Positions 1 through 35,916 of a stretch of DNA of 35,916 nucleotides are shown here, piece after piece; position 1 is the first letter of the stretch, and every line of letters starts with the position of its first letter. Position numbers and translations under genes: made by a program. Source of the DNA: Pseudomonadota bacterium (GTDB lineage: Bacteria > Bdellovibrionota > Oligoflexia > Oligoflexales > Oligoflexaceae); assembly GCA_029556045.1 (NCBI GenBank), contig JAKQGS010000346.1, positions 1-35,916 on the forward strand, read 5' to 3'. Below the pieces are notes generated by a model that was not told the DNA's origin, made no database searches, and worked only from the letters and a program-made list of their open reading frames with translations.

Positions 1-141
1 ACGCACATGCCGCCGGATCCCGGCAATCTGCATCTTGGCCGCCTGTTGTGATAGGATGGCGCCGTACAATTCCCGCATGATGTCCTGGGCCAGCCCCTTT
101 CGGCTGAGCACCTCCCGGTCAAACGCATCCAGTTTCATAAG
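1..141. repeat. Terminal direct repeat, copy 1 (circular contig overlap)
   Basis: Bases 1-141 are identical to 35776-35916. The repeat lies inside the 5' end of the metallophosphoesterase gene, so a circular molecule gives one intact copy of that gene. The length of 141 matches the largest default k-mer of a common metagenome assembler, so an assembly overlap on a circular or circularly permuted molecule is the simplest reading. A true short terminal repeat of a linear virion genome is less likely. Confidence 0.95.
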
Positions 142-170
142 TTTCCAAACATGTTGTAAGCGGCGAAAGC

Positions 171-205
171 TCCTCTCCCCTTTAGGGGAGAGGATGGGAG
201 AGGGG
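171..205. repeat. TTTAGGGG-type interspersed palindrome, copy 1
   Basis: CCTCTCCCC and GGGGAGAGG face each other across TTTA, followed by a degenerate GGGAGAGGGG. The same design recurs at 8791-8828, 9331-9366, 12929-12965, 15839-15873 and 22423-22453. This copy lies between the lysin stop codon and the upstream end of the metallophosphoesterase gene and could form an RNA hairpin there. Confidence 0.8.
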
Positions 206-1744
206 TTACGGATGCTCCTCTTTATCCGTTGTATGGATCCGCACCAACCACGCCAGGTCGTGCACCGGCTCAGGGTCGGTCGGATCGGGTGGCTCGGGAT
301 CAGGGTCGACGGGTGCGGGCAGCCGTTCAACATACGCCGGTAAGCCCGAGAACCAGCGGCCAATGCCAATGCGCAGCCAGTTATCCTTTTCTTCGAACAC
401 ATCCACCGTCGTACCCTTCAAATAGTGGTATAAGGCGGTGTAGCTTGTGCCAACACCCGTGCGCACGTTCAGGGCACCCGCAATCACCCTGGCGCGCATG
501 ATGGGCTTCTCTGTGGTATGGCTGATCAGCAAAGGCAGCACGTCGACCGCGTTGTAAGCATATCCCCCAGGCACTTGCGGTGCGGTCACATCCCAGCGGT
601 ACTCAAAGTGCAGATGCGGGCCCGTACTCATGCCCGCGTACGGGTCCGATGTGGCCCCACCGGATAAGCCGATGCGCTGTTTGGCGTGCACCGCCTGCCC
701 CACCGAAACATCGATGCGGGATAGATGCCCGTAGATGGTCAGCCCGTGACTGTGGCGCAACCTGACATGACGCCCGTAGCCTGTGGTTTGTTCCATCGCC
801 ACCTCAACCAGGCCAGCTTCAGCGGCATAGATCGGGTTGCCAACGGGGATGCCAAAATCCAAACCGTTGTGGCCTCTGCTGATGGTGTAGACGTTCGGGC
901 GTTCTCCGAAGTACTGCGTTACCTTCCATTTCTCATCACACGGCCAGTAAAGCCGTTCTAAAGGTGAGTGTTCTGGGTCTGTCATGTTATCGCTCCAATC
1001 CGTGTTGTTTTCTGCGATCGCCTTTCCCAGCTCAGGGAAGCGGTGAAACGCCTCGTAATATTCCCACCAATTGCACCCGGTCAAGCCGTGCCGCTTGGCT
1101 TCGTTGATGAAGATTGCCTGGTCTGCTGGAACCGCCGTCCAGCCGTGCTCGCCAAAGGCTGCGCCGGTCGGGATCATCGGTCTTTGCGGATAAGGCTCGT
1201 AGGCTTTGATCGTATTTTCAAGCTGCGCTGGCACCGTGCCGTTGGCCTGCATCCAGTACACCTGGGGCATATTGAAATTGCAGTAGGTCAGAAACTCGGT
1301 GAACGGGAACCTGGCGTGATAATGCGGGTAGCGGTAAGAGGACAACCCCAGCGGCAGGTTCGGGAAATCCTGGCGGATCCGCTCACAATATTCCTTTGCG
1401 GCCGTTTTATTGTTTGCCAAATCCCGGAACTGATGCTCGGCGTTGATCACAAACCCGTCAAACGGCAGCCGTCTCAGCTCCACCACCGCCCGGATCGCCT
1501 CCTGGACCGGGTTGCCGCCGTAAATATACTGCCAGGCGAACACCTTGATCCCGGCCTTGTGGCACAGGTCCACCAGGGCGGGCAGGTAGGTCCAGTTTCC
1601 GTTCACATCGCTGTGAACCCCATCGGCGATTTTCGGCAGCACGTGGGTCATGCCCGCCCATTTCAGGCGGTCAACCACCTTCGCCATATCCCCGCCCTCA
1701 CAGCGTTTGAGCTGCCAGATGTAAATGCCTTTACCACTGATCAT
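206..1744 (-). CDS. Endolysin: TIM-barrel hydrolase-like + M23 peptidase + SH3b
   Basis: Predicted 512-aa modular cell-wall hydrolase that would release progeny by cutting peptidoglycan. Residues 1-250 look like a glycosidase-type TIM barrel (GKGIYIW near the start, DGFVINAEHQF with acidic residues at a strand end, CNWWEYYEA near its end). Residues 285-400 carry M23 (lysostaphin/gp13-type) zinc-peptidase motifs: HNGLDFGIPVG, TIYGHLS and GPHLHFEYR supply the His/Asp ligands. Residues 415-475 resemble a bacterial SH3 domain (LNVRTGVGTSYTAL), which usually binds cell wall. A Pro/Asp/Glu-rich tail follows. The ATG at 1744 is chosen because GGAGG lies 7 nt upstream; a GTG just before it is too close. 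No signal peptide is seen, so export would need a holin. It is last among the tail genes, right after the collar protein. The enzymatic class of the N-terminal barrel is uncertain. Confidence 0.85.
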   Translation of the reverse strand: MISGKGIYIWQLKRCEGGDMAKVVDRLKWAGMTHVLPKIADGVHSDVNGNWTYLPALVDLCHKAGIKVFAWQYIYGGNPVQEAIRAVVELRRLPFDGFVINAEHQFRDLANNKTAAKEYCERIRQDFPNLPLGLSSYRYPHYHARFPFTEFLTYCNFNMPQVYWMQANGTVPAQLENTIKAYEPYPQRPMIPTGAAFGEHGWTAVPADQAIFINEAKRHGLTGCNWWEYYEAFHRFPELGKAIAENNTDWSDNMTDPEHSPLERLYWPCDEKWKVTQYFGERPNVYTISRGHNGLDFGIPVGNPIYAAEAGLVEVAMEQTTGYGRHVRLRHSHGLTIYGHLSRIDVSVGQAVHAKQRIGLSGGATSDPYAGMSTGPHLHFEYRWDVTAPQVPGGYAYNAVDVLPLLISHTTEKPIMRARVIAGALNVRTGVGTSYTALYHYLKGTTVDVFEEKDNWLRIGIGRWFSGLPAYVERLPAPVDPDPEPPDPTDPEPVHDLAWLVRIHTTDKEEHP

Positions 1745-1758
1745 CACTTCACCTCCAC

Positions 1759-2373
1759 TTATATTTTGATGATGTAATTCAAAATCATGTAGGGTTGCAG
1801 GTTGTTATGCGCTTTACCTCCGCCCGTATTTTTATTTGTAGCCGTTGCATTGTTTACAACGTCGCTTGCTGTTAATTCGCCATTTACTGATGCGATAGTT
1901 GCCCCACTGCCTGCCTTAGTAGAGGTGTATTTAATGGTGTGACCATGAGAATTTTGGATATGTGTGTGGGTTGGCATTTCATCAACACTAAGCACATGCG
2001 ACTTTTCCCCTCCCATATTTCCTAAAGCATCAAATTTAGAGTCAGCTAAATCCAAGCCAACCGGAACTTTACCCCTTAGGTCCGGCAGGTTGAACGTTGT
2101 CGATCCATCCCCCGCCCCATAGATCGTACCGATCGCTGCGAATAGTTCTTCATAGATAGCCCTGGATACAGCCTGGCCCTGGCACAGTAGCCAACCGTTC
2201 GGTGCGCTCGTGCCAGCGTATTGAATTACCGCGCCAACAGGCCCAACAGACAGGTTCGTCAGCTTAACCCTTTTCGATTGTGCCGCCTCCAGCGCTTCAG
2301 AAACATCCCTGATCAGCAGCTCATCGTTGGGTGCTGGCTCGCTCAGCACGTTCAATTCACTTATTTTAACCAT
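1759..2373 (-). CDS. Phage tail collar domain protein (tail fibre tip-like)
   Basis: A 204-aa protein with a clear phage tail collar / microcystin-dependent-protein-type domain at about residues 50-115: GAVIQYAGTSAPNGWLLCQG, then an IYGAGDGSTTFNLPDLRG block. It ends with the typical LQPYMILNYIIKI. Proteins of this family sit at fibre tips or baseplates and probably contact the host surface. The middle (MPTHTHIQNSHGHT) is His-rich and may bind metal, as in T4-type fibre tips. The N-terminal 40 residues (SELNVLSEPAPNDELLIRDV) look like a fibre attachment segment. Two ATGs lie in tandem; the second is chosen because AAGGAG is 6 nt upstream of it and only 3 nt from the first. It is 14 bp upstream of the lysin and follows the hub gene. 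Confidence 0.85.
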   Translation of the reverse strand: MVKISELNVLSEPAPNDELLIRDVSEALEAAQSKRVKLTNLSVGPVGAVIQYAGTSAPNGWLLCQGQAVSRAIYEELFAAIGTIYGAGDGSTTFNLPDLRGKVPVGLDLADSKFDALGNMGGEKSHVLSVDEMPTHTHIQNSHGHTIKYTSTKAGSGATIASVNGELTASDVVNNATATNKNTGGGKAHNNLQPYMILNYIIKI

Positions 2374-2387
2374 CATTATCTCCTTAT

Positions 2388-4022
2388 TTAAGATCCATCC
2401 GGTATCAACGGGTATAAAAACACCGTCGTGCGCACCGCCTGGGTCGTTCCCAGCGTCTCATGCTTCAGTCCCGCCACCCGGTAATCGGCATCAATTCCCA
2501 GCTGGTCTGAGGTGTAATGCACGCGCCGCTCCACCTCCAGCCCAAACTGCACCTCTGGCCGCTGCTCGATTTGCAGCACCGGGAAGGGCTGTTCCTCGCT
2601 CAGGTAGTCGATCAGCAACCCGCCGATCCGGTCCAGCCGTGCCTGTTGCGCAGCGGTGATGTTGGCCATCACGCTCGAATAATAGGATGATCCGGCAAAC
2701 AGCCACATAAAAACAGACCAGTACAGGTTATTCTTGATCACAAACTCGCCGTTGCAAAAGCCGGTCCGCTCACCACCATAACTGAACATCCGGTCCTTCG
2801 GCTCAAACTGATACGATCCGGCCGGGTCCAGCACCACCTCGTGCACGTAGCGGGTCACCCCGCTGCTGTTGCTGAAGGTCATGATCATAAAGTCCACCCC
2901 GTTAAAGTCCACCGTGCCTGTTACAAAAGATGAAATTGCCCGGTCCGCGTAGTTGCCCGTCGTCGAAGACCACACCTGCATATTTGTAAAATTATTGCCC
3001 GGCCAGCCGCCCACCAGCACTTTGCGTATTATCGTGCCATCATCCATAGCAAAACGTAAGTGCCATTTCCCCTGGACGGTCACGCTTTCCCCGGCGGGCA
3101 CGTCCACCCGTGGTGTGTTATCGCCAAAGGGCCTGGGGGTCACGGAATAGCACCAGTCCAGCTGGTAGCCGTGCACCACCACCCGGTCACGGACATATTC
3201 CCAGGGCAGGGGCAGCATCACATCACTCAATGTGTTCTCGTCCGTCAGTGTGATCTCCGCCGCATCCGCATCGTGGATGCTGTGATAGGCCAGGGTGCCG
3301 TCGGCCTCAGCGGCAATCGACCCCAGTGTTGCGCTGGTCAGACGGTGCAGCTCCTGCAGCGCATCTGTCGGCGGGATATACATGACCGCCAGAAAGGCGT
3401 CATTCGGGTCATTTTCACTGGCCTGCACATCGTAGGGATACCCGGCCAGGTCAGCGATGTTCTTGATCCAGCCCGCCACATCGTCCTGGTAGGCATCCGT
3501 GCCAATCTGCTCAATTTCCACCCCGTTCAGCCTGCCCAGCCCGTCTTCAAAATCCATATAGGCATTTTTGTTCCAGCCCGCAGGCGTCAGGTTGGTCAGC
3601 GTCCCGGCAAACAGGTCATAACTGACAAAACCCAGCGGCTCGGCAGGGTCATACACGGCCGCCTGGAAGCGCATCTGCTTACCGGTGCGCAGCTTGCCAT
3701 ACAGCGGCCCTGCCGTATTGTAAGGGTTGTAGCGCCCGCTGCTGTTATCCAGGGTCACCCGCAGCGTCCCCACCCGGTAGGGCTCAAACCCCTGCCCGCG
3801 TCCGCCGATCAGCCGCTCTCGGCCCCGGTCTGCGCTCCAGCGTACAATAAAATCCTCCTCGCTGCAGCCGTGACCAAACAGGCCCAGCCCATCCCAGTCC
3901 ACAATCAACCCGTAAGTAATCGCCCCTTCAACCAGGCAGTACAGCAAAATATCCTCGCCGCCTTCGGTTTCCAAAACGTCGCCGCCCTCGGTTTCCAGGT
4001 AAAAGCAATGCTCAGTGTTCAT
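2388..4022 (-). CDS. Tail hub / tail-associated baseplate protein
   Basis: A 544-aa protein whose start overlaps the tape-measure stop by 4 nt (ATGA). Residues 60-130 contain RVTLDNSSGRYNPYN followed by GPLYGKLRTGKQMR, a pattern I associate with siphophage hub or tail-tip proteins. The position directly downstream of the tape measure fits that role. The N-terminus has a short duplicated motif: LETEGGDVLETEGGEDILLY repeats LETEGG. The C-terminal half is beta-rich with a VQFGLEVERRVHYTSDQLG stretch. Its likely job is to close the distal tail and anchor the collar-domain protein. The assignment rests on gene order and the one motif; no catalytic motif is visible. Confidence 0.65.
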   Translation of the reverse strand: MNTEHCFYLETEGGDVLETEGGEDILLYCLVEGAITYGLIVDWDGLGLFGHGCSEEDFIVRWSADRGRERLIGGRGQGFEPYRVGTLRVTLDNSSGRYNPYNTAGPLYGKLRTGKQMRFQAAVYDPAEPLGFVSYDLFAGTLTNLTPAGWNKNAYMDFEDGLGRLNGVEIEQIGTDAYQDDVAGWIKNIADLAGYPYDVQASENDPNDAFLAVMYIPPTDALQELHRLTSATLGSIAAEADGTLAYHSIHDADAAEITLTDENTLSDVMLPLPWEYVRDRVVVHGYQLDWCYSVTPRPFGDNTPRVDVPAGESVTVQGKWHLRFAMDDGTIIRKVLVGGWPGNNFTNMQVWSSTTGNYADRAISSFVTGTVDFNGVDFMIMTFSNSSGVTRYVHEVVLDPAGSYQFEPKDRMFSYGGERTGFCNGEFVIKNNLYWSVFMWLFAGSSYYSSVMANITAAQQARLDRIGGLLIDYLSEEQPFPVLQIEQRPEVQFGLEVERRVHYTSDQLGIDADYRVAGLKHETLGTTQAVRTTVFLYPLIPDGS

Positions 4023-6181
4023 GCGCCAATCATCTCCCTGCGCAGCACATCCCGAAACAGCGGGATCAGCTCACGTTCAGCCCAGGCCCGGTCCGCCAGG
4101 TTGATCGCACTGTGGATGTGCACATGCAGCTCACCTAACCCCTTACCACCCCCGCTGCGCGCCCGCTCCACCTCCCGGTGCGGCATCACATAGCCCGGCT
4201 GGTTGGGGATGAAAAACTCATCGCCAAACTCCCGCCAGCGATAGACCTGCCCCGGGTACACCGGTCCGCCCGTCGCCGTGGCAAATGTGTTTACATGTCC
4301 TTGCCCTTGGCCACCAATCCCTGCACCGATATTGCCCGCCCCCCCCCACGTCCCGCCCTGCGCCTCATACCAGGTCTGGATGATGTCAATTTTAATTTGG
4401 CTCGGCAGCCCGTGCAGCAGGTCGCCGATGTTCTGCACCTTACCGCCCCATTCGCCAAACATTTCTATGACTGGCGAAAGCTTTTCAGGGTAATCCTCAG
4501 CCAGTTGGTGTGCAAATTCCAATGCGGCATTGTACGATTCCGTGCTGAGCGCATTTTCCGCCCACAGCTTGGTCAAACTCGTGTTCAGGTCAACCAACAG
4601 CAAATCTGTTGCGGTCAGCTTCTCTGTGGAACCGTTCAGCTCGTCCATCAGGCGGGCTTGTTCTTCAGCTTCCACACCCAGTTTTTCCAGCGCCTCCCGG
4701 GCGATGTCGCTGGCCCCGCCATATTCCTTGGCCCGCACCGCCGCCCGGTTTAAAGCGCGCTCGTGCTCGTCGATCGCGTCCGTGGCCTCATCAGTGATCT
4801 CAATGCCCGTTTCGGTCTGATCGTAATAGCTCTTCATCACTGCCGCACTGTACGCGTAGGCAGATCCCAGGTCCTTTTGTGCCTTTTGCTGCTCCCACTG
4901 TTCTCTGGTCAGGATCACGGTTTTACCCAGCGTATCTGCCAGGTGCACGCCATACCCGCCCGTCACACCCGCCAGGTTATCGATCTGGTTTTCAACCCCC
5001 GCCATCGATGCACGGTAGTCTTCGTATGAATCTGAAGCCTCCAGCGCCGATTGCGCCATTTCCTGATGATCGGCAATCAGCCGTTTTCGTTCATTCGCCT
5101 GGTGGACCATGGCCGCCGTCACCGCGTAGATCCCGGCGGCATAAATCCCCAGTGCTCCAGCGGACGTGCCCAAAGCCTTCGCCAGCGTTGTGGCCCAGAT
5201 CACCGCCTGCCCGCCCACCAGCAATAGGGGGCCCATCACGGCTGTCGCTGCGGTCATATCACCGATAAACCCGGCTGTGGTGGGTTTCATCCCCTTCAAT
5301 TTGTCATCAAACTTGCCGATGAACCCGGCCGCATCGTTCAGCTTATCCCCCCAGCCTGCCAGCACCGGCTCCAGTGCGCCGCCCTCGCTCACCATCTCGC
5401 TCACCGTGCCCAGCAGGTCCTTGAACCCGAACACGGCCGTGTTCAATGCGGGCGTGAAGTACTGCCCGGCATCCACGGCAATATCGTTGATCATCCGCTT
5501 GAAGCTGCCCATTTGCTTGAAGCTGTCGCCCATGGCCGCTTCGTAGGTCCCGGCGATGGTCGTGCCGTATTCCATCACCGCATTCACCCGGGCCTGGACC
5601 CGTTCGGTCTCGCTCAGCTCGTCCACATTTTTCCCCAGCCCGACTGCCATCGCCTCGTAGGCGCCGCTCAGATCCAGCGTCATGTTCATGCTGCGGAACA
5701 TCTGGCTGTTGCCCGTGATCAGGGCATCCGTCAGCCGTGTCATCGTCTCGGTGCTGTTTTCCCCGCTGATCACCGCCTGGTCCTGTGCGATCCGGGCCAG
5801 CGTGGCCGCATCCCCCAAATCCAGCTGGGCGGTGATGAACTTGCTGATGATTTGCTGGGCGGCTGCTGATTCAATCCCCATGCCCTTAACCGCCGCCGCC
5901 TGTTCCTGGACAAACTGTGATGTATAGCCCGCACCCTTTGCCAGCTGGTCATTCGCCAGCTTCAGCCCGTCCACCCGGGCGGCAGCCATGGCCGATGTGG
6001 TGATAAAGCCCACCAGGGGCGTGGTCACGCCAGCGGTGATCGCCAGCCCAGCCTTGCGCATCCCCTTGCCGGTTTCCTCCGCCACCTTGCCCAGGTTGCC
6101 CAAATCGCCAAAGGCCTTCTTAAACTCGCCCGAAGCCTGGTTGCTCGCCTTGATGATGATCTCTACGATTGATTGACCCAT
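4019..6181 (-). CDS. Tail tape measure protein
   Basis: A 720-aa protein, the largest of the tail cluster, directly after the frameshifted chaperones, the canonical tape-measure position. It starts with an amphipathic helix (IVEIIIKASNQASGEFKKAF) of the TP901-type tape-measure kind. Hydrophobic segments follow at about residues 45-65 (AGLAITAGVTTPLVGFITT) and 300-350 (GPLLLVGGQAVIWATTLAKA). The rest is Ala/Gln-rich helix. It would fill the tail tube, set tail length and enter the envelope during DNA injection. Its length would imply a tail of roughly 100 nm by the usual 0.15 nm per residue rule (inference). No lytic transglycosylase or peptidase motif is seen. Confidence 0.9.
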   Translation of the reverse strand: MGQSIVEIIIKASNQASGEFKKAFGDLGNLGKVAEETGKGMRKAGLAITAGVTTPLVGFITTSAMAAARVDGLKLANDQLAKGAGYTSQFVQEQAAAVKGMGIESAAAQQIISKFITAQLDLGDAATLARIAQDQAVISGENSTETMTRLTDALITGNSQMFRSMNMTLDLSGAYEAMAVGLGKNVDELSETERVQARVNAVMEYGTTIAGTYEAAMGDSFKQMGSFKRMINDIAVDAGQYFTPALNTAVFGFKDLLGTVSEMVSEGGALEPVLAGWGDKLNDAAGFIGKFDDKLKGMKPTTAGFIGDMTAATAVMGPLLLVGGQAVIWATTLAKALGTSAGALGIYAAGIYAVTAAMVHQANERKRLIADHQEMAQSALEASDSYEDYRASMAGVENQIDNLAGVTGGYGVHLADTLGKTVILTREQWEQQKAQKDLGSAYAYSAAVMKSYYDQTETGIEITDEATDAIDEHERALNRAAVRAKEYGGASDIAREALEKLGVEAEEQARLMDELNGSTEKLTATDLLLVDLNTSLTKLWAENALSTESYNAALEFAHQLAEDYPEKLSPVIEMFGEWGGKVQNIGDLLHGLPSQIKIDIIQTWYEAQGGTWGGAGNIGAGIGGQGQGHVNTFATATGGPVYPGQVYRWREFGDEFFIPNQPGYVMPHREVERARSGGGKGLGELHVHIHSAINLADRAWAERELIPLFRDVLRREMIGA

Positions 6182-6249
6182 TAGTCATTCCTTCTTGTCA
6201 CTTATGCCTATTTTGTCACCTGTGCCCGTAAGGGTATTGCGAGCACCTT

Positions 6250-6281
6250 TGTCATTGCGAGCGAAGCGAAGCAATCTCTCA
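6250..6281. repeat. CATTGCGAGCGAAGCGAAGC-type interspersed repeat
   Basis: TCATTGCGAGCGAAGCGAAG followed by CAATCTC. The same repeat occurs at 17928-17955 and as diverged copies near 7902, 19559, 25820 and, inverted, 34519-34572. Here it lies between the stop of the tail-chaperone fusion and the tape-measure start. The motif is common in many bacterial genomes rather than in phages. Confidence 0.85.
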
Positions 6282-6853
6282 TCAGATCGTCACCTTCGCT
6301 TTACGCAGCCACTTGAACAGCTGCTTTTCGGCTTCATTCAGCTGGGTAAGATCCTTCACGGCCATCCCGCGCCACTTCTTCACCAGCTGGTACACTTCCT
6401 CGCACATCACGGCCCGTCCCATCAGCCTCGCATCCTGGTCCAGGTATCCGCCGCCCTCGGGCAGGCAGCCAAACTGCCTGCACATCCACAACACTTCCAG
6501 CTCAAACGGCGGCGGACTTTTCCCGGCGGCCGCATCCGCCGCCTGCTGGATTAGTTTTTTTCCAGTACCTTCAGCCCTTCCATGTGCCGGTAAACGCTGT
6601 TGCACACTTCCATCACCAGCACGGCCACCCGGGGGTCGTCCACCTGCTCCAGCGGCGTGTCCAGGGCAAAAAACGCACAGTCCCAATCGCTGATCAACCC
6701 CAGCTTCACGATCACAGCCCACAGCTCCAAAAACATCATCTGGCTGTTGTGGATGGCGGTAGAAAACACGCCCCAATACTGCAGGCTCTGCTGCACTGTC
6801 ACCTTTTCGGGCAGGCTATAGCTCACGCCCAGCTCTTTGATTTCCTGTTTCAT
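6282..6853 (-). CDS. Tail assembly chaperone GT fusion made by -1 frameshift
   Basis: Joins the upstream chaperone frame (start 6853) to a second frame ending at 6282 through a -1 slip at the heptamer A AAA AAC (6554-6560). The heptamer is in the correct zero-frame phase (GAA AAA AAC TAA), so slippage bypasses the stop immediately after it. The fused product is about 190 aa: 100 residues of the short form, then 90 residues beginning LIQQAADAAAGKSPPPFELE and ending WLRKAKVTI. This is the lambda G/GT architecture found between tail tube and tape-measure genes in most siphophages. The fusion normally binds the tape measure and recruits tube subunits. Frameshift efficiency cannot be judged; no strong downstream pseudoknot was worked out. 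Confidence 0.9.
6551..6853 (-). CDS. Tail assembly chaperone, short form (G-like)
   Basis: A 100-aa protein made without frameshifting. It starts at the ATG overlapping the tail-tube stop codon by 4 nt (ATGA) and stops one codon after the slippery site. It has a helical composition (SLPEKVTVQQSLQYWGVF, FALDTPLEQVDDPRV) without known catalytic motifs. In related phages the short form coats the tape measure during tail assembly and is absent from the virion. Confidence 0.85.
   Translation of the reverse strand: MKQEIKELGVSYSLPEKVTVQQSLQYWGVFSTAIHNSQMMFLELWAVIVKLGLISDWDCAFFALDTPLEQVDDPRVAVLVMEVCNSVYRHMEGLKVLEKN
6554..6560 (-). promoter_or_regulatory. Programmed -1 ribosomal frameshift site AAAAAAC
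   Basis: Heptamer A AAA AAC in zero-frame phase immediately before a TAA stop on the minus strand. It is a strong known -1 slippery sequence, lies at the 3' end of a tail chaperone gene, and the -1 frame stays open for 90 codons and ends just before the tape measure. Confidence 0.9.
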
Positions 6854-7872
6854 AAGGCTGCCACCTCGTTCACCAGCACCATCTCAAAGAAGCTGGCGCT
6901 CTCGGCGTTGTAGCGGCAGCGCAGGGTGCCCGTGATGATGTCATCGCCGTCATCGTCGCCCAGGGGGTCAAACTTATCCCACTTCGCGGCTGCGTCAACG
7001 ATCAGAGTCTTGTTGGCATAATTGGTGCCCTTGGTGGTCAGCTCGCTGCCCTCACACACCAGGCGGATCAGCCGGGGAACGCTGGCGCGCCAGTTCTCGC
7101 GCTCGGCAGCGGCCACGGAGGCCGTCATCTCCAGCGTCAGATTCAGCATGATCTCCGGCTTGCGCTGCTTGATGTTGCTGTAGGCCAGCGACCCATCCGC
7201 GGTGAACAGGGCCTGCCAGCCGGTTTCCACGTTCAGTGTGGCATTGGTCAGCACCACTTCCGCCTGGTTGGCGCCAAAGGCCCCGTCCTCATCATCGATG
7301 TAGATCTTTGAAAGGTTGAACATCATCTCTTCCACATCCGGCACGGTGGCAACCACAAACCCGTCCCCATCTTTGGCCACTTCCTGGGTTTCCCAGTTTA
7401 CGGTCAGCATCCAGGCTTCGTTGCGGGCGCCTTCCAGCGCAAAGCTCTTCACGAACGCCCCGCCGGTCTTATCCACCGCCGCATTGTCGCCGTTCTTGAT
7501 GTGGTAGGTCTGCAGGTCATCGGCATCCACCGCATCATCCGCCGCAATCGGCATGGTGTAGGTGCGGATCTTGCCGCTCCCTGCCCCGTCATCCGCGGGG
7601 GTTGCCCGGGCAATGCCTGCATCCAGAATGTGGCCCAGCTGCTCAAAGGTGGCCGGTTGGCTGGGCATGTTCAGCTCACCGCGCAATTGCGGGAAATACT
7701 GCCGGTCGGTGCCGCCAAAAATGCCAATATCCTCCTCCGGGAACACCGAAACCCGCTGATCGTCCAGCAGGCCCAGCCCGCGCCAGTTGAACCAGCTGGC
7801 CCCCGGCGTACCGATCGCCGATTCCCGGTTCATCTGGAGCTGTCGAAATGTTTTGATACCATAATCACTCAT
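6850..7872 (-). CDS. Major tail tube protein
   Basis: A 340-aa protein immediately upstream of the tail chaperone frameshift pair, where siphophages encode the tail tube. Its body is beta-rich (KSFALEGARNEAWMLTVNWE, MLTVNWETQEV) and matches the size of large tube proteins. An insert of paired acidic residues (DPLGDDDGDDIITG) precedes the last strand. AAGGAG is well placed before the ATG. It would polymerise as hexameric rings around the tape measure. The fold is inferred from position and composition, not from a sequence-specific motif. Confidence 0.75.
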   Translation of the reverse strand: MSDYGIKTFRQLQMNRESAIGTPGASWFNWRGLGLLDDQRVSVFPEEDIGIFGGTDRQYFPQLRGELNMPSQPATFEQLGHILDAGIARATPADDGAGSGKIRTYTMPIAADDAVDADDLQTYHIKNGDNAAVDKTGGAFVKSFALEGARNEAWMLTVNWETQEVAKDGDGFVVATVPDVEEMMFNLSKIYIDDEDGAFGANQAEVVLTNATLNVETGWQALFTADGSLAYSNIKQRKPEIMLNLTLEMTASVAAAERENWRASVPRLIRLVCEGSELTTKGTNYANKTLIVDAAAKWDKFDPLGDDDGDDIITGTLRCRYNAESASFFEMVLVNEVAAL

Positions 7873-7901
7873 TGTAAAATCTCCTTAATCAATCAATTGT
7901 T

Positions 7902-7940
7902 TAGTCATTGCGAGACCACGTAGGGGTCGAAGCAATCTCA
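7902..7940. repeat. Diverged CATTGCGAG interspersed repeat
   Basis: TCATTGCGAG and GAAGCAATCTC arms with a central segment (ACCACGTAGGGGTC) unlike the other copies. It lies between the tail tube gene and the upstream small gene and overlaps the latter's stop. Confidence 0.6.
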
Positions 7941-8255
7941 TTCATCCTGCGAAGGTTCAACCTGATCATCCTCCAATAAAACCTCCAATTCTCCTAAATC
8001 GGTTTCCACCTCTACTTTAAGGCGAGCGAGGTCAATCTTATCGCTATCAGCTTTCAGCTTCATCGTCCCCGAGCGAAGCGAGTGGGATGAGCTTTCAGCT
8101 AATGCATACAGCCCGCTCCCCACCAGCACATCCGGATCCAACCCCAGCCCCTCAACCTCGTCTTTGGTCAAATCCCTGGCCGGAACCTTCTTCAAAAACC
8201 CATTTCCTAAATATTTCAGCATCACCACAGCCTTCCTGTTAAATTTATCTGTCAT
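7938..8255 (-). CDS. Small tail/head-completion region protein, unknown function
   Basis: A 105-aa protein of unknown function between the tail-terminator candidate and the tail tube gene. The ATG at 8255 is chosen: the frame stays open further upstream, but that part (8270-8336) is an interspersed repeat. The N-terminal half (KAVVMLKYLGNGFLKKVPAR, then DLTKDEVEGLGL) looks like a compact domain of the kind found on small phage proteins in this position. Residues 55-75 (SSSHSLRSGTMKLKADSDK) are a repeat translated in frame and may be an added loop. The tail is acidic. Confidence 0.7.
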   Translation of the reverse strand: MTDKFNRKAVVMLKYLGNGFLKKVPARDLTKDEVEGLGLDPDVLVGSGLYALAESSSHSLRSGTMKLKADSDKIDLARLKVEVETDLGELEVLLEDDQVEPSQDE

Positions 8256-8269
8256 AGTTTCACCAAATT

Positions 8270-8336
8270 TCAAGCTGGGCGGGCTCAACCCGCACCAGCG
8301 CAGTGCCAAGCGCCATGAGGCGCTGGCCCAACCATG
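8270..8336. repeat. CTGGGCGGGCTCAACCCGC-type interspersed repeat, copy 1
   Basis: Two successive palindromic blocks: GCGGGCTCAACCCGC, then GCGCCATGAGGCGC, joined by ACCAGCGCAGTGCCAA. Related copies occur at 15756-15812, 18007-18052, 18881-18944 and 19045-19083. This copy fills the gap between two late genes. Confidence 0.8.
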
Positions 8337-8338
8337 CT

Positions 8339-8776
8339 CTATGCACTAACGGCTATTCTTTCCACTTCCTTCACCTCCAAATAAAAATTCACACCCGTGT
8401 ACGTCCGATCGCCGTACATCATCGTTGCCGGGCCTTCATAGAAGTTCCCGTTCGGATCAGGGATCATCTGCGCCACCGTCCTGCCCAGCGTGATGTGCTG
8501 GGCCAGCTTGTTCCGCACCGCAGCGATCAGCGGCACCGCCTGGCCAACCCCCTCCGGCAGCAGCGCCACGCTGACGAACAGGCTCAACTGCACCCGGTGA
8601 AAAGCCACCGCCGGGCTGCCCATGCCGTAGGACTGCGATCCGCTTACCGGGAACCAGATCAGCGTCGGGCTGGCCACGATCTGCCCGGGCAGGTCATCAT
8701 AAGCCCGCACCTCCGTGATTCCGCTGATCTCACTCAGCACCCCGGTCAATTCATCCTTCCAGTTTTCAATCGTCAT
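8339..8776 (-). CDS. Probable tail terminator / minor tail protein (gpU-like position)
   Basis: A 145-aa protein between the gp10-like adaptor and the tail tube. That slot normally encodes the tail terminator, which caps the tube and joins it to the head. The sequence alternates short helices (ENWKDELTGVLSEISGITEV) with beta strands (RVQLSLFVSVALLPEG, YTGVNFYLEVKEVERI), compatible with the family's alpha/beta fold. No diagnostic motif is known to me, so the call rests on gene order and size. Confidence 0.6.
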   Translation of the reverse strand: MTIENWKDELTGVLSEISGITEVRAYDDLPGQIVASPTLIWFPVSGSQSYGMGSPAVAFHRVQLSLFVSVALLPEGVGQAVPLIAAVRNKLAQHITLGRTVAQMIPDPNGNFYEGPATMMYGDRTYTGVNFYLEVKEVERIAVSA

Positions 8777-8790
8777 AATGCCTCTTTTTT

Positions 8791-8828
8791 CTCCTCCCCC
8801 TCTTTAGGGGGGAGGTCGGGAGGGGGGT
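8791..8828. repeat. TTTAGGGG-type interspersed palindrome, copy 2
   Basis: CTCCTCCCCC and GGGGGGAGG arms around TTTA, then GGGAGGGGGG. It sits in the short gap upstream of the tail-terminator candidate's ATG, so it is probably transcribed in the late mRNA. Confidence 0.8.
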
Positions 8829-8829
8829 C

Positions 8830-9324
8830 TTACTCCGTCAGCTTCTCCACAATCCTCTCAACCGCCCGCTCAAACTCAGCCTTGATCTTCGGCTCCGCCT
8901 CACTCAGCCCATCCCGCATGTAATGATGTCCCTTCAACCCGCGCCGTGAGATCGCCCTTGCAATCAAAAACGTAGCCCGCTCGGCCTCCACCCCCTTCAA
9001 CCCCAGCTTGCGCACCACCCAGAAATGCAGGTTGGCCATATTCGGCCAGTGGGGGTCCGCACCCTCTTCCATCACCCGGGCATAGGGCACATACGCGCCC
9101 ACCACGCCTTCCACCTGGGTCACCACCCCGCCGCCCTGCACCTTGCCCGTGATGCTCGCCCGCAGCCTGCCCAGGTTCACCGGCGCCTTCTCCCGAGCCA
9201 GCTTGGCCACTGTCTCCACCGAAATGCCCATCGCCGCCCGGAACTCATCCACCGCGATCTCGTCAAACTGCCCGAAGCGGTCCATCAGTTCCTGCAAGCC
9301 CTTAATCTCGATCGAAACGTCCAT
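8830..9324 (-). CDS. HK97 gp10-like head-tail adaptor / tail completion protein
   Basis: A 164-aa protein of the HK97 gp10-like family. It opens with a helical segment (IEIKGLQELMDRFGQFDEIA), followed by AREKAPVNLGRLRASITG, the family's hallmark 'AP...G.LR.SI' signature, then a VEGVVGAYVPYARVMEEGAD strand region and a C-terminal helix. Members join the connector to the tail. It lies between the gp6-like connector and the tail terminator candidate, as in HK97 and many siphophages. GGAAG is upstream of the ATG. Confidence 0.85.
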   Translation of the reverse strand: MDVSIEIKGLQELMDRFGQFDEIAVDEFRAAMGISVETVAKLAREKAPVNLGRLRASITGKVQGGGVVTQVEGVVGAYVPYARVMEEGADPHWPNMANLHFWVVRKLGLKGVEAERATFLIARAISRRGLKGHHYMRDGLSEAEPKIKAEFERAVERIVEKLTE

Positions 9325-9330
9325 ACTTCC

Positions 9331-9366
9331 TCCGCCTCCCCCTTTAGGGGGAGGGTAGGGTGGGGT
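9331..9366. repeat. TTTAGGGG-type interspersed palindrome, copy 3
   Basis: GCCTCCCCC and GGGGGAGGG arms around TTTA followed by TAGGGTGGGG. It lies between the connector stop and the gp10-like start, spanning the connector's last codon. Confidence 0.8.
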
Positions 9367-10235
9367 TATCCCACACCTGTCTTTATGTACCGGCTGATCT
9401 TATCCTCCGCCTCCGGATCCCAGCGGCCCACCCACAGCATCTGCCCGCCCACCTCCAGGCCGCCGCGTGTATCCACGTAACCCTGCTGCGTCCGTGCCAG
9501 GTCCCGCACCGCACTGATCATCGCCGCCTGGCTGATGTCAAATGGCGGCATCCATAAATAAATTTCATCCGCAGGGTCATGTGCTGCCGCAACACTGCCG
9601 TTCATGGCACGCACCACGCCAACCGCATTTTCTGCCGCATCCACATCGATCACCAGCATCATCTCGCTGCCGATCTTAATCAGCCGCCCCAGCTGCAGCG
9701 CCGTGCCCATCACATACCGATTCTGTTTATCAGCCTCGCTCACCTCGATGGCTGTCGATGAAATTTCCAGTTCACTCTCCAGGGTGATCCCGCTCGGCTC
9801 CCAGCATGCAGCCCGGTCATCGGTAAAACCCCATTCACCTACAATCCGCACCGACCGCATTCCCTGCGGAAAGCCCATCCTGCTGCCATCCTGGTTCAGG
9901 ATGATCATGTTGTAGCTCCACGGGCTGTTAAAGTTCTCAGAAACGGCACCATAATAATCATCTGCGGCCAGGGTGGTGTAAGTCCTTCCGCCATCGGTGC
10001 TCACCGCCACGGCATTTATTGAGATCAGGTCGTCAATCCACAGCACCCCGTTGCCAGAACCTGCATAATAGCGCGTCTCCATCCGTGGGTAAAAATGACG
10101 CTTGCAGCGGCGGTCAATCGCCCGGCTCACGCTCGCGCAGCGCCGGTATAGCGGGTCGTCATACTTCGTTGTCGTCGACCGGATCAAATCCGGTGCAGCA
10201 GATTTAATTTCAGCAGGTGTGATGTAAAGGTTCAT
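9366..10235 (-). CDS. Head-tail connector protein (gp6-like), extended
   Basis: A 289-aa protein in the connector position. The first 50 residues (ITPAEIKSAAPDLIRSTTT, then YRRCASVSRAIDRRCKRHF) are the helical connector signature, followed by the usual YYAGSGNGVLWIDDLISINA strand region. It is about twice as long as minimal gp6 proteins; the extra central and C-terminal part contains IASGTALQLG-like beta segments and RAMNGSVAAAHDPADEIYLW. It would form a ring on the portal. The function of the additional domain is unknown. Confidence 0.7.
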   Translation of the reverse strand: MNLYITPAEIKSAAPDLIRSTTTKYDDPLYRRCASVSRAIDRRCKRHFYPRMETRYYAGSGNGVLWIDDLISINAVAVSTDGGRTYTTLAADDYYGAVSENFNSPWSYNMIILNQDGSRMGFPQGMRSVRIVGEWGFTDDRAACWEPSGITLESELEISSTAIEVSEADKQNRYVMGTALQLGRLIKIGSEMMLVIDVDAAENAVGVVRAMNGSVAAAHDPADEIYLWMPPFDISQAAMISAVRDLARTQQGYVDTRGGLEVGGQMLWVGRWDPEAEDKISRYIKTGVG

Positions 10236-10238
10236 CGC

Positions 10239-10598
10239 TCACCTTATCCATAAATCAAATCTCGATACCCGGCGGGTCACAATCGGCGCTGGGATCACGG
10301 GTTCAATCATCAGCACCATCGGCACCGGTTCGATGATCTCCGGTTCGGGTTCGGCAAAGTATTCATCACACATCTCAGGCTGCATCCAGGGCGCTTCCTC
10401 GCAGATCTCATCACTGGCTGGCCCCCAATTCGGGTCAATCGGGTACCCGGCATCAATCGGGTAGCCTGTATCATCAAAAGCCAGCGCATCCATCGGGTTG
10501 ATCAACAACACCCCGATCACCACCGTCACCAGGATAACTGCCGCTGCCACCACACAACTGTATAAAATCGCACCAATCGTTTTCACCTCAAACCTCAC
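10239..10598 (-). CDS. Single-pass membrane protein with acidic tail, unknown
   Basis: A 119-aa protein with one strong transmembrane helix at about residues 9-33 (TIGAILYSCVVAAAVILVTV), followed by an outside-facing acidic, Pro-rich stretch with two Cys residues (EICEEAPWMQPEMCDEYF). GYPIDAGYPID is a short internal duplication. It could be a signal-anchored surface protein such as a superinfection-exclusion or spanin-type protein, but nothing proves this. The start is uncertain: the GTG at 10598 has a poorly spaced AGGA, and another GTG lies 12 nt downstream. It is inserted between head genes, not beside the lysin. Confidence 0.6.
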   Translation of the reverse strand: MRFEVKTIGAILYSCVVAAAVILVTVVIGVLLINPMDALAFDDTGYPIDAGYPIDPNWGPASDEICEEAPWMQPEMCDEYFAEPEPEIIEPVPMVLMIEPVIPAPIVTRRVSRFDLWIR

Positions 10599-10638
10599 TT
10601 CCTGCTAATCCCGTCATTATCAGATTTCATATACAGCT

Positions 10639-10905
10639 TCATCTATCTTCCTCAGTGCTAGCTTTTAGTTTTGTGGTTGATGGTCCTGGCTTCTTCCTGG
10701 TTGTCGTTTTTGGCTTCGGCGTGTCTTCAACTTCCTGGTAGGGCATCTCTATAACTTCAACCAGTCCTGCTCCAGCGTAATGTTCTGCGCGCACATCATC
10801 CCAGCCCACAACAATATCCCCCGGGTGATAATCTCGTCCGGTTCTGGCATCCATAAATGAGGTCACTGCCCTCACCACACTTTCAGCTTTCTTTTTTGTT
10901 GCCAT
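10639..10905 (-). CDS. Small head-region protein, unknown function
   Basis: An 88-aa protein with a compact first 55 residues (AVTSFMDARTGRDYHPGDIV, VGWDDVRAEHYAGAGLVEVI) resembling the short beta-barrel proteins often encoded beside capsid genes. The tail (PKPKTTTRKKPGPSTTKL) is basic, Pro/Thr/Lys-rich and probably disordered. GGAAGG precedes the ATG. Function unknown; a minor head or scaffold-associated role is possible from position. Confidence 0.7.
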   Translation of the reverse strand: MATKKKAESVVRAVTSFMDARTGRDYHPGDIVVGWDDVRAEHYAGAGLVEVIEMPYQEVEDTPKPKTTTRKKPGPSTTKLKASTEEDR

Positions 10906-10928
10906 TTTCTGTACCTTCCTAATACCTG

Positions 10929-11753
10929 TTACCTAATTCCTTCTTCCATATTCCTCACCGTTAATATTTCTTTTTGGCCGCCCAGTTCACCCAGCGTTAC
11001 TTCCATGCTTTCACCATGCCGCACCACTCGTATAGGCAATTTCCCATTCACTGGGTCTGGTAGCGCCTCCACTCGGTATAAATCATCCTTTTCCGGGTCA
11101 GGCCAGATCACTTGCGGCCATGGTTCATAGGTCTGATGGCCGCACACCACGCCCAGGTCACACCGCTGGGTGAAACCCAGCCGTTGCGCATCCAATGCCA
11201 GCATCCAATCACTGCTCACGGCCTGGGGCGTTCCGGGCCACAAAGAGAATGTAATTAATTCCAGCACATGTCTTTTGATCAAAGTACATCCCTGGCCCAC
11301 ACCGGCCACATCCACCACCTTGCCCCAGGCAGCTCGGGCTGCGGCAGGGTCTTTGCTGATACTTTTTCCTGTCAGCCCTTTCAGATATGTATATGCGCTC
11401 CACTCCCTTCGTCCATGGCGCCAGACATACAACCCATAAGCAATGTCAGCCCCCGTTGCTGCCAGCCTGTCCACCGTGTCCGTCGGAATGATCATGTCAC
11501 ACTCAACCGTCAACAAGGCGTCAAATCCCATTCTCAACACCAAATCTCGGGCAATGTTATAGTTATGGGTCACATTTTCATACGGATATTCGTAGGGGTT
11601 ATCCCATCCCCTCAACCAGTAATCAATCCCAATCGTCTCTGATCTCAACTTAAATAAGGATTGCACAGTCCTGCCCCACAAACGCGGCATCGTCGGGCTC
11701 ATCGGGCAAAATACCAGCACATTCTTAATTGGGGCGGCCTTATCCAATCTCAT
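10929..11753 (-). CDS. Glycosyltransferase-like protein (GT-A fold)
   Basis: A 274-aa protein resembling GT2-type glycosyltransferases. The N-terminus (NVLVFCPMSPTMPRLWGRTV) opens a Rossmann-like half. HNYNIARDLVLRMGFDALLT is followed by VECDMIIP, where the ECD replaces the usual DxD metal and nucleotide-sugar motif. A later VSSDWMLALDAQRLGF fits the acceptor-side D/E-D motif. It would move a sugar onto a phage or host acceptor in the cytoplasm. The substrate cannot be told. It overlaps the upstream DUF115-like gene by 14 nt, suggesting a translationally coupled pair inserted into the head operon. Confidence 0.7.
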   Translation of the reverse strand: MRLDKAAPIKNVLVFCPMSPTMPRLWGRTVQSLFKLRSETIGIDYWLRGWDNPYEYPYENVTHNYNIARDLVLRMGFDALLTVECDMIIPTDTVDRLAATGADIAYGLYVWRHGRREWSAYTYLKGLTGKSISKDPAAARAAWGKVVDVAGVGQGCTLIKRHVLELITFSLWPGTPQAVSSDWMLALDAQRLGFTQRCDLGVVCGHQTYEPWPQVIWPDPEKDDLYRVEALPDPVNGKLPIRVVRHGESMEVTLGELGGQKEILTVRNMEEGIR

Positions 11754-12390
11754 GTCCTTCCATTTTTAACCCAACAAACGGGTTTAAACTGTATACCCGG
11801 CATCCAAACACCTCGATTAGCTTATTTCGCACAGACATTGTTTGCGGTAGGATCTCTCCCAGCCACAAGCGGTAATCTTTTCCTCGTCGGGCATTATCAA
11901 CCATCTCCTCGTCCTGGGTCATATACGCACCCATTCGAGTCCGTCCGTCCAGAGTGCCGCAGTCATGGCCGCAAAGAATGATGTTCGCTGCGCCCATCAC
12001 GGCAGCCACGTGCATCGCACTCGTGATCGTGCTGTAACTCACTACAATCTTTCTGCTTCCCTGCTCGATCACGCTCAGATCGATGTTTGTTAATCCGTTA
12101 TTCGCATGGTCAAATACATAATCCGGTGGTGGGTTCAACCCCATGCGGAAAGTTGCACAGTTATAGCGGCTTGCTATCAAAGGGATGCCAGTCTGGTCTG
12201 CTTCATCAAACATCGCGGTCTCTTTGCGCAACAGGTAGTCCGTCCTGAAGCGCCGAAATACCTGGTTCACCCCGATCGTGATCTTATTCTCAAAAAATGT
12301 CGGATCCACATAATCCATTGTGGGGCCAGCTGCCACGATCCATATGTCCGCACCGCGATATTTCCCAGCCAATTCATAGACGTTTTTCAT
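11740..12390 (-). CDS. DUF115/MptE-like protein
   Basis: A 216-aa protein. IWIVAAGPTMDYVDPTFFEN carries the glycine/proline nucleotide-binding loop typical of DUF115 (MptE-like) proteins, which are found with sugar-transfer and flagellin-modification genes. SYSTITSAMHVAAVMGAANI, followed by ILCGHDCG, is the second conserved block (G-x-D-x-x). It overlaps the glycosyltransferase-like gene and probably works with it. The reaction is unknown; a sialic-acid or nucleotide-sugar role is only an analogy. The SD GGTGG is about 10 nt from the ATG. Confidence 0.65.
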   Translation of the reverse strand: MKNVYELAGKYRGADIWIVAAGPTMDYVDPTFFENKITIGVNQVFRRFRTDYLLRKETAMFDEADQTGIPLIASRYNCATFRMGLNPPPDYVFDHANNGLTNIDLSVIEQGSRKIVVSYSTITSAMHVAAVMGAANIILCGHDCGTLDGRTRMGAYMTQDEEMVDNARRGKDYRLWLGEILPQTMSVRNKLIEVFGCRVYSLNPFVGLKMEGHEIG

Positions 12391-12459
12391 ACGTTTGTCA
12401 CCACCTGGGCGGCTAAGAGGTCATGCCGCCCAGGTTCATAAAGATTCTAAAAGATCGGC

Positions 12460-12900
12460 CTAATAGACGATCTCATCAACCGTTGACACATCGAAATTGC
12501 TGGCGGGCATATAGCGTGGGTCTGCACCCAGCACCAGCACGCATGAATCAACTGCATCCACACTGATCGTCATCAGACCGCGTACAAAGCGATAGCCATC
12601 ACTCAGCTCGGACGCCTTCACCACCACGATCACCTGCTTATCATCGTCTGTTCCTGCGGCCGTCAGTTGGGTGATCGCCTTACCGCTCAGGTCCTGCACA
12701 CCTGCCCCGGCGGCACTCGTCGCTTCCTGCAGCTTAAAATCAACCTTGGCGCCGCTTGCAAATACGCCCACCTGCACAACAAACGCCAATTGATCAAACT
12801 GCTTCATATCGACATAACCAGTCCCCAGCGTGCCTGTCCCATGGGCACCGGGGTCAATAGCACCCAGAACCGCCACTTTTTCAGTAAATATTGTTGCCAT
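12460..12900 (-). CDS. Putative capsid decoration / head protein
   Basis: A 146-aa protein directly after the major capsid gene, the usual position of a decoration protein. The whole sequence is a beta-rich, single-domain pattern: KQFDQLAFVVQVGVFASGAK, VDFKLQEATSAAGAG, VIVVVKASELSDGYRFVRGL, DSCVLVLGADPRYMP. Such beta-sandwich proteins commonly sit on HK97-type capsids. GAGG precedes the ATG. No direct motif proves capsid binding. Confidence 0.6.
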   Translation of the reverse strand: MATIFTEKVAVLGAIDPGAHGTGTLGTGYVDMKQFDQLAFVVQVGVFASGAKVDFKLQEATSAAGAGVQDLSGKAITQLTAAGTDDDKQVIVVVKASELSDGYRFVRGLMTISVDAVDSCVLVLGADPRYMPASNFDVSTVDEIVY

Positions 12901-12928
12901 TTCAAAACCTCACTTTTTCTAATTCATT

Positions 12929-12965
12929 CCCCCCTCCCCCTAAAAGGGGAGGGTAGGAAGGGGGT
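12929..12965. repeat. TTTAGGGG-type interspersed palindrome, copy 4
   Basis: Arms CCCCTCCCC and GGGGAGGG around TAAAA, followed by TAGGAAGGGGG. It lies between the capsid gene stop and the decoration gene start. Confidence 0.75.
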
Positions 12966-12966
12966 G

Positions 12967-14244
12967 TTAGCTCAACACCACGAAGGGGCTTACCTCGGTG
13001 GCACCATCAGCTAATTTAATTTTGCTATCCAGCCAGGGTTGGCCGTCGATCGCTTCAACTGCCCGGAACACTGTCTGGTTCGTCCGGAACTTGTGCTCAC
13101 GGCTGATGTCCATTGTCACCGCCTGTCGATCACCCCACAGGTACCAGCTGTAATCGATCAGACACACATCACCTTTAGTGCCCAGCACCGGCAGTTTTTC
13201 GGTAAAGATGATTGGCCATCCCAGTAATGTCGTGGCGGGGCCTGCTGCCGCATTCGGCTGCCAGATCTGACCCGAAGCGCCATCGATCATTTGGAACAAC
13301 TGCGGCATCACAGTCTGGCTCATCAGCCAGATGGGTGAACCGCTCAAAATAACCTTGCTCGCCATCGACACCGCATCCACAAATTTGAATTTAGATGCTG
13401 TGTTCCGGCTTACAGTGGCTGTTGCAGGAGCGTTCAAAATACCCAACGGACGACCCCCACCCGTTCCGTTCAGCGAGTCATAGTCCTCTTGCCAGCCCAA
13501 CGCACCGCCAAAGCTGCCCGGACCAGCCAGGAAAGCCTCAACCGAAATCGCTGAATCCCGCAACAGACCGTTGGGGATCTCAGTATAGCCAGCCAGTTCC
13601 TTGGCCTTCAGCTCAATCATCTTAAAAGATGGTTCGCTGGCCGTAATGTCGACATTTTCTTCGGTGTAGTATGTGCGCACCCCACCAAAGAACCCGCTCA
13701 CCCCGGCTTGGGCCAGTGAGTAATCCACTGCTGGGAAGGGCACCGAACGCGATCCCATCGGGACGATCCGTGCACGCGGGCGCATGAAGCTCGCCTCTGC
13801 CCGTGTTTGCAACAGGTTGCCAAGTGGCGCTTCAGGGATCAAAAACCCGCCGTCCACGCCGATCTCTCCCGCCATAGCCTTAGTGACCAGCAATTTCTCC
13901 AGTCGTGGGTCATGGGCGTGCTTGGTGTACCAGTCGTTCATCGCCTTCACATAATCGGAAAAGCGCTCAAACCCGGCTTCCTCGGTCTTCCTTCGCAAAC
14001 TTTCCTTCTCAGCCGCCAGCTGTGCTTTGGCCATCCGTTCCGCAGTTTCCTGCTCGAGCTGCATCAGCTTCTCGGCCCGTTCGGCCTCTTTTTGGATTTG
14101 TTCGGCCTGCTGCAGGTAAGCGTTCACCTGCTCCTGTTGAGTGTCGGTCATCTCACTGGCCATCAGCTCCTTGGCCCGAGCTAAAATCTGTGACGCCTCG
14201 CGGTACTTCTCGTCCAGTGTTTTTCGATCAAAAGCATTATTCAT
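12967..14244 (-). CDS. Major capsid protein, HK97 fold
   Basis: A 425-aa protein. Residues 1-95 are a charged coiled coil (QEQVNAYLQQAEQIQKEAER) that acts as the scaffolding delta domain. The shell domain follows: GEIGVDGGFLIPEAPLGNLL is the HK97 start signature, then PFPAVDYSLAQAGVSGFFGG, ELAGYTEIPNGLLRDSAISV and NGTGGGRPLGILNAPATATV, all conserved family blocks. It assembles the icosahedral head; the delta domain is normally removed by the adjacent protease. It starts in a 4-nt overlap with the protease gene and has a strong GGAGG. Confidence 0.95.
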   Translation of the reverse strand: MNNAFDRKTLDEKYREASQILARAKELMASEMTDTQQEQVNAYLQQAEQIQKEAERAEKLMQLEQETAERMAKAQLAAEKESLRRKTEEAGFERFSDYVKAMNDWYTKHAHDPRLEKLLVTKAMAGEIGVDGGFLIPEAPLGNLLQTRAEASFMRPRARIVPMGSRSVPFPAVDYSLAQAGVSGFFGGVRTYYTEENVDITASEPSFKMIELKAKELAGYTEIPNGLLRDSAISVEAFLAGPGSFGGALGWQEDYDSLNGTGGGRPLGILNAPATATVSRNTASKFKFVDAVSMASKVILSGSPIWLMSQTVMPQLFQMIDGASGQIWQPNAAAGPATTLLGWPIIFTEKLPVLGTKGDVCLIDYSWYLWGDRQAVTMDISREHKFRTNQTVFRAVEAIDGQPWLDSKIKLADGATEVSPFVVLS

Positions 14245-14957
14245 TTCAACCTCCGTAGTCTGGCCATCGCCAGATCAATTTCTAATTGTTTAAGTTTCAT
14301 CGCCATCTCCCTGGTTGGTGTGAGTGCATCTTCATGCGGCTCGGCACCACCATCCGAGTTAGTTTCATCATCATCTTCTTCTTTACTATCAGCTATCAGC
14401 TTTGAGCTATCCGCTTTAACCGCCGTCGTCACCGTCGCCGGGTTCATCCCCCACGTCACCGGCGAATACTCCCACAGCTTCAGCTCCTTCAAAATCCGAT
14501 AAGTATCCTCTTCCTCGCTCTTCAGGTACTCAAACTGCAGCGTATCAAACCCGATCGACCATTCATCCATCGCACCGGCCTTATACAGCGCATACGTTTC
14601 TCTGCCCTGCTGCACATCCATCACAAACTGCGTCCGGGCAAAAAGCCCGCCCGTGGCCTCCGGATACAGCGCCAGCAGCTCAGGTGGCAGCATATCGCGG
14701 GTGTGCTCCACCAGCGTCAGCGGGGTCCCGATAACCCGGTCCCACTTGTGTTGGTGCAAAACCCGGATCTTACGTGCTCCCTGCGGGCCGCGCTCCTGGA
14801 TCGTCTTCGCAAACGCCCCCATCTGGATCACATCCGGTGGGCTGTCCAGGTCTTTGATCCCCATCAGGCTCACATACGCCTCCACGATCCCCGTCTCAGC
14901 ATCCATGCTCTTTGTAAAGCTCGGAAATATTTTTGTCGTCATCTGTTTGTTATCCAT
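14241..14957 (-). CDS. HK97-type prohead protease (S78/U35)
   Basis: A 238-aa predicted serine protease that matures the prohead. VLHQHKWDRVIG contains the catalytic His block, and AMDEWSIGFDTLQFEY contains the catalytic Ser. Residues 20-40 carry the family's ETGIVEAYVSLMG strand. The ATG at 14957 with GGAGGGATT upstream is preferred: upstream codons read an interspersed repeat (RADTEVCPYGG). Residues ~180-200 (SSKLIADSKEEDDDE) come from an in-frame TCAGCTTTCAGCTAT-type repeat in the disordered acidic tail. Its stop overlaps the capsid start (ATGA). Confidence 0.9.
   Translation of the reverse strand: MDNKQMTTKIFPSFTKSMDAETGIVEAYVSLMGIKDLDSPPDVIQMGAFAKTIQERGPQGARKIRVLHQHKWDRVIGTPLTLVEHTRDMLPPELLALYPEATGGLFARTQFVMDVQQGRETYALYKAGAMDEWSIGFDTLQFEYLKSEEEDTYRILKELKLWEYSPVTWGMNPATVTTAVKADSSKLIADSKEEDDDETNSDGGAEPHEDALTPTREMAMKLKQLEIDLAMARLRRLK
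14385..14416. repeat. TCAGCTATCAGCTTTGAGC-type simple repeat inside the protease gene
   Basis: ACTATCAGCTATCAGCTTTG and continuation, read in frame as the Ser/Lys/Ala/Asp-rich linker of the prohead protease. Similar motifs are at 8045-8068, 19084-19113 and 24345-24371. Confidence 0.7.
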
Positions 14958-14994
14958 AATCCCTCCGTAGGGGCAGACCTCCGTGTCTGCCCTT

Positions 14995-17163
14995 CTAATC
15001 ACCAATCACCGGCTGCATCACACACCGGCAGTTCGGGTGCAGCGGCGGCCAGTACACATCGCCATAATCCATCACCAGCCGTTCCTGGCCCACATACATC
15101 TCGCTCCCGCCCTCAAACCACGCCTCGCCAATCGCAATCTGCTTCCCGTGCATCTCATTGCAAAACGGGCACAGACGTTCATCCAATGCCGCATACCACT
15201 CGATCTGCGTGATCCCGTTCTGCTTATACCCCTCCACCAGTCCTGCGTTCGAACTCCGGATCGTCTCGCTCCGCGCAATCATCTCCGCCCGCAGGTCAGA
15301 CCAGCCGCCATACACCGCCTTCAGCTCATCCATCAGCCGCACCGTGGACCAGCCCTCACCCTGTGCGGCCAAAATCAGCCGCTTCACATCTTCCATCGTC
15401 GTATCGCTGATCCGCTGCGCAAATGCAAACGAGTGGCTCCGGATAAAATCGGCCACCGCCGGGTTTTCAATATCCCAGTCGATCCCCACCGAGCCAATCC
15501 ATGCGCTCAGCTGCTCTTGCATCAGTCCCATCATCAGCGGTAAAAATTCCGTCTGCCATTTCTTCACCGATTCAACCGCCATGAAGGTCGCAATCGCCGT
15601 CAAAATCGCTTCAAAATCAATCGCCTTGATCGACTTGCCCTTCATCCCGTTGATCCGCCCCTCGATCTCGCGCTCTTCCTCCTCGAACAGCCTGGCCGCA
15701 GTCCGCTTGAACTGCCCCTCCCATTTCCTCGCCACCCGATCAAACGCCTTCCAAGCTGAAGCAGCATCAAGCTGCATCAGCGAAGTGCCAGCGTCAGGAG
15801 ACGCTGGCCAAACTGAAGAACCATCTGTTTTTTTTATTCCTCTCTCCTTTAGGGGAGAGGTTAGGAGAGGGGTCATCTTCCTACTCGCATCTCCCGCCCC
15901 ATCATCCACCGCCTCGCTCATCAGCGGCCGGTACAGCACATCGCCCACACCCATCGGCAGCGGGCCCAAACCCACCTCACGCCTCGCCTCATTAACCGTG
16001 ATCCATCCGCCAATCACCGCCTGGTTTGCCCTGGCAAATCGGTTCGTGCGGTCATCCTGCAGCGCCACCACGTTGCTGTAATCCGCCACGATGATCACGT
16101 CTTCATCCATCTCATCCGATAATGCCCGGGTCAGCGCTTCGGCCAGCTTCGTCGTTGTCGGGATGATGTTGTCCTCCCACAGTGCCCGCCTGGCCAGCGC
16201 ATAGTTTGAATATGTGGCCGCATCCAACCCGGCCTTCACGCCAATCAGCACCGGCGGTACCTTGAAAGCTGCACAGATCCTTGTCTCAGAAATCGCCCGT
16301 AGGTCCGGAAATACCATCTGGTCCAGGTTCAATCCCGTCTGCTGGTACTCCGCATCCGCATCCAGCACCATCACCTTGTGCCAGTTAGCCTCACCAGAAT
16401 ACTGCTCTCCGATCCGGCTCTGGATCCGCCTCACCTCGCCATCATCCAAAATATTCTTCGATTTAATAATGCCAGATGGCACCGCGCCGTTTTTGAAAAA
16501 CTGCTTGATAAACGTGGTCTGATTATTGTCATTATCCGCATCAGCGGCCGCAGCCATCAATGGCGGATGCCCTCTTCCCATCCCGCCGTGCGGATCATTC
16601 GGGTTCGGGTACTTGATGTGGATCACGTCCTCCGGCAAAAAATACAGCTTTTCGCCCGTCTGCGTGATATAGGCATAACCCAAGAGAGCGTTTGCCTCAA
16701 AGATCGACTTTTTCCCGTCCACCACGGCCGACATCAAATCCGGCCTCGGCAGCCACATCGCTTTTGTATTAACACCTTCTCGTTCTCGGATGATGTACGC
16801 GTTCCCGTCCAGGTTCAAATACGTGATCAGCGTCTCCAAAAAGTCATAATGGCTCTGCCATGGGTTCGGAAAGTCCAGCAGGTCCTGGATCGGGTTATCT
16901 TCCTGGATTTCCGTCTGCCCCTGCCCCAGCCGCTTATGCACCTGCAGCCGTGCGCTCGGTGCCGTCCTCGCGATCTCACGCACCGCCGAATACACCACCG
17001 CGTTGCGTTTATAACCCTCTTCGCAATACGTGTTGAAGTCCACCAAACGGGTCACTTCCACCCCGTTTGAGCTGATCGATGTGATCGCATACTTGCGCGG
17101 GCTGATCGTCTTGACCCATCGCGTCACCGTCTCCAAAAAAGTGCTGCGCTTCTGTCGTGCCAT
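14995..17163 (-). CDS. Portal protein fused to Mu F/SPP1 gp7-like head domain
   Basis: A 722-aa fusion. Residues 1-420 are an HK97-type portal: YEEGYKRNAVVYSAVREIAR-like start, DLLDFPNPWQSHYDFLETLI, then FKVPPVLIGVKAGLDAATYS and REVGLGPLPMGVGD. Residues 470-722 are a Mu F-type minor head domain with RSETIRSSNAGLVEGY, ALDERLCPFCNEMHG and PPLHPNCRC, the Cys/His pattern of that family. The linker at about residues 428-470 is made of two interspersed repeats read in frame (TTTAGGGG type at 15839-15873, CAGCG type at 15756-15812). The portal ring is the packaging motor's seat; Mu F proteins are minor head proteins that may be ejected with DNA. It starts in a 1-nt overlap with the terminase stop. 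Confidence 0.9.
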   Translation of the reverse strand: MARQKRSTFLETVTRWVKTISPRKYAITSISSNGVEVTRLVDFNTYCEEGYKRNAVVYSAVREIARTAPSARLQVHKRLGQGQTEIQEDNPIQDLLDFPNPWQSHYDFLETLITYLNLDGNAYIIREREGVNTKAMWLPRPDLMSAVVDGKKSIFEANALLGYAYITQTGEKLYFLPEDVIHIKYPNPNDPHGGMGRGHPPLMAAAADADNDNNQTTFIKQFFKNGAVPSGIIKSKNILDDGEVRRIQSRIGEQYSGEANWHKVMVLDADAEYQQTGLNLDQMVFPDLRAISETRICAAFKVPPVLIGVKAGLDAATYSNYALARRALWEDNIIPTTTKLAEALTRALSDEMDEDVIIVADYSNVVALQDDRTNRFARANQAVIGGWITVNEARREVGLGPLPMGVGDVLYRPLMSEAVDDGAGDASRKMTPLLTSPLKERGIKKTDGSSVWPASPDAGTSLMQLDAASAWKAFDRVARKWEGQFKRTAARLFEEEEREIEGRINGMKGKSIKAIDFEAILTAIATFMAVESVKKWQTEFLPLMMGLMQEQLSAWIGSVGIDWDIENPAVADFIRSHSFAFAQRISDTTMEDVKRLILAAQGEGWSTVRLMDELKAVYGGWSDLRAEMIARSETIRSSNAGLVEGYKQNGITQIEWYAALDERLCPFCNEMHGKQIAIGEAWFEGGSEMYVGQERLVMDYGDVYWPPLHPNCRCVMQPVIGD
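15756..15812. repeat. CAGCG/GCGCTGG-type interspersed repeat in frame in the portal fusion
   Basis: GAAGCAGCATCAAGCTGCAT and GCCAGCGTCAGGAGACGCTGG palindromic blocks, a diverged copy of the 8270 and 18881 repeats. It codes part of the portal/Mu F linker (PASPDAGTSLMQLDAAS). Confidence 0.75.
15839..15873. repeat. TTTAGGGG-type palindrome in frame in the portal fusion
   Basis: CTCTCTCCTTTAGGGGAGAG followed by GTTAGGAGAGGGG. It is translated as TPLLTSPLKERGI in the linker between portal and Mu F domains. Confidence 0.8.
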
Positions 17164-18857
17164 TAAAATACGCCGCTCCTTCCGCCTCGGGCCAGTTTGT
17201 TATATGCACCCGCAGCCGCATCCACCTGGTCGTCGTGCACGCCCTTCGGGAACATCATCAGCTCTTCCATAAATTTTTGATTCCATTCCGCACGCACCAG
17301 GTGCACCAGACCGGCCTCGCAGGCTGTCGAAAGCGCCATCGCACGCACGTCTTTACTCTTATTGCCCACTGGGTCAGCGATAATCCCACGGCCCTGCATC
17401 TCTTTCACCGTGTTGGCTGCCGCTTCCTTACCGGCTGCCCCGGGCTCCACCTCCTGGTAAGTCTTCACCACCGGCCCTTCCCGTTCCCCATCAGCATCGA
17501 TCATCTTGGCCATCGTTTGGTTGCGCACATAAAAACTCAGCTGCTCCCGCTTCACATGCTCGATGTAAAAATGCTTATCATTCGTCATCGCCATCAACAC
17601 GCCAGCTGAATAGTCGCCGCCCCCCTCCGTCCCGGCCTTATCCCAGTACCGCACTCGGGCGATCACCTTGCCTGGGATCCGGTCAACAACGTCCACCCAC
17701 TCCGGCTTGAACATCGCCCCCTCACGCTGGATCGGGCTCTGCTGATACAGCGAAATCCAATCATGCGCACCCACATTCGTCTGGATCCGCAGTAAATCCT
17801 CCTCAGAATACTTCTCCGGCCATAACGCCTCGCCCGGCTTCCGTCCCAACGGATCCTCTTTTTGCACCCACACCCCGTTCAACAGCATATCCCTGAAATG
17901 CACCGGCCAGGGATCTTCTTCTTCTGTCATTGCGAGCGAAGCGAAGCAATCTCCCCTGTCACCCGTCGCCTGTGCCCGTGAGGGTATCGGTTCCCCGTCC
18001 CCCTGCCGAAGCTGGGCGGGCTCAACCCGCTCCAGCGAAGTGCCAGGGCTTGTCCCCGAAGCCTGCGGAGCGGGATCATGAGAACCTGGCCATATCGCCG
18101 GTAAATTCACCACCTGCCACTGATCCGCCATCGGGTCGCTCGCCATCTGCTGCAGCAACCGACCGGCCAAATCATCCGGATGCCAGCGGGTCATAATCAG
18201 CACCACCGCGCCGCCATCCTCCAAACGGGTATAAGCCGTAGAAGTCCACCAGTCCCATACGCGGTCACGCTGGGCCCGGCTCTCTGCCTCTTCACGTCCG
18301 CGCAAGGGGTCATCCACCACCATCAAATGCGCACCCGTACCCGTGATCCCGCCGCCCACACCGGCCGCCACCACACCGCCTCTGTGCGGGTTCGCCAGGT
18401 CCCACGCCGTCACCGACCGGCTGTCAGAAGACAGGTCCACCGGCGCATCCACCGATGATTTCATCCCAAACACAGCCCCATAGCGTGGGTCCATCACCAA
18501 ATCACGTGCGCCGCGGCTGTTCGCATTCGCCCGGTCGCCGTTATACGAAGTCAAAATGATCCGGGTATCCGGCATCAGTCCCAATAACCATGCTGGGAAC
18601 TGCCGTGAGCACTGCTCCGTCTTTCCGTGCCGGGGCGGCATTGTGATCATCAATCGGCCGATGCCCTCCTTCCCTCGGCTGCGGATATAATCAGCCACTT
18701 GCTCCAGGTACAGCCCCACCAGCCGGTGATGCCGGTACCCGTGATACCATGGGCTCACATACTCCGAAAAATCCACCAGGTGCCGCCTGGCCAGCGTCCG
18801 CTTTGCCAGCTCAGCCTGAGCAATAGCAGGATCTATGACCTGTAATAACTCAGCCAC
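17163..18857 (-). CDS. terL: Terminase large subunit (ATPase-nuclease)
   Basis: A 564-aa DNA packaging motor. The Walker A variant PPRHGKTE is at residues 74-81, Walker B HLMVVDD at 177-183, and coupling motif MTRWHPDDL at 222-230. The nuclease half has RYWDKAG (Asp ~406), an acidic TYQEVEPGAAGKE segment (~470) and HDDQVDA (541-547). Residues ~259-333 are an insertion between NLPAIWPG and EDPLGRKPGEALWPE that contains two interspersed repeats in frame, including CFASLAMT. The GTG at 18857 is chosen (AAGG upstream); an ATG at 18962 would add 35 residues translated from a repeat. It ends in a TAATG junction with the portal gene. Confidence 0.93.
   Translation of the reverse strand: MAELLQVIDPAIAQAELAKRTLARRHLVDFSEYVSPWYHGYRHHRLVGLYLEQVADYIRSRGKEGIGRLMITMPPRHGKTEQCSRQFPAWLLGLMPDTRIILTSYNGDRANANSRGARDLVMDPRYGAVFGMKSSVDAPVDLSSDSRSVTAWDLANPHRGGVVAAGVGGGITGTGAHLMVVDDPLRGREEAESRAQRDRVWDWWTSTAYTRLEDGGAVVLIMTRWHPDDLAGRLLQQMASDPMADQWQVVNLPAIWPGSHDPAPQASGTSPGTSLERVEPAQLRQGDGEPIPSRAQATGDRGDCFASLAMTEEEDPWPVHFRDMLLNGVWVQKEDPLGRKPGEALWPEKYSEEDLLRIQTNVGAHDWISLYQQSPIQREGAMFKPEWVDVVDRIPGKVIARVRYWDKAGTEGGGDYSAGVLMAMTNDKHFYIEHVKREQLSFYVRNQTMAKMIDADGEREGPVVKTYQEVEPGAAGKEAAANTVKEMQGRGIIADPVGNKSKDVRAMALSTACEAGLVHLVRAEWNQKFMEELMMFPKGVHDDQVDAAAGAYNKLARGGRSGVF
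17928..17955. repeat. CATTGCGAGCGAAGCGAAGC repeat in frame in terL
   Basis: Matches the 6250-6281 copy over about 27 bases. It is read on the minus strand as GDCFASLAMT within the terminase insertion. Confidence 0.85.
18007..18052. repeat. CTGGGCGGGCTCAACCCGC-type repeat in frame in terL
   Basis: GCTGGGCGGGCTCAACCCGC then TCCAGCGAAGTGCCAGGGC, a copy of the 8270 repeat with a replaced second palindrome. It codes for SLERVEPAQLRQG in the terminase insertion. Confidence 0.8.
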
Positions 18858-18880
18858 GATTACCGCCTTGTAAATCAGAC

Positions 18881-18944
18881 TCAAGCTGGGCGGCCTCAAG
18901 CCGCACCAGCACAGTGCCAAGCACCATAAGGCGCTGGCCCGCCT
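18881..18944. repeat. CTGGGCGGCCTCAAGCCGC-type interspersed repeat
   Basis: Full copy of the 8270-type double palindrome, in the gap between the small-terminase candidate and the terL start. It keeps the terL frame open upstream of the true start. Confidence 0.8.
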
Positions 18945-18976
18945 GGGCCACCTGTGGATCAATTGCCGTCAACATC

Positions 18977-19732
18977 TCAGGCATCCTCTTGCCCGTCCTC
19001 CGTCTCAAGCCGAGAACCATCAAGGTTCAAAGTCCCCTTTTCGGGGATCGGCGCAGTGCCGACATCAGGAGATGTCGGCCCACTATCAGCTTTCAGCTTT
19101 GAGCTTTCAGCTTCCTTATCCTTCAACCGCTCCGTCAACCTGCGCAGCTCTTCGTCACTCAGCTCGCTCAAATCATCATCCGAGACCTTCTTCATCCCCA
19201 TGTCCACCTGCGAACGGGGCACATAATCCCCGATCATCTCAAAAAACAGCTTCCGGTCTGCATGCCCCTTATAATCCGGATCGCTCGCCACAGCAATCAA
19301 CGCCTCGATCACATCTCGCCGATGCTCATACAGCGGCTCCGTTTGCATCACCGAGATGATCTCATCGATCGCCGGGTTCTTCTTCCGCCAGGTATAAATC
19401 ACCCGCGGCGACTTCAATCCCAACACCTCCGTGGCCAGCTCCGCCACGGTTCCAGGCCACCTGGACCCCCTCGGGCTGGCTTCCCACGCAATATACGCCG
19501 CCACCCGCCACGAAAAGCCCAGCTCCTTCAGCCGCAAATAGTCAGAAAACCAAGCATTATTGTCACTGCGAGCTTGCGAAGCAGTCTCCTGCCCAGCCTC
19601 CAGCGCCTGCATCGCCGCCATACTCATCCGCATCACCTCATCGCGGCTTAAACCCGCCTCTTCCTCCGGCTCGGGCAGGTCTAACCCCAGCGCCAGCTGC
19701 TCCAAATCCTTTGGATCATTTTTCCTGATCAC
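18977..19732 (-). CDS. Terminase small subunit candidate (HTH protein)
   Basis: A 251-aa protein directly upstream of terL. Residues 65-115 (LKELGFSWRVAAYIAWEASP, VAELATEVLGLKSPRVIYTW) suggest a helix-turn-helix of the phage small-terminase kind, followed by VIEALIAVASDPDYKGHADR and KLFFEMIGDYVPRSQ, also family-like. It would recognise the packaging site. The QETASQARSDNNA segment near residue 50 and the C-terminal SSKLKADSGPTSPDVGTAP are interspersed repeats read in frame. The start is a GTG overlapping the upstream gene by 17 nt with only a weak SD. The assignment rests on position and general pattern. Confidence 0.65.
   Translation of the reverse strand: MIRKNDPKDLEQLALGLDLPEPEEEAGLSRDEVMRMSMAAMQALEAGQETASQARSDNNAWFSDYLRLKELGFSWRVAAYIAWEASPRGSRWPGTVAELATEVLGLKSPRVIYTWRKKNPAIDEIISVMQTEPLYEHRRDVIEALIAVASDPDYKGHADRKLFFEMIGDYVPRSQVDMGMKKVSDDDLSELSDEELRRLTERLKDKEAESSKLKADSGPTSPDVGTAPIPEKGTLNLDGSRLETEDGQEDA
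19045..19113. repeat. Two interspersed repeats forming the C-terminus of the small-terminase candidate
   Basis: CGCAGTGCCGACATCAGGAG followed by ATGTCGGCCC (CAGCG-type palindrome), then a CTATCAGCTTTCAGCTTTGA simple repeat. Both are open in the reading frame of the overlying gene. Confidence 0.7.
19559..19592. repeat. Diverged CATTGCGAG repeat in frame in the small-terminase candidate
   Basis: TTGTCACTGCGAGCTTGCGA then AGCAGTCTCCTGCC, read on the minus strand as GQETASQARSDNN. It differs from other copies at several positions, so it is an older or separate insertion. Confidence 0.65.
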
Positions 19733-20162
19733 GGTCTTTAACCAGTTCCTCTAATCGCCGCTCCAGCTCGCTCACCCGCACCTTCAGCTCGGTGTTTTCA
19801 CTCTCCAGTGCCTCGATCTCGCGGTCTTTTTCCGCCAGCTCCCTGCGCAGATTTCGGATTTCGTCTTGCATAGTGTTCGCCTCTATGTTCTTCTGCGTGA
19901 GCTCCCTCTCCAGGCGGTCGATCTTCCCCTCCAACCGGCCGATTTCACATACCAGGCCGCCATTCTCACGCTTCAATTCACCAAATTGTTTCCGAAGATC
20001 ATCCATCTGCTCGTTGGATTGCTCCACCAGCTGGCCTGCCGTCTCCGCAAAAATCTTTGAGACCTCCGCATTGTATTTCTGGCGGTTCGCCCACGCGTTA
20101 AACGCCGCAGTCAGCAAACTGCCGGTCAACAACATCCCCACCAATTGCAGCCAGACTGGCAT
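19716..20162 (-). CDS. Membrane-anchored coiled-coil protein, unknown
   Basis: A 148-aa protein with an N-terminal hydrophobic anchor (residues 3-22, WLQLVGMLLTGSLLTAAF) followed by about 115 residues of uninterrupted heptad-like coiled coil (GRLEGKIDRLERELTQKN and so on to the end). It lies between the holin-like gene and the small-terminase candidate. The architecture is compatible with a Rz-type inner spanin or a holin partner, but no lipoprotein partner is seen and the function is unproven. No SD precedes the ATG; it begins 4 nt after the holin-like stop, so translation is probably coupled. Confidence 0.7.
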   Translation of the reverse strand: MPVWLQLVGMLLTGSLLTAAFNAWANRQKYNAEVSKIFAETAGQLVEQSNEQMDDLRKQFGELKRENGGLVCEIGRLEGKIDRLERELTQKNIEANTMQDEIRNLRRELAEKDREIEALESENTELKVRVSELERRLEELVKDRDQEK

Positions 20163-20165
20163 CGC

Positions 20166-20519
20166 TTAGAACGGGCCGTCAGAGTGTGACTTGCCGATCA
20201 CTGGAACCTTGCCGCCTGAAAACACGACATGTGTGCCTTTGGAAACCCAATTCTGTATAATAAAGGCAAAAATCAAGCTCAAAATCTCAGCGATCTGCGC
20301 CAGGGTAGCATCCAAACCGGCCACCTCGAACTCCGGCGCCACGATCCCGGCCACAAACAGCCCGATCAATCCCGCCAGGTTGAGGCCGGATGCCCAGACC
20401 CCCGCCTGGCCGTCCTTCACCACGCCCAACGTCTTCAGCACATTGATCACCACCGCGATCAAAGCCGCAAACCCGCCCAGCGCCATCAACTGTTCAACAA
20501 AACCCAATAACCCTTCCAT
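20166..20519 (-). CDS. Holin-like membrane protein
   Basis: A 117-aa protein with three hydrophobic stretches: residues 13-34 (GGFAALIAVVINVLKTLGVV), 44-62 (GLNLAGLIGLFVAGIVA) and 75-95 (AQIAEILSLIFAFIIQNWV). A short polar tail follows (GGKVPVIGKSHSDGPF). Size and topology match phage holins that permeabilise the inner membrane for the endolysin. The ATG at 20519 with AAAGGAAAAG upstream is preferred over the longer frame, which reads through the ACCTGAT tandem repeat. It is the first gene of the long late operon, distant from the lysin gene. Confidence 0.7.
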   Translation of the reverse strand: MEGLLGFVEQLMALGGFAALIAVVINVLKTLGVVKDGQAGVWASGLNLAGLIGLFVAGIVAPEFEVAGLDATLAQIAEILSLIFAFIIQNWVSKGTHVVFSGGKVPVIGKSHSDGPF

Positions 20520-20539
20520 GTTTCTTTTCCTTTCCCAAT

Positions 20540-20567
20540 ACCTGATACCTGATACCTGATACCTGAT
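20540..20567. repeat. Four tandem copies of ACCTGAT
   Basis: Four perfect 7-bp units immediately upstream of the holin-like gene's ribosome-binding site. They lie in the untranslated leader of the late operon. Slippage here could alter leader length. A related but diverged ACCTG/TACC string is at 10920-10935. Confidence 0.9.
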
Positions 20568-20579
20568 ATCTATCCTTAT

Positions 20580-20690
20580 ACAAAAACCCACTGCCACCGG
20601 GGCGTCGGGGGGACCGTAGAGGGCAAACCACCGCCGGTGACAGGGCGCTCATCTCCTGTCGTGGTCCGAACTGCATCGGACCTGCAACTA
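20580..20690 (-). ncRNA. Structured 5' leader of the late operon
   Basis: Between the P1 promoter and the holin-like gene lies ~170 nt without a gene. On the minus strand it starts with a hairpin GGTCCGA-TGCAGT-TCGGACC (about 20664-20683), then GACAGG/CCTGTC (about 20637-20660), then CACCGGC pairing with GCCCCGGTG further on. Several compact stems in a row just after a phage late promoter suggest a cis-acting leader, for example an antitermination site of the put type or an attenuator. No U-run terminator is seen inside it. Confidence 0.45.
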
Positions 20691-20691
20691 T

Positions 20692-20720
20692 AGTTTAAAA
20701 CATCCCCACACCCGCGTCAA
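20692..20720 (-). promoter_or_regulatory. Late promoter P1 (minus strand)
   Basis: -35 TTGACG (20715-20720), 17-bp spacer, -10 TAAACT (20692-20697). Transcription would start near 20685 and run into the holin, packaging, head and tail genes. Its upstream 42-bp element is duplicated at P2. Confidence 0.6.
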
Positions 20721-20757
20721 TCGACAGCCCATTCGAACCAGCCACCCCCTACCAGCT
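20716..20757 (-). repeat. Duplicated promoter-upstream element, copy at P1
   Basis: 42 bp matching 21829-21870 with four mismatches (GTCAATCGACAGCC...CAGCT on the plus strand). The repeat includes part of the -35 region and about 36 bp upstream of it, where an activator would bind. Both copies have the same orientation and the same spacing to a -10 box. Confidence 0.85.
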
Positions 20758-20767
20758 GATACACCCA

Positions 20768-20807
20768 CAAGACCCCCGATCGCTCGGGGGCCTTGTGAGT
20801 AATCGCT
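20768..20807. terminator. GC-rich hairpin (ACAAGACCCCCGA/TCGGGGGCCTTGT)
   Basis: A ~14-bp stem with a 4-nt loop. On the plus strand a T-run (CGCTTTTTTT) follows eight bases later; on the minus strand it follows the RHH gene stop and separates it from P1. A near-identical stem is at 21713-21743. Confidence 0.65.
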
Positions 20808-20823
20808 TTTTTTGCTTTCTCGC

Positions 20824-21180
20824 TCATTCAATGTACGAATTAACCAACACCTCCAGTTCACCCATAAACTCGTTAGATTCAACACCATCAGGATATTTCT
20901 CTAACAACGGCTCAATTTCGCGGATCAGGCTTTCCAGCTGATCATCTGTTAAATCGCCCATCTCCTCAAAATCGCCAACCTGAAGATCAAAAAACTTTTG
21001 CTCTAACCATCGCCTGCGATTGTGTGCCATTTGCGTATCTCCTTTTAGTTGATTTGCTAACACCGCCAGTGCCATCTCCACTGCAGCGGTTTTTGTGATG
21101 CCAGTTGCCTGGGTGATGATCTCTAAGCTCTCCAACGCTTGCTCGCTGATCCTGTATGCTACCGAAGTTTTTTTTGTCAT
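20824..21180 (-). CDS. Ribbon-helix-helix transcription regulator
   Basis: A 118-aa protein. Residues 1-45 (TKKTSVAYRISEQALESLEI, ITQATGITKTAAVEMALAVL) match a ribbon-helix-helix DNA-binding domain: one beta strand (TSVAYRI) and two helices, with TKTAAVEMAL as the second. The C-terminal half is acidic (GDFEEMGDLTDDQLESLIRE) and probably mediates partner binding. The ATG at 21180 follows the upstream gene's stop by 1 nt, so the two are coupled. It likely binds the GTATAG palindromes in its own promoter P3 (inference). Confidence 0.75.
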   Translation of the reverse strand: MTKKTSVAYRISEQALESLEIITQATGITKTAAVEMALAVLANQLKGDTQMAHNRRRWLEQKFFDLQVGDFEEMGDLTDDQLESLIREIEPLLEKYPDGVESNEFMGELEVLVNSYIE

Positions 21181-21181
21181 C

Positions 21182-21589
21182 TTAGTAGGCCCCATCGTAT
21201 CGCATTAGGTTGAGGCTGCCAGCTTCTCCAGCCTTGATCATATCGATCAACCTGCTGGCTTCGCCCTTGGTTAATTTTTCCTCAACGTCATAACCCAGAC
21301 TGCGAATATAGCCATACTGTCGGCTGGTGGCTGGCTCGTCACGCCAGTGAGTCTGTGTTGTGGTTGGAGGTTGAATCACTTCGTTGATAATGTGCCCATG
21401 CTTTGTGTCATATGCCAGGGCTGCAGCATACTGCTCTGAGGGCAAAGTAACCTCTTTTGCATTAATGATTTTGTTGATATCGCGATTATCAAAATACTTG
21501 CCATATCCGTCCTCGAGCGTATTGAGCGATCTTACACTGGCGGTCCTATAAAAATCGTTGGTGTCTCGGTTTTTCACTATGATGTTCAT
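21182..21589 (-). CDS. Unknown protein with C-terminal 'SRQ...YIRSLG' domain
   Basis: A 135-aa protein, first gene after promoter P3, with GAGGAG five bases before its ATG. Its C-terminal 50 residues (ATSRQYGYIRSLGYDVEEKL, then TKGEASRLIDMIKAGEAG) form a small helical domain that I have seen in phage and plasmid proteins of unknown role. The N-terminal part (MNIIVKNRDTNDFYRTASV) is beta-rich. Coupled to the RHH regulator downstream; it may be a co-regulator. Confidence 0.7.
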   Translation of the reverse strand: MNIIVKNRDTNDFYRTASVRSLNTLEDGYGKYFDNRDINKIINAKEVTLPSEQYAAALAYDTKHGHIINEVIQPPTTTQTHWRDEPATSRQYGYIRSLGYDVEEKLTKGEASRLIDMIKAGEAGSLNLMRYDGAY

Positions 21590-21613
21590 GTTTTCTCCTC
21601 ATCTATATGCTCA

Positions 21614-21641
21614 CTATACATAGTATAGCAAATTACTATAC
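21614..21641. promoter_or_regulatory. Operator array of GTATAG/CTATAC half-sites in P3
   Basis: CTATAC-ATA-GTATAG (21614-21628) overlaps GTATAG-CAAATTA-CTATAC (21623-21641). They cover the -10, the spacer and the start region of P3, so a bound repressor would block the promoter. The RHH protein encoded downstream is the obvious candidate. Confidence 0.75.
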
Positions 21642-21650
21642 GCTTGTCAA
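21622..21650 (-). promoter_or_regulatory. Promoter P3 (strong sigma70-like)
   Basis: -35 TTGACA (21645-21650), 17-bp spacer, -10 TATACT (21622-21627): nearly consensus. It drives the two-gene RHH unit. The palindromic half-sites lie inside it. Confidence 0.85.
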
Positions 21651-21712
21651 TACCATTTTTCGATTATAGGGAAACTCTAATGTTATGTTCTATAATATGT
21701 TCTATTCTTAAC

Positions 21713-21743
21713 CCACAAGACCCCCGATCACTCGGGGGCCTTG
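21713..21743. terminator. GC-rich hairpin, second copy
   Basis: ACAAGACCCCCGA-TCAC-TCGGGGGCCTTG stem, matching the 20768 hairpin. On the minus strand it ends the short region transcribed from P2; TCTTGTGGGTT follows without a long U-run. Confidence 0.55.
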
Positions 21744-21800
21744 CGTCCAAAAGAGTAAAAGGAGTCTCGAAGGAGGAAAACCACGTGTCGTGCCTGACAA
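21713..21800 (-). ncRNA. Possible short RNA from P2 with CCTCCTT (anti-SD) segment
   Basis: P2 would transcribe about 90 nt before the GC-rich hairpin. The RNA has no ORF but contains GTTTTCCTCCTTCG and CTCCTTTT, complementary to Shine-Dalgarno sequences; GTTTTCCTCC can pair with the GGAGGAAAAC before the gene at 25874-26062. Speculative: P2's -10 is weak and read-through into the P3 genes is also possible. Confidence 0.3.
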
Positions 21801-21804
21801 TCTA

Positions 21805-21833
21805 AACTTACATCACCCCAGTCTCCCTGTCAA
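21805..21833 (-). promoter_or_regulatory. Promoter P2 (minus strand)
   Basis: -35 TTGACA (21828-21833), 17-bp spacer, weak -10 TAAGTT (21805-21810). It has the same geometry and the same 42-bp upstream element as P1, so it likely needs the same activator. Confidence 0.5.
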
Positions 21834-21870
21834 TCGACAGCCTATTCGAGCCAGCCACCACCTATCAGCT
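21829..21870 (-). repeat. Duplicated promoter-upstream element, copy at P2
   Basis: 38 of 42 bases identical to 20716-20757. It runs up to the stop codon of the gene ending at 21869. Confidence 0.85.
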
Positions 21871-22201
21871 ACTCCCTATCCGCTATCACCCTGATCAGCA
21901 TCGGTAAATACTCCCCGATCGTCTGTGTCGCAATCGCCGTCTCCTCGCCCGCCAGCTGCCACAGCAAAAAATACGCATCCGCCGCCTGAGCCAACATCCG
22001 CACCTCGGCATCGCCATGTGATTTCAGCCGAACCATTACCGCATCAAACGCCTCCATCGCCATCTCCTGCACATACTCCTCCGGATACGTTGCGGTCATC
22101 TTCGTCATCGTCCCTCCCTCGCTAAATAGAACATCCGTTCCATTATAACCGCTTCCCTCCCCCATTTCAAGACCTTCATTGTTAATCATTTGCTCGTTCA
22201 T
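21869..22201 (-). CDS. Small acidic helical protein, unknown
   Basis: A 110-aa protein of unknown function. AAAGGAG lies 7 nt before the ATG at 22201. A second ATG (MTKMTATYPEEYV, 22111) also has a GAGGGAGGGACG in front, so two forms are possible. The C-terminal 70 residues are amphipathic helix (EEYVQEMAMEAFDAVMVRLK, AQAADAYFLLWQLAGEETAI). Last gene before the P2 region. Confidence 0.65.
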   Translation of the reverse strand: MNEQMINNEGLEMGEGSGYNGTDVLFSEGGTMTKMTATYPEEYVQEMAMEAFDAVMVRLKSHGDAEVRMLAQAADAYFLLWQLAGEETAIATQTIGEYLPMLIRVIADRE

Positions 22202-22224
22202 TTGGTAACTCCTTTATCAGATAA

Positions 22225-22370
22225 CAAAAGACCGCAGTGGGCTTTCGAGCCGCCGGAGCTACCAACTCTGAGCGATACTTTTAGCCACACTGCGGACCTT
22301 TGTCCACAATTGATTTAATTGTAGAACGGCTCTTAAAAACAAAGCTCGCTCAAAAGAATTGGTAGCTCAA
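22225..22370. other. Inverted-repeat-rich intergenic region
   Basis: Two interleaved inverted repeats: CCGCAGTG (22233) with CACTGCGG (22289), and GAGCTACCAA (22256) with TTGGTAGCTC (22360). On the minus strand the first forms a stem followed by TCTTTTGTT, a plausible terminator upstream of the 22201 start. The GGCT-TTCG-AGCC stem-loop at ~22239-22250 is also present. The second pair resembles tRNA D-arm sequence (TTGGTAGCTC), but no tRNA could be folded. Confidence 0.45.
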
Positions 22371-22422
22371 CTGCTTCCATTCTATCACCTTAACTGGGCA
22401 GTGTCAAGCTCAGCTTCACCCC

Positions 22423-22453
22423 GTCCCCCCTTTAGGGGGGACTACAGGGGGGT
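22423..22453. repeat. TTTAGGGG-type interspersed palindrome, copy 6
   Basis: GTCCCCCC and GGGGGGAC arms around TTTA, then TACAGGGGGGT. It reads into the last codons of the zinc-ribbon protein (HTPPCSPP) and may have replaced its original C-terminus. Confidence 0.8.
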
Positions 22454-22722
22454 GTATGCCCGATCCCCGGTCTGCTCTCCAATAACCGCACCATCGCAGC
22501 TTCACCGGTCACCCACGTCCGCATCGCATCACACACGCTGCAGCGGATGTCCACCACCGTCCCCTCGGCAATGCTCATCACCTCCGGCGCCTGCGGCTCC
22601 TCCGCCGCCATATCCACTGCTTGCCGGTACACCAACAGCTGCGTGATCCCACGGCCGTTCCGCCGCACCAGCCCCAGCACATGCCCGTTTTCACACGTCC
22701 ATACCCGCATTTCATCCATCAT
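22432..22722 (-). CDS. Small zinc-ribbon-like protein
   Basis: A 96-aa protein with a likely zinc-binding module: WTCENGHVLGLVRR near residue 8 and DIRCSVCDAMRTWV near residue 58, giving Cys/His and CxxC pairs. Such proteins often bind nucleic acid or mediate contacts. Its C-terminus is repeat-derived. AAAAGGAC precedes tandem ATGs, and its start overlaps the preceding gene's stop. Function unknown. Confidence 0.65.
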   Translation of the reverse strand: MMDEMRVWTCENGHVLGLVRRNGRGITQLLVYRQAVDMAAEEPQAPEVMSIAEGTVVDIRCSVCDAMRTWVTGEAAMVRLLESRPGIGHTPPCSPP

Positions 22723-22979
22723 AATTTGTCCTTTTTGTCATAGACGCCCAACAGCTTAACTTCCAATCCCGGCCACAAATTAGGTTCTGCCCACCGCTTC
22801 ACCGGCGCATCCAAAATCACCCGCGCCATCTTGTCATAATCCACCTTAAAGTTTAGTTTACACTTTTCCACTTCGGGCATCACGGGTCGTCCGAATACCT
22901 GGTACAAAAATGTGCAGGTTACGCCAACAAGGATGCCAGCGATAAAAGTAAGTAGGGTTTTGTAGAACTTACGTTTCAT
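22719..22979 (-). CDS. Small single-pass membrane protein, unknown
   Basis: An 86-aa protein with a transmembrane helix at residues 8-28 (TLLTFIAGILVGVTCTFLY) after a Lys/Arg-rich N-terminus, so the C-terminal ~55 residues probably face outside. It is chained by overlaps to both neighbours (11 nt upstream, 4 nt downstream). No family recognised. Confidence 0.65.
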   Translation of the reverse strand: MKRKFYKTLLTFIAGILVGVTCTFLYQVFGRPVMPEVEKCKLNFKVDYDKMARVILDAPVKRWAEPNLWPGLEVKLLGVYDKKDKL

Positions 22980-23220
22980 TGGTAGGATCGCTTTCTAATT
23001 TCGCCTTATCTACTATCGAACACAGTACCTGTTTGATAAAATCTTTGTCCATCATCTCGTTGTCGATATGAAAAGTTGGCATCTGTCCAGGCTCCATCGT
23101 TTGTGTAATCATCAGAGGTCCAAAACCCTTTTCCCTACAAAGCCAATCCAGGTAGACTCTGACAATTTGTTCGTCATCTAAACCGCAAACATACTGAACA
23201 GACCTAATTTCGGCTTCCAT
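22969..23220 (-). CDS. Small protein, unknown
   Basis: An 83-aa acidic protein (RSVQYVCGLDDEQIVRVYLD, DKDFIKQVLCSIVDKAKLES) of alpha/beta character. The ATG at 23220 is preferred because AAGGAG lies 6 nt upstream; a GTG precedes it. No family recognised. Confidence 0.65.
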   Translation of the reverse strand: MEAEIRSVQYVCGLDDEQIVRVYLDWLCREKGFGPLMITQTMEPGQMPTFHIDNEMMDKDFIKQVLCSIVDKAKLESDPTNET

Positions 23221-23337
23221 CACTCACTCCTTGTGTCTAAGGTTCTATTTGCCACTGAAAACCTTTGCTCACTCGCTTTCGGCGGCGGTGAAATCAATTC
23301 ACGCCTTGAATGAAATTTATTCATCACTCCTCGCCTT

Positions 23338-23466
23338 CTATCTCATCATTAGATACTTGTAGAACAAGTCCTTGTTTTTCCTCATCTTCCGATAAGCTAA
23401 CTGCTCGGCAATCGTTTCATAAAAAAGCCACGCCAGGTAAATCATCATAAAGATTATGTCATTCAT
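23338..23466 (-). CDS. 42-aa membrane miniprotein coupled to the deoxyribosyltransferase-like gene
   Basis: MNDIIFMMIYLAWLFYETIA, then EQLAYRKMRKNKDLFYKYLM and MR. Residues 3-20 are a hydrophobic helix; the rest is basic. Its ATG overlaps the TGA of the preceding gene (ATGA), the junction type used throughout this operon, which supports translation. Function unknown. Confidence 0.55.
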   Translation of the reverse strand: MNDIIFMMIYLAWLFYETIAEQLAYRKMRKNKDLFYKYLMMR

Positions 23467-23825
23467 AGCTTATTCTCAAATTCTTCCCACGCAAAAACCA
23501 TATTTTGAAATGATTTTCCATTTGTCATACGTGGCATGTACCCGACAACGGTTCTTACCGACTTACGTAAAGCAAACGCCATGCCCAAATCAAATAAGCA
23601 TCCTGTAGATTTGCCGTCCCACAAAAACAACACGGCATCACAGTCTTCTATTGCCCTGCGATTGTCATTGCAAATTCTCAACCCAATAGAGTCAAGTTGA
23701 TTTGTGTCTTTAATCGGGTCGTAGATTTCATGTCCTTCTTTTCTGATTGTTTCAAGTTGCAACTCGATTGCATCAGCATACTCTTGAGTTATGCCCCTTA
23801 CAGGGCGTATTGCAAAATATTTCAT
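23463..23825 (-). CDS. Nucleoside 2-deoxyribosyltransferase-like protein
   Basis: A 120-aa protein. AIEDCDAVLFLWDGKSTGCL followed by FDLGMAFALRKSV matches the signature of nucleoside 2-deoxyribosyltransferase-type folds (D-A-V-x-x...D..G..E/D.G.A.A...K). The normal catalytic Glu position is Asp here (LFDLGMA). IYDPIKDTN earlier supplies the family's P-x-x-D-like region. It may act in nucleotide salvage or on a modified nucleotide, or be a nucleotide-sensing relative. The ATG at 23825 has GGAGGTGGAGAG upstream; the longer frame is low-complexity antisense-like sequence. Confidence 0.65.
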   Translation of the reverse strand: MKYFAIRPVRGITQEYADAIELQLETIRKEGHEIYDPIKDTNQLDSIGLRICNDNRRAIEDCDAVLFLWDGKSTGCLFDLGMAFALRKSVRTVVGYMPRMTNGKSFQNMVFAWEEFENKL

Positions 23826-24139
23826 CTCTCCACCTCCACCAAATCCACCTGGTTGATGTCCACCTTCAATATCTCCCCGTTGTCCATCCGCACGCACGCC
23901 ATCTCGCCGCTCATCGCCGTCACCACCCCCTTGCCAATCACCGTGCCGCCGTCCACCACAATCACCCACCTGGGCGGCTTCTTCCGGTACGCATCCAGCA
24001 TCAGCCACACCTGCTCCAAATGCCGCTTCGCCTCAGCCAACCGTGAATCGCGCTCCGCAAACAGCGGGTTCGTCTGGATCCGCACAATATGGTCCTGCAG
24101 CATCAACGCTTGATATTTTTTATCCATCATATGATCCAT
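23822..24139 (-). CDS. Small protein with C-terminal beta-barrel-like domain, unknown
   Basis: A 105-aa protein: a helical N-terminus (SRLAEAKRHLEQVWLMLDAY) and an SH3/KOW-like C-terminus (VVDGGTVIGKGVVTAMSGEM, ACVRMDNGEILKVDINQVDL). It overlaps the next gene by 4 nt. An alternative start (MMDKK) lies 12 nt downstream. Function unknown. Confidence 0.6.
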   Translation of the reverse strand: MDHMMDKKYQALMLQDHIVRIQTNPLFAERDSRLAEAKRHLEQVWLMLDAYRKKPPRWVIVVDGGTVIGKGVVTAMSGEMACVRMDNGEILKVDINQVDLVEVER

Positions 24140-24233
24140 TCTCTATAATAACCTGTACAACCATCCACAGCGGGTAAAAACCCGCCGCTGCCAAAATCAC
24201 AACCAGGGCCACACCTGCCAGCTCATCCATCAT
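24120..24233 (-). CDS. 37-aa membrane miniprotein
   Basis: MMDELAGVALVVILAAAGFY then PLWMVVQVIIENGSYDG: one transmembrane helix. GGAAGG lies 7 nt before the ATG. It overlaps both the preceding 37-aa frame and the following gene, as is usual in this packed operon. Confidence is limited because the size is small. Confidence 0.45.
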   Translation of the reverse strand: MMDELAGVALVVILAAAGFYPLWMVVQVIIENGSYDG

Positions 24234-24336
24234 CACGCTGCCTTCCCACAGCAGCTGCACCGCACATCGCCGACATTAATAAGCCAACACACGCCCCGAT
24301 CATCATCCCAATTACCATCCACATCCACCAGCTCAT
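24223..24336 (-). CDS. 37-aa membrane miniprotein
   Basis: MSWWMWMVIGMMIGACVGLL then MSAMCGAAAVGRQRDDG: a Met/Trp-rich transmembrane helix with a short basic tail. AAGGA is placed 6 nt before the ATG. Overlaps the next miniprotein. Function unknown. Confidence 0.45.
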   Translation of the reverse strand: MSWWMWMVIGMMIGACVGLLMSAMCGAAAVGRQRDDG

Positions 24337-24344
24337 TTTCTATC

Positions 24345-24371
24345 CTTTCAGCTTTCAGCTATCAGCTATGC
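24345..24371. repeat. TTTCAGCTTTCAGCTATCAG-type simple repeat
   Basis: Same motif as the in-frame repeats at 8045, 14385 and 19084. Here it forms the last codons (GLGIADS) of the overlying gene. Confidence 0.7.
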
Positions 24372-24849
24372 CTAAACCCACACCCATCTTCGCCATCCAA
24401 TCTGCCAGAACCAGGGTGATCACATGCCCGTCTACATCCACCGTCTTCCCATCATGCACCGCCATGTCCGCCCCGATCCAGGCCGTGTCCGGCCAAACAT
24501 CATAAAACGCATAGTAATACCAGGCGCAGGTCTTCACCGCAGTGCTCACACGGTCATCCCTTTTAAAAAGCACCCAAATCACCACGCATTGGTCTTTGAT
24601 AATATTTACAAGGTTTTCATACTTCACGATCTGCCCCCGCAGCGGCCACAGGATCACCCCGTGCTGGATCCCGGCCTCGGTATATCGCTGGGTGATCACC
24701 GCATCCGCGCTCTCCCATGGGATCGAAACCAGCCGTTGATCCCATGCCTTCTGAAAAGCACGCTCATCACCGCTCAAAAAGTGCACCCGCCGCCAGCACT
24801 CGTGGTTCAACGTATCCTCCAGCACAACCACACCGTTATCTCCTGCCAT
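24355..24849 (-). CDS. Unknown protein (164 aa)
   Basis: Starts at the ATG that overlaps the winged-helix gene's stop (TAATG, 1 nt). It is an alpha/beta protein with ESADAVITQRYTEAGIQHGV and KTCAWYYYAFYDVWPDTAWI, and several Trp/Tyr/Cys residues. The C-terminus is repeat-derived. No family recognised. Confidence 0.65.
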   Translation of the reverse strand: MAGDNGVVVLEDTLNHECWRRVHFLSGDERAFQKAWDQRLVSIPWESADAVITQRYTEAGIQHGVILWPLRGQIVKYENLVNIIKDQCVVIWVLFKRDDRVSTAVKTCAWYYYAFYDVWPDTAWIGADMAVHDGKTVDVDGHVITLVLADWMAKMGVGLGIADS

Positions 24850-25097
24850 TATGCAGCTCCATACATATCTGGCGGATACCAACACCCGCCCACCACCTCG
24901 ATAACCCGGATGTTCCCCACTTGCTGCGGGCGGGCGATCTTGCCTTCATCCTCCAGCTTCTCCAGGTGATAAGCAACCATGCTCGTCGTCGTAAGCCCCG
25001 TCCCCAGCATCATTTCCCGGTACGTCGGACTGTTCCCATCGTGCGTCGACTTATAATCCACTATAAACTCAAACAGCTTTTCTCTCATTTCACACAT
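24849..25097 (-). CDS. LexA-type winged-helix DNA-binding protein
   Basis: An 82-aa protein that is almost entirely a LexA-like winged helix: EKLFEFIVDYKSTHDGNSPT is helix 1, YREMMLGTGLTTTSMVAYHL the turn and recognition helix, EKLEDEGKIARPQQVGNIRV the wing. The LexA protease domain is absent, so it is probably a stand-alone regulator. GAGGGATT precedes the ATG. It overlaps the upstream gene by 8 nt. Confidence 0.75.
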   Translation of the reverse strand: MCEMREKLFEFIVDYKSTHDGNSPTYREMMLGTGLTTTSMVAYHLEKLEDEGKIARPQQVGNIRVIEVVGGCWYPPDMYGAA

Positions 25098-25395
25098 AAT
25101 CCCTCGCTTTTTCTTTTTCCGTTTTCGGTCTCCCGTCTCCGGTCCTTCTCCAATACCCCCTATCCCGCTTTTCAACCGGCACCCAATCCACCCCCAGCGC
25201 CTCAAACACATCCTTTTCTTCGGGCGTCTCCATCGCCTCTCTAGTCGGGATGGCAAACGGACCTTCCCCGTCAACCAGCCGCCACACCCGGCCTTCATTC
25301 ACAGTCCGGCAGCTCATCCGCCCGCCCCCCTTTTGCCGGTCCGTCACCAGCCACTGGCTGAAGTCCGCGCTCCCCGTCCGCAGCGTAAAGATCAC
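25090..25395 (-). CDS. Unknown protein (101 aa)
   Basis: The start is placed at the GTG overlapping the previous stop as GTGA, a junction used repeatedly in this operon. That start gives an intact opening strand (VIFTLRTGSADFSQWLVTDR). The middle is RVWRLVDGEGPFAIPTREAM; the last 30 residues are charged. A GQVWRLSGGGWPVF segment in the 29250-29513 protein is similar in style. Function unknown. Confidence 0.6.
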   Translation of the reverse strand: MIFTLRTGSADFSQWLVTDRQKGGGRMSCRTVNEGRVWRLVDGEGPFAIPTREAMETPEEKDVFEALGVDWVPVEKRDRGYWRRTGDGRPKTEKEKARDYV

Positions 25396-25802
25396 CGCCT
25401 GCGGATGCTCCCCGCATCTGCTGCCTCCGTCTCCACAAAAATCCGATTCACCCCACAGGTGATCCGCCAGGCCGCTTTCCATAATCGTTCCGCACCAAAA
25501 GCCGATCCAAACGCCCCTCGTAAATCTTCAAGCGTCTCAAAGCCCTCATCGGCCAGCTCCTCCGGCCGGATCTGCCCGGGTTCATGCACCACCGTCAGGT
25601 GCAGCACCACCAGATCATTGCCCTCGGGCGTCCACCCGATCCTCTGCCCCAGCCAGTGCAGCGGTTTATCATCCCGAAAAATCCGGGTCAAAAATCCTTG
25701 GTGCGTCCATTCGATCCGGTCACCCTTCTCAACCGGCACCATCATCGTCCTGGCCTCACCGTTTCGTAATCGTTCTATGCCATACACCACAATCTTTTCC
25801 AT
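25392..25802 (-). CDS. ASCH/PUA-like domain protein
   Basis: A 136-aa protein beginning at the ATG at 25802 (GGAGATTTTG upstream). VPVEKGDRIEWTHQGFLTRI and GQIRPEELADEGFETLEDLR resemble the ASCH fold, whose members bind RNA or modified nucleotides; the closing 'EEl..EGF.tLedlr' helix is the clearest sign. It may bind RNA in translation control or act on modified cytidines; no catalytic motif can be confirmed. Confidence 0.55.
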   Translation of the reverse strand: MEKIVVYGIERLRNGEARTMMVPVEKGDRIEWTHQGFLTRIFRDDKPLHWLGQRIGWTPEGNDLVVLHLTVVHEPGQIRPEELADEGFETLEDLRGAFGSAFGAERLWKAAWRITCGVNRIFVETEAADAGSIRRR

Positions 25803-25819
25803 CAAAATCTCCTTTTTTG

Positions 25820-25876
25820 TCATTGCGAGCCTGCGACGCACTCCCCGAACCGTCAGCGGAGCGGGGATCAATCTCA
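25820..25876. repeat. Diverged CATTGCGAG repeat with inserted segment
   Basis: TCATTGCGAGCCTGCGACGC, then GAACCGTCAGCGGAGCGGGG and ATCAATCTC: the usual ends with an extra palindrome in the middle. It lies between two small genes. Confidence 0.6.
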
Positions 25877-26062
25877 CAAATTCCACTTCTCCTCAAACTC
25901 ACTCTGCCGATCCATCAACCACTTCCACCGTTCCCTGGCCTCCTGCTCTTCCCGCGTCGGGCACGGGCTGGACCAGTTGCACTTCGGCTCCAGCGCCTCC
26001 AACGATTTCAACCGCACCTCAGCTGCAGCATTCTCCCTTTCAAATTCTTCCTTATTGCACAT
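25874..26062 (-). CDS. Small Glu/Trp-rich helical protein, unknown
   Basis: A 62-aa protein (NKEEFERENAAAEVRLKSLE, EQEARERWKWLMDRQSEFEE) with high helix propensity and two Cys residues. GGAGG five bases upstream fixes the ATG at 26062. No family recognised. Confidence 0.65.
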   Translation of the reverse strand: MCNKEEFERENAAAEVRLKSLEALEPKCNWSSPCPTREEQEARERWKWLMDRQSEFEEKWNL

Positions 26063-26098
26063 GTTTTCCTCCAATCCTTTCCTTTCAACTTTAAACTT

Positions 26099-26452
26099 TC
26101 ACCTGCACCCGTGTAGGAGTGTATATTCACCCTTTTCGAGTGTAGTTTCTTTACCCAAAAAACCTTCACATACATCATTCACCAAAAGCATCAGAATCAC
26201 CCCTAAAACCGCCATGGCAAAAAATTCTCGGTATCGCTTAGAAACCTTCAATAAATAACATATATACATATAAAATTGATTAAATAAGCCATTTTGATAT
26301 GATCCAGGCCTATGTAAATTGCCTCGTCTGTGTAGGAGTGTAGGTTGTGTATATTTTCCAGGGTTGTGTAGAATATTTTGTTTTGTATTTCCCATCGTCG
26401 CACATGACAAAACAAATTTTCTTTCGGTCTCCAGGGCATAAAAAAACTTCAT
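26099..26452 (-). CDS. Putative small AT-rich membrane-associated protein
   Basis: A 117-aa frame with AAGGAG well placed before the ATG (26452). Its C-terminal part has one hydrophobic helix (AMAVLGVILMLLVNDV). It is much more AT-rich than its neighbours. GTGTAGGAGTGTA occurs twice (about 26112 and 26329), so the frame may partly be a repeat-bounded acquisition. It may be not real or be truncated. Confidence 0.4.
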   Translation of the reverse strand: MKFFYALETERKFVLSCATMGNTKQNILHNPGKYTQPTLLHRRGNLHRPGSYQNGLFNQFYMYICYLLKVSKRYREFFAMAVLGVILMLLVNDVCEGFLGKETTLEKGEYTLLHGCR

Positions 26453-26469
26453 AATATTCACTCCTTCAC

Positions 26470-29271
26470 TTAAAACGGTATCTTTTCCTGTTTTTGAGCA
26501 TTTTTCTTTCCTTTTTCGATGTTTTCCCGGATCAAATCCACATCCACACCGTATCTTTTCGCCAAACCCTTCAGTCGGATCTCGTTTTCATCAAAGTAAT
26601 ATGCAATCCCTGTGTTTTTCCGCCCGCCAGGCACCAATCCCAAATCGTTTTTCATATAACGCCCTACACCCGGGCTGGTCAGCCGCTTCTTCCGCCGCGC
26701 TGATTGCCCTTCTTCCTCGTCGTCATCCTGGACGTTTTCCAGGTCGATCAGCTCATTCGCAATCTTGGCCACGTCCCCCGGGTGCGTGTACCGCCGCCCG
26801 TCCGCATCCACCTGGGTGTGTTCCTTCTGTAAATCCTCATACAGCCAGATCTTCCACAGCGCTTCCACCACCTTCGCAAATACCGTCATTGACCGGCCCA
26901 GGATGATGTCCTGGTTATACGCTCGCAGTAGGCTCCGGATCTCCGCTTTCAGTGCATCGTCCCCCTTGGCCAGCCGCAGCAGCGAAGTCGTAACCTGGTT
27001 CAACCGGCTCGAGATTTCCAGATCGATATCCTCTTCATCGATCTCAATCTCCGGCTCCCAGTTCGTCAGCCGCCAGCGCAGACACATATTCCGGATTTCT
27101 CGCGCATGCTGCCGCATTTCATTATTCATCGTTAGCTTGACCCCCGCCTCCTTCAGCTCGATCGGCTCCCTGGGGATCAGGTTCATCGTCAACGACCGGG
27201 TCGCCACCGCATCGTCTTTAAATTCCTTCCGCATGGCGATCAGCTTCGGGCAAAATGTCGAAAACGGCTGCACCACGAATATCCGTTCCCCGTTCCGATC
27301 CCTCGCCTCCACTGTCCGGCTGATCGGGTTGCCCTTCATCGCCCCCAGGTTCAAGAACTTGATGATGTCATTCGCCATATCGCCGCCGTCGTGCAGGTCC
27401 GCTTCATCGATGAACACCGTCCCTCGATACATCTCCGTCGCCCTGAAGAACGTGCTGGCCGTGTTGGCCCCACTTGCCGTCATCATCCGGTAACAAACAT
27501 GCCCCACCCGCCGCATCATCTCGCTCTTCCCCGATCCGGGCTCGCCCACCGCCCGCAGGTAGGGCAGCGCATTGAACGCGTCATAAATCCACGTCAGCAG
27601 CACGTAATAAGCCACCAGCTTGGGCCATACCGTATCCGGCCACAAATACACCGACCGAATATACGCCTCAATGATCGCCACCAGCTCCCTGGTCGATTTC
27701 ACCGGCCCTAATTTCGATGGGAACAGCACCACTTCCTGCTTTACAAACGCATTTGGCTCGCTCGGGTAATAGCGCACACCGTCGATGTCCACGTATGGCT
27801 TCTCACCGATCTCGCCTTCGGGATTGCGGTACGCCAGCCTGGCCTGGTCCTGCTCCGGATCATATAGATACTCGATCAGCCACCCGTTGATGATCCCGCC
27901 CAGCGTTTCCCCCTCCACCAGCGTTTTCAGGTCCCGTTGTTCCGCTGTTTGCCTGACGGCCTTCAACATGTTCTGAAAATCCCGCACCCCGATATTCAGC
28001 GCTTTGGCCAGTGACGCCCGGTACTGTGCGATCACCACATCGTCCATTCGCGCCACCAGCTCCATCGCTATTCGTGTAGCCTCCTCCCCATGGGCACCGG
28101 TAAGTTGGCCCGCCTGGACGCACACCATCTCCACCCAGGTCTCAGCCCCTGCCAGCTTATCCCGTACACGCTCCCTTTGCAGCTCATCGTCAATCCCAGC
28201 CGCCGCCAGGCTCTTCAGCCAGTCGTTGGCATCCCTGTCGCCCTCCCGGCTGTGTTCATCACCCCAGCTCACAATCCTGATCAGCGGGTCACTGATCTTC
28301 TCCAAATTCTTTCGAGCGGATGTCTCCCCGGCCTTGTCAGAGTCCATCGCCAGGTATAGCGCCCTGTTTTTGTTCAGCTTGCGGATCAGATCCTCATTGA
28401 TCGATGTCCCTGCCAGCGCTACCGCCGGGATACCCCACTGTGCCAGCGTGATTGCGCAGGCTTGTCCCTCTACAATCACGGTCTCAAATGCCTCAGGGCA
28501 CCATTCTGTGTTGAAATACGCCTGTCTTGGGCCTGCCAGCGTCTCAGGGATGTTGTAATGCGTCTTCTCATGCACGCCGCGTCCCGAAAAATACAACACC
28601 AGACCGTACTGCATATGGGGATAAACCAGCATATCCCGCCCAATCAGCCCGGGGATCGCCCCCTTCTGCACCCACTTCTCACTAACCGCTACTCCATGCT
28701 TTTCGCCCCAAGATTTTACGTTACCCGTCCACCCGAGGATGCCAACAGCAGCAGGAGCATCCAATTGCACACCTTCATATGAAAACTCATTCTTTAGATC
28801 CTTGATTAGCGCATCCCTGTTGGACCACTGGCCTGAATATCCCAGGTTTGCCTGTGCAATCGTCTCATCGGTCCATCCACGGCTTTTTACATAGGTCAGG
28901 GCGTCAGCATCGGCCAGCAGCCACTTATGAAACACCCTGGCAGCCGCTGTGAACGCATCCTGGCGTGCTCGCGTGGTCATCCTCGTCTTCATATCCTGAT
29001 GACCCCAATCCGGGTCAGGCAACCCTGCCATCCGGCATAGGATTTCAACCGCTCCCTTGAAATCCGCACCCTTACGCTTCATCACCCAGCTGAAAATGTC
29101 ACCGTGCTCATCAGAGCTGTTCCAGTGGTAGGCTTGTGCCCGCAAATCAACCACCAAGCTGTCATGCTGGCTGTCCCTGCGATACCTCCCTGTCCCTTCC
29201 AGGTGGTACCCATCCGCCTCTATCACCTGCTCGATGGTTAGTTTGCTCTTCAATTCTTCAACGATATCCAT
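26470..29271 (-). CDS. Replicative primase-helicase (Toprim + AAA+)
   Basis: A 933-aa bifunctional replication protein. The N-terminus corresponds to a DnaG zinc-binding domain (YRRDSQHDSLVVDLRAQAYH, then WNSSDEHGDIFSWVM) but lacks the usual Cys ligands. The Toprim-like primase core has VIVEGQACA (Glu ~268) and LAMDSDKAG (Asp 310/312). After a ~250-residue linker comes a P-loop ATPase: Walker A GEPGSGKSE (576-584), Walker B GTVFIDEAD (617-625), and a sensor-like FSTFCPKLIA. The C-terminus is helical. It would open the DNA duplex and lay primers during phage replication. It is the only large replication protein here, so polymerase would come from the host. Confidence 0.88.
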   Translation of the reverse strand: MDIVEELKSKLTIEQVIEADGYHLEGTGRYRRDSQHDSLVVDLRAQAYHWNSSDEHGDIFSWVMKRKGADFKGAVEILCRMAGLPDPDWGHQDMKTRMTTRARQDAFTAAARVFHKWLLADADALTYVKSRGWTDETIAQANLGYSGQWSNRDALIKDLKNEFSYEGVQLDAPAAVGILGWTGNVKSWGEKHGVAVSEKWVQKGAIPGLIGRDMLVYPHMQYGLVLYFSGRGVHEKTHYNIPETLAGPRQAYFNTEWCPEAFETVIVEGQACAITLAQWGIPAVALAGTSINEDLIRKLNKNRALYLAMDSDKAGETSARKNLEKISDPLIRIVSWGDEHSREGDRDANDWLKSLAAAGIDDELQRERVRDKLAGAETWVEMVCVQAGQLTGAHGEEATRIAMELVARMDDVVIAQYRASLAKALNIGVRDFQNMLKAVRQTAEQRDLKTLVEGETLGGIINGWLIEYLYDPEQDQARLAYRNPEGEIGEKPYVDIDGVRYYPSEPNAFVKQEVVLFPSKLGPVKSTRELVAIIEAYIRSVYLWPDTVWPKLVAYYVLLTWIYDAFNALPYLRAVGEPGSGKSEMMRRVGHVCYRMMTASGANTASTFFRATEMYRGTVFIDEADLHDGGDMANDIIKFLNLGAMKGNPISRTVEARDRNGERIFVVQPFSTFCPKLIAMRKEFKDDAVATRSLTMNLIPREPIELKEAGVKLTMNNEMRQHAREIRNMCLRWRLTNWEPEIEIDEEDIDLEISSRLNQVTTSLLRLAKGDDALKAEIRSLLRAYNQDIILGRSMTVFAKVVEALWKIWLYEDLQKEHTQVDADGRRYTHPGDVAKIANELIDLENVQDDDEEEGQSARRKKRLTSPGVGRYMKNDLGLVPGGRKNTGIAYYFDENEIRLKGLAKRYGVDVDLIRENIEKGKKNAQKQEKIPF

Positions 29272-29513
29272 AACGTTTCCTCTAAAATTGCTGCGATTAT
29301 CTGGAGCCCTAACTCAGCCGGGTCCAGCTTTTTCACGATAAAAACAGGCCACCCCCCGCCCGACAGCCGCCAAACCTGCCCTAATTCCAGTTCCGATAAT
29401 AACCAGTTATCGGAAGTGATCGACGCCACGACCGCTTTTCTACGCACACAGCCAGGCGTACCCCTCCCCCCAATGTAAATGTGAAGTTTTGGAATTTTTC
29501 TGCTACTTGTCAC
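29250..29513 (-). CDS. Small protein, unknown
   Basis: An 87-aa protein starting at a GTG with GGAGG 5 nt upstream. The N-terminus is basic (SRKIPKLHIYIGGRGTPG); the C-terminus is beta/alpha (LGQVWRLSGGGWPVFIVKKL, QIIAAILEETLW). It overlaps the primase start by 22 nt. No family recognised. Confidence 0.6.
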   Translation of the reverse strand: MTSSRKIPKLHIYIGGRGTPGCVRRKAVVASITSDNWLLSELELGQVWRLSGGGWPVFIVKKLDPAELGLQIIAAILEETLWISLKN

Positions 29514-29766
29514 AGAGACCTCCGTGGCAGCCGAACACGCACGGGTTACTTGCTTTGATCATGTCCTGTGTGTGGTTGAGTAGGTACTTGAGATGGGATA
29601 GATCATCCAAGGCGGGACCCCACATAGGCCCCTGCCCGGTGTAATCAATCGCTGATCCAACCCGGAAGGTGAGAAGGTCGATCAGGAACAGGGCGTTGCC
29701 AAGGCATGCCAGCTGACCCTCCAACCCCTCACGCCTGATTTCAACTTCTCTTGTTGGCCTGGCCAC
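29503..29766 (-). CDS. Small helical protein with Cys-rich C-terminus, unknown
   Basis: An 87-aa protein starting at a GTG with GGGAGGCAGCTGC in front. Helical RREGLEGQLACLGNALFLID and LSHLKYLLNHTQDMIKASNP precede CVFGCHGGLC, which has CxxxC and a third Cys near the end. A metal site is possible. Overlaps its neighbours on both sides. Confidence 0.55.
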   Translation of the reverse strand: MARPTREVEIRREGLEGQLACLGNALFLIDLLTFRVGSAIDYTGQGPMWGPALDDLSHLKYLLNHTQDMIKASNPCVFGCHGGLCDK

Positions 29767-30070
29767 GCAGCTGCCTCCCTTCTTCTTCTGCAATATCCGC
29801 ACGGCCACGGGCTTCAATGGACGCGTCCAGGACGTGCAACAGGATCACTGTCAGCCCACCGCAGACCACCACAGACCACACCAGGACCAGGTTGCTCCAA
29901 TCCTCCTGGACGACCCACAGCACCGACAGCGGGCCCACCAGCGCCAGCACACCGAGTACATACCTGGCCAGCACCGGCAGATCCCGACGGAACAACCCCC
30001 GCCATGGGAGATAATGCAGCAAGGCCATCAGGACACAGGTAAATAACACAGCCACAACACCATCAAACAT
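29741..30070 (-). CDS. Three-helix membrane protein, unknown
   Basis: A 109-aa protein with hydrophobic helices at about residues 3-18 (FDGVVAVLFTCVLMALLHYL), 34-50 (ARYVLGVLALVGPLSVLWVV) and 60-80 (LVLVWSVVVCGGLTVILLHV), and a charged tail (SIEARGRADIAEEEGRQ). The ATG at 30070 has AAAGG upstream. Its location at the start of the early operon suggests an early inner-membrane function; holin-like topology is possible but unproven. Confidence 0.6.
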   Translation of the reverse strand: MFDGVVAVLFTCVLMALLHYLPWRGLFRRDLPVLARYVLGVLALVGPLSVLWVVQEDWSNLVLVWSVVVCGGLTVILLHVLDASIEARGRADIAEEEGRQLRGQANKRS

Positions 30071-30110
30071 CAATAAATCCTTTGCTAATCCAGGCCGAAA
30101 CAACCGGCAT

Positions 30111-30143
30111 AACAAACCGGGTGAGCTCCCCCAGCCCACCCGG
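30111..30143 (-). terminator. Rho-independent terminator of the leftward integrase
   Basis: On the minus strand CCGGGTGGGC / GCTCACCCGG form a 10-bp stem around TGGGGGA, followed by TTTGTT. It lies just after the integrase stop at 30153 and separates it from the early operon. Confidence 0.7.
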
Positions 30144-30152
30144 GATCAAACA

Positions 30153-31160
30153 TCAAATCGATAGCATCTCGCAGACCTTACCCCAGCTCTCATCCTTGCG
30201 TCCGCCCACCTGAAACAGGTACCGGGATGTGGTCCGCAGGTCGCTGTGACCCAGGAAGCTGCTGATCAGCCGCACATCATCGCCCGCCTCAGCCCGCAGC
30301 ATCGCTGCTGTGTGACGCAGGTCGTGCACCCGCACCAGGTCGGGATCCAGCCCGGCCATCCGAGCGTACTTTTTGACCAGGTCCCGCACATAACGGCTGC
30401 TGAGCGGACGCCCAGGGTCGTGCTCCACACCCGGGAAGTGCCTGGCATGATCGCTCAGTGCGGTAAAGATGTAATCCTCAGCGTGCATATCACCCAGCCG
30501 TGAAGACGAAGACAACCAATCGGTTATGGCCAAGAAAACAGCAGCAGGCAACTCGTAACGACCACTCGTACACCCCTTGCCCTGCCACCGGTACCAGATC
30601 CGCCCGTCACGCTGCTCCAGGTCACCCCAGCGCAGGTTGATCACCTCGCTGTTGCGGCGGCCGGTGAGCACAAAAGCCAGGATCAGCGCATAATCCCGCT
30701 TGCCCTGGGCTGTGGTCCGGTCGATCGCATCCAGCAGGGCCTTGACCGAGTCAACACTCAGCGGATGGGCCTTGCCATAGGCCAGGACCTTGGGCCGCTG
30801 GACTGCCTTGGCCGGGTTGTAGTGGTGCAGGGGCATCTCGACCCCGTCCACAAAATCCATGTACTGCTGCTTGGCATAGGAAAAGAAACTGGAAACGGCA
30901 GCCAACCGCTGCTGGACCGTGCTCTCAGAATATCCCTTGCGCAGCTCGGCCGCCCAGGCCTCGATGTCCGCCGAACCCATCTCCCAGGGCATCTTGCCCG
31001 TGAAGTCCATCAGCATCTCCCAGGCCAGCTCATACGCCCGGCGGGTGTTGCCCGCCTTGCTCGACAGCCACAACCCAAAGGCGTTGGCCCACTTGTCATT
31101 GGTGGTGGCCTCACGCACATCCAGCCGCTGCGCCTCTTTCACATTCAATAAGTTCTCCAT
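30153..31160 (-). CDS. int: Tyrosine recombinase / integrase 1
   Basis: A 335-aa tyrosine recombinase. Residues 20-125 are a SAM-like core-binding domain (LSSKAGNTRRAYELAWEMLM). The catalytic domain has TGRRNSEVINLRW (Arg ~169), HDLRHTAA (His 279, Arg 282), LGHSDLRTTSRYL (His 305, Tyr 314). The strong AAAAGGAG precedes the ATG. It could catalyse integration or excision of this phage, or be an acquired second recombinase. It belongs with the leftward regulator at 31199-31459, whose transcript would run into it. Confidence 0.92.
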   Translation of the reverse strand: MENLLNVKEAQRLDVREATTNDKWANAFGLWLSSKAGNTRRAYELAWEMLMDFTGKMPWEMGSADIEAWAAELRKGYSESTVQQRLAAVSSFFSYAKQQYMDFVDGVEMPLHHYNPAKAVQRPKVLAYGKAHPLSVDSVKALLDAIDRTTAQGKRDYALILAFVLTGRRNSEVINLRWGDLEQRDGRIWYRWQGKGCTSGRYELPAAVFLAITDWLSSSSRLGDMHAEDYIFTALSDHARHFPGVEHDPGRPLSSRYVRDLVKKYARMAGLDPDLVRVHDLRHTAAMLRAEAGDDVRLISSFLGHSDLRTTSRYLFQVGGRKDESWGKVCEMLSI

Positions 31161-31198
31161 GGCAGTCTCCTTTTATCCCTAATACCAGATCAAATGTG

Positions 31199-31459
31199 CT
31201 ACTCTGTAGATGCCCACACCGAAGGGCGCAGCGCTGCCAGGCACTCGAGCGCAAAGTCGTACCGCCAGTCGTTGTAGGCCATCAGGACCGCAATCAGGAA
31301 CATATAATCGGGCGTCTGAGCGCCCCGCTCCCAGTTTGAGATCGCCTGTTTGGTCAAACTGACGCCAGGTAATTTAACACAGAGGCTCTCAGCGAAGTCC
31401 TCCTGGGTCAGATCGATCTCTTTGCGGTATTTTGTAACAATTTTATTGATCATTATCAT
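31199..31459 (-). CDS. HTH (XRE-type) regulator, leftward
   Basis: An 86-aa helix-turn-helix protein: KYRKEIDLTQEDFAESLCVK is helix 1-2, VSLTKQAISNWERGAQTPDY the recognition helix region (typical 'S...I.NWE.G...P'). It may repress one of the two overlapping promoters. Several in-frame ATGs exist; the predicted leftward start is near 31463, so the mRNA would have a very short or no leader, which may explain the lack of an SD. Confidence 0.8.
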   Translation of the reverse strand: MIMINKIVTKYRKEIDLTQEDFAESLCVKLPGVSLTKQAISNWERGAQTPDYMFLIAVLMAYNDWRYDFALECLAALRPSVWASTE

Positions 31460-31466
31460 CACTTGA

Positions 31467-31498
31467 TTGAGAATAACAGTCTGTATATATATTATCAA
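31467..31498. promoter_or_regulatory. Overlapping divergent promoters (lysis-lysogeny switch)
   Basis: Rightward: TTGAGA (31467-31472), 17 bp, TATTAT (31490-31495). Leftward on the minus strand: TTGATA (31493-31498), 17 bp, TATTCT (31470-31475). The two promoters occupy almost the same bases face to face, so one polymerase excludes the other. They drive the two oppositely oriented HTH genes. Confidence 0.75.
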
Positions 31499-31559
31499 AT
31501 AAATTCTAAAAAGTCAATAGCCATTTACTTATTAATCAGGAATGCTTAGAATTGTTAAC

Positions 31560-31913
31560 ATGAATAGCAAATCAGAATTCGCCAGTTGGCTTGAACTTCA
31601 ATTTATTAACTGGATGCGTGAAAGGGGTGAAGTTACAACGCAGCGTGAATTTGCAGAATACCTTGGTCTTGATCAAGTTCAGCTAAGTCATTACATTAAT
31701 GAACGTCGGAAAAAGCCTGATAAAGCATCTCTGGAAAAGATCGCCGCCAAACTCGGCCCTGAGATCTACGATGTGCTGGGCCTGGCCCGGCCTGACCCCC
31801 AGTTGAAACAACTCACGGCGGTGTGGCATCTGCTCAGCCAGGACCAGATCAGGCGGATCCTGGCGATTGCATTTGAGAATAATCACACAACCTCCGTACC
31901 CACGGATGACTGA
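31560..31913 (+). CDS. HTH regulator, rightward (CI-like)
   Basis: A 117-aa helix-turn-helix protein: EFASWLELQFINWMRERGEV, then TTQREFAEYLGLDQVQLSHY (recognition helix) and INERRKKPDKASLEKIAAKL, which resemble short phage repressors. No peptidase domain is present. The ATG at 31560 is chosen by protein pattern; the earlier ATG at 31542 has AGGA touching it. Transcribed from the rightward promoter near 31502 and reading towards the attP/integrase 2 region. Confidence 0.75.
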   Translation: MNSKSEFASWLELQFINWMRERGEVTTQREFAEYLGLDQVQLSHYINERRKKPDKASLEKIAAKLGPEIYDVLGLARPDPQLKQLTAVWHLLSQDQIRRILAIAFENNHTTSVPTDD

Positions 31914-32237
31914 CCGGCGTGCGCACGGATGGGAATACCGGCAACCTCACGGATACTGGCAATCACCTGCCCATGAGGACGCCGGTTTGATTTACGGGAA
32001 TAACGGTTCGGGTCCGTGAGGCCAGCGGTTCAAATCCGCTCGCCCCGACCTCAGTCCCCACGGATGACCACATCCACCCATCCGTGGGGACACAGGTTTG
32101 CAAAAACCACACATTCCCCATAACCTCCGTGCACACGGATACCAAAGGCAGGTGATAAAAAAAAGTCTGATAATAATTATCGGAACTGGATTTTTTATTA
32201 TCGGAACTGCAATCCACCAACCGGAGGCCTCACGGAT
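31899..32237. promoter_or_regulatory. attP-like region with CACGGAT arm sites
   Basis: The motif CACGGAT occurs at 31901, 31924, 31948, 32059, 32134 and 32231, plus ATCCGTG at 32080. They flank the tRNA-Pro 3' half at 32002-32050. GTCCCCACGGATG / CATCCGTGGGGAC (32054-32066, 32079-32091) is a 13-bp perfect inverted repeat. This is the layout of an attP with a core and arm-type integrase sites; integrase 2 begins at its right edge and its start codon lies in the last site. The 320-bp interval contains no ORF that I support. Confidence 0.75.
32002..32050 (+). pseudogene. tRNA-Pro(CGG) 3' half, attP core
   Basis: Sequence from the anticodon arm to the end of a tRNA-Pro: ACGG-TTCGGGT-CCGT (anticodon CGG, G37), T-arm AGCGG-TTCAAAT-CCGCT, acceptor 3' strand CGCCCCG-A. 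The acceptor 3' strand demands a C1-G72 tRNA, which is the tRNA-Pro hallmark. The 5' half (it would start CGGGGCG) is absent. Phages integrating into tRNA genes carry exactly this piece to restore the target, so the predicted attB is a host tRNA-Pro(CGG) gene. Confidence 0.85.
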
Positions 32238-33171
32238 GAACGCATTCAATTTAACCCTTTCCCAGGTGATCGAAGGCTATAACCTCGCCGCCCAGGCACG
32301 CGCGCTCAGCGTCCACACCATCAGGGATTACAACAACACTTTCAATCAATTCAAAAAACATCTCGGATCAGACCCCTATTTTTCAACCATCACCAAAAAG
32401 CACATCCGCCAGTTCCTGGCAGCCCAAAAACATCTCTCCAATAAGACCCTGCTCAACTATCACACCGGACTGAGCGCGCTCTATACCTGGGCCGTGGCTG
32501 AAGGCTACGCCCACGAGCATCACATGCACGGGATTGACCGGCCCAGGCCCGAGCAGCGCACCATCCAGCCGATCCCCCTCGAGCACATCCGGGCCATGCT
32601 GTCCGTGCTCGGCCAATCCAAAACCTACACCCGGCCGGGCAAGCGCGCCAGCACCCACAGCACACCCTGCGCCAACCGCAACCGCGCCATCATCCTCACC
32701 CTGCTGGATACCGGCCTGCGCGCCTCGGAGCTGTGCAACGTGAAGATCCACCAGGTGGATCTCGAACAGCGCAAGATGAAGGTGTTTGGCAAGGGATTCA
32801 AAGAGCGCATGCTACCCTTCTCAGCGCGCACCGGCCAGGCCATCTGGCGCTACCTGGCAGCGGACCGCAAGGACGATCCCATGGGCCAGCACCTGTTTGC
32901 CACCCAAAACGGCGGGCCGCTCACCCGCACCCACCTGCGCCACATCCTCGAGCGGATCGCCGCCCGGGCCGAGCTCCCCCATTACACGCCGCACGACTTC
33001 CGCCACACCTTCGCCGTCAATTACCTGCGCAATTACCCCAACATCTACACGCTGCAGGAGATGCTCGGCCACACCACGCTCGACATGGTCAAGCGCTACC
33101 TGGCCATCAGCCAATCCGACCTGGATGACGCCCACCGCCACGCCTCACCGGTTGAGAAGTGGGGGTTGTAA
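32236..33171 (+). CDS. Tyrosine recombinase / integrase 2
   Basis: A 311-aa XerC-like tyrosine recombinase. The SAM-like N-terminal domain spans residues 5-100 (LSQVIEGYNLAAQARALSVH). The catalytic domain has DTGLRASELCNVK (Arg ~162), GKGFKERMLPF (Lys ~186), HDFRHTFA (His 253, Arg 256), LGHTTLDMVKRYL (His 279, Tyr 288). The ATG at 32236 has GGAGG 8 nt upstream and starts in the last CACGGAT site. It is adjacent to the tRNA-Pro attP core, so it is the stronger candidate for integration at tRNA-Pro. It is only distantly similar to integrase 1. Confidence 0.9.
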   Translation: MNAFNLTLSQVIEGYNLAAQARALSVHTIRDYNNTFNQFKKHLGSDPYFSTITKKHIRQFLAAQKHLSNKTLLNYHTGLSALYTWAVAEGYAHEHHMHGIDRPRPEQRTIQPIPLEHIRAMLSVLGQSKTYTRPGKRASTHSTPCANRNRAIILTLLDTGLRASELCNVKIHQVDLEQRKMKVFGKGFKERMLPFSARTGQAIWRYLAADRKDDPMGQHLFATQNGGPLTRTHLRHILERIAARAELPHYTPHDFRHTFAVNYLRNYPNIYTLQEMLGHTTLDMVKRYLAISQSDLDDAHRHASPVEKWGL

Positions 33172-33232
33172 TCGGTATTTAGTGCCATCCTAAAATATCG
33201 GCCATATATATTAATTCTTTTTATGACCGGCG

Positions 33233-33249
33233 TATAATTATTAACACAT
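33233..33249 (+). promoter_or_regulatory. Promoter -10 box before the tRNA
   Basis: TATAAT at 33233-33238, 12 bp before the mature tRNA start. A -35 TTAATT (33211) is weak at 16-bp spacing. It makes the tRNA gene plausibly self-standing. Confidence 0.5.
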
Positions 33250-33321
33250 GCACCCGTAGCTTAATGGAAAAAGCTTTTCCTTCGCAGGGATAAGATATCG
33301 GTTCGAATCTGGTCGGGGGCA
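33250..33321 (+). tRNA. tRNA-like gene, anticodon CGC (would-be Ala)
   Basis: 72-nt cloverleaf: acceptor GCACCCG/CGGGGGC with an A3-G70 mismatch; D-arm GCTT...AAGC; anticodon stem TTTCC/GGATA with one T-T mismatch; loop TTCGCAG giving anticodon CGC; T-arm ATCGG-TTCGAAT-CTGGT; no encoded CCA. The alanine identity pair G3-U70 is missing, so normal alanylation is doubtful. It has a -10 box in front. It could be a functional phage tRNA, a decayed integration relic or a tRNA-like RNA of another job. Confidence 0.6.
33273..33288 (+). repeat. 16-bp inverted repeat arm in the tRNA anticodon arm
   Basis: GCTTTTCCTTCGCAGG, the reverse complement of 33380-33395. It covers the end of the D stem, the 5' anticodon stem and the whole anticodon loop. 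Confidence 0.95.
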
Positions 33322-33343
33322 TGTATTGAACCCATACAAATTA

Positions 33344-33372
33344 TTGCAATTTTCCCAAGAATAAACTATAAT
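33344..33372 (+). promoter_or_regulatory. Promoter of the small RNA
   Basis: -35 TTGCAA (33344-33349), exactly 17 bp, -10 TATAAT (33367-33372). Start predicted at A33379, one base before the tRNA-complementary segment. Confidence 0.75.
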
Positions 33373-33378
33373 GAGTTC

Positions 33379-33480
33379 ACCTGCGAAGGAAAAGCCGGTT
33401 GAACCGGTAGAGAGGCAAGGAGAAAATTCTTACCCTCCCCCTTCTCAGCAGCCGCTAAAAAGGCGGCTGCTCCCTTTTAA
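33379..33480 (+). ncRNA. Small RNA complementary to the neighbouring tRNA anticodon arm
   Basis: Predicted ~100-nt RNA with its own promoter and terminator and no ORF. Its first 16 bases after the predicted start (CCTGCGAAGGAAAAGC, 33380-33395) pair perfectly with the anticodon arm of the tRNA encoded 60 bp upstream. A CCGG-TTGAA-CCGG hairpin follows, then the terminator stem. It may sequester or protect the tRNA, or the two arms may be integration-site inverted repeats. No known RNA family recognised. Confidence 0.55.
33447..33480 (+). terminator. Terminator of the small RNA
   Basis: AGCAGCCGC-TAAAAAG-GCGGCTGCT: 9-bp GC-rich stem, 7-nt loop, then CCCTTTTAATTT. Convergent with the minus-strand gene ending at 33496. 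Confidence 0.85.
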
Positions 33481-33495
33481 TTTCCTTATGGAATG

Positions 33496-33990
33496 CTAAA
33501 TATTGTTCACTTTATCATAATGGGCTTTTCGGTTGGTCTTTAATTCCTTAAGTTTCTCTTGAAGTTTTTCTTTTTCAGGCTTTTTTTCAAGTGAAGCAAC
33601 AAACATCAATATTCCAATTATTCCAGGAATTATCAACCCAAAACCAGCGGTAGCACATTCAAGCCCAATCCACAAAGCTACGCCAATACCAGTAATAATC
33701 AAGCCACCAACCAAATATCCTGCTGATGCGTCGATTTGTGTCTGCAAGGTCGCAATTTTCTCGCTAATTTCGTCAATTTCTTTATCTAACCGAGCGATTG
33801 CCAATTCACTTGCTGTGTTATCAACCCCCTTTGACATTGCCTCAAAAACTGGCTTCAAAGATACAATGCCGCCGCTTCTTTTTACAACATGCTCATTACC
33901 GCAATGAGCACAAGCGAAACGATCAATATCTTCAGTAATTTGCAGTTTTCCACTGCATGTTGGACAAGATAAAGTTAAGAATTCAGACAT
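33496..33990 (-). CDS. Zinc-ribbon membrane protein (moron candidate)
   Basis: A 164-aa protein: N-terminal zinc ribbon with CPTC and CAHC pairs (residues 9-33), a coiled coil (ARLDKEIDEISEKIATLQTQ), two adjacent hydrophobic segments (GYLVGGLIITGIGVALWIGL and GFGLIIPGIIGILMFVASL), and a Lys/Glu-rich tail. Base composition is AT-richer than the late genes and it has its own candidate promoter, so it may be expressed from the prophage. Function unknown; such ribbon-plus-membrane proteins occur near envelope stress and defence genes. Confidence 0.75.
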   Translation of the reverse strand: MSEFLTLSCPTCSGKLQITEDIDRFACAHCGNEHVVKRSGGIVSLKPVFEAMSKGVDNTASELAIARLDKEIDEISEKIATLQTQIDASAGYLVGGLIITGIGVALWIGLECATAGFGLIIPGIIGILMFVASLEKKPEKEKLQEKLKELKTNRKAHYDKVNNI

Positions 33991-34033
33991 TTCAACCCTC
34001 TTTTCCCAAAACCACTTAAGTTCGTGTAAGTTA

Positions 34034-34063
34034 ATTATATATGATTTTCCCCATTTGATGTAA
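34034..34063 (-). promoter_or_regulatory. Promoter for the zinc-ribbon membrane protein
   Basis: On the minus strand TTACAT (34058-34063), 18 bp, TATAAT (34034-34039), 45 bp before the ATG at 33990. The -35 is weak. Confidence 0.5.
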
Positions 34064-34073
34064 TATTTATATC

Positions 34074-34166
34074 ATGGATCAACTCTCCACCCCAGAAATC
34101 GTCGTTTATGCGCTGATCGTGATCATTTTCCTGATCGCATACTTTAACTCGCCCGATCCCAGCTGA
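34074..34166 (+). CDS. 30-aa hydrophobic peptide
   Basis: MDQLSTPEIVVYALIVIIFL followed by IAYFNSPDPS: a single membrane helix with polar ends, followed eight bases later by a strong hairpin. Its length and topology resemble type I toxins or KdpF-like peptides. No clear SD is seen (as is common for tightly controlled toxin peptides), and it may be chance; the immediately following terminator supports a short transcript. Confidence 0.45.
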   Translation: MDQLSTPEIVVYALIVIIFLIAYFNSPDPS

Positions 34167-34171
34167 CTCTT

Positions 34172-34204
34172 TAAACCAAAACACCGCCATCCCTGGCGGT
34201 GTTT
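34172..34204 (-). terminator. Bidirectional terminator
   Basis: CACCGCCA-TCCC-TGGCGGTG (34182-34201), 8-bp stem. On the minus strand it is followed by TTTTGGTTT; on the plus strand by TTT. It would end the plus-strand 30-aa gene and the minus-strand structured/tmRNA-like RNA. Confidence 0.8.
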
Positions 34205-34363
34205 GCTATCGTGCCTACTCGTGGTAGGTCGACTAAGATTGCCTTCCATGCCCATTTTACGCTCTTGCTAGCAACCCATTGAGTGTATGGGACAGATTAC
34301 CCTGCATGGTGGGCGGCTATCGTGTACTCACTCCAGTACGGCGCCTTTTCTAAAAAGGCAATC
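34205..34363. ncRNA. Structured non-coding RNA region
   Basis: Nested pairs: GATTGCCTT (34237-34245) with AAGGCAATC (34355-34363), directly continued by CCATGC (34246-34251) with GCATGG (34304-34309); inside, CCCAT/ATGGG (34275-34291). Two GCTATCGTG direct repeats (34205, 34316) each introduce a small hairpin (CCTAC/GTAGG, GTACT/AGTAC). The long-range pairs work on either strand. On the minus strand it would be the 3' extension of the tmRNA-like RNA up to the terminator. Confidence 0.5.
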
Positions 34364-34365
34364 AG

Positions 34366-34512
34366 TGGACGTGGCGGGAATCGAACCCGCGTATGAAGCT
34401 GAGCAGGCGCACCCAACAGGGCTGGTTAAGCTTTAAACGCTGTGCTGCCATGGATCTTCCTGGTACCTGCTCCCACACCAGACGGTTGCTTCATCGAATA
34501 CCTTTCACGCCC
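34366..34512 (-). ncRNA. Compact tmRNA-like RNA (ssrA-like)
   Basis: 147 nt on the minus strand with a tmRNA-type tRNA-like domain: acceptor GGGCGTG / CACGTCC with a G3-U70 pair, the tmRNA-style GGTATTCGAT segment in place of a D-arm, T-arm GCGGG-TTCGATT-CCCGC preceded by AC, discriminator A. Helix 2 ATGAAGC/GCTTCAT is perfect and continues as GAGCAGG/CCTGCTC; CTGGT/ACCAG around the latter makes a possible pseudoknot. A frame ends TAFKA-stop near the position of a tag. Normal tmRNAs are ~350 nt; most of the pseudoknot and tag region is missing, so it may be a reduced tmRNA or an integration-derived remnant. Confidence 0.5.
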
Positions 34513-34518
34513 AAGCTG

Positions 34519-34572
34519 AGATTGCTTCCTTTACAGGACGCAAGCAGTCGTCGCTGCGCTCCTCGCAATGAC
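34519..34572. repeat. Inverted diverged CATTGCGAG repeat
   Basis: GATTGCTTCC ... GCGCTCCTCGCAATGAC, the reverse orientation of the 6250 repeat with a replaced centre. It lies just upstream (minus strand) of the tmRNA-like RNA. Confidence 0.7.
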
Positions 34573-34611
34573 AAAAGTATCTCCTAATCCCTACTCACTA
34601 TTCCCCATTCC

Positions 34612-35913
34612 CTAATCCCTTTCCTCCCTCACCATCACATTGCTATCGATCATCAGCTCCGGCCCCTGCTCCCGATCCCACACAAACGCCTGCGCCTGCC
34701 GGATGGCCCGGAAGCCCTTCTCGACATGCCAGGCATCCGCCGCGGTGATCGAACTGATCCGCCGCACCTTGACGCCGCCCTCCTCTTTGGCTGCCTCGTG
34801 GTGCAGATCCCCCAGGTGCCACTCCCGGTAGATCGTCTCACCCCAATCCTGGGCTCGCTCCTGCTGCATCAGGTTGAAGATGCGCTTGCCCTCCTTGCCA
34901 TGGGAAAAGCCGATCAAATTCACGCCATAGCGCACATATTTCCTGGGACCCGGGTTCAGGTCCACCGCCACCGCCTCGCAGTTTTGATAATAGGCATGCA
35001 GCGTGTACACCGCACAGTAGCTCAGCGTCTTGTCGTGGTTGCCGGGCACGTACATGATCTCCACCGGGGCGATCTGACGCAGCTGATCCACCGTCCACAC
35101 CAGCAAACGCACCCCGCTGTCATACATCTTAGCCCAGCGCGTGTCCGTGTCTACCAGCGTGCCCCCCGTGGTCATGCTGGTGGTGTTGTCTACATGGAAA
35201 AAATCCTGTCCCACCGGGAACAGGATCAGCTCGATCGGCAAGCTGTAATGGCTCACCTTGCCCAAAAAATCACGTACAGTATCCCTGTACAGCTGCTCAG
35301 CGATCTTCAGGTCGTAATCCTCGCCGGTCTCCTCGCCCCAGGCCAGCTTGCCCAGGTGCAGGTCCATGATCGGCAGCTCCAGCATCTTCCGGCCGGGCTG
35401 ATAGCTAAACAGCTCCAGTTCCGGCGCGGGCAGGTCCGCAAACACTTTAGCCACCACATCCGTGCTGATCAACCCCGAAGGCTTCACCCTCAGCTCGACC
35501 AAAAACTGGTAATTGCGCCGGGACGTGGCGTGATCCACCCCGTCCTCATCCTTCAGCTTCATCGGCGTATCCCACCAGTTGCGCTTTATTTTAAAGCTGA
35601 CCACATCCCACTTCAGCGGGTCCAGCCCCATTTTGACCATGATCGCCTGCGGGTCCTGGCTCTCCTCCTCCGAAAGCATGATCAGGCGCTTGGTCGTCCA
35701 GGTGCCGTCCTCGTGGTAGCTGCGCTCGTCCAGGTCCTGCTGCTTCTCCTCGGGCGTCTCCATCTTCTCTTTAAAACGCACATGCCGCCGGATCCCGGCA
35801 ATCTGCATCTTGGCCGCCTGTTGTGATAGGATGGCGCCGTACAATTCCCGCATGATGTCCTGGGCCAGCCCCTTTCGGCTGAGCACCTCCCGGTCAAACG
35901 CATCCAGTTTCAT
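34612..35913 (-). CDS. Metallophosphoesterase (calcineurin-like)
   Basis: A 433-aa protein with all five calcineurin-type metal motifs: DLHLGK (Asp 184, His 186), GQDFFH (237-240, GQD in place of GD), GNHDK (291-295), GFSHGK (His 338) and GDLHHE (368-373). The N-terminal ~150 residues are a charged helical extension plus a small beta domain. Such enzymes act as phosphodiesterases or nucleases (SbcD/Mre11-like). It follows the lysin in the circular late operon. The start ATG is at 35913; its upstream region is at the other end of the window (after base 141). Confidence 0.88.
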   Translation of the reverse strand: MKLDAFDREVLSRKGLAQDIMRELYGAILSQQAAKMQIAGIRRHVRFKEKMETPEEKQQDLDERSYHEDGTWTTKRLIMLSEEESQDPQAIMVKMGLDPLKWDVVSFKIKRNWWDTPMKLKDEDGVDHATSRRNYQFLVELRVKPSGLISTDVVAKVFADLPAPELELFSYQPGRKMLELPIMDLHLGKLAWGEETGEDYDLKIAEQLYRDTVRDFLGKVSHYSLPIELILFPVGQDFFHVDNTTSMTTGGTLVDTDTRWAKMYDSGVRLLVWTVDQLRQIAPVEIMYVPGNHDKTLSYCAVYTLHAYYQNCEAVAVDLNPGPRKYVRYGVNLIGFSHGKEGKRIFNLMQQERAQDWGETIYREWHLGDLHHEAAKEEGGVKVRRISSITAADAWHVEKGFRAIRQAQAFVWDREQGPELMIDSNVMVREERD

Positions 35914-35916
35914 AAG
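35776..35916. repeat. Terminal direct repeat, copy 2 (circular contig overlap)
   Basis: Exact second copy of bases 1-141. It covers the first codons of the metallophosphoesterase plus three bases upstream of its ATG. The ribosome-binding region of that gene is therefore found at the other end of the window, just after base 141. Confidence 0.95.

Follow-up and report, generated by a model that had tools for sequence, protein, structure and literature searches.

A 16-nt inverted pair links the anticodon arm of a phage tRNA gene to the predicted 5' end of a neighbouring candidate small RNA

Bacteria and phages produce antisense small RNAs that act in trans and combine a seed, commonly located at the 5' end, with a Rho-independent terminator. 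The phage locus described here resembles them in layout, with a promoter and a terminator-like hairpin predicted from consensus matches, a 5'-terminal complement and a hairpin; however, the complement in this case is directed at the anticodon arm of a tRNA rather than at an mRNA, and the RNA is predicted from sequence. Among the papers returned by literature searches, judged by titles and the openings of abstracts, none described a phage RNA that targets the anticodon arm of a tRNA. A positional precedent is sRNA2 of the Pseudomonas phage PAK_P3, reported as an abundant RNA of ~100 nt detected by RNA-seq between two tRNA genes (PMC4933390). It resembles our candidate in being a phage RNA of about this length beside tRNAs, and its authors describe 11 nt of it that also occur in the TpsiC loop of host tRNAs. 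It differs in its RNA-seq support and in containing a T-arm-like stretch in sense orientation. We considered sRNA2 as a second antisense case and rejected it: its longest complement to the neighbouring tRNA-Tyr and tRNA-Gln is only 6 nt (longest sense match 7), and it is therefore a precedent for an RNA beside tRNA genes and not for antisense to an anticodon arm. The combination of a tyrosine integrase and a lone nearby tRNA gene also recalls tRNA-dependent lysogeny, a mode of life (Guerrero-Bustamante and Hatfull 2024, PMC10865867) that would predict a short attachment core and a phage tRNA with the isotype of the one attacked. In contrast, the attP of the integrase adjacent to our locus (int2) includes the whole 3' half of a tRNA-Pro and could thereby restore the host gene, and the anticodon is CGC in the phage tRNA as against CGG in that tRNA-Pro arm. 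Finally, template-switch mutations of the quasipalindrome type create inverted copies and RNA hairpins (PMC8794818). Their products are, as here, short, exact and local inverted copies with sharp edges, whereas the gap in our case, at 91 nt, is longer than in the classes compared from that paper and the ancestral state is not visible.

The window, by which we mean the whole 35,916-nt stretch of DNA analysed, has a direct terminal repeat of 141 bases and is thus probably a complete circular phage genome of ~35.8 kb. On its plus strand int2 is followed in order by the tRNA gene, the promoter-like site and the terminator-like hairpin (Table 1). The presence of two tyrosine integrases within one small phage is shared with a related phage, which has counterparts of both. 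In the related phage L017, two small ORFs lie after the integrase and a near-identical hairpin, GCCGGTGGCYTTGTAACCGGC, stands ahead of each (1692-1712 and 1919-1939). A 150-nt tmRNA-like element is found on the minus strand of the window at 34363-34512; it aligns with positions 1-374 of the Rfam tmRNA model at 39.5 bits (cut-off 47), and its predicted fold (-57.3 kcal/mol) contains an acceptor stem of 7 pairs and a second helix of 7 pairs. It may be a tmRNA of the phage in miniature form, or what is left of one after shrinkage.

Table 1. Coordinates of features around the inverted pair, as positions in the window
Feature	Position	Strand	Remarks
Second tyrosine integrase	30153-31160	-	counterpart present in related phage
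attP core of int2	32003-32049	+	anticodon arm and 3' half of tRNA-Pro(CGG), 44/47 bases
Tyrosine integrase int2	32098-33171	+	PF00589, 1.1e-33; ends 78 nt upstream of 33250
tRNA gene, anticodon CGC	33249-33322 (ARAGORN); 33250-33321 (Rfam, 50.7 bits)	+	no encoded CCA
Arm 1	33273-33288	+	tRNA positions 24-39; covers the entire anticodon loop
Promoter-like site TTGCAA-17-TATAAT	33344-33372	+	10/12 consensus bases, perfect -10 box; start expected near 33379
Predicted small RNA, 98 nt	33379-33476	+	promoter/terminator prediction and folding
Arm 2	33380-33395	+	perfect antisense of arm 1, at predicted 5' end of small RNA
Small hairpin CCGGUUGAACCGG	33395-33407	+	directly after the antisense arm
Intrinsic-terminator-like hairpin, then CCCTTTTAAT	33447-33471	+	10 pairs; sequence prediction

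Examination of the sequence confirmed the claim of the initial annotation that a 16-nt perfect complement spans the anticodon loop: arms 1 and 2 are complementary at 16/16 positions across the 91-nt gap, with one mismatch at either edge. Arm 1 comprises two D-stem bases, base 26, the 5' strand of the anticodon stem and the full loop, and extends one base into the 3' strand. Hence, the earlier description of arm 2 as an exact antisense of the anticodon arm holds for the 5' strand and the loop, but not for the 3' strand, of which a single base is covered, making the match asymmetric. When 33170-33500 was dinucleotide-shuffled 300 times, inverted repeats whose arms lay more than 30 nt apart never exceeded 12 nt, a length reached once, and a rough estimate for the whole window gives 0.003 expected 16-mers for pairs within 300 nt. 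We also compared tRNA genes predicted by ARAGORN in the window and 120 loci (112 genes, 85 distinct sequences): the nearby exact complement is 16 nt for the tRNA of the window and 6-10 nt for the other 84 distinct sequences, in a set retrieved for other purposes rather than sampled at random, in which 74/85 have full 400-nt flanks on both sides and 30/85 come from one candidate-host genome. Both the shuffles and the comparison tRNAs reject chance, against which the initial annotation had likewise argued; the complementarity is beyond chance, and the inverted pair is confirmed and unusual.

The signals around arm 2 are consistent with a small transcript. Transcription is predicted from the promoter-like site, and arm 2 begins one base past the position seven bases beyond the -10 box, as had been noted from the sequence earlier. 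The promoter is less certain than the pair itself: promoter-like sites matching at least 10/12 consensus bases number six on both strands of the whole window; at the 9/12 level, 32400-34400 contains three as against 2.1 expected from shuffles, and the same region contains four terminator-like sites as against 2.3 expected. The strong terminator previously proposed at the end of the RNA corresponds to a predicted terminator-like hairpin. The fold z-score of the predicted small RNA is -3.99 with this hairpin and -1.97 without it.

The cloverleaf of the tRNA has non-standard pairs at A3:G70 and U28:U42, and its Rfam score is low relative to the candidate host discussed below, only 3/37 of whose tRNA matches score lower. 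The G3:U70 pair is the identity rule for alanine tRNA; in the phage tRNA A3 faces G70, and the molecule is assigned to alanine nominally, on the anticodon alone.

Sequence searches recovered a single close relative, IMGVR_UViG_3300002821_000110, which matches int2 at 85% and a primase-like protein at 86%. This record looks like an integrated prophage: the same 47 bases, which run from the anticodon arm of a tRNA-Val(CAC) through its 3' end, stand at both ends of the record. Comparison of window positions 33170-34600 with the whole record gave one match of 18 query bases (E 0.3), indicating that the relative shows no tRNA, small RNA or tmRNA-like element, an absence that is as good as the virus contig itself. 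Scans of the viral and genome contig sets (viral_contigs, genome_contigs) and DNA searches of phage and plasmid collections turned up no relative that has both elements. A 16-mer search returned 16 viral stretches, in which tRNAs were predicted in L002 only, with a nearby complement of at most 10. Three of these stretches (L006, L014 and L016) resemble window positions 33349-33395 (79.6%, E 1e-4 among 68 loci), a resemblance that might suggest homology; in L006 and L016, the two checked, the match lies within a 250-aa ORF on the opposite strand, and it is read as coincidence, the L014 sequence there being nearly the same. An 18-mer from the D-arm found four stretches, two in a predicted tRNA-Arg(tct) and two in no predicted tRNA, with an antisense copy of at most 10, and exact-match searches with segments from the small RNA and from the 3' half of the tRNA gave 0 stretches each. 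A DNA search of the phage collection gave 68 records, the best 20 of which have 13-22% query cover at E 0.09 or worse and lie on tRNA genes where annotated. In the phylum to which the candidate host belongs, short matches to 33340-33480 at E<=1 occur in 176 of 245 genomes (best E 0.0026 per genome), which we take as noise. Relatives of the exonuclease were found in 50 viral loci (best-segment identity 27-59%, 38% for the top-scoring one), and all matches of 33170-33500 to the loci compared were short. Relatives of the ORF at 33496-33990 were not found in these searches. Distant relatives of the integrase, all below 60% identity, occur in 735 phage and 3803 plasmid records.

Comparison of the window, the relative and the genome contig L018 located the int2 attachment site. 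The attP (31901-32237) contains seven copies of CACGGAT counting both strands; five more copies (one strand) occur elsewhere in the window, and 33172-33500 has none. In the related prophage the same integrase type is situated at a tRNA-Val(CAC), suggesting that the family accepts different anticodons within the same stem. The contig L018 belongs to a MAG titled Marinimicrobia bacterium 46_43, and at 2587-2936 it has a tRNA-Pro(cgg) and, behind it, a stretch encoding the C-terminal 71 residues of this type of integrase, likely a relic of an old integration. We treat the MAG as no more than a candidate host; it yielded 37 tRNA matches, of which 30 loci were used, giving 30 distinct tRNAs.

In light of these observations, we propose that the pair most likely arose as a small local inverted duplication by template switching, to which we assign slightly less than even odds (about 0.48). 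In this scenario, the polymerase would have briefly switched template during replication and written a 16-nt reverse-complement copy, between the tRNA gene and a site ~100 nt downstream, with copying either from tRNA to spacer or from spacer to tRNA. The copy, lying beside the promoter-like site and upstream of the terminator-like hairpin, may thus supply the 5' end of a small transcript able to pair with the phage's own tRNA. The exactness over 16 nt, the mismatches at the edges, the disregard of the symmetry of the anticodon arm and the inverted local arrangement, which PMC8794818 presents as a product of template switching, all argue for this origin. So does the fact that we found the pair in this phage only, the related record having neither element and the candidate-host tRNAs being unmatched. 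Copying into the tRNA would moreover explain its imperfect anticodon stem (U28:U42). On the other side, the copy begins no more than one base from the transcription start predicted for one of the six promoter-like sites of 10/12 or better and is followed by a terminator-like hairpin, for which a blind copy needs luck, and the 91-nt gap exceeds the source-target limit of <=8 bp of the main class counted in PMC8794818. The sequence itself establishes the exact inverted copy, its sharp edges and its departure from chance; the template-switch event, the small transcript and any influence on the tRNA are inferred. A relative in the pre-copy state, which would make the event directly visible, was not found among our scans.

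It is possible, though on balance unlikely, that the locus instead encodes a functional antisense small RNA, starting at 33379, that pairs with positions 24-39 of its own tRNA or the precursor. Such an RNA would block decoding or maturation, or keep the anticodon loop from being cleaved, with the promoter at 33344-33372 acting as the switch of tRNA activity. From the promoter-like site through the 5'-terminal seed and the hairpin to the terminator-like hairpin, the elements do follow the order of a typical bacterial small RNA, so the anatomy makes this a possible reading; the mechanism advanced by the initial annotation is unproven, with its support limited to this anatomy. The computed duplex of the arms (-28.5 kcal/mol) outweighs the costs of opening them (7.8 and 8.2 kcal/mol), in calculations that leave out tRNA tertiary structure and modifications. 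The phage tRNA is also the best computed partner: the first 20 bases of the RNA reach -31.1 kcal/mol with it and -22.2 with the best of the 30 candidate-host tRNAs. The latter match these 20 bases over at most 8 consecutive positions (6 in the host tRNA-Ala(cgc)), which disfavours the sequestration of a host tRNA envisaged at the outset, as far as a candidate host can tell; nevertheless, some host duplexes come near -22 kcal/mol through gapped pairing, and cross-pairing thus stays possible. GCG, the codon read by the CGC anticodon, is the commonest alanine codon in the 11 phage ORFs counted (224/586), and the PAK_P3 RNA offers a precedent of position. That RNA, however, is not antisense to its adjoining tRNAs. 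Further, in the predicted fold of the small RNA the GAAGG portion of its seed is taken up by internal pairing, the body without arm and terminator is no more stable than shuffles (z -0.30), and the collections searched yielded no relative preserving both elements. More doubtful is the compound reading in which a single inverted duplication gave rise to the pair, perhaps also giving the tRNA its present anticodon arm, and the 5' end of a dedicated phage RNA now covers this arm, switching decoding or shielding the loop.

An improbable effect in cis is also conceivable, wherein a read-through transcript from the promoter of the tRNA would fold its trailer onto the anticodon arm, such that only promptly processed precursors become tRNA. 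A TATAAT at 33233-33238, 11 nt upstream of 33250, could drive such a transcript, no terminator-like site was found on the plus strand between the tRNA and 33447, and the minimum-energy fold of 33245-33480 pairs 15/16 arm positions (33274-33288 with 33380-33394). Yet the tRNA would fold ahead of the synthesis of its trailer, and a separate promoter would be unnecessary, whereas a better promoter-like site is predicted past the tRNA. Still less probable is that the arms form the short attP core of a tyrosine integrase attacking the anticodon arm of a tRNA, with the phage tRNA replacing the disrupted host copy. This recombinase-site alternative, which the initial annotation had named, is disfavoured for the adjacent integrase: with its own attP, tRNA-Pro 3' half and CACGGAT repeats lying elsewhere, the 16-nt arms are unlikely to be int2 sites. 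Among the 12 most repeated 7-mers and the 12 most repeated 8-mers of 33170-33500, no arm-type repeat appears beyond the arms themselves, the terminator hairpin and A/T-rich words. None of the 30 candidate-host tRNAs has more than 8 consecutive bases in common with the region, and the replacing tRNA would lack the alanine determinant. What favours this alternative is the second integrase, whose site was not found. Very improbable, lastly, is a protein gene with incidental complementarity. Contrary to the earlier statement that the RNA region has no ORF, an ATG frame of 42 codons is open at 33371-33499; however, its start codon overlaps the -10 box and so lies ahead of the predicted transcription start, outside the proposed RNA. 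The frame also runs across the terminator-like hairpin, inspection reveals no ribosome-binding site, and no homologue was found, no candidate sharing three 5-residue words with it.

If the template-switch copy is only a scar, the locus would be a natural example of a single mutation placing a perfect antisense seed at a predicted transcript start. If it is functional, it would represent a phage RNA directed at a tRNA anticodon arm, a riboregulator of a tRNA rather than of an mRNA, and would be relevant to the ways in which phages regulate the tRNAs they encode or withstand anticodon nucleases.
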